DNA of 64,000 bases from Cytobacillus gottheilii (GTDB lineage Bacteria; Bacillota; Bacilli; Bacillales; Cytobacillaceae): contig NZ_KV440945.1 of assembly GCF_001636345.1 (NCBI RefSeq), positions 4,189,854-4,253,853 on the forward strand, given 5' to 3'. Made by a program: the position numbers and the translations under genes. Below are positions 1 through 64,000 of this stretch, in pieces. Under the pieces are notes generated by a model that saw nothing but the letters and a program-made list of their open reading frames with translations, had not been told where the DNA came from and searched no databases. Positions within the stretch are counted from its first letter, which is position 1, and each line of letters begins with the position of its first letter.

Positions 1-523
1 GTTTAATAAACTCACCATTAAATTCGGCGTTTCTTAATTCTTGAGGATTTAATGTTTTATCAGTAGCATTTAATCTTAAAAAAAGTTCAACAATATATTC
101 TCTCTCTATATTGAAATTAATAACTCTCGCCGTAAAAGGGTAGCTCCAAATAATCTTTTTTTCTTCTACAGTTAATTCACTAAACATTTTATTGGCGTAT
201 GAGCTTGATGAATTTGATAAATACCTTGCATTTAAGGAAAATTCATCATTAATATAATCATAAACTGCCCCAATTCTTTGTTGACCATCTATTATGCTAG
301 TAGTCATATCTCCAGTATCTGGGTTAACAGTTTGGTTATATAAATAAATTTCAGGGATTGAATACCCTAATAAAATCGTTTCGATTAATTTAACTTGATC
401 CTTCGGACCCCAAACATAGTTTCTTTGAAATGACTGATCAACAATTAGGTTACCTGATCTTCTATCATCCACCAAATTCTTTACAGTTCTATTTTCGTTA
501 GATATCTTTTCAATTATTCTCAC
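1..523 (-). CDS. DUF262 (GmrSD N-terminal-like) protein, 3' part outside the window
   Basis: The reading frame is open from a GTG at 523 to the window edge, giving 174 residues. The GTG has an AAGGTGA ribosome site 6 nt upstream. Visible motifs are FQRNYVW (about residues 32-38), the family hallmark IDGQQR (about 77-82), and LFLRLN followed by LNPQELRNA near residues 145-165. These are typical of DUF262, the ParB/Srx-like nucleotide-binding N-terminal domain of GmrSD-type enzymes, which in some members restricts glucosylated phage DNA. The C-terminal domain that would decide the enzymatic type lies off the window. The start overlaps the end of the nucleotidyltransferase-like gene by 14 bp, so the two are probably translationally coupled. 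Family call is firm; function is inferred. Confidence 0.85.
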   Translation of the reverse strand, partial: MRIIEKISNENRTVKNLVDDRRSGNLIVDQSFQRNYVWGPKDQVKLIETILLGYSIPEIYLYNQTVNPDTGDMTTSIIDGQQRIGAVYDYINDEFSLNARYLSNSSSSYANKMFSELTVEEKKIIWSYPFTARVINFNIEREYIVELFLRLNATDKTLNPQELRNAEFNGEFIK

Positions 524-1106
524 AGAACTTCACCTTACATTCATTAATAGATTTTTTGTAATAATATTCCACTGCATCCCATGTTTCAAATATCCTATAG
601 TTTATTTCATTATTTAATTCATATTCCAATTGAATAATTGCCTCAAATTCACCTGTCTTCTCTAGCCAATTTCTATATTCAGAGTTCTTTTCAGAAAACC
701 CATCAAAAATAATAAACTTTCTAAATATAGCACTTGTTACTTGTTTATGCTTGTAATATTTAAACCTACCAGAGTAAAATTCCTCCAAATACGCATCCCT
801 AAATGTTCTATAAATATTTGAACTAACGATAGCTATATCAATATCTGAGTCTTCATTAAAATCTTTTAATTCCTTTTCAGGATTTAAACTATAACCTATT
901 TTTGCACTTCCAAATATATTAATATCATTCTTATGTACACCTAAAAGATTAGCTACGCTTATTTTAAAAGAGTCATATTTTTTTATTGATTCAACGGTAG
1001 GTATATCGCCAAAACAAAAAGCATGACTTCCTAGTAAATCTTCGTTATAAATTTCATCTATATCTTTAGATAAGATTGACTTTTTTTCCTCTAATAATAA
1101 AGACAT
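510..1106 (-). CDS. Nucleotidyltransferase-fold protein in the defence operon
   Basis: A 198-residue protein with AAAGGAGATAAGAA before its ATG. It carries a Pol-beta-type nucleotidyltransferase signature: FGSAKIG (GS at 66-67), then DSDIDIAI with D88 and D90 as the likely metal ligands. The fold is shared by MNT antitoxins, aminoglycoside nucleotidyltransferases and CD-NTases, and the sequence alone does not tell me which. The spacing between GS and the DxD is longer than in MNT proteins. There is no visible HEPN partner with an RxxxxH motif beside it. It sits 50 bp after the 131-residue gene and overlaps the DUF262 gene by 14 bp, so it belongs to the same transcription unit. Substrate unknown. 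Confidence 0.7.
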   Translation of the reverse strand: MSLLLEEKKSILSKDIDEIYNEDLLGSHAFCFGDIPTVESIKKYDSFKISVANLLGVHKNDINIFGSAKIGYSLNPEKELKDFNEDSDIDIAIVSSNIYRTFRDAYLEEFYSGRFKYYKHKQVTSAIFRKFIIFDGFSEKNSEYRNWLEKTGEFEAIIQLEYELNNEINYRIFETWDAVEYYYKKSINECKVKFCENN

Positions 1107-1156
1107 TTCTTATCTCCTTTATAAAATGATTACTGTACTTTCTGTAGAAAAACGAG

Positions 1157-1552
1157 TTAGATATTTTTCAAGTATTTTGGGTTTATCCTAACCCTCTCAT
1201 TTAAACAATGTTTCTTCCAATAATAGTTATCTCTGTCAACATTATTATTACATAATGAGGTGAACTCATCTCTTAGTTCTTTATTCTCGAAAATAAAATA
1301 ATCTCTATTCTTTTGACCACTCAGCATACTCATAAATGAAAAACCATAAGTTGAATAATTGTTAATCCCTGCTGTTCCCTTTGCAATAATATTTGCTATT
1401 TCTTGTATAGTAAATGTTTTGGTAATATCTTTCCGTTGCTTTTCAACTTCCACTAAAAAACTTACAAATAGTTTATCTGCATTTACGTTGTTTTCAAGAT
1501 TTGTTGTACTAAATAGTTTAAATTCCGGACATTCCCAATCAAAAGCAACCAA
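1157..1552 (-). CDS. Hypothetical 131-residue protein in the OLD/helicase operon
   Basis: I do not recognise this family. The start is a TTG with AAGGAGG 9 nt upstream; an in-frame stop lies two codons before it. The protein is soluble-looking, with no signal peptide or membrane segment, and its C-terminal third is rich in Asn, Tyr, Trp and basic residues (around residues 95-131). A predicted helix-rich middle part (about 30-60) includes an EIANII stretch. It starts 14 bp after the helicase gene and shares its direction and low GC, so it is likely a component or regulator of the same defence operon. No catalytic motif is evident. Confidence 0.6.
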   Translation of the reverse strand: MVAFDWECPEFKLFSTTNLENNVNADKLFVSFLVEVEKQRKDITKTFTIQEIANIIAKGTAGINNYSTYGFSFMSMLSGQKNRDYFIFENKELRDEFTSLCNNNVDRDNYYWKKHCLNERVRINPKYLKNI

Positions 1553-1566
1553 TAATTACTTCCTCC

Positions 1567-2679
1567 TTAATTAACGATTAATTCTTTTTCCAAAATGAAT
1601 TCGGCTACATACTTGTTTGAAACTACCTTTTGGTCTGTTACGAACGTTACACTGTATTTTGCTCTAGTTATTGCAACATATAAACCAGCCTTAGACTTCG
1701 GACTACTTACTGCAAGGTAATCATTTTGTAAGAATTTTTGTATCGGCCCATTAACTAAAATAACAACTCTTTCAAAAGTTAGTCCCTTAGATTTTCCGAA
1801 GTTTAGAGGAAATAAATAATCTGGACATTTTGTCCTTTTATCATATCTCAAAACTACTGGCTTATATTTTTTTATATATTTCTGTAGGTCACGACTTTTA
1901 ATATAAAACACACCATCATGACCGGTTATAAGTTTGTTTGTTGAAGTGGTTTGGGGCATTTCAGGGTAAAGTGAATCGGCTACATCGCATATTAATTGGT
2001 TACCTCTATGGCACTCCGTCTTATAGTAAATTGAACAAATCTTTTGTTTTTCCCACTCGGAAAATAAATTAAATATACGGGTCCCTTTGTATTTCTTGTT
2101 CTTTCTCCCGTTGTTCGTGAACAGTGTAGCTTGTCTATTGTCTCCCACCAAAATTGTGTTGATCTTGGAGAATAATAACAGGTATAGAAAGTCTAAGTCC
2201 GATCCTGCTAAATCCTGAACTTCATCTATCATTATTAGATCATACATATTTTCTAGACGGCTAATTACCATGCCTTTTGATAGTAAATTTACATTAAGCA
2301 CAAATTCACATATTTTATCCGTGTAAATATACTTGCCTTCCCGGAGATAGTATCTCTTAGTATCTCTTCTTGGGACGAACGGCACTGACATACCATTTAC
2401 GAACTCGATATTCTCAATTCGCTTTTCATCATACAAGAAGTTTTGATACGGTCTTACGCATTCTCTTAGTAAGAACGAGAACCAAGTTTGTATAGTAACA
2501 TTGGGGGGAATAAACCCCAAATCTTGATAAAACTTGTTTTTAATCTCTTCTGTGTTATCGATAGTAAATGTTGTTATTAAGATTTTTTTATCATTACATT
2601 CCTTAGCTCTTTTAACTAAATCTGATGTTTTTCCTGAACCAGCGGCAGCAATTATTACTGTATTATTCAATAGCTTCAT
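1567..2679 (-). CDS. Compact UvrD/Rep-like SF1 helicase (GajB-like)
   Basis: A 370-residue superfamily 1 helicase. Motifs seen: Walker A AAAGSGKT (11-18), Walker B DEVQD (152-156), motif III GDNRQAT (179-185), motif V-like SKGLTF (297-302) and motif VI YVAITRAK (334-341). UvrD, PcrA and GajB proteins are longer (the pcrA in this window has 739 residues). The 1B/2B accessory domains must therefore be greatly reduced. The start overlaps the end of the OLD/TOPRIM gene by 17 bp. An OLD nuclease plus UvrD-like helicase pair is the defining make-up of Gabija anti-phage systems, in which the helicase-like subunit joins the GajA nuclease. I infer that role; the compact size makes it a divergent type. 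Confidence 0.85.
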   Translation of the reverse strand: MKLLNNTVIIAAAGSGKTSDLVKRAKECNDKKILITTFTIDNTEEIKNKFYQDLGFIPPNVTIQTWFSFLLRECVRPYQNFLYDEKRIENIEFVNGMSVPFVPRRDTKRYYLREGKYIYTDKICEFVLNVNLLSKGMVISRLENMYDLIMIDEVQDLAGSDLDFLYLLLFSKINTILVGDNRQATLFTNNGRKNKKYKGTRIFNLFSEWEKQKICSIYYKTECHRGNQLICDVADSLYPEMPQTTSTNKLITGHDGVFYIKSRDLQKYIKKYKPVVLRYDKRTKCPDYLFPLNFGKSKGLTFERVVILVNGPIQKFLQNDYLAVSSPKSKAGLYVAITRAKYSVTFVTDQKVVSNKYVAEFILEKELIVN

Positions 2680-4264
2680 TTATATACTCCGGTATTACAA
2701 TTACTTCCTCTGTGTCAAAAATCCTCAAAGCACATTCATTTTTATTGCCAGAAGCAGTCATATATTTTATTAAATCGTCTTTTGTAGAAAACTCTTTTCC
2801 TAGGATATTATTCATTCTTTGAATTTCATTTACTGCAACCAACTGAGGTTCCAGTGTTTTTAATGTCTCATCAGTGCTGTGACAGATTTTAATTGTTGGA
2901 TGAGATAAATACTCACTATACTTATTTTTTATATTTTGTTCTACATTCCCGTCGTTATCAGTAACTACAGCAACTTGCTTTTTTAATTTATCAGCAATTT
3001 CAAGAAAACGTTTAAATGATAACCCTCTTACGGTTATTACGTCTATGCCATCATGAATAGGCAATTTATTGTACTTTTGTAGGTATGCCTTTTGAACGAT
3101 AAGTTCATCAGAAGGTCCTTCCACTAGAATCGCTTTTTCCGATAACAATAATCGGAGAGTGTCGTAGCCCGGAAGTTTTTTGAAATACTCATATGTATCT
3201 TCATTTAAATCTGTTAAGGTCATATGATTACCGTTATTAATAAGAATTACCTTATCTAACCCCAATTTATTTAATACATAATTACTATGGGTTGTTAATA
3301 CAATCTGCTTCCCTTCGCACTTACTAGAAATTTGGTCTACTAGTTTATTCAGATTTGTGAATGATAGGTGATTTTCTGGCTCTTCAATTAATACAACATG
3401 AGCATCGTTTTCACTAGCTTCTAGCGACAATTTTAGTTTAATTGAATTCTGTTCACCTTTTCCTATTAAATCAAACGGTATACTATCTAAATAAGCAATG
3501 AGGTTAGATTCCCAACCGTTTTTTTGAGAAATATCTAAAGAAATTGCCAGATTCTTTTCCGATATTTCTCCCGTTCTTTGAGATAGCGCCGTATTCAACT
3601 CCGAGATTGCTTCAATACTAGAAAATTGCTCTTTAATATCTCTAAAATGGAAATTTAGAGCTGCACGTTGTTTGGAATCCAATGTGCTACCAATAACATT
3701 AGATATATACCTATCAGGACCATTCCATGTTTTTCCTTCAGTAGTATCAATAAGGATGCATTTTACAGGGACGTTTCGGCTGGTGATGGCATTAGATGCA
3801 AAAGAATGCCAACTAACCTTATAGTACTCAATTGGAACATTATAAATATCAGATGTGGATTCAATATAATGCTCATATTCTTCAGAGTATTCTTCATTAA
3901 ACTCAATTTCTAACTTTACACCACAAGCATTCTCTCTAACTGAATTGATTGTTCCTTTTAAATGCGATGTTTGTTCATTCTCTTGGATATAAATTTCTAT
4001 TAATATATGTGGTGGTTTTTCTCTGCTACCCCGTTTAACATCACAAATATACCTATTAACAATCTCTTTATTAAAAATAAATGGATTTAACTCGTTATGT
4101 ATACTCCGCCGATGGAGTAAACCAGTTAAGGCCAAGTTAATTGCTTCCAAAATAGTAGATTTACCTTGCTCATTATTTCCTACAAGGATGTTCATAGTAT
4201 CATTCAATCTTAAATCCAAGTTTTGAATTGATTTATAGTTTTTTATTATGATTCTATTAATCAC
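2663..4264 (-). CDS. OLD-family ATPase/TOPRIM nuclease (GajA-like)
   Basis: A 533-residue protein with an ABC/SMC-type ATPase and a C-terminal TOPRIM domain. Seen: Walker A GNNEQGKST (29-37), signature-like GKGEQNS (268-274), Walker B VVLIEEPE (290-297), H-loop TTHS (H326), TOPRIM glutamate in VEGPSD (381-386) and the acidic pair in TDNDG (D436, D438). OLD nucleases use this TOPRIM site for metal-dependent DNA cleavage; in Gabija, GajA is a nicking endonuclease controlled by nucleotide levels. The start is a GTG with GGTGAG just upstream. It is the first gene of the five-gene operon. Very confident on domain architecture; the anti-phage role is inferred from family and neighbours. Confidence 0.9.
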   Translation of the reverse strand: MINRIIIKNYKSIQNLDLRLNDTMNILVGNNEQGKSTILEAINLALTGLLHRRSIHNELNPFIFNKEIVNRYICDVKRGSREKPPHILIEIYIQENEQTSHLKGTINSVRENACGVKLEIEFNEEYSEEYEHYIESTSDIYNVPIEYYKVSWHSFASNAITSRNVPVKCILIDTTEGKTWNGPDRYISNVIGSTLDSKQRAALNFHFRDIKEQFSSIEAISELNTALSQRTGEISEKNLAISLDISQKNGWESNLIAYLDSIPFDLIGKGEQNSIKLKLSLEASENDAHVVLIEEPENHLSFTNLNKLVDQISSKCEGKQIVLTTHSNYVLNKLGLDKVILINNGNHMTLTDLNEDTYEYFKKLPGYDTLRLLLSEKAILVEGPSDELIVQKAYLQKYNKLPIHDGIDVITVRGLSFKRFLEIADKLKKQVAVVTDNDGNVEQNIKNKYSEYLSHPTIKICHSTDETLKTLEPQLVAVNEIQRMNNILGKEFSTKDDLIKYMTASGNKNECALRIFDTEEVIVIPEYINEAIE

Positions 4265-4673
4265 TGTAACTCACCACTTTCTTGAATCTTAAAGTATGGA
4301 ATCTTCTAGAGAAATGGTTGTAATGCAGCACCATTTTATGTAATTGTCATTTAATATAATTGTATAATTTTCCATCTATTAATTCTACAAATTGCGATAA
4401 TTTTTTCACAATTCATTTTACAAAGAAAAAATGTACCGTAGTTTTTCGAGATAAGTCCTTTTTTAGCAAATAGAAGATTAGAAGATGATTGCAAGGATGT
4501 CTTATATAAGATTAAAGGGGAGACACCTATCCAAACCTTATTAAAAGGAAATGAGAAGTGGATTATTTTCTCATTCATTTGGCAATCATATAATTGTTAG
4601 TGCAATCTGTATGTCAAAGACAGAAGGGGACAAAAATACTCCTTCTGTTTTTATTTTGTATACATTGCCGTAA
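4265..4673. other. Intergenic region between the defence operon and the DUF1040-like gene
   Basis: About 410 bp, AT-rich. It should hold the promoter of the leftward defence operon, but I cannot single out a convincing -35/-10 pair. The only clear structure is a hairpin at 4620-4648. The open frames inside lack ribosome sites and recognisable motifs. Confidence 0.5.
4620..4656. terminator. Probable intrinsic terminator after the DUF1040-like gene
   Basis: An 8-bp perfect stem (ACAGAAGG / CCTTCTGT) followed on the plus strand by TTTTATTTT. It lies within 20-55 bp of the stop of the minus-strand gene ending at 4674. The better T-tract is on the plus strand, so direction is uncertain. Confidence 0.45.
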
Positions 4674-5186
4674 TTACATATCAGAATATCGCTTTACCTT
4701 TTCAAAAAGTTCTATTCTCTCATTTTGTGAAAAGTTTCGAACCAGATTTACTATTGCTTCAACCGTTAACCATCTACTTTCTTGAACAAAAAACGCTTTT
4801 AGGTTTTCTTTAAAGGGAATCGTAATCTGCTCACTCTCAATCCCTGCTTCAATGAAGAGCCTTATTACTTCTTCAATCTTATCCACATTAATTTCCTCTC
4901 TTCGTAGCATTAATTCTTGTTCAATACTTGACCAATATGAGGTCAGAAATTCCTCCCACTTATCATCCTCAAGGTAGAAAAAGTCTAGGTAAGATGTTTT
5001 CTCTAGGTCAATAAAGTTTTTAGTATATACTTCTCTACGACCAAAACTGTTATTTTCTTGAGAATAGAGACTTTGTAAGTTTGAAATTAATTGATTAAAC
5101 CTCACATCGGCTTGGTGTTCCCATATCTTCTGGAGCAGGGTTAATATTCTCTTAATTCTATTAGGGTCTCTCATAATGTGCTTCAT
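4674..5186 (-). CDS. DUF1040/YihD-like hypothetical protein
   Basis: A 170-residue protein. The N-terminal part, with RDPNRIKRIL and then KIWEHQADVRFNQLI (about residues 6-35), matches the pattern I know from short DUF1040-type proteins (MRDPxRI...IW...PDLRxxQLI). The rest has acidic and aromatic helices and no catalytic motif. It sits downstream of hsdR but is separated from it by an intrinsic terminator, so it is probably transcribed on its own. The start may be the second Met, four residues in, which places the family motif at the extreme N-terminus. Function unknown. Confidence 0.65.
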   Translation of the reverse strand: MKHIMRDPNRIKRILTLLQKIWEHQADVRFNQLISNLQSLYSQENNSFGRREVYTKNFIDLEKTSYLDFFYLEDDKWEEFLTSYWSSIEQELMLRREEINVDKIEEVIRLFIEAGIESEQITIPFKENLKAFFVQESRWLTVEAIVNLVRNFSQNERIELFEKVKRYSDM

Positions 5187-5243
5187 CCTTCCAGAATGAT
5201 TTTTAATTTAGAGTGTTGCTTTATGCAAGAAGTTTTGTTTTCT

Positions 5244-5285
5244 AAGATAAAAATAGACACCCTAATAAACATATCAAAGGTGTCT
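5244..5285 (-). terminator. Intrinsic terminator of the hsdMSR operon
   Basis: Stem AGACACC / GGTGTCT (5255-5261 with 5279-5285) followed on the minus strand by ATTTTTATC. It lies 58 bp after the hsdR stop. Confidence 0.65.
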
Positions 5286-5342
5286 TAAAAAAGGTAACTA
5301 TAGATTGGGTTTTCTGTTGTAGCTGTCAGCTTGGGTTACTAC

Positions 5343-8300
5343 TCAAGAAATCCCCTCTGCATTACGATTAATCATATCAATAATATCCAAAATCCCTTTT
5401 GCTTTTGGTAGTTGGTCTTTGAACACGACTGTTATCCCGCCTAATGTTGTAAAAGGATCCTGTTGTAAAGCTTGACGCCCAAGAGTTCCGTTTTTCACTA
5501 CATAATCGATAATTAATTCGACAAATCGAGTTTGTTGTAGATTTAGATTTTCTTCTGATAAGAATTTAGAGAAAGCTTCAACAGCTGCTTTTCGGTCTAG
5601 TCCAACGATTTTCCGAACAAGTTTTGTTATTGGTGTATCACCAAAATCTTTTTCATACTGTTCTTTAGAGCCTAGTTCATTCCATAGAATTTGCTCTAAG
5701 TACTCAATATCTTGTTTAGTTAATGGCTTATTATTACGAAGTTTATAGATTGCTAATGTGTCTTCATGTTGATGTTCTTTTAAATAATGTTCGACCTTTT
5801 TACGATAGCTTTGAAGATCATTCACATTTAAAATCGACTCGTTTTCTCTTACTTCCATTACTTCATCTTTAAAATCAGTGTAATAAATTTTCTGTTGGGT
5901 ACGCTCAATATAGCGAATTAAATCACGCAAGGCCTCACGTACTTTTTCTAAATCTGCTATCGAGGCTTCTTGCCAAAACTCACTTGTTCGCACTTCATCA
6001 ATAATTTCTTTTTGTGCTTCTACTGATGGAATTGTTCCTAATTTAGAAAGTGCCTCTGCTGTATCAACAACTCGACGAATAGGTTTAGTTGCATTGTTTG
6101 ACTGCAATTGTGCCAATTCTATTGTTAACATTAATAAGTCAAAACGCTTGGCTAATTCATCATCATCAAGTGGTGCTATTAACGGTGAAATATTTTCTTT
6201 TACTTCGTTAGTCTGAACAACGGATAAAGCTTGCCAGTTGTCTGCGTTTTGATACTTATGCACGTATTGCAAATATTGACGCACTCGGAAATTTTCATCG
6301 TTTAATGCACGTATATCAGCCAATATTTCTTTTATTAACTGCTGACGGTATTCAGAATAGGGCTGTACTTGATACTGAACATCTTGCAACTCACGAACAA
6401 TATCCACCTTTGAGTTAAACAACTTTTCTGTAAGGGTTTGTGTGACTTTCGATTCTTCTCCTTTTTCATTGGCACGAAAATACTCAAAGTTTCGCAAATA
6501 ATCAAAAATCAGGAAATACTCTTTATCCATTCCCGGACCAAATAAATCCTCACACAAACGTGTACCGCGACCAATCATTTGCCAGAATTTCGTTTTAGAA
6601 CGAACTTTTTTGAAGAAAACGAGATTTACAACTTCTGGTACATCAATTCCTGTATCAAGCATATCAACCGAAATCGCAATTTGTGGCATTTTATTTTTAT
6701 CTGAAAAGTCATCAATCAACGTTTGGTAATATTCCACGCTGTAATCAATAACTTCTGCAAAACTGCCACCGAATTCAGGGAATTTCAAATCGAAACGCTC
6801 TTTAATTGCTAGAGCGTGCTTATGATTTTTCGCAAATATAATTGTCTTTCCTAGTTTATCGCCGCCTTCTACTTTAATGCCGTGTTCCATAACATCTTGC
6901 AGAACGTGATCAATTGTATTTTTATTAAAGACAAATTGATTTATCGCAGCACTGTCGATATCTTTTACCTGTGGCTCATCTTCAAAAATTTCTTCAAATT
7001 CTTCTTGCTCTTCTTTTGATAAATCATCATAACGAATCCCATCATCTAAAATCTTTAATGTTGTCTCACGTGTGCGATAATCAACTAAATACTCGTCTTC
7101 TACTGCTTTTGACAGCTCATAGGCAAAAGTAGGTACGCCATTTTCTAAATCAAAAATCGTATATGTGTTTTTATCCAGTTCATCCTTTGGTGTTGCGGTT
7201 AACCCAACAAGCATCCCATCAAAATAGTCAAAAATACTTTTATACTTTTGATAAATCGAGCGGTGAGATTCATCGATAATGATTAAATCGAAATGACCGA
7301 CCGTAAATAAACGGTTTCCATCTTTACTTTTCACTTCATCAATCGAGTTCATCATCGTTGGATATGTTGAAAAAACCATCCGCGCATCCTCTGGATTCGA
7401 CTTTTTCTCAAGCATATTACTTAAAGACAAGTTCGGTAAGAGTGTGTTAAAGTTACGGAATGCTTGCTTAACAAGTGACTTACGATCCGCTAAAAATAAC
7501 ACATTTTTAATCCAATGATGCCTCGTTAGTACATCCACTAATGAAATGGCAGTACGAGTTTTCCCACTTCCTGTTGCCATGACGAGTAATGCTTTACGCC
7601 CGTTATGACTGAATGCATCACAAACAGCCAATATTGCTTCCTTTTGATAATAACGATTAGTTATGTCATCATTAATTTCAATATTGACTAATGGTTTCTT
7701 CAACTTTCGGCGATCAATGATAAGTTGTAATTCATCTTGAGTATAAAATCCAGATGTACTGCGAGCAGGATATTCATCATGCCAAATATGGGTTTCAAAG
7801 CCATTCGTATAGTAAATAACTGGTCGAATTTGCTGGGCTTGTTCAATACAATCTGCATACAGCTTAGCTTGCTGACGACCAACTTTTGCATCTCTCGAAG
7901 TCCGTTTTGCTTCGACAACTGCTAACACTTTACCGTTTGTCCCAAGTAACACATAGTCAACAAAGCCTTCCCCGGTGTTGTTCGGCATTCCTCGCACTGG
8001 ATATTCCTCAAGCACATTTTTAGCGATTTCCCAGCCTGCTAATTTCAAGTCTAGGTCAATATAACGTTTCCGTGTTTCAAACTCTGATATTTCATCGACT
8101 TGAAACTGATATTCTTCTTGTTGCATAACTCGGTTCGCTGTTAACTCCTTACGAAGTTCTTCATTTTGTTTACGCAACTCTTCTAGACTCTGGTCTTTTG
8201 CACTTAGTTTTTCATATAAATCGTGAAGTTCTTCCGGTCGTTCACGCTTGTACTCCGATGTATAAAGAAGAGATTCATTAAATTCCGATGATGTAAATTC

Positions 8301-8681
8301 CTCTGCATAACAATAATCAATCCATGAAATAAATTGATGTAAATTGTGTAATGATAAAACCGCTTCATCTCGTGTAATTGCAACATTTGTATGCACAGCT
8401 GCATTGCCTAACTTCACAACATATTTCAATATCGGCAACAATTCTTCATCAATAATGGCTAGGAAATGTCTATCATGAATTAAGCTTGATAAATTATCTT
8501 GATATGGAATCTTTACATCTTGGTCAAACTGATACACCCATTTCACCGCTAACTCCAGCGCGCGGCGCGATAAAATCGCACACGTCGCTGGACTAACTTG
8601 CATCGCTTTTTCTGCTTCTAAACAAGCATTGGTAAAGCTACTAAATGCTTGTTTCTCCTGCAAAAATCCAAAATTCGACAT
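5343..8681 (-). CDS. hsdR: Type I restriction endonuclease subunit R
   Basis: The ATP-dependent translocase/nuclease subunit of the type I restriction enzyme (1112 residues from the chosen start). Order: a DUF4145-like N-terminal domain (about 10-130), a coiled segment, the HsdR nuclease domain with VDY, VEAK and QxxxY residues (about 230-280), then a DEAD-type helicase with TGSGKT and DESH motifs, and an EcoEI-type C-terminal domain. I start at the ATG at 8681 because AAAGGAG lies 8 nt before it; an upstream in-frame ATG at 8711 has no such site. It follows hsdS in the same operon. Complete, with no frameshift seen. Confidence 0.95.
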   Translation of the reverse strand: MSNFGFLQEKQAFSSFTNACLEAEKAMQVSPATCAILSRRALELAVKWVYQFDQDVKIPYQDNLSSLIHDRHFLAIIDEELLPILKYVVKLGNAAVHTNVAITRDEAVLSLHNLHQFISWIDYCYAEEFTSSEFNESLLYTSEYKRERPEELHDLYEKLSAKDQSLEELRKQNEELRKELTANRVMQQEEYQFQVDEISEFETRKRYIDLDLKLAGWEIAKNVLEEYPVRGMPNNTGEGFVDYVLLGTNGKVLAVVEAKRTSRDAKVGRQQAKLYADCIEQAQQIRPVIYYTNGFETHIWHDEYPARSTSGFYTQDELQLIIDRRKLKKPLVNIEINDDITNRYYQKEAILAVCDAFSHNGRKALLVMATGSGKTRTAISLVDVLTRHHWIKNVLFLADRKSLVKQAFRNFNTLLPNLSLSNMLEKKSNPEDARMVFSTYPTMMNSIDEVKSKDGNRLFTVGHFDLIIIDESHRSIYQKYKSIFDYFDGMLVGLTATPKDELDKNTYTIFDLENGVPTFAYELSKAVEDEYLVDYRTRETTLKILDDGIRYDDLSKEEQEEFEEIFEDEPQVKDIDSAAINQFVFNKNTIDHVLQDVMEHGIKVEGGDKLGKTIIFAKNHKHALAIKERFDLKFPEFGGSFAEVIDYSVEYYQTLIDDFSDKNKMPQIAISVDMLDTGIDVPEVVNLVFFKKVRSKTKFWQMIGRGTRLCEDLFGPGMDKEYFLIFDYLRNFEYFRANEKGEESKVTQTLTEKLFNSKVDIVRELQDVQYQVQPYSEYRQQLIKEILADIRALNDENFRVRQYLQYVHKYQNADNWQALSVVQTNEVKENISPLIAPLDDDELAKRFDLLMLTIELAQLQSNNATKPIRRVVDTAEALSKLGTIPSVEAQKEIIDEVRTSEFWQEASIADLEKVREALRDLIRYIERTQQKIYYTDFKDEVMEVRENESILNVNDLQSYRKKVEHYLKEHQHEDTLAIYKLRNNKPLTKQDIEYLEQILWNELGSKEQYEKDFGDTPITKLVRKIVGLDRKAAVEAFSKFLSEENLNLQQTRFVELIIDYVVKNGTLGRQALQQDPFTTLGGITVVFKDQLPKAKGILDIIDMINRNAEGIS

Positions 8682-8724
8682 CACATCAACTCCTTTACGA
8701 GATAAATTCATTCAACTCTTATTG

Positions 8725-9882
8725 TTAAAACAGTTCCCCTTTGAAGGCTTTCTGGAGTAGTGAATTATACATATTCTCTAGCTTTACCTTACTTGATTGC
8801 ATTAAAGTTCTCTGTTTTTCAATTTGTTCTATTTTATATGCAAATTCATTTTGCAAATTCAGTGGTGGCAAAATAATAGATAAATTTTCTATTTGCTGCT
8901 TTGTTATAGCTTCCCTTGTTGCCCCACCGCTAGTGGCTATTTGCCATAAATATCTCTGATAAATTTCATTTGTAAACAGATTACTTAAAAAAATATGACT
9001 AACAAGATTTTCTTTTACCCTTATTATAGAAACATGCTGATTAACTCTTGCGGGTAAAATATTATTAGGAACTATACAACTTCTTGCCACTGAAGCTCCT
9101 GTAATATTAAGTAAAATATCATTTTCTTGTACTTCAACATTTTTTAATTTTTCTGCCTGACGATCATCAATAAAGGCTAAATCTTTTAAAGTAAAATTGT
9201 TGTTATGGACATTTAAACTTCTTATTAAACTGATACCACTTTCTTTATAACTAGCATTTCCCCCTCTAGGGGTTGAACCTGAACCAATTTTTTCAGTTAT
9301 ATCTTTACAAGATGCTATATCCCATCCTTTAGAATTTGCAACAGGATTTCCAAACATCTCTAAAAACAAACTTTGCGTTAACTCATCTAATGCTGCAAGT
9401 TGATAGTGGCGTTTGTTAATCGCATCTTTTACCTTATCCAATACATCTACAATCTTAATCTGTTGTTCTAAAGTTGGTACGGGGATTTCAATAGAAGAAA
9501 GCGGTATTTTACTGATAGCTTTAAAAGTACTACCTGTTCCTAAACTAGCAATTCTCTCTTTCATAAATTCCAGCACATAATATAAATATTTAAAATCAAT
9601 ATTCTCTTTACTACGAATGGCAGCTACACCACGACCAATACAACATTCTTCTGTTGCAATATTTACGTCACCAACCGGCGCTCTAACTGACATTAATATA
9701 TCGTTAGTAATTGCGATTTTTAAGGGTTTATTGCAATACATTCTAGGTATCGGATATAATTCACCGAAGTCCGCTTTACCTTGAAAGAATGGCAAGCCCT
9801 CTCCACTTTCATTATACGAAGATGAATCAGGAGATTGCCCCATAATTATTTCGCAAACATCGCTCAACTTTCGTAAATTCAT
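8725..9882 (-). CDS. hsdS: Type I restriction-modification specificity subunit S
   Basis: A 385-residue specificity subunit that gives both HsdM and HsdR their DNA target. Two target-recognition domains are visible: the first (about 1-150) ends in a conserved helix with PTLEQQIKIVDVLD, the second (about 185-350) in PPLNLQNEFAYKI. Each is followed by the long helix that sets the gap between the half-sites. TRDs are hypervariable, so the recognition sequence cannot be read off. Its ATG overlaps the hsdM stop by one base (TAATG). AGGAG precedes it. Length is normal. Confidence 0.95.
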   Translation of the reverse strand: MNLRKLSDVCEIIMGQSPDSSSYNESGEGLPFFQGKADFGELYPIPRMYCNKPLKIAITNDILMSVRAPVGDVNIATEECCIGRGVAAIRSKENIDFKYLYYVLEFMKERIASLGTGSTFKAISKIPLSSIEIPVPTLEQQIKIVDVLDKVKDAINKRHYQLAALDELTQSLFLEMFGNPVANSKGWDIASCKDITEKIGSGSTPRGGNASYKESGISLIRSLNVHNNNFTLKDLAFIDDRQAEKLKNVEVQENDILLNITGASVARSCIVPNNILPARVNQHVSIIRVKENLVSHIFLSNLFTNEIYQRYLWQIATSGGATREAITKQQIENLSIILPPLNLQNEFAYKIEQIEKQRTLMQSSKVKLENMYNSLLQKAFKGELF

Positions 9883-11390
9883 TAGCGATTCTCCTTAATT
9901 AGTTCTTTTATCTCGTTTAGACCTTTTTGAATATCACTTTCTAAATGTAAAATCTGATCGATAATAATTTCAGGCTTTTTATATTCCATTTCCTCATACT
10001 CAATCTCTTTATACTTATTAATAGATAAGTCATAACTTTGCTCGCGGATTTCATCGACTGGTACCAAGAATGATTGTTCTGTCCGTTTGCGTTCTGCTTC
10101 ACCTTGTAAGTTACCAAATCGGGCAATAATTTCTGGAATATCGTTTTCTGCAATTGGCGTACGATGGTCATTTAAAGAAAATCCATCTGATTTCATATCA
10201 TAAAACCAGACTTTATCTGTGCCGCCTGTGCCTGTTTTGGTGAAAACCATGATTCCTGTTGATACTCCGGCATATGGTTTAAATACGCCACTTGGCATAG
10301 AAATGATGGCTTCTAGTTTGTTGTTGTCGATAATCTCTTTTCTAATGGCTTTATGGGCATTAGAGCTACCGAATAACACGCCATCTGGTACAATGACAGC
10401 TGCTCGTCCACCCGGTTTTAATGTACGAAGAATTAATGCTAAAAATAATAATTCTGTCTTAGCAGATTTTGAATTTTTACTCATTACATAGCTCAAATCA
10501 TTAGCAACTGATTCTTTATCAACGGAACCCTTGAAAGGAGGGTTCGCTAAAACCATTGTATATTTATCTACATCCTTATTATCTTCAGAAATAGAATCAC
10601 GATATTCAATATTTGGTGCATCAACACCATGTAGCATCATATTCATTGCACCAATACGTAACATAGTTGAATCCATATCATTCCCGTAAAACATCGTGTT
10701 GTGAAAATGTTCTTTTAAACCTTGTACTAGGAATAAATCGTTGTTGTTTTTTCGTAAGTATTCACTTGCTGATACTAAAAATCCCGCTGATCCCATTGCA
10801 GGGTCAATAATTGTATCTTCAGGTGTAGGTTTCATTAATTCAACAATCATATTGATAATGTGGCGTGGTGTACGAAACTGACCGTTTGTACCTGAAGTTT
10901 GTAACTTTGATAATAGATACTCATATATGTCTCCTTGTGTATCACGATCTTCCATTGGAATACTATCAAGTGCAGTAACAACTTTTTGAAGTGTTGCTGG
11001 TTTATTAATCAGGAATGAAGCGTCTTTCATATATTTAGAGAATGCAGAATCCTCTTTGCCGCCTAATGTTTTAATAAACGGGAAGATGGTCGTTACCATA
11101 ACTTGGTGCATCTCTTCAGCAGGTAGTTGTTTAAATTGAGTCCATCGCATTTTTGACCAATGCTCTTTTTGTATATCTGTAAAATCAGCTGGCATTTCTG
11201 AAAAAATTCCTGTATGTTCTAAGCCTAAAAAAGCTGCATCCTTTTCTTTACGTAATTCGCTTTCATCTAATCCTTTAATGAACAGCAAATAGGTTAATTG
11301 CTCAATATTTGTTAATGGATTTGTATTCCCCTCTGTCCAAAGCGTTGTCCAAATCCCATCGATTTTATTTTTAATTTCACCTGTAATCAT
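9882..11390 (-). CDS. hsdM: Type I restriction-modification methyltransferase subunit M
   Basis: N6-adenine methyltransferase subunit (502 residues). An HsdM N-terminal helical domain (about 1-140) precedes the SAM-binding motif DPAMGSAGF (about 196-204) and the catalytic NPPF (about 283-286). With HsdS it protects the host genome; with HsdR it forms the restriction complex. The start has AGGAGG 6-7 nt upstream. It is first in the hsdM-hsdS-hsdR operon, behind a -10 element and an 18-bp palindrome that may regulate expression. Confidence 0.95.
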   Translation of the reverse strand: MITGEIKNKIDGIWTTLWTEGNTNPLTNIEQLTYLLFIKGLDESELRKEKDAAFLGLEHTGIFSEMPADFTDIQKEHWSKMRWTQFKQLPAEEMHQVMVTTIFPFIKTLGGKEDSAFSKYMKDASFLINKPATLQKVVTALDSIPMEDRDTQGDIYEYLLSKLQTSGTNGQFRTPRHIINMIVELMKPTPEDTIIDPAMGSAGFLVSASEYLRKNNNDLFLVQGLKEHFHNTMFYGNDMDSTMLRIGAMNMMLHGVDAPNIEYRDSISEDNKDVDKYTMVLANPPFKGSVDKESVANDLSYVMSKNSKSAKTELLFLALILRTLKPGGRAAVIVPDGVLFGSSNAHKAIRKEIIDNNKLEAIISMPSGVFKPYAGVSTGIMVFTKTGTGGTDKVWFYDMKSDGFSLNDHRTPIAENDIPEIIARFGNLQGEAERKRTEQSFLVPVDEIREQSYDLSINKYKEIEYEEMEYKKPEIIIDQILHLESDIQKGLNEIKELIKENR

Positions 11391-11419
11391 GATTTTCCTC
11401 CTAAATAATTCCCAGTCTA

Positions 11420-11446
11420 ATTATACTACTTCTTTTATAAAAGAAG
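11420..11446 (-). promoter_or_regulatory. Probable hsdM promoter -10 with overlapping palindromic operator
   Basis: On the minus strand a perfect TATAAT (11420-11425) lies about 30 bp before hsdM. Just upstream is an 18-bp perfect palindrome, CTTCTTTTATAAAAGAAG (11429-11446), filling the place of the spacer. The -35 is weak. The arrangement suits repressor control, but no regulator gene is evident nearby. Confidence 0.45.
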
Positions 11447-11603
11447 ATATGAGCATTCTTGGAAAAGCTTATTTTTGTCTAATTTATTTTACCACAGCAA
11501 AAATAGTCCCTTAGACCTATAAGAATATTAATTTCTTAAAAGTAAGATGATTAACGCTTGAGGCCAAAGGCATTTATTTTAACAAGAAAGGAGGACTCCA
11601 AGA

Positions 11604-11750
11604 GTGGAGGACAAGAAAAAGAAGACAAATACAGACTGGATGAATTCATGCCTAGAGCATGGTGAATCACTTGGAATCTCTAAAACTAGCATTAGTTTGT
11701 TCATCCACTTACAGGAACAAAAGTATGGACAAGATCATACAAAAGCTTAA
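11604..11750 (+). CDS. Small ORF (48 residues) at the head of the recombinase module
   Basis: A GTG start with AAAGGAGG 9 nt upstream opens a 48-residue frame that begins MEDKKKKTNTDW. It is lysine-rich at the N-terminus and has no membrane segment. The end overlaps the next small ORF by 26 bp in another frame. I do not recognise it. The ribosome site can pair with a CTCC just before the start (GGAG-GA-CTCC), which may lower initiation. Support is the ribosome site and the compact layout; expression is not shown. Confidence 0.4.
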   Translation: MEDKKKKTNTDWMNSCLEHGESLGISKTSISLFIHLQEQKYGQDHTKA

Positions 11751-11886
11751 AATTCCCGGATATGAAACAAAAGTGATAATTGTACCACGTAAGAACAAAT
11801 CAACCAAAGCTGAAAAAATTTCGGATGGCATCCAATTATCACTTGATATAGAGATGGAACCAAATAAGCAAGATTTAAAGAAATAA
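11725..11886 (+). CDS. Small ORF (53 residues) upstream of the serine recombinases
   Basis: An ATG at 11725 inside the previous small ORF opens a basic, soluble 53-residue frame (MDKIIQKLKIPGYETKVIIV...). A longer start at 11659 is possible but would overlap more. Small basic proteins next to large serine recombinases often act as directionality or regulatory factors; that role is only a guess here. No clear ribosome site of its own, so translation would be by coupling. Confidence 0.4.
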   Translation: MDKIIQKLKIPGYETKVIIVPRKNKSTKAEKISDGIQLSLDIEMEPNKQDLKK

Positions 11887-11897
11887 AGTATAAATCA

Positions 11898-11944
11898 TTC
11901 CCCTCACGTCAAAGATGGTAAGCAAATACTTGATGGGAGGGGAA
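11898..11944 (+). promoter_or_regulatory. Hairpin that sequesters the ribosome site of the recombinase operon
   Basis: TTCCCCTC-acg-TCAA pairs with TTGA-tgg-GAGGGGAA (12 of 15 positions) around a 17-nt loop. The right arm is the ribosome binding site (GGGAGGGGAA) of the ORF starting at 11948. Confidence 0.5.
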
Positions 11945-11947
11945 GCT

Positions 11948-12130
11948 ATGACCGAGAAGTATCGTGTCGTTAAAGTCAGTTACTCCGAGGAATTATCGTC
12001 AGACTCAGAACTGTGGTTCAAGCGCTTTATTGAGAAGGCGTTGTTGGACCATATTACTAAAGACGATTATAGACTTCAGGCTTTATTGATTAGTAAAAAT
12101 AATAATTTGAAAGGATTTTACCATGAATGA
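11948..12130 (+). CDS. Small ORF (60 residues) coupled to serine recombinase 1
   Basis: Starts at the ATG at 11948 behind GGGAGGGGAA and overlaps the start of the first recombinase by 8 bp. The 60-residue product (MTEKYRVVKVSYSEE...) is acidic in its first half and carries no known motif. The strong ribosome site and the overlap argue that it is a real gene that sets recombinase translation. Function unknown; a recombination accessory factor is one possibility. Confidence 0.5.
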   Translation: MTEKYRVVKVSYSEELSSDSELWFKRFIEKALLDHITKDDYRLQALLISKNNNLKGFYHE

Positions 12131-13505
12131 AAAAGATTTAACGGTCATTTATGGCCGTGTCAGTTCAGCTGCCCAAAGTCTTGAATTACAGCTTTCTGCA
12201 GCTAGGAGATACCTTGAATCACAGGGTTTAACCGGAAAAGAGGACTTTGTGATCGAACTAACCGATCATGACGTTTCTGCAACAAAGTTCAAAATGAAGG
12301 ATAGACCAAAACTGATGGAGTTAATCCAACTAATACAAGAAGGTAAAGTTAAAAAGGTTATTGGATATAAGCGGGATCGCTTCGCTAGAAACTTTTATGA
12401 GTTTGTGGATATCACGAGAGTTTTTATTAAATATAATGTGGAAGTTGTTTATACAGCTAGCAATGAACCGCCATTCCGAAATAAGTTAGCTCTAGAAGCA
12501 TTTTATGGAATGTTCGGACAGATGGAAGGCGAAAATATTCGAACACGTACCAGTGATACCCGCAAGCAGTATCCTTCCAGCATCTTTGGATATAAGCGTA
12601 TAAAGGAAGAAAATCAAGTTTATTTTGTCGTGAATGAGGAAAAGCGAGATTCTATTGTTTCACTATTCACTGAGTTTAGTAATGTGAAAGACGAAGAGCA
12701 ATTTTTTAACTTTTTTATGACACGCCACAAGGGACTAAATCAACCTGAGAAACGACTACGAATTTTAACCAATCCATTTTACGCTGCTCATTACGATTCG
12801 AAAAATGGGTTGCACCCAATGGATCATGTAGAACCTATAATCTGTTTAGATTTATATTTGGTAGCCAAGTCTCAGATAGATGAATTTCTAGCTATCTATA
12901 AAGAAAGGCTTAATGAGGTTAGTAACCTGTTCATGACAACACCATTGTGCGGCAAATGCGGAAATAAAATGAAGCATCGCAAGCAAAACGTTCTGGATGA
13001 AGGTTATTTCGTTTGCAGTGCCAATCATAAAAGGCAGATGATTACAGTTGTTGAATTAAATGATTCCGTTAGGCAGGCTGTTCTGGAGCATGTACAGTCT
13101 ATGTCTGCCCAGTTAGCCAATAAGATTATGTCCAAACATATTGCTAATACAAAGAAACGATTAGAACATGAAAAGGATATCGCAACATCAGAATATCTTG
13201 AATCTTCACTTGAGCTAAGTACCATTAACCTAGTTAGTAAATCTGTTATTTCTAGATACTTGGATAGAATTCAAATGTTAAAGGACAAATCCAATAAGAT
13301 TGGGCAAGATTTAGTAGCTTTACAACTATTAAGTAATGAGATTAAAAGCATCGATATGATTTTATCTCAACAAGGATTAAGCCTCTCACAACAAGATGTT
13401 CAACGATTAACGGAATTGCTTGTTCATGATGTCGTAGTTCATGAATCCTATATAGGAATTGATCTATTCCTTTCAACATTTGCAAAGGAATGCAATGCAT
13501 CATGA
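12123..13505 (+). CDS. Large serine recombinase 1
   Basis: A 460-residue site-specific recombinase. The N-terminal resolvase domain (about 5-140) has YGRVS with the nucleophile Ser14 and the RDRFAR arginine cluster (about 83-88). A recombinase domain follows, then a zinc-ribbon-like CxxC (CGKCGNK) near residue 275 and a helical coiled segment to the end. Such enzymes join attP and attB directly through a serine-DNA link. AAAGGA lies 7 nt before the ATG. Its stop overlaps the start of recombinase 2 (ATGA), so the pair is translationally coupled, like the ccrA/ccrB pair of staphylococcal cassettes. Confidence 0.9.
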   Translation: MNEKDLTVIYGRVSSAAQSLELQLSAARRYLESQGLTGKEDFVIELTDHDVSATKFKMKDRPKLMELIQLIQEGKVKKVIGYKRDRFARNFYEFVDITRVFIKYNVEVVYTASNEPPFRNKLALEAFYGMFGQMEGENIRTRTSDTRKQYPSSIFGYKRIKEENQVYFVVNEEKRDSIVSLFTEFSNVKDEEQFFNFFMTRHKGLNQPEKRLRILTNPFYAAHYDSKNGLHPMDHVEPIICLDLYLVAKSQIDEFLAIYKERLNEVSNLFMTTPLCGKCGNKMKHRKQNVLDEGYFVCSANHKRQMITVVELNDSVRQAVLEHVQSMSAQLANKIMSKHIANTKKRLEHEKDIATSEYLESSLELSTINLVSKSVISRYLDRIQMLKDKSNKIGQDLVALQLLSNEIKSIDMILSQQGLSLSQQDVQRLTELLVHDVVVHESYIGIDLFLSTFAKECNAS

Positions 13506-15013
13506 GGACAAAAGCAACCGCCTATTTACGTTATTCAGATAAAAAACAAGATGGCAATCATTCATTGGAAATTCAGAAAAACCAAATCCAACTGTTGGCT
13601 GAAAGAGAAAATCTAGAAATTGTTGAATGGCGTGCGGACAAAGCAACAAGTGCCTATCACAATAATGCCAGTAAACGTCAGGGTATACAGATGATTCTAG
13701 CGGATATCGAAAATGGAGCTGAAGCTATCTGCTTCTACGAAGAATCTAGAATTACCCGTAGTATCACGGATTTTTATAATGAGGTCTACACCCCTGTTAA
13801 ACAGCATTATCCGTTTGTAAAGTTTTTCAGCACTCAATATGATGGTGTGTGGAATCCGAATGACCCTATTGTACAAGCCAAGCTTGTTTTTGCTGCAGAG
13901 GAATCGGAAATAAAATCCGTCCGAGCAAAGGATGCTCAAGCAAGTTTACTAGGAGAAAAAAAACGTCCCGGCTCTCGTGTACCCGTTGGCTACGATATGG
14001 TTGATGGTATCTTATATCCAAATAAAGATGCTCCAATTGTAGAACTCATCTTTTATCTAGCAAGTCTAGGACACTCGCAAGATGTAATAGCTGAGTATTT
14101 TAACAAATGTAGGATAAAAACGAACAAGATTAAGTATTGGAATAGTAGCACCATTGGTTATATTTTATCCAACCGTGTCTATTCTGGAAATTTAGCTTGG
14201 AACGTTAGAACGAGCTATGAAATCAGCAAATCAAAACCAGAATCTGAAATTGATTTGTTAAGGCATTCTCATGACCTCATTGTAAATCCAACACTTGTTC
14301 ATTTGGTAAGTCAAATCAACGAATTGAAAGTTCAATACGGTGCAATGAGTACGCCTTATTACCTTCGTGGAATAATTAAATGCAGGAAATGTAATAATTT
14401 ACTTCAGGCTAAAGATAATTCTCCAAAAGGTAAAAAAGGTCAATATATGATTTATCGATGTACAGGATGTAAGAAAGCCGTTCCTATCATTCCTGTTCAC
14501 AAAACCGTCTTAAATGATTTACAACGCAAATGGAATACTCAGCTTTCAACCTTTGTAACAAGTGCTAAGGAACAACTGAAAGGCTGGTCTGCAAAACTCC
14601 TAAAGGCTAAAAATAAGCTAAAGGGACTTTTAGAAAAATCACTCTATAATGAAAAAATGCTCGCACCTGATATTGCGACCAACACCCTATTGGCTGAAGC
14701 TTTTTCAGTTTCACAAAAACACTTGCAAGGTGAGATTATGTATATCAATGCAACACTGGATGAAATCAATCGATTACTTGAAGACAACTTTCTCGATGCA
14801 TTTATGAATGAGCTGATACAGGAGAGTTTTTACGACTTATCAGATACCGAATTACGAGTCTTCTTCCTAATGTATTTCGATGAAGTGATGATTGATTTTG
14901 AGAAAAACAACAAAATCCAGATCAGTTATCGTCTTTCTCCATTTATTTCGTTAGAAGTCACAACTAGTCAGCTAACCGAAAAAATTGGCAATAGAGAGAA
15001 TTTGACTGGTTAA
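13502..15013 (+). CDS. Large serine recombinase 2
   Basis: A 503-residue serine recombinase from the ATG at 13502, which overlaps the stop of recombinase 1 (ATGA). Resolvase domain at about 5-150 with YLRYS (Ser12) and EESRITR; recombinase domain with WNSSTIGYIL (about 215-225); zinc ribbon formed by CRKC and CTGC (about 295-325); coiled segment after it. It is clearly distinct in sequence from recombinase 1, so the two may act as a hetero-pair. The stop codon lies inside the first of three 16-bp direct repeats, and a 42-bp palindrome begins 53 bp later. Confidence 0.9.
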   Translation: MRTKATAYLRYSDKKQDGNHSLEIQKNQIQLLAERENLEIVEWRADKATSAYHNNASKRQGIQMILADIENGAEAICFYEESRITRSITDFYNEVYTPVKQHYPFVKFFSTQYDGVWNPNDPIVQAKLVFAAEESEIKSVRAKDAQASLLGEKKRPGSRVPVGYDMVDGILYPNKDAPIVELIFYLASLGHSQDVIAEYFNKCRIKTNKIKYWNSSTIGYILSNRVYSGNLAWNVRTSYEISKSKPESEIDLLRHSHDLIVNPTLVHLVSQINELKVQYGAMSTPYYLRGIIKCRKCNNLLQAKDNSPKGKKGQYMIYRCTGCKKAVPIIPVHKTVLNDLQRKWNTQLSTFVTSAKEQLKGWSAKLLKAKNKLKGLLEKSLYNEKMLAPDIATNTLLAEAFSVSQKHLQGEIMYINATLDEINRLLEDNFLDAFMNELIQESFYDLSDTELRVFFLMYFDEVMIDFEKNNKIQISYRLSPFISLEVTTSQLTEKIGNRENLTG

Positions 15014-15190
15014 GAAACCGAAATTCTTCTAAGCAACGAATTGAAACTCCATCGTTTGTAGTTCTCTACTCTCAAAAACCCTTGATATCAACGCTTTTTG
15101 GGAGTAGCCTTTCGGCTTTCTGACCATCGAAGAATACTTCGATGGTTAATAAACCGAACCATATATTTACTTTATGGTCAAAAAACCGAA
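15007..15190 (+). repeat. Three 16-bp direct repeats after recombinase 2
   Basis: Consensus TGGTYAANAAACCGAA at 15007-15022, 15143-15158 and 15175-15190, each differing at only one or two positions. The second copy is joined to a 10-bp perfect hairpin (ACCATCGAAG / CTTCGATGGT, 15123-15146). Their spacing and place fit binding sites for a recombination or regulatory protein. Confidence 0.6.
15066..15107. other. Candidate recombinase attachment or crossover site (42-bp imperfect palindrome)
   Basis: Twenty-one-base arms match at 18 of 21 positions around a central AT (15086-15087); the middle ten bases TTGATATCAA are perfect. Large serine recombinase att sites are of this size, quasi-symmetric and have a central dinucleotide. 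The site lies directly after recombinase 2. It shows no T-tract, so it does not look like a terminator. Confidence 0.45.
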
Positions 15191-15377
15191 AGTTTAAACT
15201 GCAATAAAATCATAATGTTTTATGAAAAAGTCTTCAAATATAAAAATACGAAGATACAATGTATTCCGGTTAACCAATTACTGATTAAAAGATTTTAGAG
15301 GGAAATAAATAGCTATTAAATATGTTAGACAATTTTAGTTTACTCAATTTTAAAAACTTAAAGGAGAAATTATTATA

Positions 15378-15821
15378 ATGAAATGTGCAATTTATATTCG
15401 AACAGCAAGCAAAAACAATCAAGATTACCACTTAAAAACACAAACTGAGCGACTTGAACGCTATATTGCAGAACGAAAATGGGGGTTATTCAATTCATAT
15501 ATTGATATTGGTTCAGGTACCAATAAGCATAAAAATCTACAGGCGATGATTGAAGATGCCCAAAATAATAAATTTGATGTTATTCTTTCGACAGACCCCT
15601 CACGATTATTTCGAAATCCTGAACAATCGTCTAAAATGAAGAAGCTTTGTGAATTGAATGAAATTCATATTATAACATTAGATGGTTCCATTAATACTCA
15701 GCAACGAAATGTAGATTTAATTAGTCTTTATGCTTGGATAATTGAACATGAAACTCAAATCATGAGCCAACGAATCAAATTTGGTAAGAAGAAACGCATA
15801 TTAGAAGAACAAATTAAGTAA
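15378..15821 (+). CDS. Stand-alone resolvase domain with altered catalytic serine
   Basis: A 147-residue protein that aligns without gaps at its N-terminus with the 493-residue recombinase downstream (shared CAIYIR, AMIEDAQ/RMIEDAQ, IHIITLD). It ends where the catalytic domain ends. Position 10, the nucleophilic serine in the full enzyme (YIRVST), is alanine here (YIRTAS), with a serine at 11. The arginines of SRLFR are kept. It has AAGGAG 11 nt before the ATG and its own terminator, so it looks like a maintained gene rather than debris. I recall a similar short resolvase-like gene (yefC) beside rlmCD in B. subtilis. Possible inhibitor or partner of the full recombinase. Confidence 0.75.
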   Translation: MKCAIYIRTASKNNQDYHLKTQTERLERYIAERKWGLFNSYIDIGSGTNKHKNLQAMIEDAQNNKFDVILSTDPSRLFRNPEQSSKMKKLCELNEIHIITLDGSINTQQRNVDLISLYAWIIEHETQIMSQRIKFGKKKRILEEQIK

Positions 15822-15855
15822 TTTTCAAAAATATATTGTAACCCAACAACAAGCG

Positions 15856-15914
15856 AAAACCGCAGCGGTTACATAGCTATCATTAGAGGGCTATGTAATT
15901 TTCTGCGGTTTTTA
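15856..15914 (+). terminator. Strong intrinsic terminator with nested stems
   Basis: Outer stem AAAACCGCAG / CTGCGGTTTT, inner stem TTACATAGC / GCTATGTAA, then a T-tract. It closes the short resolvase gene and insulates the next unit, whose ribosome site starts about 6 bp later. Confidence 0.85.
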
Positions 15915-15935
15915 TTATGAAAGGAGCATTAATCA

Positions 15936-16103
15936 ATGCAAACAAGTAATATTAGTAAAGGCGAGTTATACAGCCGAATGAATCCTGAAGCATTCAAATA
16001 TCTAAAAAAAGTAGAAGAATTGTTATCTGAATTCCTATATTATTCTCGTAAAAATAATGTTAAATCAAACGTCCTTAACTTAAATAGAAAGGGGCGGTCT
16101 TAA
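15936..16103 (+). CDS. Small ORF (55 residues) upstream of recombinase 3
   Basis: ATG at 15936 with AAAGGAG 9 nt upstream. The 55-residue product (MQTSNISKGELYSRMNPEAF...) is basic, with one amphipathic helix (about 18-40). The stop overlaps the next start (TAATG). Unknown family. The coupling with two further genes argues that it is translated. It follows the nested terminator directly, so a promoter must overlap that structure or read-through must occur. Confidence 0.55.
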   Translation: MQTSNISKGELYSRMNPEAFKYLKKVEELLSEFLYYSRKNNVKSNVLNLNRKGRS

Positions 16104-16273
16104 TGAGTAAAAACACTCTTTCTGCAGAACGAATCTACACAGATCCCAAGCTGGCATTTACTCAAGTCATTAAAGCAATCATTGATAATAAAATTGAGGA
16201 ACTTGTCTATACTGCTAACAAGGTGAACACTGCTACATCTCAATCAAACGATGAGGAGCAAGATGCTTCATGA
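16103..16273 (+). CDS. Small ORF (56 residues) overlapping recombinase 3
   Basis: ATG at 16103 overlaps the previous stop (TAATG), and its own stop overlaps the recombinase start (ATGA), so three genes are chained. GGGGCGG precedes it. The 56-residue product (MSKNTLSAERIYTDPKLAFT...) has a hydrophobic helix at about 18-37 but no clear membrane segment. Unknown family; a recombination accessory protein is plausible from position alone. Confidence 0.55.
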   Translation: MSKNTLSAERIYTDPKLAFTQVIKAIIDNKIEELVYTANKVNTATSQSNDEEQDAS

Positions 16274-17751
16274 GATGTGCAATTTATATTCGAGTATCAA
16301 CAGATAAAGAGGAACAAAAAGCCTCACTAAAATATCAGAAAGAATTGTTTTACAAATTCATTGAAGAAAAAGGATGGGACATTTACGAATTTTACGTAGA
16401 TGTTCAATCCGGGACAACAGCAAAGAGAAAAAACCTTCAACGAATGATTGAAGACGCTCAAGAAAAAAAGTTCGATATCATCTTAGCCAAAGAGTTATCG
16501 AGACTTGCTCGTAATGGTGAGTTGTCCTATAAGATCAAAAACCTTTGTGAAAATCAAGGAATCCACATTATCACATTGGATAATGCGATCAATACTCTTA
16601 CCGGAAACACAAATATGTTTGGGCTTTATGCGTGGATGTATGAACAAGAGTCACAAAATACAAGCAATCGTGTAAAGGAAACATTAAAAACCCGCGCAAA
16701 AAAAGGCTTGTTTAAAGGTTCTAATCCTCCATACGGCTATGAGGTTGTTGAGGGTAAGCTTTATATTCGCAAAGATGAGACACCTGAAATTGTACGACGA
16801 ATTTATAGAGAGTATCTTGAAGGTAGTGGTCGTGAAAGTATCGCACGACGACTTTACAATGAAGGAGTCAAAACACCCGCTGATGTTGCAGGGAAGAAAA
16901 ATGCGAGTGACAAATGGAATGATTCCACAATCAAGCTCATTCTTACTAATCCTCATTACGTTGGGGATTTAGTTCAAGGGCGCACGACCACAGTAAGTGT
17001 CACAAGTAAAAAAAGAAAGAAACAACAGAAAGATGAAATGTATATCTTTGAAAATACCCATGAACCCATCATTTCAAGGGATATGTTTGAAGCGGTAAAA
17101 AATCTGATGAAGCAGCGCAAAAAATTCATTACGGCTCCGAAGCTTCACTTATTTACGAACATCCTCTTCTGTGCCGACTGCGGAAAGGGCATGTGGTATA
17201 GAAGCAATAGACCAAATGGTTACATTTGCGGTAATTACGCTCGTCACGGTAAAAAGGCTTGCAGCTCACACATGATTAAAGAGGATTTTCTCAAAGAAAC
17301 GATTTTATATGATATCCAAAAACTTGTTCAAGAAATTGACAAAGAACAATATCTGAAAGAACTTGAGGCGAAGTCGAAGAAATCAAAGAAGGATATCCAA
17401 CAAAAGCTGGATAAGTTTAACAAGCAAATTGAAGTGTTAAAAACGCGAAAAAAGAAATTCATCAAAATGCTCGCAGATGAAGAAATCAATCATGATGAGT
17501 ATTTAGAAATGGTAGAAGATAACAATAACGAACTCGCACAGCTTACGGAAAAGAAAAATGAAATGATCACGATGCTCGAAAGTGAGCAAATCATTGATAA
17601 TATCGACAAGCTTAAACAAGAGCTTCTTCAATTTCTTAAATTTGATGAATTAACACCTGAAATATTACATCGCCTCATTAATCGAATCGATGTAAAGGAA
17701 GACGGCACACCGGTCATTCATTACCGATTTGCCGCCCCAACATTTGAATAG
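16270..17751 (+). CDS. Large serine recombinase 3, next to rlmCD
   Basis: A 493-residue serine recombinase/integrase. Resolvase domain (about 1-145) with YIRVS (Ser10) and SRLAR; recombinase domain with KWNDSTIKLIL (about 215-225); zinc ribbon with CADC and later cysteines (about 305-335); a long lysine-rich coiled coil (about 355-440), then a short beta end. Its stop is 15 bp from the convergent rlmCD stop. Integrases usually sit beside their own att site, so this enzyme is the best candidate for placing the island at rlmCD. I recall a serine recombinase (yefB) at the same place in B. subtilis. Confidence 0.92.
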   Translation: MRCAIYIRVSTDKEEQKASLKYQKELFYKFIEEKGWDIYEFYVDVQSGTTAKRKNLQRMIEDAQEKKFDIILAKELSRLARNGELSYKIKNLCENQGIHIITLDNAINTLTGNTNMFGLYAWMYEQESQNTSNRVKETLKTRAKKGLFKGSNPPYGYEVVEGKLYIRKDETPEIVRRIYREYLEGSGRESIARRLYNEGVKTPADVAGKKNASDKWNDSTIKLILTNPHYVGDLVQGRTTTVSVTSKKRKKQQKDEMYIFENTHEPIISRDMFEAVKNLMKQRKKFITAPKLHLFTNILFCADCGKGMWYRSNRPNGYICGNYARHGKKACSSHMIKEDFLKETILYDIQKLVQEIDKEQYLKELEAKSKKSKKDIQQKLDKFNKQIEVLKTRKKKFIKMLADEEINHDEYLEMVEDNNNELAQLTEKKNEMITMLESEQIIDNIDKLKQELLQFLKFDELTPEILHRLINRIDVKEDGTPVIHYRFAAPTFE

Positions 17752-17791
17752 AAGCAGGTATTTCCCTTACCGGGAGCCTGCTTCATTTTTT
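17751..17791 (+). terminator. Terminator of recombinase 3, formed with rlmCD coding bases
   Basis: Stem GAAGCAGG / CCTGCTTC (17751-17758 with 17777-17784) followed by ATTTTTT. The right arm and T-tract are the last codons of rlmCD on the other strand, so the structure joins island and core DNA. Confidence 0.8.
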
Positions 17792-19155
17792 AAAATCATC
17801 TGCGATACTACTTCAACGTGCGTTGTCTGCGGAAACATATCCACTGGCTGTACTTCCAGCGTTTTGTAACCACCGTCCTCAAGGATTCGTAGATCTCTTG
17901 CGAGGGTGGCTGGATTGCAGCTGACGTAGACGACTTTTTTGGGTTTCATTTCAATGATGGTTTGAAGCAAGGCTTCATCGCAGCCTTTACGTGGCGGGTC
18001 GACGACTAGAACATCCGCTTTAACTCCTTGCTCGTACCATTTCGGGATGACCTCTTCAGCCTTTCCAACAGCAAATTCCGCATTGGTAATATCATTTAGC
18101 TCAGCATTTCGCTTTGCATCTTCAATGGCTTCGTGAACAATTTCGACTCCATAAACCTTCTTCGCTTTTTGTGCCAAGAATAACGAAATCGTTCCAATGC
18201 CGCAATATGCATCAATGACCGTTTCATCTCCAGCAAGACCAGCATACTCTAAGGTTTTATCATAGAGAACCTTGGTCTGGTCGGGATTAACCTGATAAAA
18301 GCTCAAAGCAGAAATGGCAAATTTCACATCACCGATATAATCGTAGATCACTTCGCTTCCCCAAAGCACCTTCACTTTATCCCCTAAAATCACATTTGTC
18401 CGCTTGGAGTTGATATTATGAACAATGGATTTCACCTTTGGTATGCGCTTGACTATTTCAGCCACAATTTTATTTTTATTCGGGAAATCAGGGGTTCTTG
18501 TGATCATGACAACCATCAATTCACCCGTTTCCTTCCCGTAGCGAGCCATAATATGACGCAGATCTCCCTTATGTGTTTCTTCATTGTAAGCCTTCACGCC
18601 AAGCTCACTGCAGATCTCTTTCACCATCTGGATTGCTTCATCTACTTCTGGAAGCAGAATTAAGCTTTCATCCGTTTCGATAATTTCATGACTCCGTGGT
18701 TTAAAGAAGCCTGAGATCAGTTTCCCATCTTTCTCCCCAACAGGAACCTGTGCTTTATTTCGGTAATGCCATGGATGCTCCATCCCTAAAACTGGATGAA
18801 CCTTCACATCTTCAAGCTTCCCAATTCGTGTAAGTACTTGACGTACTTGGTTCTCCTTGAAAGCAAGCTGACCTTCATAGCTGATATGCTGAAGCTGACA
18901 GCCTCCATACTTATGGCTATCCTCCTTAGCAATATCAACTCGAAAATGGCTTCGTTCTAAAAGTTCAGCCAGCCGGCCGATCCCAAAGCCTTTGTTGACT
19001 TTAATTACTTTAATATTTGCCTTTTCACCTGGCAGTGCGCCCTGAACAAAGATTGGATAACCATCTACCTTAGCCACACCTGCTCCATCATGGGTCAAAT
19101 CCTCGAATTCTACCTGTATATAATCATTCTTTTGAACTGGAATTGTTTTGCTCAT
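17767..19155 (-). CDS. rlmCD: 23S rRNA (uracil-5-)-methyltransferase RlmCD
   Basis: SAM-dependent m5U methyltransferase of 23S rRNA (462 residues). An N-terminal TRAM domain (about 5-60) is followed by the methyltransferase domain with [14 protein letters not shown] and the catalytic cysteine in YVSCNPATL (near 412). In B. subtilis the yefA product modifies both U747 and U1939. The region that in RlmD holds Fe-S cysteines reads KYGGCQLQH, so most of the usual cluster ligands are absent. Its 3' end abuts the island and shares a hairpin with it. Single gene, preceded by a repeat-rich spacer. Confidence 0.93.
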
Positions 19156-19366
19156 ATATGTCTTCCTTTACTCTCTTAATACGTTCTAATTGCTAGCAAA
19201 ATTGTATCATATAATCAGCCTGAATACGAAATGGATCACAGTTTTCCTATTATTATCCAGATGACTTACCTGTTACCTGCTGTCCATTGCCCACTCAATT
19301 TTTTTGACTCTCCACCATGATTCGCATTTAAACAGGGCATATCATCTTAACTTATCAGCTGTAAAT

Positions 19367-19551
19367 TAAGCGGAGAGATTCCGCTTATTTGCAGGCAGAC
19401 CCTCATTTAGGGGGTATTTAAACGGAGATTTTCCGGTTATTTATAGAAAAAGCTCACTTTTCCCCCTTTTTTGTGTCAATAGTCGGAATTCCTCCCGCTA
19501 TTTTAGCTGTTTTCAGTGATTTTTATTGATTAAGCGGAATTTCTCCGTCTA
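19367..19551. repeat. Four spaced 21-bp dyad repeats between rlmCD and dgkB
   Basis: Consensus TAAGCGGA-N5-TCCGCTTA at 19367-19387, 19419-19439, 19480-19500 and 19531-19551, spaced 52, 61 and 51 bp. The first is a perfect 8-bp dyad; the others carry one to three changes. They fill much of a gene-free 590-bp spacer. This resembles the degenerate intergenic repeats of Bacillaceae. A decayed half copy may follow near 19581. Confidence 0.65.
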
Positions 19552-19748
19552 TTTATGAACACGGATATTGAACAAGTTCCTCCCGCCTGTAAAAGCAGAC
19601 CTCTAGAGATGCGGAAATCAGCTTCTTCTTCTCATCATGTTACTAATAAAAATCCCATATGCAGATCCATATCAAGATGTCCTCTTCCTTAATGTTCTGT
19701 CTATAAAAAAAGAGCTTTCCCCTTACATCTGGAAGCCCTTCTTTCATC

Positions 19749-20684
19749 TTATTCTTTTCCTTCTTCCAATTCAACTGGCCGGTCTTCTTCGCGAATTTGA
19801 TCAATTGGAACCAGCACTTCTAAATGCCTGTACAAATTAACAAATTCTGCAGGCAGAAGTCCGCCGAATTCGCCATCAAGGTTCAGCTGTACTTTTTCGG
19901 TTGAATGGACTTTAATGCGATTCGCCTGTGTATAAATCACATGAGGATCGTTCACATGCTCGCCTCTTAATGCAAGTGTAGCAATACGAATAAACTCTGC
20001 CAGGTTTGTTTTCTTCAAAATGAGAAGTGAAAACAAACCGTCATTGATTGAAGCGTTTGGTGCCAGCTTTTCGAAGCCTCCTACTGAATTAGTAAGGCCA
20101 ACAAGGAATAGCATAGCTTCTCCTTCAAACAATTTTCCATCATACTCAATGCTCACTTCTGTTGAGCGGATCGAAGGGATCATTTCGATTCCTTTTAGGT
20201 AATATGCAAGCTGGCCGATCATCGTTTTGAGCTTGCTTGGGACCTCATAGGTCAGCTCGGTAATTCTTCCGCCGCCGGCAATATTAATGAAATATTTATC
20301 ATTAATTCTGCCGATATCTACAGGGATGCTATCTCCTTTGGCGATGATGTCAGCAGCTGCTTCAATATCGCGTGGAATATGCAATGCACGTGCAAAATCG
20401 TTCGTAGTCCCTGTTGGCAGGATTCCTAGTCTAGGAATAAATTCCTGTTCAGCTATACCGTTGACAACTTCGTTGATGGTTCCATCGCCGCCTGCAGCGA
20501 CAATCAGATCAAAGCGGCGCTCAACCGCCAGACGAGCTGCTTTTGTTGCATCTCCTTCGCCAGTTGTTGCATGACATGAGGTTTCATATCCTGCATTCTC
20601 CAGCTTTTGCAGTACTTCTGCTAAATGTTTTTTAAAAATCTCCCGGCCGGAAGTTGGATTGTAAATAATTCTTGCTCTTTTCAT
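19749..20684 (-). CDS. dgkB: Diacylglycerol kinase DgkB
   Basis: Soluble diacylglycerol kinase (311 residues) that returns diacylglycerol, left by lipoteichoic acid synthesis, to phosphatidic acid. The start MKRARIIYNPTSGRE is nearly that of B. subtilis YerQ/DgkB. Seen: the nucleotide-binding GGDGTINEV (about 64-72) and LPTGTTNDFARAL (about 92-104). I use the Met at 20684 since AGGATGA lies 7 nt before it; the two earlier codons would overlap that site. Separated from rlmCD by a repeat-filled spacer. Confidence 0.95.
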   Translation of the reverse strand: MKRARIIYNPTSGREIFKKHLAEVLQKLENAGYETSCHATTGEGDATKAARLAVERRFDLIVAAGGDGTINEVVNGIAEQEFIPRLGILPTGTTNDFARALHIPRDIEAAADIIAKGDSIPVDIGRINDKYFINIAGGGRITELTYEVPSKLKTMIGQLAYYLKGIEMIPSIRSTEVSIEYDGKLFEGEAMLFLVGLTNSVGGFEKLAPNASINDGLFSLLILKKTNLAEFIRIATLALRGEHVNDPHVIYTQANRIKVHSTEKVQLNLDGEFGGLLPAEFVNLYRHLEVLVPIDQIREEDRPVELEEGKE

Positions 20685-20991
20685 GCCCATCATCCTAAAA
20701 TAATGATTTATTTATCTTGCGTATTCCATCATTTTACATCATAACGAAACTGCTTCTATATAGCAATGTATTTGGAATCAGCACCATTTATTCTATTCAT
20801 TTTGCTTATATAAAACAAGCTTTCACGTTTAGCCTTTAAGAAAAGCTGCTGATTTGCGAGCCTTTAAAGTAATCTGCCAATCCCAAATGGACTCTAAATT
20901 TTTTGTTCACATAAATATGATCCAAGTTTCGAAAAAACTGCCAGCCGGCCGCTCTTTTTCTATACGGCATGTCTATTAGAAAGGTTTCAAT
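20685..20991. other. Intergenic region upstream of dgkB
   Basis: About 300 bp that should hold the dgkB promoter and the end of the sigma operon. I see no convincing terminator, repeat or small gene in it. Confidence 0.4.
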
Positions 20992-21906
20992 CTATTTCAT
21001 CGTATGGAGGCTTACTCGATACCCATTTACGATTTGCAGAGTATGGCTTCCTTCTCCTGTTTTGAAGGAAGCATCGAAAGCGGTTTCAGAGTATGAATCC
21101 GCTTTTTCTCTATCAGTGATTGTCCACTTTTGCTCATTTCCACCTAATTCCTGCACACCGTCTGCCAGTAAACTGACATCACTTGCTTCTTCCAGCATAA
21201 CGTTTAAATCCGAACTTCCGTCCACGGTCCAATCACTCTTTAACAAGCGGGGTTTGACCGTAACAGAACTGCCTTCAGCTTCAACTTCCAGCTGCAGATT
21301 TACAGGTACAAGAAGTGTTGCATCCATGCTCGTGTAATGATTAAATGGTCCGTTCGAATATTCAGGCATTCTCTTTATATTAATATAAAGTGTATCTCCT
21401 TTTTCATTCAACGAAACATAATCCATCTTTGACATTTCACTATTTGCTAATGTGCTATGCACAGTGCCAAACATTGAAACTTCATTTAAATCTGTTCCTT
21501 CAATGGATATTGGATTGCCTCCTGTACTGACAACTACTCTTTTCACGTTTTCTCCTATAGCCTGCTCCACATTTTCAATTTCATAGGTATTTTCTTCGCT
21601 ATTCATGTACGCGCTGACACTTTGTAAAACACCGCTTGAACTCAGCAGTGCAAAACCAATTCCGCTCATTCCCAAGACAGCCACAAAGAAAATACTAATA
21701 AAATCATATTTTAGAAATGGTTTTTCTTTTCGTGAGAATAGTAAAAACAGCAAAATTTCAAGACCAAGAATCACTAGGATGATCGGCCACCATGATATCA
21801 TGATGTGTTCGATATTAAACCCCATCAGCTGAGATAATAATAAATAAATGCCAAGCAGGAGCAAAGCAGCTCCCATTGAAAAGGTTCCTACTCTCCAAGT
21901 CCTCAT
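20992..21906 (-). CDS. LiaF-like membrane protein of the ECF sigma operon
   Basis: A 304-residue protein with three N-terminal membrane segments (about 8-28, 36-56, 68-90). A C-terminal extracytoplasmic or soluble beta-rich domain (about 110-304) resembles the adhesin-like DUF4097/LiaF type. AAAGGGGG lies before the ATG. Last gene of the unit sigma, anti-sigma, multi-pass protein, this protein. By analogy with LiaF and YvlB-type proteins it may sense or temper envelope stress; this is inference. Stop lies just before the gene-free spacer. Confidence 0.7.
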   Translation of the reverse strand: MRTWRVGTFSMGAALLLLGIYLLLSQLMGFNIEHIMISWWPIILVILGLEILLFLLFSRKEKPFLKYDFISIFFVAVLGMSGIGFALLSSSGVLQSVSAYMNSEENTYEIENVEQAIGENVKRVVVSTGGNPISIEGTDLNEVSMFGTVHSTLANSEMSKMDYVSLNEKGDTLYINIKRMPEYSNGPFNHYTSMDATLLVPVNLQLEVEAEGSSVTVKPRLLKSDWTVDGSSDLNVMLEEASDVSLLADGVQELGGNEQKWTITDREKADSYSETAFDASFKTGEGSHTLQIVNGYRVSLHTMK

Positions 21907-21921
21907 TCTATTTCCCCCTTT

Positions 21922-22998
21922 CTATTTAACGGGATCTTCATTTTTCTTCTTTTCTAAGTTGCCGGCAAGCAATTTAATTCCGCCTGCAATTAACACAATG
22001 CAGACAACAGCCGTTTGGAAGTATTGGTTGAACACATACCAAATGTTAAAGTCATAAATCATTGGTGCCACGATCGGCAGCAGAATATTGGTAGTCATGT
22101 AATAGAGCCCGACAACAACTAGCCCAATGCCAATCCACCTCTGATGATTGATAAAGTAGGAAATAATCGGTACATCTTCAAGTTCCTCTTCTCCATATCG
22201 AGAGGCTTTTTGCAGGCCATCAAAGAAGCTATAAAACCAAATGATCGGGATGAGAAAAAGGAATATGCCAAGCCGGAGCACATCCAGGATATAGACAGAA
22301 AACAGAAACGCCGCCATCAGCTGAACGCCTCTTTTTTGCAGACCTAAATATAAATGGCCGGCACCAGGGAAGATGGATAAAAAGGTGGCGATTGACTTGC
22401 TTTTCTTTCCCTCTTCACGGCGCACTTCAAAGTCTTCTAAAATCGTGCGGTCAATCAGTTCTATTCCCTGCTGTTTTTTGTTCAGCTGCCCGATTGCGTC
22501 AAAAAAGCCATAGACCCAAATGACCGGGAACAATAGCAGGAAAATTAAAAACTCACTTCTGCCTGTCAAAAAGGCAACAAATAAAACCATAATGCCAAGC
22601 CCCAGAAAGGCAGCAAGCAGTGTTAGCCCCCGGTTCATCAAACCAAGATGAAAATGCCCGACACCAGGGATAAAAGATAACATGATGGTCCTGAAACGCT
22701 CATATTCCATTTCAGATGACTTCTGCTCCTGCAGCTGAATAGACGTATTATTTTGAAGCAGCTTAGATGCGGTTATGGCCGTATCGACCAAACTGACAAT
22801 ATATAAAAAGACTCCTGCAATTACGATAAATATGGCAAGACCCACAGCACCGGAACCACTTGCAACCAAAAATAACACGATCGCAATCAGAATAAACTCC
22901 GTAAACATATAACCTAATCCCCGCAGTACCTTTCCTAAATACAGCAAGCCTCCGCCAGGGAAAAATCCTAACAAAAATGCGATAATGGGATTTTTCAT
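21922..22998 (-). CDS. Multi-pass membrane protein with three PGxGHxYLG repeats
   Basis: A 358-residue membrane protein built from repeats: FFPGGGLLYLGK (about 11-22), FIPGVGHFHLGL (about 108-119) and IFPGAGHLYLGL (about 209-220). Each is followed by hydrophobic segments, as in TM2-type modules. Its start overlaps the anti-sigma stop (TAATG). The repeats suggest gene-internal triplication of one hairpin module. Likely role: membrane part of an ECF-controlled response; exact function unknown. Confidence 0.7.
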   Translation of the reverse strand: MKNPIIAFLLGFFPGGGLLYLGKVLRGLGYMFTEFILIAIVLFLVASGSGAVGLAIFIVIAGVFLYIVSLVDTAITASKLLQNNTSIQLQEQKSSEMEYERFRTIMLSFIPGVGHFHLGLMNRGLTLLAAFLGLGIMVLFVAFLTGRSEFLIFLLLFPVIWVYGFFDAIGQLNKKQQGIELIDRTILEDFEVRREEGKKSKSIATFLSIFPGAGHLYLGLQKRGVQLMAAFLFSVYILDVLRLGIFLFLIPIIWFYSFFDGLQKASRYGEEELEDVPIISYFINHQRWIGIGLVVVGLYYMTTNILLPIVAPMIYDFNIWYVFNQYFQTAVVCIVLIAGGIKLLAGNLEKKKNEDPVK

Positions 22999-23480
22999 TA
23001 TTTGCCTTCCTCCTTATTATTACTCTCAAGAGAATCCATCCAAGCGAAGGTTTTATCCACTAGTCCTTCTGTAACAGAATTCTTTTTCTCTTGGAAATTC
23101 GTATTTTGTACACCTTCTGCATATTGGGTAAGCGACTGGAACACACCTGTTGTCATTAATAAAATCGTCATCGCCGCCGCCACAGCATAATGAAAAATCG
23201 CCGTTTTGTGCACCGTTTTTTTCTTTTCCGGTTTCTTTTGCTCCGGAAATGGAATAATGATTGCTTGGGATTGGTTTTGAACCTTAGACATGACCATATC
23301 TGTAAAATTCAGTTCATCCGCCATAACAGGCAATTCATCCTCTGCTTCCTCGACCGCAATAAGATAAAGATCGAGACATTGGTCGCAGCTGTATAGATGA
23401 TCCTCAAACATTTCGCGTGTGTCATCATCTACTTCATTTTTCACATATTTCATCCATTCATCTAAAGAATAGTGCTTCAT
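22998..23480 (-). CDS. Anti-sigma factor with zinc-finger (zf-HC2-like) domain
   Basis: A 160-residue anti-sigma factor from the ATG at 23480 (GGAAGGAGG upstream; overlap ATGA with the sigma stop). The N-terminus has the H-x3-C-x2-C pattern in HLYSCDQC (about residues 25-32). That is the zinc-binding anti-sigma domain which holds the sigma factor. One membrane segment follows (about 105-125), then a short outer tail. It would keep the neighbouring sigma factor at the membrane until a signal releases it. Family and context agree. Confidence 0.85.
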   Translation of the reverse strand: MKHYSLDEWMKYVKNEVDDDTREMFEDHLYSCDQCLDLYLIAVEEAEDELPVMADELNFTDMVMSKVQNQSQAIIIPFPEQKKPEKKKTVHKTAIFHYAVAAAMTILLMTTGVFQSLTQYAEGVQNTNFQEKKNSVTEGLVDKTFAWMDSLESNNKEEGK

Positions 23481-24076
23481 GAAAAATCGTCCTCCTTCCA
23501 ATGCTTTTTCATCCAGATGCGGGCTCGGTAAAGCTTTGTTTCAATCGTTTTCACCTGCACATTTTGCTCCTTGGCCATTTGCTGATATGTTTTTTCCCGA
23601 ATATAAAAATCATATATAACATGACGGTAATTGTCAGGAAGCTCGTCAAGCCTTTGCAGTACTAGCTTTCGCCGGGCTCGATTGATCACTTCTGTTTCCA
23701 CTTGCTCCCTTTGACCTCCGTATAAATCATAGCCTGCAGATTCAATTGAATCTTCCTGCCTTTTGTCCTTCTTTCTTTTTACATCAATTGCATGGTTGAC
23801 TGCAATTCTTTTTATCCATGTTTTAAAGCCTTGATCCTCATATTGGGAGAGAGAGGTATAAATCTTCATAAACACTTCTTGTGCAGCATCCTCCGCCTCT
23901 TTCTCGTCTCTTAATACCGCATAGATGGTCCGGAACACGTCTAAGCGATATTTTTCAACAAGAAGGCGGAACGCATGATCATTGCCGCTTTTTACTTTTT
24001 GGATAAGAACTTGGTCGCTAATCTCTCTCTCCCCCCTTCTGTCAGCTTCCACATTAATAGACGAAGCTACACACAC
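23477..24076 (-). CDS. ECF-type RNA polymerase sigma factor
   Basis: A sigma-70 family ECF factor. Region 2 includes EAEDAAQEVFMKIY (about 60-73) and region 4 includes LPDNYRHVIYDFYIREKTYQ (about 146-165) with a helix-turn-helix. The longest canonical start is the GTG at 24076, with weak ribosome pairing. The best ribosome site in the region, AAGGGGGGA (24030-24038), lies 7 nt before an ATT codon at 24022; a start there would give MSDQVLIQKVKSG, a very usual ECF beginning. The start is thus unsettled. Operon with anti-sigma and two membrane proteins. Target promoters may include the one at 24094-24120. Confidence 0.88.
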   Translation of the reverse strand: MCVASSINVEADRRGEREISDQVLIQKVKSGNDHAFRLLVEKYRLDVFRTIYAVLRDEKEAEDAAQEVFMKIYTSLSQYEDQGFKTWIKRIAVNHAIDVKRKKDKRQEDSIESAGYDLYGGQREQVETEVINRARRKLVLQRLDELPDNYRHVIYDFYIREKTYQQMAKEQNVQVKTIETKLYRARIWMKKHWKEDDFS

Positions 24077-24093
24077 GTATCCCTACAAAAAAA

Positions 24094-24120
24094 TGAAAAC
24101 TTTTTTAACATTTAATCGTA
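24094..24120 (+). promoter_or_regulatory. ECF-type promoter for the divergent lipoprotein gene
   Basis: TGAAAAC (24094-24100), a T-rich start to a 16-nt spacer, then CGTA (24117-24120). This matches the TGAAAC-N16-CGTA form of Bacillus ECF promoters such as SigW. It lies 46 bp before the lipoprotein start and beside the sigma gene. Confidence 0.7.
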
Positions 24121-24166
24121 ATACTATGATAAAATGATTCATCCATTTTTATCCAAGGGGGTTTTT

Positions 24167-25003
24167 ATGTCTAAAAGGCTTATATTATTAGGATTTATTC
24201 TTCTTTTTATCAGCAGCTGTTCACCGCCGGAGATAGACACATATGAAGAGAAAGCTCCACAGGTTGTCTTTAAAATTGAAAACGAAGCTGGTTTGCCAGA
24301 CAGTGATGTAAAGACTGTTGAGACTCGTTTACAAAACGCATATAAAAAGATTACTTCTTCTATTAAAATTGACTATAAATATCCAAGTGAGATTCATGTC
24401 ATTTTAAAAGAAGGCAATCTTGTTTCTTCTGGTTTTAAAAACACGATTAAATTATATGGAAATACGGATACCTACCCAATTGTACATGAACTAAGCCATA
24501 TACTGCTTGGATATGGGGGTAATTTTGATAGTAGTTCTGGGTTTCTTACACAAGAGGGGATCGCTGAATATTTTGAGCAAAAATACGGCACAAATAACGC
24601 CATTCCTCACCATTCCCATATGAGATTTTTAAAGCAATATAATAAAATCTATCCTCTCTCCCTGCTGGCAAGCACGGAGAATAGCACTGAACTCTTTCGG
24701 CCAAATATGTCGTCGGAAGACGGATATAAAATTCAGCACATTGCCTATGTACAAGCAGGTTCCTTTATCAGTTATTTAATTGAAACATATGGAATGGAAA
24801 AATTCGAGAGTATCTACAACGAACAGAATTTAGCTGATACAATAGAGACTATCTATGGTAAAAGTTTACTGAAATTGGAAGATGAATGGCTGATGTTTTT
24901 TGAAAACCAAATGACGCTGCCGGAGCAGACACAACATTATTTACAGCAAATGTATGGATCCTTTTTGGATAAAGATGATTTGATCTTTTTTCAGAACAAC
25001 TAG
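24167..25003 (+). CDS. Putative lipoprotein zinc metallopeptidase
   Basis: From the ATG at 24167 (AAGGGGG 5 nt upstream) the product has 278 residues. A lipoprotein signal peptide ends in FISSC (Cys about 17), so it should be anchored outside the membrane. A gluzincin motif HELSH (about residue 110) and the downstream QEGIAEYF (about 135) give the zinc ligands and catalytic glutamate of a peptidase MA-type enzyme. The longer in-frame start at 24134 would spoil the signal peptide. The ECF promoter just upstream suggests it is a target of the adjacent sigma factor, perhaps in envelope stress. Confidence 0.75.
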   Translation: MSKRLILLGFILLFISSCSPPEIDTYEEKAPQVVFKIENEAGLPDSDVKTVETRLQNAYKKITSSIKIDYKYPSEIHVILKEGNLVSSGFKNTIKLYGNTDTYPIVHELSHILLGYGGNFDSSSGFLTQEGIAEYFEQKYGTNNAIPHHSHMRFLKQYNKIYPLSLLASTENSTELFRPNMSSEDGYKIQHIAYVQAGSFISYLIETYGMEKFESIYNEQNLADTIETIYGKSLLKLEDEWLMFFENQMTLPEQTQHYLQQMYGSFLDKDDLIFFQNN

Positions 25004-25062
25004 GCTATAAAATGGGACAACTAGGAATATAATGATGTACAGAATTCTAGAAGGAGGCATAT

Positions 25063-25677
25063 ATGAGTTTACTATTTACACTAGCAGCTTACTTAATTGG
25101 CTCCATTCCAACCGCTTTACTCGTAGGGAAGTATTTTTTCCAGATTGATATACGGGAGCATGGCAGCAATAACCCTGGTGCAACCAATTCCATCAGAGTA
25201 CTCGGTAAAAAAGCGGGCATCGCTGTACTGCTGATTGATATCGGAAAAGGAGCACTAGCGGCAGCTTTACCGATTCTCTTTAATGCTGATATCGAACCGC
25301 TTTACATCGGCCTTATTGCGGTTGTTGGACATTGCTTTCCTGTTTTTGCAGGTTTCCGGGGAGGCAAAGCGATTGCCACCACTGCCGGCACCTTGCTTGT
25401 AGCAGATATTCAAATGTTCTTCATTGCCTATATTTCATTTATTGCAGTCATTTATTTTACTAAATATGTTTACTATGGCTCTCTTTCGGTTGGACTTTCA
25501 CTATTAATCTATTCTTTTTTCACCCCTGACACGGAACATGTTTTTGTTTTTTCTATATTCTTTTTGCTCCTTATCTATCTGCATCGCTCTAATATTCGAA
25601 ATCACCTCAACAAACAGGAGCCAAAAATTAATGATAAAAGCTTAAAGAACGATCGAATCCCGCCTAGAAAAATTTAG
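25063..25677 (+). CDS. plsY: Acyl-phosphate:glycerol-3-phosphate acyltransferase PlsY
   Basis: Membrane acyltransferase making lysophosphatidic acid from acyl-phosphate (204 residues). All three signatures are seen: GSIPTALLVGK (about 13-23), GSNNPGATNSIRV (about 35-47) and GHCFPVFAGFRGGKAIAT (about 90-107), with about five membrane helices. AAGGAGG lies before the ATG. It is not next to parE/parC, where many Bacillus have plsY, so it may be a second copy. The charged tail after residue 185 is longer than usual. Confidence 0.9.
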   Translation: MSLLFTLAAYLIGSIPTALLVGKYFFQIDIREHGSNNPGATNSIRVLGKKAGIAVLLIDIGKGALAAALPILFNADIEPLYIGLIAVVGHCFPVFAGFRGGKAIATTAGTLLVADIQMFFIAYISFIAVIYFTKYVYYGSLSVGLSLLIYSFFTPDTEHVFVFSIFFLLLIYLHRSNIRNHLNKQEPKINDKSLKNDRIPPRKI

Positions 25678-25712
25678 GCTGGTTTTTACAAAGATATAAA
25701 GGAGATCTGCAT

Positions 25713-26582
25713 ATGACCATTCTGTACAAAAACCCTAGAGATTTGCATGAACTTGCCGCTTTTTTAGAACAGTTGAATAATACGCCCTCCAATCATATCG
25801 GCTTCTGCGGCCAGGAAAAAGAAGAAATTTACGATACACTTCATGAGCTAAATGCAGAGTCAGCGTTCGTCTGTGCGTATAAAGAACAAAAACTGATTGG
25901 TGCCATTGGTTTGGATATTTATGATTCAAACGAAGAAGCAGAGGTATGGGGACCTTTTATCCATGCAGAAGAGGATAGCAGCTGGGAGCACATTGCAGAG
26001 GCATTATTTGAAAAACTGGCTGCCATTAACAAACTTCATTTTTTTATCAATATAAAAAATACGAGAGCCATCCGCTGGCTGAATACTAAGCGAGCAGTAA
26101 GCAAAGGAACCTATGCTATCTTAAAAATGTCCCGTGATCAAGTAAGATTCAATGATATCTCTCTCGTTCAGCCTTTTACGCCTAATGATGAAAATGCCTT
26201 CTCACAGCTGCATACCTTGATATTTCCTAATACATATTATTCTGCAGCGGACATCATTAGAAATATAGATCATCACCGGCAGCTGCTGCTGATCAAAGAT
26301 TCTTCATCAATTATTGGTTATGTATATTTTGAAGCAGATCCCAAACATGGTGAAGGCAATATTGAATACATCGCCATCTCTCCTGCTCACCAGAAAAAAG
26401 GGTACGGTACAATGCTGATTCAAACGGCACTACTTCGTCTATTCAGCTTTTCTTCCATCACTGAGATCACCTTATGCGTCAGTGAGGATAACCGTGCTGC
26501 TATTAAACTTTATGTTGCTGCAGGATTTAAATTAGATCATATGCTAGAGAGTTATCAATTGATAGAGGAAGAATCCAGCTAA
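25713..26582 (+). CDS. GNAT family N-acetyltransferase
   Basis: A 289-residue protein with a C-terminal GNAT acetyltransferase domain. Motif A is visible as IEYIAISPAHQKKGYGTML (about 219-237); motif B contains SEDNRAAIKLYVAAGF (about 260-275). The N-terminal half looks like a second, decayed GNAT fold, so this may be a tandem-GNAT protein. AAGGAG lies before the ATG. Substrate unknown. A MITE-like element starts 6 bp after the stop and supplies the terminator hairpin. Confidence 0.8.
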   Translation: MTILYKNPRDLHELAAFLEQLNNTPSNHIGFCGQEKEEIYDTLHELNAESAFVCAYKEQKLIGAIGLDIYDSNEEAEVWGPFIHAEEDSSWEHIAEALFEKLAAINKLHFFINIKNTRAIRWLNTKRAVSKGTYAILKMSRDQVRFNDISLVQPFTPNDENAFSQLHTLIFPNTYYSAADIIRNIDHHRQLLLIKDSSSIIGYVYFEADPKHGEGNIEYIAISPAHQKKGYGTMLIQTALLRLFSFSSITEITLCVSEDNRAAIKLYVAAGFKLDHMLESYQLIEEESS

Positions 26583-26587
26583 AATAC

Positions 26588-26898
26588 GAGGCTGGGATAT
26601 AAGTATTTAACACTCCTAGAACCGAATGGTTAGGAAATCATCTTTCTAATCATTCGGTTTTTTATGATTATATAATATATTTTATTAGCAAGAGTGTAAT
26701 GGAGCGGAGGACACTCGACTCCGGTGGGCAATAGAGGAAAAGGTGAGACCCCGCAGGAGCTTGCTCCGAGGAGGCTCAGCTTCCTCCCCACGGAAAGCGA
26801 GGGTCTGCAGCGCAATGGAACGGACTTGTTTAAATAACTAAATCAAGTTATTGAATATTCGTGTTTTAAAAAGATTAATTTCGTTTTGTCCCAGCCTC
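26588..26898. mobile_element. MITE-like element with 15-bp terminal inverted repeats
   Basis: Ends GAGGCTGGGATATAA and TTTTGTCCCAGCCTC match at 12 of 15 positions as inverted repeats. Inside are a long hairpin (AACCGAATGGTTAG / CTAATCATTCGGTT, 26620-26661) that can act as a terminator, and a GC-rich module (26698-26823) repeated elsewhere in the window. There is no transposase gene; it would be moved in trans. Confidence 0.65.
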
Positions 26899-26913
26899 AT
26901 TCTGTATAAAGAT

Positions 26914-27312
26914 TTAACTATCCTGTGCTGATCTATTTCTCTCAAAGCCTAAATATCTTGTGCCCTGGAAGTCTAACACGCCACTATCTCCTTCAGACAA
27001 CAATCCATATTCTTTACCGGAAAGGTGGAGTTCAGAACGATCTCCGCTCTCAAACTCAAATGTCACATAATATCTAGTCGATGAGCTGACATGGTGGTGA
27101 TGATCATGATGATTTGCATGTCTGGATACATCAGTACGTTTTGATTTCACAACTGCCGGCACACTAAGCCTTGGTGACTGTTCATTTTTTCGCCACTGCC
27201 CTATCCCGTTAAATATGTTAAATAATATACCGCCAATAACAATAACAAAAATAATCCCAATAATGATAGGAACAATTTGAAAAATAAGATCTCCTCCATA
27301 GAAAGGCTCCAT
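26914..27312 (-). CDS. DUF2500 domain protein
   Basis: A 132-residue protein with one N-terminal membrane helix (about 12-34) and a soluble domain with a run of histidines (HHDHHHH, about 68-74). The rest (YYVTFEFESGDRSELHL, GLLSEGDSGVLDFQGTRYLGFER) is the pattern of the DUF2500 family. Function unknown. The His-rich stretch may bind metal but may only be a linker. Confidence 0.75.
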   Translation of the reverse strand: MEPFYGGDLIFQIVPIIIGIIFVIVIGGILFNIFNGIGQWRKNEQSPRLSVPAVVKSKRTDVSRHANHHDHHHHVSSSTRYYVTFEFESGDRSELHLSGKEYGLLSEGDSGVLDFQGTRYLGFERNRSAQDS

Positions 27313-27380
27313 TAAATGATCACTCCTTTACATTCGTATTCATTTATATACGATTAATAATTCAGAATGTTTCAAACAAC

Positions 27381-27416
27381 AAAAAGATGTTATCTTTAAT
27401 CAAGACAACACCTTTT
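27381..27416 (-). terminator. Intrinsic terminator after the 37-residue ORF
   Basis: An 11-bp stem with two G-T pairs, short loop and TTTTT on the minus strand, 30 bp after the small ORF. Confidence 0.5.
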
Positions 27417-27445
27417 GCTTGTATCTTTAAATAGTGACTTCAAAG

Positions 27446-27559
27446 CTAGCCAGTTATGACATAATAAGCAATGAATCCTGCTATTCCTCCAATACTGAGA
27501 CCAAATATTCCGCCGATGATCGCCCATGTAACCTTTGCCATCGGTTGATTTTTATTCAA
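27446..27559 (-). CDS. Small single-span membrane protein (37 residues)
   Basis: TTG start at 27559 with GGTGGGGAT upstream. The product (LNKNQPMAKVTW... with Met at the start) has one glycine-rich hydrophobic helix (about 12-35). It is too short for routine gene callers. An internal ATG at codon 7 is an alternative start. A terminator-like hairpin follows. Family unknown; likely a real small membrane protein. Confidence 0.5.
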   Translation of the reverse strand: MNKNQPMAKVTWAIIGGIFGLSIGGIAGFIAYYVITG

Positions 27560-27688
27560 TAGAATCCCCACCCGCTTAAGAATGTGTTACCGCTTAATAC
27601 GCAAAAAAGATCTAAAATAATCCACCTTATTAATCAGAGAACCTCTTGAAATAGTACAAAAAGCAGAATAACAGCAAGTTTTATTTGA

Positions 27689-28423
27689 TTATTTTACACA
27701 AGAAAACAGCAAAAACAGCGGAATCCTCATTCGTCTTTCATATTCAGCTTCTTCAACAAAATTCTCTTTAAGCGGACGGGCTTCACTTAATCCGGTGATC
27801 TTAAACCCAGCTTGCTGAAGAATAGAAAAATAGTCTTCTATTGTCCGATGATATTTGACGACATGTGCACCGATCCAAGGTTCAACTCTTTTCCCTGTGT
27901 GATAGTAATCATCAACAATCCAATCAGAGCGCCGGCCACCGCCTTGCACACTTTTAGATGAGCTCGTCAGGAGCGGATGCTGTACACTAAAGATAAAGCG
28001 GCCGCCCTGCTTTAAGCATGAAAAAATCCGGTTAACTGCACTTTGCAAATCTTCAACATAGTGAAGAGCAAGCTGTGATACAACAAGATCATAGACTTCA
28101 GTATCAAAATCAAAGTCTTCTATGGACGAATGCAAAATGGTGCAGCCAGGATGATCTCCAAGTAACTCTTTTGCTTTCTGGCACATGCTTTCAGATCCAT
28201 CCACGCCTGTATATGTATTCCCTTTATTTTGAAGAAGCATTTCGCCAAGCGAGGCATCTCCACAGCCTACATCTAAAATTTTTTGATTTTCAATGTTCCC
28301 TATCATGCTTAGAAGAGCAGGCAGTTCAATCACTATATTCGGACTCTCTTTGCGATGGCGGCGGTTCATATAATTCTCAAAAAAATCTTTATGTTCATAT
28401 ACAGATGATCCTTTGTATTCCAT
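27689..28423 (-). CDS. Class I SAM-dependent methyltransferase
   Basis: A 244-residue methyltransferase. SAM-binding motif I ILDVGCGDASLGEML (about 54-68), the acidic loop GVDGS (about 78-82), and VVSQLALHYVED (about 117-128). The C-terminal half with YHTGKR and HRTIEDYFSILQQAGF is typical of small-molecule methyltransferases of the UbiE/biotin-synthesis type. AAGGGGG lies before the ATG. It directly follows the phosphoesterase gene (12 bp apart) and is likely co-transcribed. Substrate unknown. Confidence 0.85.
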   Translation of the reverse strand: MEYKGSSVYEHKDFFENYMNRRHRKESPNIVIELPALLSMIGNIENQKILDVGCGDASLGEMLLQNKGNTYTGVDGSESMCQKAKELLGDHPGCTILHSSIEDFDFDTEVYDLVVSQLALHYVEDLQSAVNRIFSCLKQGGRFIFSVQHPLLTSSSKSVQGGGRRSDWIVDDYYHTGKRVEPWIGAHVVKYHRTIEDYFSILQQAGFKITGLSEARPLKENFVEEAEYERRMRIPLFLLFSCVK

Positions 28424-28435
28424 ATTGCTTCCCCC

Positions 28436-29188
28436 TTACTCTGATTTTGGTCTCCCTCGATATCTGCATTCACGCAATTCAAGTTCGTACGCCTCTAACC
28501 CTGGCAGTCCCATCTCTTTTGCAATCAGTAATTCCTTTTCAATATCATATGGCAGCCTGACAAGCTCAATCGAAAAAGGTGCAGCTTCTTTGGATTGATA
28601 GACACCATGCAGGATACAATAGGTTGCCCCTCTCATATCAAGTGAGTTTCCAACACTTCCTGCATTGAAAAGCATTCGCTGCGGATAGATCGGCTGTATA
28701 AGTGCAGCATGAATATCTCCATAGCCGACAACATCAGGAGCTGCACCGTCTTCCAGTGGAACAATCCATTCTGTATTAGCAAACATATCCTGCAGTTCCT
28801 CGATTGATGCTCCCATTGGAAATACCCGATGGTAGACGCTCTTAGCGGAAGCGTGAAATAATCTTACATATTTACCGCTCATATAAAAATCATAATGGTA
28901 CGGCAAACTCCCTAAATACGCCATATCCCCTTCATCAAGCTGGTTCTGCTGCCAGACAATCTCCGAGGAGTCAATCGGCTTTCGAATAAAATCATCCCAG
29001 TTGCCAAGCACCACAACCTCACATTTTTCACGAATCAGCTCCAATACTTTTTTCGAATTCGGCCCTTTTCCAATTAGATCACCTAAGCATAGGATCGTAT
29101 GAATATCTCTTCTTTCTATATCGTCTAAAACCGCCTCAAGCGCCGTAAGATTACCGTGGATATCTGATATTACTGCAATTTTATCCAT
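28436..29188 (-). CDS. Calcineurin-like metallophosphoesterase
   Basis: A 250-residue phosphoesterase from the ATG at 29188 (AAAGGGGGG upstream). It has the metal-binding motifs DIHGN (about 8-12), GDLIGKGP (about 36-43) and GNWDD (about 62-66). Later histidines lie in LFHAS and YGDIH. This is the YfcE/bis-(nucleosyl)-tetraphosphatase-like branch. Substrate unknown. First gene of a pair with the methyltransferase. Confidence 0.85.
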   Translation of the reverse strand: MDKIAVISDIHGNLTALEAVLDDIERRDIHTILCLGDLIGKGPNSKKVLELIREKCEVVVLGNWDDFIRKPIDSSEIVWQQNQLDEGDMAYLGSLPYHYDFYMSGKYVRLFHASAKSVYHRVFPMGASIEELQDMFANTEWIVPLEDGAAPDVVGYGDIHAALIQPIYPQRMLFNAGSVGNSLDMRGATYCILHGVYQSKEAAPFSIELVRLPYDIEKELLIAKEMGLPGLEAYELELRECRYRGRPKSE

Positions 29189-29337
29189 CGTGATCCCCCC
29201 TTTTATCCATTTCATTCTCTATGCAGGAAAGCTTTTCCTTTAATTTTAGCATGCTGATTTTGATTATAAAAAATATATGTTAAAATAACGGGTAGGGCAA
29301 GTGATGCCTGATTCTTTTAATATTAAGGAGAAGAGTT

Positions 29338-30270
29338 ATGTCAAAAGTTCTTGTATTCGGACACAAAAACCCTGACACAGACACAATTTGTTCAGCGCTT
29401 GTATATGCAGAATTAAAAAACAAACTAGGCATGAATGCCGAAGCAATCCGTCTAGGCGAAGTAAACGCAGAAACACAGTATGCTTTAAACTACTTCAACG
29501 TAGATGCACCTCGTCTAGTAACAGCTGTAGCATCTGAGGCAGAGGAAGTCATCCTTGTTGACCATAATGAGTTTCAGCAAAGTGCCAACGATATCAAAGA
29601 TGTGAGAATCCTTGAGGTTATTGATCATCACCGTATCGCAAACTTTGAGACAAGCGATCCTCTATATTATCGTGCTGAGCCTGTTGGCTGTACTGCAACG
29701 ATTTTGAAGAAAATCTACAAAGAAAACAGCATTGAAATCACAAAGGAAATGGCCGGTTTAATGCTATCGGCTATTATCTCAGACTCCCTGCTGTTTAAAT
29801 CTCCAACATGCACAGATCAAGATGTGGCAGCAGCAAAAGAACTTGCTGAAATTGCTGGAGTTGATGCGGAAGCATATGGTCTTGAAATGTTAAAAGCTGG
29901 TGCAGACCTAAGCGATAAAACAATCGAAGACCTGCTGACAATTGATGCGAAAGAATTCCAAATGGGCAGCTATAAAACAGAAGTTGCACAAGTAAACGCT
30001 GTTGATGTAAACGACGTAATGAACCGTCAAGATGAGCTTGAAAGTGCTATTTCACTAATTGTTGAGTCTAAAAACTTAGACCTCTTCCTTTTAGTTGTAA
30101 CAGACATCTTAAACAACGATTCTGTTGCACTTGCAATCGGAAACCAAAGCCCTTCCGTTGCAGAAGCATTTGGCGTAAGTCTTGAAAACAATAAAGCTGT
30201 GTTAAAAGGTGTAGTTTCCCGTAAGAAGCAGATTGTTCCGCCTTTAACGAATGTATTGGCAGCGAAATAA
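29338..30270 (+). CDS. ppaC: Manganese-dependent inorganic pyrophosphatase
   Basis: Family II pyrophosphatase (310 residues) that removes pyrophosphate made in biosynthesis. DHH-family motifs: [13 protein letters not shown] (7-19), VDHNE (about 75-79), IDHHR (about 97-101). The DHHA2 domain ends in [10 protein letters not shown] (about 294-303), the conserved substrate-binding loop. AAGGAG precedes the ATG and a strong terminator follows. Stand-alone gene. Length is normal. Confidence 0.97.
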
Positions 30271-30278
30271 TATTTAAA

Positions 30279-30311
30279 AACATCCCGTGAAAAATTACGG
30301 GATGTTTTTTT
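30279..30311 (+). terminator. Terminator of ppaC
   Basis: Stem AACATCCCGT / ACGGGATGTT followed by a T-tract. Confidence 0.9.
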
Positions 30312-30337
30312 GGCATATATCATTTTTCCCATTATTC

Positions 30338-31393
30338 TTACATTCCATCTATCTCATATACTAGCCTTCCCATTAATTCACTCACCGTCTGCCTCTTGGC
30401 CATTCCATAATTACTTCCGGCCCATAGCGACATAAACTGGGCATTCCCTTGCGCAGCTGCCTTTTTTCTTAACCCTCCGGTGAGTGTGTTCTGATAAGGA
30501 AACGGTAAGGTCGGTTTTCCATTCATTTCAGCGATAAATTGATTATGAATGCCCCGTGCCAGCTTACCTGAAAAAGCTCTCGTTAAAACAGTTTCTTCCT
30601 TTCCATTTATTAATATATCTTTATAAGCAGATGCTGCTCCACTTTCCTCACATGTTAAAAATGCTGTTCCGAGTTGAACTCCCTGAGCACCTGAGCCCAA
30701 AACGTTCTGAATGGATTCCCCATTCATTATTCCTCCAGCTGCTATGATTGGAATACGAAGCTTCGGAACAATTTGTGCCACTAAATCATGTACAGGGATT
30801 AATTCATCTTGTTCTCCATGAAATGTTCCGCGGTGCCCTCCGGCTTCTTCTCCTTGAATAACGATTGCATCCATTCCACTAGCTTCTAGCCTTAATGCAT
30901 CTTTTACAGTAGTTGCGGTCCCAATTAATACAGCAGCATTTTTCTTAAGCTCCCGAACGATCTCCTCCCCGGGAATCCCAAATGTAAAGCTAACGATCGG
31001 AACTTTTTCCTTAAGTACTACTTCAACTTGATTTTCAAACACCGACTTGCTGTTCACTTCCATCTTTCTTAGTAACTGCTCCACATTTAGTTCCGACTCA
31101 ATGGTTTCCAGTGCTTTCGCTGCCACTTCCATCTCTTCAAGGATAGGCATTGGGAAATTCTCCATTACAAATAAATTTACAGCAAACGGTTTGGCTGTCC
31201 GTTCTCTAACCCTATTAATCATTAGAGTGATCTCTTCCGGCTGCATATATCCTGCTCCGATTTGACCAAGACCGCCAAATTCAGAAACAGCGCCTACAAG
31301 GTGATCTGTCGTCACTCCTCCTGCCATTCCCGCCTGTAAAATGGGATAACGGATTTGGAGAAGTTCTGTCAATTGATTTCTATACCGGCTCAT
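30338..31393 (-). CDS. Nitronate monooxygenase / FabK-like flavoprotein
   Basis: A 351-residue TIM-barrel FMN enzyme of the 2-nitropropane dioxygenase family. Seen: PILQAGMAGGVTT (about 16-28), VNLFV, QGEEAGGHRG (about 180-189), AAGGIMNG (about 217-224) and a late AGSNYGMAKR. Nitronate monooxygenases and the enoyl-ACP reductase FabK share this frame, and the sequence alone does not separate them well. The HRG histidine of nitronate monooxygenases is present. No fab neighbours, so I favour nitronate monooxygenase. Single gene, transcribed towards ppaC. Confidence 0.85.
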   Translation of the reverse strand: MSRYRNQLTELLQIRYPILQAGMAGGVTTDHLVGAVSEFGGLGQIGAGYMQPEEITLMINRVRERTAKPFAVNLFVMENFPMPILEEMEVAAKALETIESELNVEQLLRKMEVNSKSVFENQVEVVLKEKVPIVSFTFGIPGEEIVRELKKNAAVLIGTATTVKDALRLEASGMDAIVIQGEEAGGHRGTFHGEQDELIPVHDLVAQIVPKLRIPIIAAGGIMNGESIQNVLGSGAQGVQLGTAFLTCEESGAASAYKDILINGKEETVLTRAFSGKLARGIHNQFIAEMNGKPTLPFPYQNTLTGGLRKKAAAQGNAQFMSLWAGSNYGMAKRQTVSELMGRLVYEIDGM

Positions 31394-31454
31394 TGGTACA
31401 GCTCCTTATAAAGAATTATAAATTATTAACAAAACATTCAGTTAATTATAACAA

Positions 31455-31487
31455 GAGAAAAGACCGGGGGATCTCTCCCGCCAGTCT
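31455..31487 (-). terminator. Terminator after the thioredoxin-like gene
   Basis: Minus-strand stem AGACtgGCGGG / CCCcCGgtCT and a T-rich tail (TTTTCTC). It overlaps the final codons of the gene. Confidence 0.55.
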
Positions 31488-32037
31488 AAACCAACTTTTC
31501 TATAATACTGTCAGCCACTGTGTGCCAATGGTTCTCATCTTCTTGGTATGAAGCAGTTAAACGCTTATACATTGCCGCTTGCTCGTCCTTAAAGTCATCA
31601 GCCTCAGCATTTGGCAGCTTGCTTCTTTCAGATATAACAAGCTCTTGAAGTTTTGGAGCACGCGGTCCCCAAACAGCCACTTCTTCTCCTTCACTGTTAA
31701 GGAAAACGAAGATTGGAATGGCTCTTGATGTTCCGTTTGTTAAGTATTGATCCATTAATTCTAAGTTAGAATCTCGCAATATAAAGCGAACTTCCATGCC
31801 GATTTCCTCGGCAATCTTTAGAAGGACTGGATTGTTGAGCATCGCATCTCCACACCAGTCCTCTGTTAGCACGATTACTTTAAGCCCTTGATCTTTAACA
31901 GGCTGCAGTTTTTCTTTTTCTTCTGAGGATAAAGTATATTTGCTGTAAATCCCCATCATTTCATCTTTGTTCACGTTCATTCCAGCCAGATATTCTTCTG
32001 TTGTAAGTCCCTTATTAAACCACTCTTGTAAAGTCAT
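31486..32037 (-). CDS. Thioredoxin-family protein with WCGDA active site
   Basis: A 183-residue thioredoxin-fold protein. The usual CxxC is replaced by EDWCGDA (Cys about 62), so only one active-site cysteine remains. The cis-proline region IPIFVFL (about 107-113) is kept. Helical parts are found at both ends. Such monothiol thioredoxin-like proteins are common in Bacillus; the partner is unknown. A hairpin with T-tail at its end may terminate the transcript. Confidence 0.8.
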   Translation of the reverse strand: MTLQEWFNKGLTTEEYLAGMNVNKDEMMGIYSKYTLSSEEKEKLQPVKDQGLKVIVLTEDWCGDAMLNNPVLLKIAEEIGMEVRFILRDSNLELMDQYLTNGTSRAIPIFVFLNSEGEEVAVWGPRAPKLQELVISERSKLPNAEADDFKDEQAAMYKRLTASYQEDENHWHTVADSIIEKLV

Positions 32038-32115
32038 TCCCTATCGCCCCTTTGTTGATTTCATACCTATATTTTATAAGGGAAAGGGAAGAATTACAAA
32101 TTGCGTGATTTTTCA

Positions 32116-32823
32116 TTAATCCATCATTCGTTTTTTAAATGTAACGTAGGATAAGATAAATACCGCAGCAATCCATACACATATAACAGCAAGATAACTC
32201 CATATATCACCAAAGCCCGCTCCGGTTTGAACTTCTTTCGCTAATTCAATCAATTGAGTATTCGGCATATATTCTGCCGCCTTTAACACAGGGAAGCGCT
32301 CTGCTAAAAGAGTTGCGTATGACCCGAAAGTGAAAAGGAAGAAAAATGGCATGATCACGACAGATGCTTCCATCACTGACTTTGTTACTAATCCTAAAAT
32401 TGTTCCTAGACCGATGTAGAAAAGAGTAGATAAAGCAATCGCAACACCTACAATAACGATATTCTCTGGCTGATAATCAATGATCATAGCAGAAAATACG
32501 ATAACTAGAATAGTTGTAACGAATGTCAGTAAGCTTTTGCCAGCCAGGATTTCCAATGTACTAGCAGGTGAAAGCATAAGTCCGCGCAATGTATTTTTCT
32601 CTTTTTCTTCAGCAATTAAGGAACATTGAATATAGGCTCCAACAAGAGATAATGACATATTAATTACAGTGTAGACCATGTCAACACCCATATCACCCTG
32701 CATGCCATAAAGAAAGGCCATTAATAGCGGAACAATAACGGTAAATGATACATACATATTTTTACTAACATCTTTATAATCTTTTTGAAAAATAGCTAAA
32801 GTACGTTTTAATGAAAATGTCAT
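32116..32823 (-). CDS. ABC-2 type transporter permease
   Basis: A 235-residue membrane protein with six hydrophobic segments, in the ABC-2 pattern (LIAEEKEKNTLRGLMLSP about 69-86, a cytosolic loop seen in these permeases). Overlaps the ATPase gene by 4 bp (ATGA), so the two form one exporter. Substrate unknown; candidates are lipids, peptides or antibiotics. The LytTR/ABC fusion gene upstream is probably its regulator. Confidence 0.85.
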   Translation of the reverse strand: MTFSLKRTLAIFQKDYKDVSKNMYVSFTVIVPLLMAFLYGMQGDMGVDMVYTVINMSLSLVGAYIQCSLIAEEKEKNTLRGLMLSPASTLEILAGKSLLTFVTTILVIVFSAMIIDYQPENIVIVGVAIALSTLFYIGLGTILGLVTKSVMEASVVIMPFFFLFTFGSYATLLAERFPVLKAAEYMPNTQLIELAKEVQTGAGFGDIWSYLAVICVWIAAVFILSYVTFKKRMMD

Positions 32824-33668
32824 GATAGCTTCCTCCCTGTAATTTCTACAAATATATCTCCAAGTGTTGGCTCGTTCGAGTTAACAGAAACAACTTTATT
32901 TTCAGACATCAATTGATACATGCGCTGTGCTCCTTTATCACCTTTCTCAAGCACCTCAATCTGCCCATTATCCAGTTCAACAGATATCGTATTATCTGCA
33001 TATTGTTTGCGGAGCTGCTTAGGCGGCCCGATTAACTGGATTTTTCCTTTATTTAAAAAAGCAACGCGATCACAAAGCAATTCTGCTTCATTCATATCAT
33101 GAGTTGTTAAGAAAATCGTTGTACCATTTTCTTTCAATTGATCAAGACCACGGTAAATATGACGAGAGTTGACTGGATCAAGAGCAGAAGTTGGCTCATC
33201 CAGAAAGAGCAAATCTGGTTTGTGCAAGAATGCTCTTGCCAATGTTACACGCTGTGTCATCCCTTTTGAGAGCTTCGAAACAACTTTCTTTCTCTCATCC
33301 TTTAAATTAACCATCTCTAATACTTCGTCAATTCTGGAATGAGGTACATTGTATAATCCGCAGTATAATTTTAAATTATCGTAGATTGATAATCGTTCAT
33401 ATAATCCGCTGTTATCTGTCAGCACACCGATTCTTCCACGCTGAGCCGGATCCTTCAAAAGATGAGCAGGGCGACCAAACACATATGCTTCCCCATCTGT
33501 CTGCGCCATTTGAGCTGTTAAGATTTTAATAGTAGTTGTTTTACCTGAACCACTTGGACCAAGGAAACCAAATGTTTCACCTTTCTTAATTTGAAATGAA
33601 ACATCCTCAAGTGCTGTTTGATTGGCAAATAATTTCGCTAACGATTGAACCTCAATGATATTTTCCAT
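32820..33668 (-). CDS. ABC transporter ATP-binding protein
   Basis: A 282-residue ATPase from the ATG at 33668 (AGGAGG 6 nt upstream; the codon two before would touch the site). Walker A GPSGSGKTT (about 36-44), signature LSKGMTQRV (about 134-142), Walker B LLFLDEPTSALD (about 154-165) and H-loop TTHD. All catalytic residues are in place. Energises the neighbouring ABC-2 permease. Confidence 0.92.
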   Translation of the reverse strand: MENIIEVQSLAKLFANQTALEDVSFQIKKGETFGFLGPSGSGKTTTIKILTAQMAQTDGEAYVFGRPAHLLKDPAQRGRIGVLTDNSGLYERLSIYDNLKLYCGLYNVPHSRIDEVLEMVNLKDERKKVVSKLSKGMTQRVTLARAFLHKPDLLFLDEPTSALDPVNSRHIYRGLDQLKENGTTIFLTTHDMNEAELLCDRVAFLNKGKIQLIGPPKQLRKQYADNTISVELDNGQIEVLEKGDKGAQRMYQLMSENKVVSVNSNEPTLGDIFVEITGRKLS

Positions 33669-33792
33669 TGTCATCCTCCTGCATTTGTTTTGCTGACTCC
33701 ATCATATGGCAGTCCACAGGTTCATGCAGTATATATTCAATGAAAAGAGCAATTTAGAGGTTGAATAGACCATATAAAGGGTGAATGGAGCA

Positions 33793-34821
33793 TTATTTAA
33801 GCCCAAGCATCTCCTTTAATTCCGCCATTTTTGTTTTTGAAAGCGGAATGGATGACTGATCATGAAGGACAAGTGAATAGCTATTTCTTGTCCAGGTAAT
33901 AACCTCCCTAACCTTTTGAAGGTTAACAATGTACGAACGATGGCAGCGATAAAATCCATAAGGAAGAAGTCTTTGTTCCAATTCATTTAACGTAAACATG
34001 CTTTGATACATGTCACCTTTTATGTATAGCTGTGAGCTTCCTTCACTGCTTTCAATATAATCAATCTCAGGCGGATCAAATAGAATGATCTTTTCATTCA
34101 CTTTAGTTGGTATTTTTTCAAAGCGGACCGGCTGTACAATTGGTTCCTCTTCGACTGCCTCATCCTCCGGTTCCATTTCCTGCTGCATAACGTCCAGCTT
34201 ATGTAACCCATGTTCATCTAGCCGATAAATCGTGTTTGTAACAGCGAGAGCACTGTCCATATTACTCGTCAGCACAAAAACCGCCTTATTATTTTTTTGC
34301 AGTTCCTGGACTACCTTCATTAAAACTCGCTTTGTCTCCAGATCAACATTTTGATCCGCTTCCTCCAATATATAAATATCAGGATCGCTTAGAAGCAACT
34401 GAGCATAATGGACTCTTCTTTTTTCTGAGAATGTCAACTTGCTAATTCGGACATTTCTTTTTGCCTCAAGCTGGGTTAGTTGAAGAATTCCGTCTATCGG
34501 CAGTTTAGAATCGAATAGTCTATGATAAAACAACAGACTTTCCTTAACCGTTAGGCGCTCGTAAAGTCCATCATCAATAGACAGTATACCTACTCGCTGA
34601 TGGTAACTCTTCCCCAGCTGCTGAATACTTTTCCCATCTATAGCTATAGCCTGATCAGGAACGGGTATCTTTCTTCTTAACATTTCAAGAAGAACGGTTC
34701 TCACATTTATGCTTGTCATCAGACCGACAATTTCTCCAGATTCAATGGAAAGCTGAAAAGAGGGAAATACAATCGTATGGCCATCATGTTTTTCAATATT
34801 GTTAAATGATAAAATTGTCAC
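33793..34821 (-). CDS. LytTR DNA-binding regulator fused to a degenerate ABC ATPase domain
   Basis: From the GTG at 34821 (AAGGCGG upstream) the product has 342 residues. The N-terminal part (about 1-205) has the layout of an ABC ATPase, but Walker A is lost (GLMTSINVRT in its place) and the signature is altered (LTFSEKRRV). Walker B-like YILEEADQN remains. A linker rich in glutamate (about 212-232) leads to a C-terminal LytTR domain with FYRCHRSYIVNL (about 297-308). It likely binds DNA and controls the adjacent exporter, using the pseudo-ATPase domain as sensor. A longer in-frame start at 34884 has no ribosome site. Confidence 0.85.
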   Translation of the reverse strand: MTILSFNNIEKHDGHTIVFPSFQLSIESGEIVGLMTSINVRTVLLEMLRRKIPVPDQAIAIDGKSIQQLGKSYHQRVGILSIDDGLYERLTVKESLLFYHRLFDSKLPIDGILQLTQLEAKRNVRISKLTFSEKRRVHYAQLLLSDPDIYILEEADQNVDLETKRVLMKVVQELQKNNKAVFVLTSNMDSALAVTNTIYRLDEHGLHKLDVMQQEMEPEDEAVEEEPIVQPVRFEKIPTKVNEKIILFDPPEIDYIESSEGSSQLYIKGDMYQSMFTLNELEQRLLPYGFYRCHRSYIVNLQKVREVITWTRNSYSLVLHDQSSIPLSKTKMAELKEMLGLK

Positions 34822-35051
34822 GTTCCTACCGCCTTTTTCTGCTATATATCTAGTATCTTTGATCATTATACATGAATTTACCATGGGAAAACTTGTCTAA
34901 TTTTGAGAATAATCATCTTTTCCTGGGAAATAAAAAGAAAACATGTCGAAATTTATAGACATACTTGCGAAAAAAACACTGCTACAAAACTAAAATATTC
35001 ATATTACAATATGAAAAATCCTAGCATGGAATATGGTAATAAAAAATAAGC

Positions 35052-35292
35052 CCGTTACATTGCGCTGCGGACCCTCGCTTTCCACGGGGAGGAAGCTGAG
35101 CCTCCTCGTCGCTTCCGCTCCTGCGGGGTCTCAGCCTTTCCTCTATTGCCCGCAGGAGTCGAGTGTCCTCCGCTCCATTTCACTCGAGTTTAGAAATATT
35201 AAATGTTTAAAAACAAACAAAAAACCGGATGATTAGAAAGATTCCTAATCATTCGGTTCTGTGGTTGTGTTAAATACTATGTCCCAGCCTCT
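35052..35292. repeat. Partial MITE-like element, reversed copy
   Basis: It carries the GC-rich module (35052-35180), the hairpin AACCGGATGATTAG / CTAATCATTCGGTT (35224-35259) and one end GTCCCAGCCTC (35282-35292). The order is the reverse of the copy at 26588-26898. I could not find the other terminal repeat. Confidence 0.6.
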
Positions 35293-35326
35293 TAAGTTAG
35301 AAGGCAAGCGCCCTCCGCTTTTCTAT

Positions 35327-35577
35327 TGTCTAGTTCCAGCGGCTAGCCGCTCGAGGTCATAAGTCAATCCGTTCAGAAGGTTAAAGAACAACCTTCCGCC
35401 CGGCTCGCCTTATGCTTGCCGCGGCTGGGCAAGCCGCCTCCACTTTTCTAATTGTCTAGCTTCTGGCGCTAGGGACTCGAGGTCTTAAGCCAATCTTTCC
35501 TAAAGGTTAAAGGACAACCTTTATGCCATCTTGTCTTAAGCTTGTCGTCCCTGGGCGAGCGCCCTCCGCTTTTCTAA
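35327..35577. repeat. Tandem dispersed repeat (TGTCTAG family), two units
   Basis: Two units of about 125 bp (35327-35452 and 35453-35577). Each begins GTCTAG, contains CTCGAGGTC and a AAGGTT / AACCTT hairpin, and ends near CGCTTTTCTA or CACTTTTCTA. A fragment of the end lies just upstream (35300-35325). Related copies occur near 50.1 and 54.9 kb. Confidence 0.6.
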
Positions 35578-37005
35578 TTACCTTTTTTGTATTTCCTGCA
35601 TTAGTAGCTTGTTTAAAAGCTGTGGGTTTGCTTGTCCCTTGGTTGCCTTCATCATTTGGCCAACAAGGAAGCCAACCGCTTTTTGTTTTCCATTTTTATA
35701 ATCCTCAATCGACTGCGGATTGTTGTCCAAAGTTTCGGAAATAATCTTCAGCAGCGCAGATTCATCGGAAATTTGTACAAGTCCTTTGTCTTTAACGATT
35801 TGCTGAGCCGTTCCGCCGTTCTCGACTAATTCTTTAAATACAGTTTTTGCCATTTTTGAAGAAATTGTTCCATCTTCGATCAGCTTGATCATTCCAGCAA
35901 GACCTTCTGGTGAAAGTTTTGTCTCATGAAGTTCTTTTTGTTCTGCGTTTAAGTATGCCGAAAGTTCGCCCATCACCCAGTTAGATGCTTGTTTTGCCTC
36001 TGCACCCGCTTCTACAGCACCCTCAAAGAAATCTGCCGTTTCCTTTGTAACCGTTAATACAGCAGCATCGTAAACCGGCAGGCCAAATTGCTCAATATAA
36101 CGCTTTTGTCTGGCATCCGGAAGTTCTGGAATTTCAGCTTTAATTCTTTCCTTCCACTCATCATCAATATGAATGTCCAGAAGATCAGGCTCTGGGAAAT
36201 AGCGATAATCATCAGATCCTTCTTTTACACGCATCAGCAATGTTGCACCTGTTGATTCATCGAACCTTCTTGTTTCCTGTTCAATTATACCGCCGCCACT
36301 TAAAACCTCTGCCTGGCGCTTTTCCTCAAACTCAAGTCCTCTGCGCACAAAGTTAAATGAGTTTAGGTTTTTCAGCTCTGTCTTCGTTCCAAACTCCTCT
36401 TGTCCAACAGGACGCAAGGATATATTAGCATCACAGCGGAGAGAGCCTTCTTCCATCTTACAATCAGACACTCCAGTGTATTGAACGATGGATTTTAATT
36501 TTTCTAAGTAGGCATATGCTTCATTTGGCGTACGGATATCCGGCTCCGATACGATTTCAATCAGCGGAGTTCCTTGACGGTTATAATCAACTAGGGAGTA
36601 CCCTTTTCCATGTGTAAGCTTTCCTGCGTCCTCTTCTAAATGAATACGCGTAATCCCAATCTTCTTTTTATAGCCGTCTACTTCAATTTCGACCCAGCCA
36701 TTCTCCCCAATTGGCTTATCAAACTGAGAGATTTGGTAAGCCTTCGGATTGTCTGGATAAAAATAATTCTTGCGGTCGAATTTCGTGACTGGTGCAATTT
36801 CACAGTTTAATGCCATTGCAGCCTTCATGCCATAATCGATTACTTTTTTATTCACAACAGGCAGCACACCTGGATAACCTAAGTCAATGACCGTTGTATT
36901 TGTATTTGGATCAGCACCAAAATGGTTTGGGCTTGATGAAAAAATCTTTGAGTCTGTTTTTAACTCAACGTGTACCTCTAGTCCTATGACCGTTTCAAAG
37001 TTCAT
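35578..37005 (-). CDS. gatB: Asp-tRNA(Asn)/Glu-tRNA(Gln) amidotransferase subunit B
   Basis: The tRNA-binding and kinase subunit of GatCAB (475 residues), which turns Glu-tRNA(Gln) into Gln-tRNA(Gln) in bacteria without GlnRS. Family signatures GLEVHVEL (about 8-15), [12 protein letters not shown] (about 122-133), [13 protein letters not shown] (about 139-151) and RCDANIS (about 189-195) are seen. The C-terminal Yqey-like tail domain is present. Last gene of gatC-gatA-gatB. Confidence 0.97.
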
Positions 37006-37017
37006 GTCGTTCCCCCC

Positions 37018-38478
37018 TTACAATACCGGTTTTTGTTTATGATGATCTGTTTCCTGCTCAAACGCATGAGCAACACGATAAATTGTGCTTTCGTCAAAAT
37101 GTTTCCCAATAATCTGCAGCCCCAGCGGCAGGCCATCATTTGATAATCCGCACGGAACTGAAATGCCTGGCACACCTGCAAGATTCACTGGAATGGTTAA
37201 AATATCATTTGCGTACATCGTTAACGGATCATCCACTTTTTCACCAAGCTTAAAGGCTGGTGTTGGTGTTGTTGGTCCAATAATGACATCATAGTTTTCA
37301 AACACTTGTTCAAAGTCTTGTTTAATTAATGTGCGCACCTTTTGTGCCTTTTTATAATAAGCATCATAATAGCCTGAGCTTAATGCAAATGTACCTAACA
37401 TAATTCTGCGTTTTACTTCGTCTCCAAACCCTTCAGCTCGTGTCTTTTTGTATAGTTCTAACAGATTTTCAGGATTTTCCGTTCGATAGCCATACCGTAC
37501 GCCATCAAAGCGCGCTAGGTTGGCAGATGCTTCAGATGAGGATAATAGGTAGTAAGCAGCTAAGGCATATTTTGAATGAGGCAATGAAACCTCTTCCCAT
37601 GTTGCTCCTAATTTTTCAAGAATACTTAGCGATTTTAAAACAGAAGCACGCACTTCTTCTGTTACACCTTCTCCTAAGTATTCCTTTGGCACAGCTATTC
37701 TCAGTCCCTTTACATCCCCAGTTAGAGCTTCCGAGAAGTTTGGCACTTCAATATTGGCTGAAGTGGAATCCATTGGATCAATTCCAGCTATCGCCTGCAG
37801 CAAGTAGGCATTGTCCTCAACATTTCTAGTAATAGGACCAATTTGATCAAGGGAAGATGCAAACGCAACAAGTCCAAAGCGAGAAACACGTCCATACGTA
37901 GGCTTTAAACCGACCACTCCACAAAAGGATGCCGGCTGTCTAATGGAACCGCCTGTGTCTGATCCCAATGAAAAAAGAACCTCTCCCGCAGCAACCGATG
38001 CAGCAGATCCACCTGAAGAACCGCCGGGAACATGGTCAATATTCCATGGGTTGCGTACTGGTTTGAAGCCCGAGTTCTCGTTAGAAGAACCCATTGCAAA
38101 TTCATCCATATTTAACTTTCCAACCGTCACCGTCTCAGCACTATGTAATTTATTCACAACCGTAGCATCGTAAATTGGATCAAAGTTGTCCAAAATTTTA
38201 CTTGCGCAAGTTGTTCGCAAGCCTTGAGTGACAATGTTATCTTTCACACCAATTGGCATCCCAAACAGCATGCCTCTGGTTTCTCCAGCTGTTAGCTTGG
38301 CATCTAATTCCTTTGCTTTTTGAAGCGCCTTTTCCTCATCTAATGTTAAAAAGGCCTGAACTTTATCGTCTACCTCTGAAATTCTTTTAAAAGAATATGA
38401 AACGAGGTCAGAGACGGAAATTTCTTTTCTATGAAGCTTTTCTTGCAATGCTTTTACTCCATCATCAAATAAGCTCAT
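37018..38478 (-). CDS. gatA: Asp-tRNA(Asn)/Glu-tRNA(Gln) amidotransferase subunit A
   Basis: The glutaminase subunit (486 residues) of the amidase-signature family. The catalytic Ser-cisSer-Lys set is seen: K in GVKDNI (about 77-82), and [14 protein letters not shown] (about 152-165) with the [11 protein letters not shown] serines (about 173-183). It releases ammonia from glutamine for GatB. Twelve bp from gatB and 51 bp from gatC. Length is normal. Confidence 0.97.
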
Positions 38479-38529
38479 ATGTTTCCCTCCAATTCTCTCT
38501 ATCTTATATCAAGCATTGAGCAATCTCTT

Positions 38530-38826
38530 TTAATCTTCAGTCATAATAGGCGGTACTTTAATATAGCCATCCTGATGATCTGGGGCATTTTTCATAACCT
38601 CAGCCTGCGGCAAGCCTTGCTTAGCCACATCCTCCCGCATCACGTTTTTCATATCAAGAACATGTGAAGTTGGTTCGACTCCGTCTGTATCAAGCTCATT
38701 AAGCTGCTCAGCAAACGTAATCATCGCCTCAAGCTGATTGCGGAAGGATTCTGTTTCTTCTTCCGATAGCTGCAGTCTCGCCAAATTGGCTACATGTTTT
38801 ACTTGATCTGATGAAATTCTTGTCAT
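38530..38826 (-). CDS. gatC: Asp-tRNA(Asn)/Glu-tRNA(Gln) amidotransferase subunit C
   Basis: The small belt subunit that links GatA and GatB (98 residues from the ATG at 38826, with GGAGG 8 nt upstream). [16 protein letters not shown] (about 8-23) and the C-terminal [11 protein letters not shown] (about 62-72) are typical. First gene of the operon. Confidence 0.95.
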
Positions 38827-39025
38827 TTCTTGCACCTCCAAAACATTTTATTCGTATGTACATTACTATTGATCATATCAAACGTTCACGCGTTAAAGCA
38901 ATATCCGCCCTTTTTGTACCTACATATTTTATCATGAAATTCCTGTTTGTTACGGAGTTTTCCTTATGAATGAAGCTTGTCCAGTTATCTTCCAATAACA
39001 TACTCTCCAAATCCCGCACAAAACC

Positions 39026-39061
39026 TAAAAAAGTACATCACCCTCTTAAAAGTGATGTACT
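39026..39061 (-). terminator. Terminator of the PLP decarboxylase gene
   Basis: Ten-bp perfect stem AGTACATCAC / GTGATGTACT and TTTTTT on the minus strand. Confidence 0.88.
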
Positions 39062-39072
39062 CGATTTCAATC

Positions 39073-40713
39073 TTATACAAGCATTAAGCTTTTTTGATGT
39101 ATTTCCATATGTGACTTCAAGAATTCAATATACCGATCAACCTCTTCAATAGTTGAATAAGGAGAAGTTGTATAGAATTTATGAACATAGACAGGCAGCC
39201 GCTGTTCTGAATCCTTTGCAGAAATGTAACGCTGCTTTTTTGTGTTTCCGAAAAAAATAACATCTCGATCCAAGCCGATCAATTCTGCATATTCTTCATT
39301 ATAATTGTTCACTTCGCGGATCTCTTCCGCTTGACAATGACCCGCTAACTCCTGTCTCCAGTTCGGTGCTTCCGGATAAAACCTAAAAGTTGTGACAGGG
39401 GATACTTCATTTGTTACTGCGGCATTTGGAAACTCTGCAAGCAGCCTGTTACGGAAAGCAATGTTGACACTCAAGTAATTGGCAAGCAGCTGCTGGTAGC
39501 CTTCTATGCCAAAAGCCAGAAGTGATGCATAAATGGCTATTGAACTGCCCATCCTGGAGCATTCTAATGTATAGCTTGTATGATAGCTTCCATATCCGCG
39601 GTTTCCTACATAAGGGGTTTCAGCTGCATCCAAATCCACATACTCCAGCAGGCGTCTATCTTTAATTAAAAATAAACTAGTAATATAAGGGGTCTGTCCT
39701 AATTTATGAAAATCAAAGACCATACTATCCGCAAGATTCATATGTTTAAATCGCATATGATAATCAGACAGGACGTTGAGCACATCCTCTTCAAAGTTCA
39801 GCGGATTTGCACTAAAGTTATAATCATTAAAGAACGTATACATTCCGCCCATCGCAGAATCTGCATGAACATAAATAGGCTCTAAATCGTATGCTGCTTC
39901 AATTTCTGTCAGCAGCTGCTTCATACCATATAAATCATCAATCCCAAACGTATCTGTTGTTCCCATTGTAGCTAATACATAAACGGGAATTCCGCCCTTT
40001 TCAATAACCATTTCCATTTTCTCTTTTAAATCTTCCAGATTCATAGAATGATCTTCATTTACTTTCACCCGAATCATATGATCCACACCGATGCCAGTTG
40101 CTTCTGCTGACTTATACAAACTGAAGTGAGACAGTTCCGAGCAGAAACAATAAAGGTTATTAGGGATTCCGCTCTTATTTGACTGTGGGAATCTGCGTGC
40201 AATCGCTATGCGCAGTGAATTAAATACCGCACCTTGTCCGCCCCAGGTTGTATAGCCTGCGCTTTCGTTTTGATCATAGCCAATCATTTTAGAAAGCATA
40301 CTTGTGATCCGCACTTCAGCATTCGCAGCGGCCGATCCATCCACATCCCATAAATTATTTCCGTTTAAAAGAACCATTACTAGATTCCCTAATATACTGG
40401 CAATGTTAGGAAGCGGTGTTGCGTTTGCCACATAATTGCTATTCAAGAAACGATGACCTTCGACAAGCTCCATCAACTTATCAATGGTTTCATCCACTGA
40501 AACTCCATGTTCCGGCACAAATGAACCTTGAATGATTTTATTGTAATAATCCTCACTATAATCAGGCATATCACCTAGGGTCAGCTTAGAAGGATCCTTT
40601 AATTCATCCATTCTTGTCAGCACTTTACGAAAGTACCCCAACAGTTCATCACGCTGCTGCTGATTGCCATCCGCACTCGGGAATAATTGCTGTAATTGCT
40701 CCATTACTGTCAT
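39073..40713 (-). CDS. PLP-dependent (group II type) amino acid decarboxylase
   Basis: A 546-residue PLP enzyme of the glutamate/aromatic amino acid decarboxylase fold. The cofactor-binding HADSAMGG (about 276-283) and the Schiff-base lysine in DFHKLGQTPY (about 330-339) are seen. An N-terminal helical segment supports dimer contact. The substrate cannot be fixed by sequence; the neighbour NSS transporter makes an aromatic or other amino acid more likely than glutamate with an antiporter. Followed by a strong terminator. Likely co-transcribed with the transporter gene 61 bp upstream. Confidence 0.85.
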   Translation of the reverse strand: MTVMEQLQQLFPSADGNQQQRDELLGYFRKVLTRMDELKDPSKLTLGDMPDYSEDYYNKIIQGSFVPEHGVSVDETIDKLMELVEGHRFLNSNYVANATPLPNIASILGNLVMVLLNGNNLWDVDGSAAANAEVRITSMLSKMIGYDQNESAGYTTWGGQGAVFNSLRIAIARRFPQSNKSGIPNNLYCFCSELSHFSLYKSAEATGIGVDHMIRVKVNEDHSMNLEDLKEKMEMVIEKGGIPVYVLATMGTTDTFGIDDLYGMKQLLTEIEAAYDLEPIYVHADSAMGGMYTFFNDYNFSANPLNFEEDVLNVLSDYHMRFKHMNLADSMVFDFHKLGQTPYITSLFLIKDRRLLEYVDLDAAETPYVGNRGYGSYHTSYTLECSRMGSSIAIYASLLAFGIEGYQQLLANYLSVNIAFRNRLLAEFPNAAVTNEVSPVTTFRFYPEAPNWRQELAGHCQAEEIREVNNYNEEYAELIGLDRDVIFFGNTKKQRYISAKDSEQRLPVYVHKFYTTSPYSTIEEVDRYIEFLKSHMEIHQKSLMLV

Positions 40714-40774
40714 GTTCTTTCATCCTCCGACTTTTCTTATAATTAATAGATTATAAAAAGCAAACACGTTTGTT

Positions 40775-42130
40775 CTAGAAAATAAAATCAAGCACCCCAA
40801 GCACATCTAAAAAAACAACCACGATCGCAGCTGGTGCAGCATATTTTAACAGGAAGTACCATGTATGAAAAAAAGGAACCGGAACGTTTGCTCCTTGCTT
40901 CATCTCTCTCATTAAGTCACTTTTCTTTAATTTTCGTGAGATAAATAAAGACGTAAAAAGTGCTCCTAGCGGCATTAAGACATTGCTCGCCGCATAATCG
41001 ACTAAGTCAAATACCGTCTTATCAAAAAGCTTTACATCTGCCATAAGACCGTAAGAAAGTGCAGATGGAATTCCAATGACAAAAATGAGAAGCCCAAACA
41101 TCCAAGTATATCTTTGCCTTTTCACAGGATCCTTTTTTGCCGTGACCGCAACAGCTATTTCAATCATAGAGAATGCTGAAGTTAAGGCAGCAAACAAGAA
41201 AAGGATCAGGAAGGCAATAAAAAAGAACAACCCAAATCCCATCTGGCCAAATACTGCTGGAAGCGCAATAAATACAAGCGGCGGTCCTGCGCTTGGCTCA
41301 ATGCCAAACGTAAACACTCCGGGAAAGATAGCAAGCCCGGCGAGCAAGCACACAAATAAATTCATCATAATAATAGAAAATGCCGAGCGGGGCAGATTCT
41401 GTGTTTTGGGTAAATAGGATGCATATGTCACCATTACAGAAGAACCTAAAGTGATGGTAAAAAAGGCTTGCCCAAGTGCAAATAATATAGATTCAGAGGT
41501 TAATTGACCAAAATCCGGAATCAGCAGGAATTTCATTCCCTCTGCCGCACCTTCCAGAGTAAGTGAGCGAACAACAATTATAAGAAATAATACAAACAAA
41601 ACAGGCATGAGGATTTTACTGACCTTTTCAATGCCCTGTTGCACACCTTTAGCAACCACCACTACCGTTAGAGCAATAAAGACAAACTGTCCAATCAGTG
41701 TTGCTGCAGGATCAGAAATAATCCGCTCAAACAATTGCACATATTGATCCATTGATAAGCCATTTAAACCGCCTGTCAAAGCTTCAAACAAGTATAGGAT
41801 GATCCAGCCGCCAATAACGCTGTAAAAGGAAAGCACTAAAATGCCAATTAACACCCCAACTCGTCCTAATAAATGCCACATAGATCCAGGAGCCATCTTT
41901 TTATAAATAGAAATGGCATCATCCTGCCCTTTTCTGCCTACTATAAATTCTCCTACAAGTAATGGGTAGCCAATTAATAAGGCAAAAAGTAAAAACACAA
42001 GGAAAAACGCTCCGCCGCCTCCTGTTCCAGCAATATAAGGGAATTTCCAAATCGCCCCTAAACCAATTGCAGAACCAGCCGCAGCTAAAATAAAACCTAT
42101 TTTCGAAGTCCACTGTTCATTCTGCGCCAT
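40775..42130 (-). CDS. Neurotransmitter:sodium symporter (NSS) family transporter
   Basis: A 451-residue membrane protein with about eleven or twelve helices. The N-terminal WTSKIGFILAAAGSAIGLGA and IWKFPYIAGTGGGGAF are the sodium- and substrate-binding signatures of the NSS (LeuT/TnaT/MhsT) family. These carry amino acids, often Trp or Tyr in Firmicutes, with sodium. AAGGAAG precedes the ATG. It precedes the PLP decarboxylase, suggesting uptake plus decarboxylation of one amino acid. Confidence 0.92.
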   Translation of the reverse strand: MAQNEQWTSKIGFILAAAGSAIGLGAIWKFPYIAGTGGGGAFFLVFLLFALLIGYPLLVGEFIVGRKGQDDAISIYKKMAPGSMWHLLGRVGVLIGILVLSFYSVIGGWIILYLFEALTGGLNGLSMDQYVQLFERIISDPAATLIGQFVFIALTVVVVAKGVQQGIEKVSKILMPVLFVLFLIIVVRSLTLEGAAEGMKFLLIPDFGQLTSESILFALGQAFFTITLGSSVMVTYASYLPKTQNLPRSAFSIIMMNLFVCLLAGLAIFPGVFTFGIEPSAGPPLVFIALPAVFGQMGFGLFFFIAFLILFLFAALTSAFSMIEIAVAVTAKKDPVKRQRYTWMFGLLIFVIGIPSALSYGLMADVKLFDKTVFDLVDYAASNVLMPLGALFTSLFISRKLKKSDLMREMKQGANVPVPFFHTWYFLLKYAAPAAIVVVFLDVLGVLDFIF

Positions 42131-42582
42131 TCTTTTCTTCCTTCCATTTCACGTAGTTTTACATATGTATAAGCTGTTTACTTCATTATTCACTGATATT
42201 CTTCTTCATCAGATGTTAGAAGTAAGTTTCCTTAATCATAGCATAGGATTTATGTATCAATTTTTAGAAATATTTATAACGTAATAGTTCCTTTTACCTA
42301 TTTTTATTTACAAAAAATATATGAAAAAATCACCTTATGTTATGGTTTGTTCTGTCAATTTTTTATACTGTTTTCGTATACTTTCTTCTATTATAAGAAG
42401 GTGAGTGTGGGCATTCTCCTTCACATTGCCACTTTTGAAGTGACAGGCGCAGCACTTTCTTTTTTTATTCTCTCCACCAGTAGATCGAATATAAACAATG
42501 ACATGCTTCCTGACCAACTTCTTAAACACACCACTTATTTAAAAAAATGGCCTAAAAAAAGAAGCGGTATATCCGCCCCTCT
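42131..42582. other. Intergenic region upstream of the NSS transporter
   Basis: About 450 bp. It contains the terminator of the YueI-like gene at 42554-42579 and, presumably, the transporter promoter. I see no other gene or repeat; the open frames on either strand have no ribosome site. Confidence 0.45.
42554..42579 (-). terminator. Terminator of the YueI-like gene
   Basis: Minus-strand stem GGGGCGG / CCGCTTC (two G-T pairs) followed by TTTTTTT. Confidence 0.7.
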
Positions 42583-43020
42583 TTATTTGCCTCCAAATAA
42601 CTTGGCAAAAAATCCGGTCTTCTGTTTTTTAATTTCTGGCTGTATGTGCGGTTTTTCATCATCCACAAAAATGTTCTCTTTATCAATAGCATAGTCATAT
42701 GCAAGCACTAGACCAATATCAGAGTTATGCTCTTTATTGGTGACAATCGTATATTCAACCTTATACTTCGTAGCTGATTTGATATACTTTGATAAGTATT
42801 CATAATTCATATTTCCATTTAAGTAGAGATGTGCCTGTGAATTTTCCTTCATCGCTTTTTCTGCTTCATGGTTAATTCCGTTTTTTCGAACTTGAGGCTG
42901 AGTTAAAGCCAACACAATTCTTTCTCTTAACGTGCCTAAAAACTTCCTTCGCTCATCTGGCTTTGTCTGTTTTTCTCCGTACATGCCTTTTTGCAAATAG
43001 TCATCCACATGATCGGCCAT
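42583..43020 (-). CDS. YueI family (DUF1694) protein
   Basis: A 145-residue soluble protein. The N-terminal LGTLRERIVLALTQPQV (about 28-44) and central HLYLNGNMNYEYLSKYI (about 64-80) match the YueI/DUF1694 family, which has a fold related to L7Ae-like proteins. The C-terminus carries a basic KKQKTGFFAKLFGGK tail. Function unknown. Single gene with its own terminator. Confidence 0.8.
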   Translation of the reverse strand: MADHVDDYLQKGMYGEKQTKPDERRKFLGTLRERIVLALTQPQVRKNGINHEAEKAMKENSQAHLYLNGNMNYEYLSKYIKSATKYKVEYTIVTNKEHNSDIGLVLAYDYAIDKENIFVDDEKPHIQPEIKKQKTGFFAKLFGGK

Positions 43021-43537
43021 ATTGCACCTCCAGCTTGATTTTACCTGTCCCTTTTTTATTTAATCAAACGTTTGATTAATATGTATGTTCGTATATGTTA
43101 TGAAAATTATAACATATGGTCAGTGTTTTTCATGTAAACAGCCTTCAGTCCCCTCTTTCTCCATGAGATGCTTCATAAAACCATTAATATGTATGATTTA
43201 ACCCAAAAGAGTCAATTTTATTCAACCGTATTCATATTAAATTTAATTATGATTAAATGACGTCCATAATCATTCGGCATATCATGACATTTGCATGGGT
43301 GACAGACTTAATATTATTAATTTGATTGTATAGATATGTTTCTTCTTAAAGATTAGCAAGGAGATCATAACTATTAATGCATTTTTATACATTTCGACAA
43401 AGGAATTTGAATTTTCAAAAAGACAGAATTATACACCTATGTTATCATTGATAGTGCATTTTCTCAGGTGGAAACAAATTGGTATTCTATTATTTTTGTA
43501 TAAACCTGAATAAATTATAAAAAAAGGAGGATCAACT
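43021..43537. other. Regulatory region upstream of the symporter operon
   Basis: About 515 bp, AT-rich. Apart from the candidate promoter at 43407-43435 and the ribosome site of the 33-residue ORF, I see no gene or clear terminator. Confidence 0.4.
43407..43435 (+). promoter_or_regulatory. Candidate SigA promoter of the symporter operon
   Basis: TTGAAT, 17-nt spacer, TATACA, about 100 bp before the small accessory ORF. Both hexamers match consensus at about four of six places. Confidence 0.4.
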
Positions 43538-43639
43538 ATGGGGTTAACTACTGCTACTTGGTTTTGGCTGCTTGTGCCAATGCCTTTATTAGTCATCTTA
43601 TCTGCGTTTACCTATTACTTTGAAAAGAGGAGAGAATAA
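43538..43639 (+). CDS. Symporter small accessory protein (33 residues)
   Basis: ATG at 43538 with AAAGGAGG 7 nt upstream, the best ribosome site near. The product is a 33-residue single-span membrane protein (MGLTTATWFWLLVPMPLLVI... ending EKRRE), with the charged end predicted inside. Its stop is 4 bp before the symporter start. Short proteins of this kind are known beside sodium:solute symporters. Too short for usual gene finding but well supported here. Confidence 0.75.
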   Translation: MGLTTATWFWLLVPMPLLVILSAFTYYFEKRRE

Positions 43640-43643
43640 TACA

Positions 43644-45107
43644 ATGGACATTAATATACCTACACTCGTTTCTATTATCATTTATTTAGTTGGTATGATC
43701 ATTATCGGCTATCTGGCCGCAAGAAAAACGAAGGATTTAACCGATTATGTGCTCGGCGGAAGAGGACTGGGACCTGGAGTAGCTGCGTTAAGTGCAGGAG
43801 CCTCTGATATGAGCAGCTGGCTTATGCTGGGACTTCCCGGCGCAATGTATGTTGGAGGTATGAGTGAGATTTGGCTTCCAATTGGTTTGGCAATTGGTGC
43901 ATATCTTAATTGGCAGTTTATCGCTAAGCCTTTGCGGGTGTATACGGAAGTTGCCAACAATTCAATTACATTACCTGATTTCTTTGAAAATCGCTTTAAA
44001 GATGATTCCAAAATTCTTCGTGTAATTTCAGCAATTGTTATTCTAGTATTTTTCACCTTTTATACTTCCTCAAGTTTGGTTGGAGGAGCTATTTTACTAG
44101 AGAATTCTTTTGGCATGGATTATATTGCTGCAATATGGATTGGTGCTTTGGTCATTGTATCTTATACATTTTTCGGAGGCTTTCTGGCAGCAAGCTGGAC
44201 GGACTTTATCCAAGGAATTCTCATGTTTCTTGCTCTTATTATCATTCCCATTGTTGTCATTTTTGAGCTTGGGGGCTGGAGTGAAACGATTAATACAATT
44301 GGCAGTATAGATCCTTCTTATTTAAATGTGTATTCTGGGACAACGGTTATTGGAGTAGTCTCCTTGCTTGCATGGGGGTTAGGCTATTTTGGCCAGCCGC
44401 ATATACTTGTGCGTTTTATGGGCATCCGAGCTAAAGAAGATATACCAAAAGCCAGATTCATTGGAATGGGATGGATGGTGTTATCCTTGTTTGGTGCTAT
44501 TTTTATTGGATTTACCGGAATTGCTTATTTTGCAGATTCTCCGCTTGAAAACTCAGAAACGGTTTTTATTATGTTATCGCAGGTTTTATTTAACCCAGTT
44601 GTTGCCGGCTTTTTACTTGCAGCCATTCTCTCAGCAATCATGAGTACTGTTGATTCACAGTTGCTCGTTTCTTCAAGTGCACTTGCTAATGATTTTTACA
44701 AAGCTATTTTCAGAAGAAATGCTTCCCAAAAAGAAGAGATGATTGTTGGCAGAATCGCTGTTATCGGAATTGCAGTCATTGCTATATTGCTAGGTTATAA
44801 TCCTGATAGCAAAGTTCTTGAGCTTGTTAGTTATGCATGGGCAGGTTTCGGTGCTGCATTTGGTCCAGTTATCGTACTGAGCCTCTTCTGGAAACGAATG
44901 ACTCGCAATGGCGCCTTGGCAGGGATCATTACTGGATCTCTAACCGTTATTATTTGGTCGCAAATTGAAGGAGGCATCTTTGAACTCTATGAGCTTGCAC
45001 CTGGATTCTTACTAGGTGTCATCGCTATTATTATTTTCAGTCTGACGGACAGAACTCCCAGTAAACAAATACAGGAGGAGTATATCACCTATAAAGGTAA
45101 GCTGTAG
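43644..45107 (+). CDS. putP: Sodium:proline symporter (PutP/OpuE type)
   Basis: A 487-residue SSS-family symporter with about 13 helices, from the ATG at 43644 (GAGGAG upstream). DYVLGGRGLGP (about 32-42), LSAGASDMSSWL (about 47-58) and FFTFYTSSSLVGG are the sodium/substrate motifs of PutP and OpuE. OpuE lies near gatC in B. subtilis and serves osmotic proline uptake. The convergent neighbour here is pruA, which supports catabolic proline uptake. The two roles cannot be separated by sequence alone. Confidence 0.9.
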   Translation: MDINIPTLVSIIIYLVGMIIIGYLAARKTKDLTDYVLGGRGLGPGVAALSAGASDMSSWLMLGLPGAMYVGGMSEIWLPIGLAIGAYLNWQFIAKPLRVYTEVANNSITLPDFFENRFKDDSKILRVISAIVILVFFTFYTSSSLVGGAILLENSFGMDYIAAIWIGALVIVSYTFFGGFLAASWTDFIQGILMFLALIIIPIVVIFELGGWSETINTIGSIDPSYLNVYSGTTVIGVVSLLAWGLGYFGQPHILVRFMGIRAKEDIPKARFIGMGWMVLSLFGAIFIGFTGIAYFADSPLENSETVFIMLSQVLFNPVVAGFLLAAILSAIMSTVDSQLLVSSSALANDFYKAIFRRNASQKEEMIVGRIAVIGIAVIAILLGYNPDSKVLELVSYAWAGFGAAFGPVIVLSLFWKRMTRNGALAGIITGSLTVIIWSQIEGGIFELYELAPGFLLGVIAIIIFSLTDRTPSKQIQEEYITYKGKL

Positions 45108-45160
45108 TTTGACTGCCGGGTCCTCTTGCTGGGATGCTTGAATTCTATATCCAAAAAAGA

Positions 45161-45191
45161 AACTCCCTCTGCATAAGTTGCAGAGGGAGTT
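45161..45191. terminator. Bidirectional terminator between putP and pruA
   Basis: Perfect 13-bp stem AACTCCCTCTGCA / TGCAGAGGGAGTT with a 5-nt loop. The minus strand continues TTCTTTTTT, the plus strand ATTTG. It serves two convergent genes. Confidence 0.9.
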
Positions 45192-45206
45192 ATTTGCCTG
45201 CTTATA

Positions 45207-46754
45207 TTAGTACATTTCAGATGTAGTCTTAGCTTGCATATGAAGCTGAATATAGTCAGGACCGCCAGCTTTAGAGTCTGTACCTGACATGTTGAATCCG
45301 CCAAATGGCTGGTATCCAACGATTGCGCCTGTACATCCACGGTTGAAGTAAAGGTTACCAACGTGGAAATCTTCACGTGCTTTTTGGATGTGCTCACGGT
45401 TCTTCGTGATTACAGCTCCAGTTAAGCCGTATTCTGTGTTGTTTGCAATTTCAATAGCGTGATCGAAATCCTTCGCTTTTGTGAAGCCAACAACCGGCCC
45501 GAAAATTTCTTCTTGCATTAGACGAGCATCAGCTGCAAGATCAGCAAAAATAGTTGGCTTAATGAAGAATCCTTTTGAACTGTCTCCTTCTCCGCCAGTC
45601 ATCAGCTTGCCTTCTTGTTTTCCAATTTCAACATAGCTCATAATTTTATCAAATGCAGCCTGGTCGATCACTGGTCCCATAAAGTGAGTTTGATCTTCAG
45701 GGTTGCCTGCTGTTAATTCATTTGTTAATTCAACTGCACGATTCAACACTTGATCGTAAACATCTTCTACAATAACTGCACGGGAACATGCAGAACATTT
45801 TTGACCAGAGAAGCCAAATGCAGATGCAACGATTGATTGAGCCGCTAATTCTAGATCAGCTTCTTTATCAACTACGATTGTATCTTTACCGCCCATTTCT
45901 GCGATTACGCGTTTCAGCCAAATTTGTCCATCGTTTAATTTAGAAGCACGCTCATTAATGCGTAAGCCTACATCACGAGATCCAGTGAATGAAATGAAGC
46001 GAGTATCCTTATGGTCAACTAAGTAGTCGCCTACTTCAGCACCGCTGCCTGGTACAAAGTTTAATACACCAGCAGGAAGACCTGCTTCTTCCATTACTTC
46101 AACAAATTTTGCAGCAACTACCGGAGTTGTAGATGCTGGCTTTAATAGTACTGTATTTCCAGCTACAATAGCCGCTACCGTTGTACCAGCCATAATCGCA
46201 AGCGGGAAGTTCCAAGGAGAAATGATGATTCCAACGCCTAATGGAATATAGTCATAACGGTTGTATTCATTTGGACGGCTATTAACAGGTACGCCATCTT
46301 TAATACTTAAGATTTGACGAGCATAATACTCAAGGAAGTCAATTGCTTCTGCTGTATCAGCATCTGCTTCATTCCAAGGCTTTCCAGCCTCTTTTGTAAG
46401 CAATGCAGAAAACTCATGCTTGCGGCGGCGAATAATCGCAGCTGCTTTAAATAATACATCAGCACGTGTTTCAGGCTTTACTTTTCTCCACGTTTTAAAT
46501 GCTTCTACTGCACCTTGCATTGCTTTTTCAGCAAGCTCCTGATTAGCTTTAGAAACGCGACCAATTACTTCCTCTTTATTAGACGGATTAATCGATACAA
46601 TTTTATCTTCAGTTGATACACGTTCGCCAGCAATTAAAAGATCATAATCTTGACCTAAATAGCTTTCAACTGTTTTTAACCCTTGTAAATATGCTTCACG
46701 ATTTTCTTCATTTTTAAAATCTGTGAAAGGCTCATGCTTGTAAGGTTGTACCAT
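45207..46754 (-). CDS. pruA: L-glutamate gamma-semialdehyde dehydrogenase (P5C dehydrogenase)
   Basis: NAD-dependent aldehyde dehydrogenase (515 residues), the second step of proline and arginine breakdown to glutamate. Seen: [11 protein letters not shown] (about 179-189), EMGGKD (about 288-293) and the catalytic cysteine in [10 protein letters not shown] (about 320-329). It matches the RocA/PruA class in length and ends in the usual [13 protein letters not shown]. No proline dehydrogenase gene is in this window. Convergent with the symporter. Confidence 0.94.
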
Positions 46755-46909
46755 CGTTAACGCCTCCTATGTACTATTGCACTGTATAAGAATGGAAGGG
46801 ATGATGCATGTAATATTTTACAGTTCATCCCTAATACAGCAGCTACTTTTATAGAATTTTCTCAATGTTTATTTTAACATGTTTAGTTAAAATTCATCAA
46901 TCTTTGCCT

Positions 46910-48079
46910 TTAATCATAAATATGAACAAATGGTTCTGTATCATCTGGTTTTCTCACAATCAGCGCTTCAGGGCCATTCACGGACGTAATATTTACCTGA
47001 ACAGAAATATACTCCGGAAAATGCTTCATGATTAAACTTGCCGTATACTGTGCAAATCCGATTGATTCTGCTTTTCCATAGAATTGAATTGGAATATCAA
47101 TATTAAGGTCCTGCAGCTGATCTCCGGCATAAAACGCTTTGCCGATGACTCCATTAAAGTTTGGAAAATACGCTTCTATATCCTGTTTAAAATTTTTGAA
47201 GGCTGTATTGTCATCACGATGATTCGTTTCAGCATCTGATGATGGAAATAGCACATATTTTTCAGCAACATTCTTCCATTCGCTTAACTTGCCGCTTCCT
47301 TTTCCAGCTTCCGCATAGGCAATAAAGTTTCCTGGTACAACGGAGGTTCTGCTGGCTTGTTCAAATAGGGCAATGGTAATTGGCACATCTTTAAGCTCAT
47401 CCATGCCGCGAAGACGAGTAAGCACTTCGGCTGCCATCTTTTTACCTTCTGCTTCTAAAACACTTCGTTTAATATCTGTTTCGTAAGTTGCTCCGTACTG
47501 TTCCTTCTGATAGTAATGGACAGAGTTTAAAGCCAGACCAATCACTACCCCGCCAAGTGTAACCGTGTCTCCCTCACCCTTAATTCGATAATTATGCTCT
47601 AAAATATGAGCGAGGTAGATCGGACTCTTTGTATTGCGTTCGTCAATATCCCCTTTTTCATCATCAAGAGGATTCAACCCTACATTATCCGCTTCCTCTA
47701 AATTACGTTCAGCAAGCTGTGCAGGTGTAAACTTGCGATTGAGCCACGAGCGGACAGTCGCACTATCTAAGAATTGACCTTCCTGAAAGAAGTAACTGTC
47801 GGTGTCAAAACTATTTTGTGCAACACGCATTAAGCCCGTTTCAAATTCGGTCAAATCATATTTGGTGTTAATGTTATTAACCACAAGCCCCCTTGCTTCA
47901 CTCGGCTCAAAAGGAAGCAGCGTTTTATAATAATCATCCGATATTTTATAGTTCGGAATAATCGCCGTTTCATTTGAGTTTTCATCATCCTGAATGACTT
48001 CCTCCTGCTTGCTGAAGTTAGGAGCACACCCCGTCAGCACGAGCAAAAGAGAAACAGCCATCATTAATGTTTTCTTCAC
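46910..48079 (-). CDS. camS: CamS family sex pheromone lipoprotein
   Basis: A 389-residue lipoprotein with signal peptide ending in LLVLTGCAP (Cys about 18). In enterococci and staphylococci the cleaved signal peptide of such proteins acts as a conjugation pheromone; the mature protein has no known enzymatic role. The order pcrB-pcrA-ligA-this gene equals that of B. subtilis yerH. It starts 13 bp after ligA and is likely in its operon. Confidence 0.9.
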   Translation of the reverse strand: MKKTLMMAVSLLLVLTGCAPNFSKQEEVIQDDENSNETAIIPNYKISDDYYKTLLPFEPSEARGLVVNNINTKYDLTEFETGLMRVAQNSFDTDSYFFQEGQFLDSATVRSWLNRKFTPAQLAERNLEEADNVGLNPLDDEKGDIDERNTKSPIYLAHILEHNYRIKGEGDTVTLGGVVIGLALNSVHYYQKEQYGATYETDIKRSVLEAEGKKMAAEVLTRLRGMDELKDVPITIALFEQASRTSVVPGNFIAYAEAGKGSGKLSEWKNVAEKYVLFPSSDAETNHRDDNTAFKNFKQDIEAYFPNFNGVIGKAFYAGDQLQDLNIDIPIQFYGKAESIGFAQYTASLIMKHFPEYISVQVNITSVNGPEALIVRKPDDTEPFVHIYD

Positions 48080-48092
48080 GATTCTCCACCTC

Positions 48093-50190
<2,098 letters not shown>

Positions 50191-50297
50191 TTATTATTAC
50201 TTTTTATAATTCTTAAAGCGCAAGCTCCTTATGCAGCCCCGATTTTATTGGACTGCTCTGGGCTATACACTGATCATTTTCTGAGTCTGCCTTTCGG

Positions 50298-52517
50298 TTA
50301 CCCTTTTTGGATAGGTGCGAATTTTGCAAGAAGCCTTTTAATGCCAACAGGGCTTGGAAAAGCGATGTCGAGCTCTGTGCCTTCACCAGATCCTTTTACG
50401 CTGACAACTGTTCCTGTTCCCCATTTGCCATGGACGGCTTTATCGCCAACACTCCATGACAGGCTGTCTCCACCTGTTGCAGCTGCTGCCGGACGCACTA
50501 CCGCATTTCTGCGCATGGTCTGTCTTGGTGAATCCTGAAACGGTGATGCTCCTCGTTTTCCTTGCACAGGCGGCTGTATCCCATCCAGTAAATCCTCTGG
50601 TATTTCCTTAATAAAACGGGAAGGAGGATTCATATTTGTTCGGCCAAATAATGTTCGCATTTGAGCGTTTGTAATATAAAGCTCTTGCTCTGCCCGTGTG
50701 ATTCCTACATACGCTAATCTTCGTTCTTCTTCCATTTCCGTTTCATCCATTAAGGAACGGCTATGCGGGAATACGCCTTCTTCCATTCCAATTAAAAAGA
50801 CAACAGGAAATTCAAGCCCTTTAGCAGAGTGCAAGGTCATCAGCACTACTGCATCGCTTTTTTGGCCATCATCATCTAGCTTATCAATATCTGCCACAAG
50901 AGCCAAATCTGTCAGAAAAGCAATTAGGGATTTATCCTCTGATGCATCTTCAAAATTTTTCGTAACAGAAAGGAATTCATCGATATTCTCAAGTCTGCTT
51001 TGAGACTCAATCGATTTTTCCGCCTTTAGCATCTCACGATAGCCTGATTTTTCAAGGACTTCTTCAACCAGCTCTGTTACAGATAAGTATTCTTGCATTT
51101 GATAATAATTTCTCACAAGATCCCTAAATTCTGCTGCCGCTTTTGTAATCTTCGGGCTTAGTCCAATCAATTCAATTGACTCTAATGCTTCAAACATAGA
51201 CATATCGTGCATGGTAGCAAAATTAGCAATTTTATCGACTGATCCTGAACCAATGCCGCGTTTAGGCACATTGATGACACGCTGCAGGCTGATATCATCA
51301 TCTAGATTGGCTATCAGGCGCAGATACGCAAGAATGTCCTTAATTTCTTTACGGTCATAGAACTTAATGCCGCCTACAATAGAGTATTCAATATTGGATT
51401 TAAGCAGTACTTCCTCCATTACACGAGACTGGGCATTGGTTCGATAGAGAATCGCAAAATCTGTGAGCTTGCGATTGCTGGAGTTCATTAACTCCTTCAC
51501 TTTTCCAACTACAAATTGAGCTTCCCCTTGTTCACTGTCAGCACGGTAATGAAACAGCTTGTTTCCTTCGTCATTTTCTGTCCATAAGTTTTTCGGTTTG
51601 CGATTCATATTTTTCGCAATTACTTCGTTTGCCGCAGCAAGAATGCGCTTTGTCGAACGATAGTTTTGCTCAAGAAGGATGACACTGGCATTTGGATAGT
51701 CTTTTTCAAACGAGAGGATATTGGCGATATCTGCTCCTCTCCATCTATAAATAGATTGATCAGAATCCCCAACAACACACAGGTTTTTAAAGCGATTAGC
51801 CAAAAACTTTACAAGCATATATTGCGCACGGTTCGTATCCTGATATTCATCCACATGGATATATTGGAATTTGCGCTGATAGTATTCAAGCACTTCAGGC
51901 ACACGCTGAAAAAGCTGAATGGTAATCATAATAAGATCATCAAAATCCAGTGCCTGGTTTCTGCGAAGGCGTTTTTGATAATCTGCATATACATCACTCG
52001 TTACCTGCTGAATATAATCACCTGCAGTTTTGGCATATTCCTCTGGCGTGATCAGTTCATTTTTGGCTGAGCTGATTGAACCTAGAATTGCTCTGGGATC
52101 GAATTTTTTTGGATCAATATTGCGTTCTTTTAAAATCGATTTAATAACCGATTGCTGATCTGTTGTGTCTAGAATAGTGAAATTGCGATTGTATCCGATC
52201 CGGTCAATATCTCTGCGCAATATTCTTACACACATAGAGTGGAAGGTCGAAATCCAGATATCATCCGCTGCTCCGCCCATCATTTTCTGGATCCGCTCAC
52301 GCATCTCCCGTGCCGCTTTATTTGTAAATGTAATCGCAAGAATGTTATAAGGCGAAACACGTTTTTCAACCATTAGATAGGCAATTCGATGTGTTAATAC
52401 TCTAGTTTTTCCGCTTCCTGCACCTGCCATTATCAGTAGAGGTCCATCCGTCGCCTTAACAGCATTTTGCTGTTCTGTATTTAATCCGTTTAACAGTTTA
52501 TCAGTTAAATATTGCAT
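50298..52517 (-). CDS. pcrA: ATP-dependent DNA helicase PcrA
   Basis: Essential SF1A helicase (739 residues) for repair and plasmid rolling-circle replication. Walker [10 protein letters not shown] (about 30-38), Walker B DEYQDTN (about 223-229), [13 protein letters not shown] (about 250-262) and motif [10 protein letters not shown]. The C-terminal tail (about 650-739) holds the RNA polymerase-binding Tudor-like end. Full length, unlike the 370-residue helicase in the defence operon. Confidence 0.98.
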
Positions 52518-52588
52518 TTCTATTCACCACCACAAACGTATGTTCTATTTTCTATATCGTACCTGTTTTTCTTCAGATAAACAAGCTT

Positions 52589-53272
52589 TTATCTCACTGC
52601 TTCAACTGTTTGTAAAGCAGCCTTTAAATCGCTATAAATGATATTGCCAACAACTACTACATCGGCATAGGCAGCCATCTCTTTTGCCTGCTGTGCTGAT
52701 TGGATTCCGCCTCCATAAAAAAGTGCAGTTGTCTCAAGTGTTTCTTTTACTTCTTTAACGATTGCAGGATCACCATACTTGCCGCTATATTCAAGATAAA
52801 AAATAGGCAGATGAAGCATCTTTTCTGCCATCATCGCATAGGCTCTGACATCATCAGCTGTCAAATCCGTATTTGCTGCTGTGACACTTGCCGCCTTACA
52901 TTCGTCATTTAATATGCAGTAGCCCTGCACGAGAATTTCTTCCCAATTCATGATGTCTCCATACTCTTTAACAGCCTCATGATGAAGTCCTGTTATCCAT
53001 TTTACTTCCGTACTATTTAAAACGGAGGGGATAAAATATAAATCAAAACCTGGTGTGACCGATTCAATCGTTGAGATCTCTAAAATACACGGAACCGTAT
53101 ATCTTCGAACACGAGCCATTAGATCCAGTACATTTTCAAGGGTAATCCCATCAGTCCCTCCAATAATCAGGGCATCCGTTCCAGATTCACAGATTTTTTC
53201 TAAGTCTTCATCAGAAATATATTTATTAGGATCGAGTTTAAAGGCATGGCGCCACTCGTTAATATCATACAT
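52589..53272 (-). CDS. pcrB: Heptaprenylglyceryl phosphate synthase PcrB
   Basis: TIM-barrel prenyltransferase (227 residues from the ATG at 53272, with GGAGG 8 nt upstream). It joins heptaprenyl diphosphate and glycerol-1-phosphate. FKLDPNK (about 11-17), GGTDGI (about 37-42), YLEYSGKYG (about 158-166) and YGGGIQS mark the family. First gene of pcrB-pcrA-ligA-camS. Confidence 0.95.
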
Positions 53273-53431
53273 ACATACTGCCTCCATTCTATCATTCCAT
53301 CCAACATTATATCATTTGTGTATAAGATCAAAAAGTAAAGACCTGTTGATTGTTCAGACTTACTGCCATGGGATTTAACGTGCAAAACGAGGATTGCGGT
53401 CAGTTATTACCAGCATTTTACTTGGGAATAA

Positions 53432-53466
53432 AACAAAAAAACTGCAGGTGTTGATCCCTGCAGTTT
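53432..53466 (-). terminator. Terminator of yerC
   Basis: Ten-bp stem AAACTGCAGG / CCTGCAGTTT; on the minus strand TTTTTTTGTTTT follows. Confidence 0.85.
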
Positions 53467-53475
53467 AGCCCCATT

Positions 53476-53787
53476 TTATTCTTGTGCTGTTGGACTATCT
53501 TCTTTAATCCGTTCAAGTGCCATTTCATAGGCATCATTTCCATAATTTAAGCAGCGCTTTACACGAGAGATAGTAGCTGTGCTTGCGCCAGTTTCTGTTT
53601 CAATTTTATGATACGTTTTTCCTTCGCGAAGCATACGAGCAACTTCAAGCCTCTGTGCAAGAGACTGAATCTCATTTACAGTGCATAAATCATCAAAAAA
53701 ACGATAGCATTCATCTAAATCTTTTAAAGATAAGACCGAGTTAAAAAGCTGATCGAGTTCTTTTCCTTTTAATTTATTTATTTGCAT
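53476..53787 (-). CDS. yerC: TrpR-like YerC/YecD family regulator
   Basis: A 103-residue protein of the YerC/TrpR-related family with a helix-turn-helix (TYHKIETETGASTATISRVK, about 58-77). Binding target and signal unknown. The position between pcrB and yerB is the same as in B. subtilis. Confidence 0.9.
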   Translation of the reverse strand: MQINKLKGKELDQLFNSVLSLKDLDECYRFFDDLCTVNEIQSLAQRLEVARMLREGKTYHKIETETGASTATISRVKRCLNYGNDAYEMALERIKEDSPTAQE

Positions 53788-53817
53788 ATATTCAAGCTCC
53801 TTTGTTATAAATACTTT

Positions 53818-54867
53818 CTATGAACCGTAGGATACGGAATCTTCTAAACCGACACTTGTGGGGATTACATTAATCCACGTTTTCCCGGGAATAAGCCCAA
53901 CTTGCTCCCCATCTGCAACCGGCAGGATCTTACCGTCAATATTTTCCCAATTTACTTCACGAAGTGTTCCTTTTTGAAGCAGATAAGCTCTTCCGCCTGA
54001 CATTAAATCAATGTTCCGTCTCCCGGCATTATCGACGATTTGATGTTCTGTTTCAACAATGAATATGTTATCGAGCAGAACCGGTGAATCCGTTTCATAA
54101 TCTGCAGTCAGCTCACCATTTGAATAACGCTTATACTTCTCTTGGACAGCATCATATTCGTAGACCGAATTAAATGTCTCCCTTGAAAAATAAGAAACTT
54201 CGACATTAGCAGCTTCGTCTCCGTCCAGTTGCTCTATTTCTTCCTCATTCAAGTACACTAAAGGAGATGGAGCATTGTTCATATCATACCTCTGCTCTTG
54301 TGCACCCTTTTCAATATTTTCAAAAGAGATATAGGAATTATGCGGCGCTTTTCTAAAGCTGACCCTATTAAATAGTGTGCCATCATAATAGAGGCCATTC
54401 AAACTGTCAATATAGCCGCTATCCATTAATTTTTTTGCATCAGGACTGTTGCCGTGAGCAACATATAAACTGTCATATCCTTTGGCAAGTTCAATATAAT
54501 AGTCGCGTGCACTCCGAATCGGTCCAATTTGTGCAGGCTTTTGACTTTGATAAATCGCTAAAAACCTTGTAACCTCTCCTTCGGCAAGCAATTCATACAC
54601 AATATCCGCTTCATGCAAACCAGACTGCTGACGAGCCAGCGGGTGATTATTAATCATAACGGCCACTGCCCGTCCATTTACTTCTGCTTCTGCCGAGATT
54701 CCTGTAAGCGGGTAAATAAATTCAGGCTCATTTTGTTCTTGAGCCACTTCTTCTGGCTGCTGTTCATTATTCGAATGATCTGTCTCATCAATTTCTGTCT
54801 GATCCCCGCTGCATCCTGATAGTAAAAGAATACCTGCAGCAAAAACTGCCATCCATATTTTTGACAT
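53818..54867 (-). CDS. yerB: DUF3048 lipoprotein YerB
   Basis: A 349-residue lipoprotein from the second of two adjacent ATGs (AAGGAG 6 nt upstream). The lipobox LLLSGC (Cys about 19) and a DUF3048 domain (about 50-345) with VMINNHPLARQQSGLHEADIV are seen. Acts outside the membrane; function unknown. Order with yerC and yerA as in B. subtilis. Confidence 0.88.
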   Translation of the reverse strand: MSKIWMAVFAAGILLLSGCSGDQTEIDETDHSNNEQQPEEVAQEQNEPEFIYPLTGISAEAEVNGRAVAVMINNHPLARQQSGLHEADIVYELLAEGEVTRFLAIYQSQKPAQIGPIRSARDYYIELAKGYDSLYVAHGNSPDAKKLMDSGYIDSLNGLYYDGTLFNRVSFRKAPHNSYISFENIEKGAQEQRYDMNNAPSPLVYLNEEEIEQLDGDEAANVEVSYFSRETFNSVYEYDAVQEKYKRYSNGELTADYETDSPVLLDNIFIVETEHQIVDNAGRRNIDLMSGGRAYLLQKGTLREVNWENIDGKILPVADGEQVGLIPGKTWINVIPTSVGLEDSVSYGS

Positions 54868-54888
54868 CATACACTCCTTACAAGAAAA

Positions 54889-54993
54889 GAACTGGCATCT
54901 CCGGCGCGATCAGCTAGCAGAAGGCAATCCCTGCCTGCTGCTATCCACCTAGACGTAACATCTCGGAGGACGGGGCTTTTGGAGCTAGCCACT
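54889..54993. repeat. Diverged copy of the TGTCTAG repeat family
   Basis: On the minus strand it begins GAACAGTGGCTAGCTCC and contains a short internal duplication. It lies between yerB and yerA. Only the ends match the other copies. Confidence 0.35.
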
Positions 54994-55034
54994 GTTCATA
55001 AACTTAATGTTTATATCATACTCTCTTTTATATT

Positions 55035-56777
55035 TTAACGCATTATCGTTGGAAAGAGTACAGTTTTATTCATAACATCATATATGCCTCTTTGTGTAAC
55101 TCTAATATAAGGAAGATGGGTAGATGAGAAAAATAACAGGGTATAAATTGGATCTGCAAATTGATATCCTTTATCTTTCAGATAAGCCAGGAGCTTCTTC
55201 TCATCCTCGATTAGATCTTCAACTTTCTTATGAGACATTAATCCTTTTAGCTTTAATTGAACTTCAAGCACAACTTCTCCTTGCTCAGAAATAACAATTC
55301 CTCCGCCAATTTCCTTCATTCTTAAAAATGCATTCAGCATATCTTCTTTATTTTTTCCGATCACAATAATATCGCCAGTATTTGAAAAAGAGCTTGCCAG
55401 CCCATCCAGCTTTGTTGCAAATCCTTTTAGGACTGTGTTAACGCGCCATTTGCCATTGCGGTCTACAAGCATAAAGAAACATTCATCATGTGAGTAATCA
55501 AGATCATTATTTGAAACATCGATGGCAACAGAATATGGTTTCGTAAGGACTGAATTCTCCATCTTAATGCCAAACGGCATAGAGAATTGCATATCATCCA
55601 TTGATAACTCCCAATCGATTTCAAGAGGCTCTAACCCAAACTCATCCCAGGCAATCTCTTCATACATGTTCTGATCTTCGCCATCAAGCTTTACCCACTT
55701 CCCTTTGGCAAGGACAGATACAGGCGTTGGATCTTTTTCATCCTTGAGGAAGTTGATATTAGCCACACGTCCTGTTGCGATATTGCCATGCAGGTATTGA
55801 ATATTATAATATTTGGCAATATTAATCGTGCCCATATTATAAGCATCTATAACAGGAACCCCTTTTTCGATAGCAATCCGGATCATTTCGTCAGTAATTC
55901 CGCTCTCTGAAAAGGTAGATGATGATCCATCGGTTGTAAAGAAAAATTGATCATAATGCTCTATCCCAAGCTCATGGATTTCATCGAGAAGCTTTGGCAA
56001 ATCAGGACGAATAGACGAATATCTTAAAGAAACGGTATAGCCCTGCAATAACCGGTCATATACTTCTTTGCCGGTCATGGCTTCATGATCACAGTCCGCA
56101 CCAAGAAGCATGAGCTTAGCCAATGTTTTTTCAGATGCCCCGGGGAAATGTCCCTCTATTTGTTTACGCATGCGTTTCGTTTCCTGCATCCAATGCAGCA
56201 TCATATCGTCGCCATCAAGAAGCTTTGGCCATCCGGTTAATTCTCCGCCCTGCAGTACAGCATCATGCTCAAGCCATGCCTTCACATTGCTGTGAGAGAA
56301 AAGATATTCCTCATTTTGCAGCTCTGTTTGCGGATCAAAGCGGCACCACCAATACATTGTTGAAGGAATGTTACGCATTTCACGAAGAAATGAAAACGCT
56401 TCCTTTTTATTTAACTGCAATGCAAGCATCATGTTGTCATTGATCAATGTTGTCGTTCCGAATTGCGATGCATAACTTGCAAGTGAGTGGGGATTATATA
56501 ATTGAAACGGATGAGCATGTGGTTCAATATATCCTGGAACAAGGACATATTCCGAGCAGTCAACCACTTGGCAGCCATCTGTTTTTTCAGGCAGTTTGTC
56601 GCCAACATAAACAATACGATCTCCATATATCCATATATTTGCATTCACCCATTTTCTCAAAATCTGATTTAAGTAACGGGCATTCTTAAGCAATATAGTT
56701 GGTGCAGTCTTTCCATCTAAAATGGAAACATGTTGTCGCAGATGCTTGTTTTTCCAGCGATATCTCTGTTCCAGCAC
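55035..56777 (-). CDS. yerA: Adenine deaminase-like amidohydrolase YerA
   Basis: A 580-residue metal-dependent amidohydrolase of the adenine deaminase family. The metal site EPHAHP (about 84-89), a conserved TDGSS (about 259-263) and the C-terminal GGGIVI (about 491-496) region fit. The gene lies next to the purine operon, as in B. subtilis, where the activity is not established to my knowledge. Length is normal. Single minus-strand gene. Confidence 0.85.
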   Translation of the reverse strand: MLEQRYRWKNKHLRQHVSILDGKTAPTILLKNARYLNQILRKWVNANIWIYGDRIVYVGDKLPEKTDGCQVVDCSEYVLVPGYIEPHAHPFQLYNPHSLASYASQFGTTTLINDNMMLALQLNKKEAFSFLREMRNIPSTMYWWCRFDPQTELQNEEYLFSHSNVKAWLEHDAVLQGGELTGWPKLLDGDDMMLHWMQETKRMRKQIEGHFPGASEKTLAKLMLLGADCDHEAMTGKEVYDRLLQGYTVSLRYSSIRPDLPKLLDEIHELGIEHYDQFFFTTDGSSSTFSESGITDEMIRIAIEKGVPVIDAYNMGTINIAKYYNIQYLHGNIATGRVANINFLKDEKDPTPVSVLAKGKWVKLDGEDQNMYEEIAWDEFGLEPLEIDWELSMDDMQFSMPFGIKMENSVLTKPYSVAIDVSNNDLDYSHDECFFMLVDRNGKWRVNTVLKGFATKLDGLASSFSNTGDIIVIGKNKEDMLNAFLRMKEIGGGIVISEQGEVVLEVQLKLKGLMSHKKVEDLIEDEKKLLAYLKDKGYQFADPIYTLLFFSSTHLPYIRVTQRGIYDVMNKTVLFPTIMR

Positions 56778-56963
56778 GCTACTCCCTCCTTTTGTTTTGT
56801 ATGAATTTTACAGCCTATGTGAAATAGTGAATTTTTATAATGACAAGTAGTTTTTAATTTCAGAAAACCCTTACATCTTTAATTTATCATAACATATTTG
56901 CCTTTTTAACGCATTAAAGAATTAGGTTAAAAATGTAAAAATTTTATGAAGGAGCTGTTAAAT

Positions 56964-57248
56964 TTGAAAATAACACCCAATATCGGCATTTTAAGCGCGC
57001 TGCTTCGGATCACTTGCGGACTGACGATTTTATCCTGGAGTACAGCTAAGCTTGTTAAGTTTCCATGGCGTGATTCCTATTTAGTTGCATCCATGCTTGG
57101 TGCTATGAAGGTTGCAGAAGGAATTGTCCGCTATTGCCCAATCGTAGCATTATATGACAAAGGTCAGGAAATGATGCATGAACGAAAAGGGAATAAAGAT
57201 GAAGATTCTATTCAGCAAATGCTTCCTCACAATCCAATAAACGAATAA
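56964..57248 (+). CDS. YgaP-like DUF2892 membrane protein
   Basis: A 94-residue protein starting at a TTG (56964) with AAGGAG 9 nt upstream; an ATG 18 bp earlier has the ribosome site inside its own frame. Two hydrophobic segments (about 8-28 and 40-60) and GILSALLRITCG fit the DUF2892 inner membrane family. The C-terminus is charged. Function unknown. Convergent with the purine operon. Confidence 0.7.
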   Translation: MKITPNIGILSALLRITCGLTILSWSTAKLVKFPWRDSYLVASMLGAMKVAEGIVRYCPIVALYDKGQEMMHERKGNKDEDSIQQMLPHNPINE

Positions 57249-57263
57249 TTGTCAGATTGATTA

Positions 57264-57293
57264 TATAAAAAAATTGCCCCCTAATCAGGGGGC
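57264..57293 (-). terminator. Terminator of the purine operon
   Basis: Minus-strand stem GCCCCC / GGGGGC, then AATTTTTTTAT. It is 112 bp after the purD stop, beyond the small plus-strand ORF at 57314-57424. Confidence 0.85.
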
Positions 57294-57313
57294 ATCTATA
57301 AGGAGGGTACAAA

Positions 57314-60234
<2,921 letters not shown>

Positions 60235-60283
60235 TCATCTTCCCCCTAAGTTTATTTGCCGTCTGTAGGACCGTTTCATTCGA

Positions 60284-60865
60284 TTATTTCACTGACAGTT
60301 CATCTTTGCATAATGTTTGCAGTACTTTTGGATAAAGAATATGTTCCACTCGATGAATCTTTTCTTGAAGAGTTTCCATTGTGTCGGTTTTGTCGACGGG
60401 TACTTTTTTTTGCTGGATGATCGGTCCAGTATCCATTCCTTCGTCAACATAATGAACAGTCACACCAGTGAATTCCGCTCCTGCTCTCAATGCCTGGCCA
60501 ATCGCATCTTTTCCCGGAAAAGCCGGCAGCAAGGAAGGATGAATATTAATAATTTCCCCTTCAAATTCACGGAGAAGGACGTTTCCAATCAATCTCATAT
60601 ACCCAGCTAATACAATAAGGTCAATGTTTTTCGCTTTCAATTCATGAAGAATTTCTGTTTCATATTCTTCCTTACTCTCATAGTTTTTTGCTTGAAAAAC
60701 AAAGGCTGGAATTTTATTATGGGCCGCTCTTTCAATGCTGTATGCGTTTGGCTTGTCAGAGACAAACAAATTAATCTTAGCTTCCAGAGAACCTGTCTGA
60801 ACGGCATCTATGATCGCTTGAAAGTTCGTTCCGCTGCCGGAAGCAAACACTGCAATATTTTTCAT
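60284..60865 (-). CDS. purN: Phosphoribosylglycinamide formyltransferase
   Basis: GAR transformylase (193 residues from the ATG at 60865, GGAGG 6 nt upstream). VFASGSGTNFQAI (about 5-17), the catalytic NIHPSLLPAFPG (about 105-116; Asn and His) and TVHYVDEGMDTG (about 132-143) are seen. An upstream in-frame ATG would overlap purM. Confidence 0.97.
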   Translation of the reverse strand: MKNIAVFASGSGTNFQAIIDAVQTGSLEAKINLFVSDKPNAYSIERAAHNKIPAFVFQAKNYESKEEYETEILHELKAKNIDLIVLAGYMRLIGNVLLREFEGEIINIHPSLLPAFPGKDAIGQALRAGAEFTGVTVHYVDEGMDTGPIIQQKKVPVDKTDTMETLQEKIHRVEHILYPKVLQTLCKDELSVK

Positions 60866-60888
60866 TTTTTTCCTCCACGGATTGTTCA

Positions 60889-61914
60889 TTACGTGATGCT
60901 GATTCCTTCTTGCTCTGTGACAACACCAATGACAGCTGCCTTTTCTCCCATTTCATTGAAGTACTGAACGATCTCCACTGCTATTTCTTTGTTAACAGCA
61001 GCAACCATTCCAATTCCCATATTAAAAATATTATACATTTCGTGCTGCTCAAGACCGCCAATCTCCTGCATAAGCTTAAAGACAGCCGGAAGTTCGATTG
61101 AATCTTTCTTAATTTCAGCACCTAAACCTGCCGGGAGCATCCGCGGAATGTTTTCAATAAAGCCGCCTCCGGTAATATGCGAAAGACCTTTTAGTTCAAA
61201 CTTTTTCATAGCAGCTAAAAGCGGTTTTACATAAATTTTTGTTGGGCGGAGCAGTTCTTCCCCTAAAGTACAACCCAACTCTTCAACATAATCCTCGAGC
61301 TTCATATTGGCTTGTTCAAAAAACAGCTTTCTTACAAGAGAATAGCCGTTGCTGTGAATACCACTTGAAGCTAATCCTATTAATACATCGCCCGCCTGAA
61401 TGTTCTGTCCTGTAATCAAGTTCGATTTTTCAGCAGCACCTACAGAAAATCCAGCAAGGTCATATTCTTCTTCACTGTACATTCCAGGCATTTCAGCTGT
61501 TTCTCCGCCAATAAGAGCACATCCTGCCTGTTCGCAGCCTTCAGCAATCCCTTTTACAATGTTTTCAATCTTCTCAGGCTCTGCCTTGCCGCATGCAATA
61601 TAGTCTAAGAAATATAGCGGCTCGGCTCCCTGAACGACTATATCGTTCACACACATGGCCACAGCATCAATTCCGATTGTATCATGCTGATTCATCATAA
61701 AGGCAAGCATGAGCTTGGTTCCTACTCCATCCGTCCCAGAAACAAGCACAGGCTCTTTTAGATTCAATGAAGACAGATCAAACATACCGCCAAATCCGCC
61801 TAGCCCTCCCATTACACCTGGACGAACCGTTTTTTCCACATGCTTTTTCATGCGAGTGACTGCTTCATAGCCTGCTTCAATATTTACTCCAGCTTGCTTA
61901 TAAGCATTTGCCAT
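60889..61914 (-). CDS. purM: Phosphoribosylformylglycinamidine cyclo-ligase
   Basis: AIR synthetase (341 residues from the ATG at 61914, GAGGTG upstream). GTDGVGTKL (about 60-68), [11 protein letters not shown] (about 136-146) and [11 protein letters not shown] (about 248-258) are family signatures. A 278-bp gap that holds a terminator and a repeat parts it from purF; in B. subtilis this gap is short. Confidence 0.97.
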
Positions 61915-61971
61915 GCTTTTCACCTCGTCTATGATATTTCATTTCAATTTTTCGTAAAGTTTACTGTTATT

Positions 61972-62088
61972 TCCACTCCATGGTACTCGCTTTCCGGCGG
62001 GGCGGGTGGTGAGCCTCCTCGGCGCTGTCGCACCTGCGGGGTCTCACCTTCCCACTCGTCCCGCAGGAGTCTCGCACCATTCCGTTCC
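61972..62088. repeat. GC-rich repeat module between purF and purM
   Basis: About 117 bp, far richer in GC than its surroundings, with CTTTCCGGCGGGG, GAGCCTCCTCGGCGC, GCGGGGTCTCACC and CCGCAGGAGTC. It matches the GC-rich modules at 26698-26823 (reversed) and 35052-35180. The hairpin and end repeats of the longer element are missing here. Confidence 0.65.
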
Positions 62089-62164
62089 AATTAACAAGCG
62101 TATTGCTAAAATGACCACTTTAAAAAAGGTTAAACAAAATACATTCTCTTATTAAATAGTCTCT

Positions 62165-62194
62165 TTAAAAAAAGCGGCTAATGCGTGCCGCTTT
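62165..62194 (-). terminator. Intrinsic terminator inside the purine operon, after purF
   Basis: Minus-strand stem AAAGCGGC / GCCGCTTT with 8-nt loop, then TTTTTTTAAAG. It overlaps the purF stop codon. Confidence 0.8.
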
Positions 62195-63590
62195 ATACCT
62201 TTTCATACGGATGTAATGTGCTTGGATAGATTTCAGTCGGGTATTGTCCTGTGAAGCAGGCTAGACATTGACCGTCTTTTCTGCCGACTGCCTTGACCAT
62301 TCCTTCTACTGATAGGAAGGTAAGTGTATCTGCACCAATGATTTCTCTAATTTCTTCTACATTATGATTGCCCGCGATCAGTTCTTCCTTCGTGGATGTG
62401 TCGATTCCGTAGAAGCAAGGATTTTTAATTGGAGGAGAGCTAATGACAACATGAACCTCTGTAGCACCAGCTTCCTTCAGCATGGCAACAATTCTTCTGC
62501 TAGTTGTTCCGCGTACAATCGAGTCATCGACCATCACAACTCGTTTTCCCTCTACAACACCGCGAACTGGAGAAAGCTTCATCTTCACCCCTTGTTCCCT
62601 CAGTGATTGAGACGGCTGTATAAACGTACGGCCAACATATTTATTTTTAATTAAGCCCATTTCGTATGGAATCCCCGTAGCTTCTGCATACCCAATCGCA
62701 ACAGAGATACTTGAATCAGGAACACCTGTGACAACATCCGCTTCAATTGGAACTTCAACGGCCAGCTGCTTGCCAAGGTTTTTACGCGCAGTATGAACAT
62801 TGATTCCGTTAATATTGCTGTCCGGACGGGAAAAATAAACATATTCCATCATGCACATCGCGATATTTGAAGCCATTGCAAACATTTCAGAACGGAAACC
62901 GTTATCATCGATAATCAAAAGCTCTCCCGGCAAAACATCCCTTATAAATTCAGCTCCAACGATATCAAACGCACATGTTTCCGAAGCAACGACATACGCA
63001 TCGCCAAGCTTCCCAAGTGAAAGGGGACGCATGCCGTTTGGATCAAGTGCCACCATCATTTCTGTCTCGGTCATGATCAGAAAAGCATAAGCGCCCTTTA
63101 CCATGGATAGCGCATTTTTCACACGGTCTTTAAAAGACGAAAAACCGCCGCGCTTGATTAAATGAGCAAGCACCTCTGTATCTGAGCTTGTTTGAAAAAT
63201 ACTTCCCTGTGCCTCCAGCTGATGCTTCAGAGCAGTTGCATTCGTCAAATTGCCATTATGGCATAATGCTAAGCTTCCGCTTTGGGAGTGAAAGAGAAGC
63301 GGCTGAACATTTTCATATCCTCCGCCTCCTGCCGTAGCATATCTCACGTGACCAATAGCTGCTTTTCCATCAAGCTCCTCTATAGCTTCTGCGGTAAAAA
63401 CTTCTGTTACAAGTCCCTCACCTTTTACTCCTTTGAGCTTTGCGCCGTCAGTAACAACGATGCCTGTACCTTCCTGTCCGCGATGCTGCAGACTGTGAAG
63501 GCCATAATAGGTAATTTGTGCTGATTCCGGGTGACCCCAAACACCAAAAATGCCACATTCCTCGTTTAGTCCCTTTATTTCAGCAAGCAT
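62193..63590 (-). CDS. purF: Amidophosphoribosyltransferase
   Basis: First committed enzyme of purine synthesis (465 residues from the ATG at 63590). The start MLAEIKGLNEECGIFG is as in B. subtilis, where 11 residues are removed to expose Cys12 as nucleophile. HRGQEGTG, HVRYATAGGGGYEN, SRPDSN, the PRPP loop VVMVDDSIVRGTTSRR (about 344-359) and QCLACFTG (Fe-S cysteines, about 443-450) are seen. The C-terminus is a little shorter than in B. subtilis. Its start lies inside the end of purL. Confidence 0.98.
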   Translation of the reverse strand: MLAEIKGLNEECGIFGVWGHPESAQITYYGLHSLQHRGQEGTGIVVTDGAKLKGVKGEGLVTEVFTAEAIEELDGKAAIGHVRYATAGGGGYENVQPLLFHSQSGSLALCHNGNLTNATALKHQLEAQGSIFQTSSDTEVLAHLIKRGGFSSFKDRVKNALSMVKGAYAFLIMTETEMMVALDPNGMRPLSLGKLGDAYVVASETCAFDIVGAEFIRDVLPGELLIIDDNGFRSEMFAMASNIAMCMMEYVYFSRPDSNINGINVHTARKNLGKQLAVEVPIEADVVTGVPDSSISVAIGYAEATGIPYEMGLIKNKYVGRTFIQPSQSLREQGVKMKLSPVRGVVEGKRVVMVDDSIVRGTTSRRIVAMLKEAGATEVHVVISSPPIKNPCFYGIDTSTKEELIAGNHNVEEIREIIGADTLTFLSVEGMVKAVGRKDGQCLACFTGQYPTEIYPSTLHPYEKV

Positions 63591-64000
63591 GGGATTGCCC
63601 CTTTCCAAGCTTCTTTAAGAATGGCTGTTTGTTCAGACAGCAGAAGCCCGTTCTCAGAAGATAGTTGTAATTCTGGAACATCAGTTACTTCACCAATCAA
63701 TACAGCATCTGTTAATGCTTCAAATGCTTCTTGATTTTCCTTTTTAACGGAAAGCAAGAAACGTGATTGAGACTCTCCAAAAAGAGCAGATACTTCATTT
63801 CCTGTGACCTTGATTTTTGCCCCAAGCTCTGCTGTGCCGAATAAGCTTTCAGCTGCTGCTACAGCAAGTCCGCCCTCTGCAACATCATGAGCAGATGCCA
63901 CTAACCCAGAACGAATAGCACCCAATACTTGGCTTTGATGCTTTTCTTCTGTCTCTAAATGAAGCTCGGGTGCTTTTCCAAAGATTTTTCCGTACGTGAG
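63575..64000 (-). CDS. purL: Phosphoribosylformylglycinamidine synthase subunit PurL, C-terminal part
   Basis: The last 141 residues of PurL; the rest lies beyond the window. SAHDVAEGGLAVAAAES (about 38-54 of the visible part) and FGESQSRFLL (about 92-101) are typical of the C-terminal AIRS-like domain. The stop overlaps the start of purF by 16 bp, an arrangement known from the B. subtilis operon. Confidence 0.95.
   Translation of the reverse strand, partial: LTYGKIFGKAPELHLETEEKHQSQVLGAIRSGLVASAHDVAEGGLAVAAAESLFGTAELGAKIKVTGNEVSALFGESQSRFLLSVKKENQEAFEALTDAVLIGEVTDVPELQLSSENGLLLSEQTAILKEAWKGAIPCLLK

Follow-up and report, generated by a model that had tools for sequence, protein, structure and literature searches.

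A pseudo-NBD-LytTR fusion gene in an ABC exporter locus

The 64,000-nucleotide stretch of the Cytobacillus gottheilii genome that we analyzed (the window) contains, on its minus strand, a gene at 33793-34821 that encodes a 342-aa protein with a GTG start at 34821 and a stop at 33793, and these limits match the original prediction exactly. The purine-rich AAAAAGGCGGTAGGAAC lies 5' of the GTG, with the RBS-like AAAAAGGCGG, and the longest frame of 39 of 52 relatives begins within five residues of the equivalent position. An alternative start at ATG 34884, reported by the ORF tool and longer by 21 residues, was not preferred because both the starts of the relatives and the upstream purine-rich and RBS-like sequence point to the GTG.

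The protein joins two domains. Residues 1-211 (34189-34821, minus strand) comprise a pseudo-NBD that matches Pfam ABC_tran at 35.9 bits (cut-off 25), has an NBD-like fold and has lost the Walker A, signature and H-loop motifs. Residues 212-234 (34120-34188) are an acidic linker predicted to be disordered (pLDDT <50), and residues 235-342 (33796-34119) are a DNA-binding domain that matches Pfam LytTR at 95.5 bits (cut-off 22.6), as expected of a LytTR regulator. No receiver domain family was among the Pfam matches of the fusion at E 0.01. The AlphaFold2 model, built with 23 aligned sequences (pLDDT 83.3), shows an NBD followed by the low-confidence linker and a second domain. Its best Foldseek matches in the PDB are ABC NBDs (4wbs, 6hs3 and LptB), and the target-normalised TM of 0.66-0.76 to solved NBDs such as LptB and 4wbs places the first domain in the NBD fold.

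The motifs required of an ATPase have degenerated in the window protein. By motif reading, the former P-loop (residues 29-46; 34684-34737) reads GEIVGLMTSINVRTVLLE at the position of Walker A, and LTFSEKRR occupies the position of the signature. The Walker B motif and D-loop read YILEEADQNVD, in which Asp has been replaced by Glu, the next Glu is retained and QNVD remains D-loop-like; the H-loop reads VLTSNMD and has lost its His. Pfam, motif reading and AlphaFold2/Foldseek thus agree with the prediction of an ABC layout without Walker A and signature, joined to LytTR. The same pattern extends across 109 distinct fusions, which reduce to 81 clusters when grouped at 80% identity; 107 of the fusions include the P-loop region. 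A canonical Walker A, as needed for a functional ATPase, was found in none of the 107, the lone pattern match (L107) having been rejected as a spurious N-terminal extension, and a vestigial GK persists in seven. An LSGGQ-like signature occurs in 0/109, and His at or beside the H-loop position in 9/109; N39 and R41 are invariant among 23 aligned sequences. Walker A is intact in all 108 distinct partner-ATPase frames. Among six fusions from outside the class, two (L172 and L173) keep the P-loop intact and read DEP at Walker B but lack the H-loop His, one (L171) has NGKDPL at the P-loop, and three have no P-loop motif. Because these out-of-class fusions include intact and partial P-loops, their sequences suggest that the pseudo-NBD descends from a working NBD. 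In the out-of-class locus L170 (fusion at 3710-4684), neither a related permease nor an ATPase lies alongside the fusion gene, and the gene of a different, hydrophobic protein seems to be next.

The ABC exporter that had been placed next to the fusion gene stands there. The adjoining gene (32820-33674, minus strand) encodes the partner ABC ATPase, in which Walker A is intact and translation probably begins at the second ATG, at 33668 (MENIIEV), after AGGAGG at 33675-33680. The ATPase gene overlaps by 4 bp a gene for a 235-aa ABC-2 permease (32116-32823, minus strand; identified by Pfam) that contains the loop EEKEKNTLR. A first set of loci shows a same-strand partner ATPase frame 3-317 bp downstream of the fusion in 50/50 cases and the permease after the ATPase in all 24 long loci, the permease frame of L044 being split into two pieces, as is that of L113. 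In a second set, which repeats first-set loci in 5 of its 64, the ATPase is present in 61/64, and many stretches end before the permease; many loci of the two sets are near relatives. A Thioredoxin_9-family gene (31486-32037; 146.6 bits) lies 78 bp past the permease gene of the window and is common, among the 24 long loci, to L034, L035 and L036 alone.

A candidate LytTR operator before the ATPase gene

The interval between the fusion and ATPase genes holds three candidate operator repeats on the minus strand, which were recognized by repeat search and by comparison with relatives: R1, GCTCCATTCACC (33780-33791); R2, GGTCTATTCAAC (33760-33771), located 20 bp from R1 and 21 bp from R3; and R3, GCTCTTTTCATT (33739-33750), within the promoter spacer. 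A -10-like box, TATACT (33728-33733), follows at 16 bp from where the R3 core begins, a distance that most relatives share. An earlier candidate register in the window, ACCCTTTAT-N12-ACCTCTAAA, was replaced by the CTCCATTCA register, which the relatives show. Some other subgroups carry ACAGTTCAC-like boxes, which we take to be nearer to the LytTR consensus than CTCCATTCA.

Boxes resembling GCTCCATTCACC (one mismatch at most) occur between the fusion stop and the ATPase start in 2-5 copies in 44/50 loci and as a single copy in the other six. A repeat pair at exactly 21 bp is present in 39/50 intergenic regions, or 31/40 after thinning at 80% identity; by the same box-pair measure, 11/50 loci have no such pair. 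Direct repeats about 21 bp apart, as predicted for a LytTR regulator, thus lie at the putative target promoter. In 200 dinucleotide shuffles the mean was 0.1 and the maximum 2 of 50 (spacings 20-22), a control that is optimistic because the repeat core was chosen from the same sequences. For that reason we also ran a motif-free self-match test, in which lag 21 was the strongest, at 8.92, 8.60 and 8.21 compared with 6.41, 6.28 and 6.27 for other lags (SD 0.24-0.29) in sets of 50, 25 and 34 loci; the 25-locus set held L060, a repeat of L042. With L060 left out and after thinning at 80% (40, 13 and 25 loci), the values were 8.78, 8.85 and 8.16 compared with 6.40, 6.30 and 6.31. No lag-21 signal was seen at the start of the ATPase coding sequence (6.40 vs 6.63); the 3' end of the coding sequence of the fusion scored 7.12 vs 6.38 (SD 0.36), and the region before the fusion showed a weak signal (7.16 vs 6.69; SD 0.17).

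LytTR regulators are described as binding direct repeats of 9 bp that are separated by spacers of 11-13 bp and lie immediately 5' of the -35 element (PMC6193735). In most of our loci (48 of 50 rows profiled), the last box lies 16 bp 5' of a TATAAT-like sequence, a fixed distance that is partly built in because the anchoring searched the 15-17 bp range for such a box; a few loci were anchored on another repeat. The promoter profile of the 48/50 loci contains no TTGACA-like -35, and the putative promoter could be either activator-dependent or blockable by a dimer on R2-R3. Since the R2-R3 pair spans the -35 region, the arrangement suits a repressor as well as an activator.

A scan of the C. gottheilii genome returned the window site as the sole match to the pattern at one mismatch or fewer, and nine matches at two or fewer compared with six for a reversed control. 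In seven other genomes, each genome's own locus was recovered at two mismatches or fewer, and all three perfect matches fell at own loci. Because one-mismatch matches occur elsewhere in these seven genomes, the scan leaves room for a regulon that may be wider than the cassette itself. The original prediction had linked the fusion to control of the exporter genes, and this link is well supported by the 21-bp LytTR-type array and the near-constant gene order. We consider it highly probable that the array is bound by the LytTR domains, which would thereby control the operon of ATPase and permease. Taken together, the sequences show a dead NBD fused to a LytTR domain, in a protein whose gene is kept in one cluster with the genes of a true ABC ATPase and an ABC-2 permease, and a LytTR-type repeat array 5' of the ATPase gene.

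Other repeated sequences were observed around the fusion gene. A palindrome, TTTCC..GGAAA, lies upstream of it at 34919-34930 (minus strand); such a palindrome is upstream in 8/50 loci and 7-20 bp past the fusion stop in 6/50 (L014, L023, L031, L041, L044 and L045). A long intergenic stretch (35050-35570) includes GCGGAGGGCGC at 35569 and 35318, and GACTCCTGCGGG occurs at 35160, with a second copy at 62071 (minus strand); these are perhaps extragenic repeats.

Distribution of the family and its ATPase-less variant

At E 1e-30 or better, 80 of the 397 genomes sampled from the order match the fusion; this sample scored the best few candidates per genome and included one shortened frame (G007). 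In the class, 59 of 348 genomes match, eight of them without a full fusion by the listed positions, which leaves 51, and a stricter phylum-wide sample (E 1e-45) gave 11 of 398, five of them outside the class. Loci drawn from the order and class samples leave out some lower-scoring places, L058 (a match to the NBD alone) was excluded from the counts, and L007, L009, L011 and L013 were excluded because they repeat named loci. Among the genomes listed for the order sample, two from the same genus and 13 from the same family have no match, which makes the distribution patchy. Judged from these sequences, the fusion is a patchy family and not a product of decay.

We also placed the pseudo-NBDs in a tree with partner ATPases and with 17 other ABC proteins of the C. 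gottheilii genome (17 of 54 matching places). All 24 pseudo-NBDs fall into a single group (100/100), and the 21 partner ATPases into a second (99/94); branching inside the pseudo-NBD group is unsure because several branches are long and the bootstrap was not fully settled. Fusion and partner co-diverge with r 0.87-0.94 (52 loci, without L036, L039, L054 and L056), a correlation that is confounded by common descent and was not counted as proof.

Six loci lack the ATPase gene and carry the permease gene directly after the fusion gene. Three of these are the exceptions of the second set (L112, L115 and L083, with L138 being a longer stretch of L083), and three were added on follow-up (L139, L140 and L141). 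Fusion and permease genes overlap by 4 bp in L112, L115, L140 and L141, and L138 and L139 have a gap of 17-20 bp at this place. The 9-12 kb examined around the pairs contain no further ABC ATPase frame. A partner-class ATPase is absent genome-wide from G145 and G037 (best 181 and 184 bits); the other four genomes have one at 315-348 bits, and those of G035, G235 and G288 are housed in a second cassette. Ordinary ABC ATPases (up to 230 bits) occur in all six genomes and might serve the permease of the ATPase-less locus in trans.

The repeat array lies elsewhere in these loci. In L138 and L139 it is past the permease gene, 5' of a small multidrug-export family gene (PF06695; 41.2 bits in L138, with the L139 gene 99% identical). 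L112, L140 and L141 have a homologous small multidrug-export-type gene upstream of the fusion, with the array before that gene; the L112 protein scores below the Pfam cut-off (25.1 vs 30.7) and is 44% identical to its L138 counterpart. L115 has an array at 2699-2741 without such a gene, so that array and gene occur together in five of the six loci. Relatives of the gene are also found near ATPase-bearing cassettes (L110, L111 and L123), and the scan that identified the arrays returned 16 pairs in six loci, some of them within coding sequence and likely due to chance. Arranged together, the P-loop-bearing out-of-class relatives, the ATPase-bearing loci and the ATPase-less loci suggest a series from motor to sensor.

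Several further features were noted in these loci. A pair of genes of the small multidrug resistance (SMR) type follows the fusion and permease genes in L112 (5880-6562; Pfam) and L141 (3433-4097). In L112 (about 3735-3950) and L115 (about 3720-3920), the fusion gene seems to be closely preceded by a small hydrophobic ORF of about 70 codons. A loose three-box array with 21-bp steps is found just 5' of the ATPase-less fusion in L138 (5204-5246), which is a possible autoregulatory site. The fusion frame of L140 (5036-6043) is broken by a stop.

Proposed permease docking, rival readings and known systems

In ABC transporters, a groove by the Q-loop of the NBD receives the coupling helix of the permease. 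The fusion carries YERLTV after its Q-loop (residues 87-92; 34546-34563, minus strand), and the partner ATPase has GLYERLS as the counterpart. Conservation within the pseudo-NBD peaks at Y87, which is absent from 6/109 fusions, one of them truncated. The segment 84-100 (GLYERLTV...) ranks at the top of eight compared pseudo-NBD segments by a small margin, at 2.39 bits compared with 2.20 for the Walker B/D-loop, 2.14 for the C-terminal strand, 2.12 for the signature and 2.11 for the H-loop; the P-loop scores 1.49. The pattern Y-x-R-(L/M/I) is present in 22/24 pseudo-NBDs, 20/21 partner ATPases and one of the 17 other ABC proteins of C. gottheilii compared (17 of 54 matching places), and across the family in 88/109 fusions. 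An EE-x-(E/D)-x-x-T loop is found in 67/67 permeases, those of ATPase-less loci included, in a set that leaves out split permeases and those shorter than 201 aa (L044, L113 and L118). Docking at the permease is the best reading because six loci pair the fusion with a permease and no ATPase and because the Y-x-R-L segment is shared. The earlier proposal that the pseudo-NBD takes the place of the true ATPase at the permease is therefore supported indirectly, by the ATPase-less loci, the kept permease loop and the shared Y-x-R-L.

Based on these features, we think the fusion is probably a transporter-coupled one-component regulator, and it is likewise fairly likely that its pseudo-NBD docks on the cytoplasmic loop of the permease, at the surface used by the true ATPase. 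Docked in this way, the fusion would partition between permease and promoter, and the occupancy or state of the permease would set the amount of regulator free to bind DNA. Tentatively, the fusion may be an activator held at the membrane by idle permease, with excess permease turning the operon off and substrate-engaged permease turning it on. Because the main array precedes the ATPase and permease genes and not the regulator gene, a titrated activator would impose negative feedback on the level of the exporter. In ATPase-less loci, permease and fusion would form a pure receptor that controls another exporter. A bolder and more doubtful version makes the ABC-2 permease itself a transmembrane receptor: a dead NBD that carries a DNA-binding domain would occupy the NBD site of the permease, which would provide a kinase-free, two-protein route from membrane to promoter. 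The ATPase-less form, in six genomes, would then no longer be part of any recognisable transporter, and what it controls would, in five of these genomes, be a small multidrug exporter unrelated to it.

Other readings of the pseudo-NBD were weighed against docking. It could be a mere dimerisation scaffold that places LytTR domains at 21-bp steps, with no sensing at the permease. Binding of LytTR regulators to repeats in pairs is described in PMC6193735 and PMC4227749, and the D-loop, signature and H-loop regions are nearly as conserved as the Y-x-R-L segment, which means that positions usable for plain dimerisation are kept too. However, a scaffold leaves unexplained why the permease gene is retained where the ATPase gene is gone and why fusion and partner ATPase have the Y-x-R-L segment in common, and we regard this reading as unlikely. 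Alternatively, a remodelled nucleotide pocket could bind a small ligand, such as a nucleotide or an exported drug, as in a classical ligand-sensing one-component regulator. The intact P-loops of L172 and L173, the GK of seven fusions and the invariance of N39 and R41 would fit such a sensor, but P-loop conservation is below the domain average family-wide (1.49 vs 1.66 bits), which renders it quite improbable.

Some ABC exporters are heterodimers in which one of the two NBDs is degenerate, and the segment after the Q-loop that the fusion has in common with the partner ATPase would also suit an exporter subunit, whose degenerate site would pair with the true ATPase while LytTR, with no regulatory role, anchors the exporter to DNA. 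Against this stand the LytTR domain, which is the more conserved half of the protein (2.88 bits compared with a mean of 1.66 for the pseudo-NBD), and the LytTR-type array before the ATPase gene, so that we give this possibility very little weight. The loss of ATPase motifs might also be taken for a decaying gene or a chance fusion, which is barely credible given that architecture and gene order are conserved in more than 100 loci, many of them near relatives; a pseudogene or chance reading was ruled out by the family spread (80/397) and the conserved gene order.

If docking at the permease is correct, bacteria would read the state of a transporter directly via a dead copy of its motor, and not through a kinase or a soluble ligand, with a cassette that is matched in about one-fifth of the sampled genomes of the order. 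The pairing of ABC and LytTR domains has an InterPro/PIRSF entry that amounts to a database name. Our search of the open-access literature, which partly covered the best matches of longer lists, found no paper on an ABC-LytTR fusion, and the InterPro/PIRSF identifiers of the entry had no match in the open-access papers searched. A lead in Listeria came down to a table row on AgrC, and another to a different LytTR context. The domain pairing is thus known and apparently unstudied, and the present analysis adds to it a predicted conserved operator, the partner genes, the ATPase-less variant and a suggested evolutionary series.

The closest parallels are the LytTR Regulatory Systems, in which membrane proteins restrain LytTR regulators, as outlined in portions of PMC6193735. 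As in HdrRM and BrsRM, described there, the gene of a receiver-less LytTR regulator lies just 5' of a membrane-protein gene, and there is no kinase; direct repeats that lie close to the promoter and are spaced by 11-13 bp are a further likeness, and ABC transporter genes are linked to 2/5 of the S. mutans systems (PMC6193735). Unlike what those portions give for HdrRM and BrsRM, the fusion has a pseudo-NBD and an ABC-2 permease as its partner, and the repeats follow the regulator gene, 5' of the transporter genes. These systems are two-gene units of a LytTR regulator and a transmembrane inhibitor; the ATPase-less loci have a regulator and a permease that might act as such an inhibitor, and in the window an ATPase gene lies in between. 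They also show positive autoregulation through repeats 5' of the regulator gene, and the sequences here contain the weak lag-21 signal before the fusion and the loose array in L138, which may or may not reflect this trait. In AgrA-type LytTR response regulators, a LytTR dimer occupies two direct repeats upstream of promoters, according to parts of PMC4227749; unlike AgrA, the fusion has an ABC fold and no receiver domain. The sections of PMC10427625 on maltose transport report that E. coli MalK holds MalT while the maltose transporter is idle and that transport frees MalT. We propose a likeness to this pair, in that an idle transporter would keep an activator at the membrane via NBD contacts; in MalK-MalT the NBD is active and binds a STAND activator that is a protein of its own, whereas here a dead NBD is part of the regulator itself.
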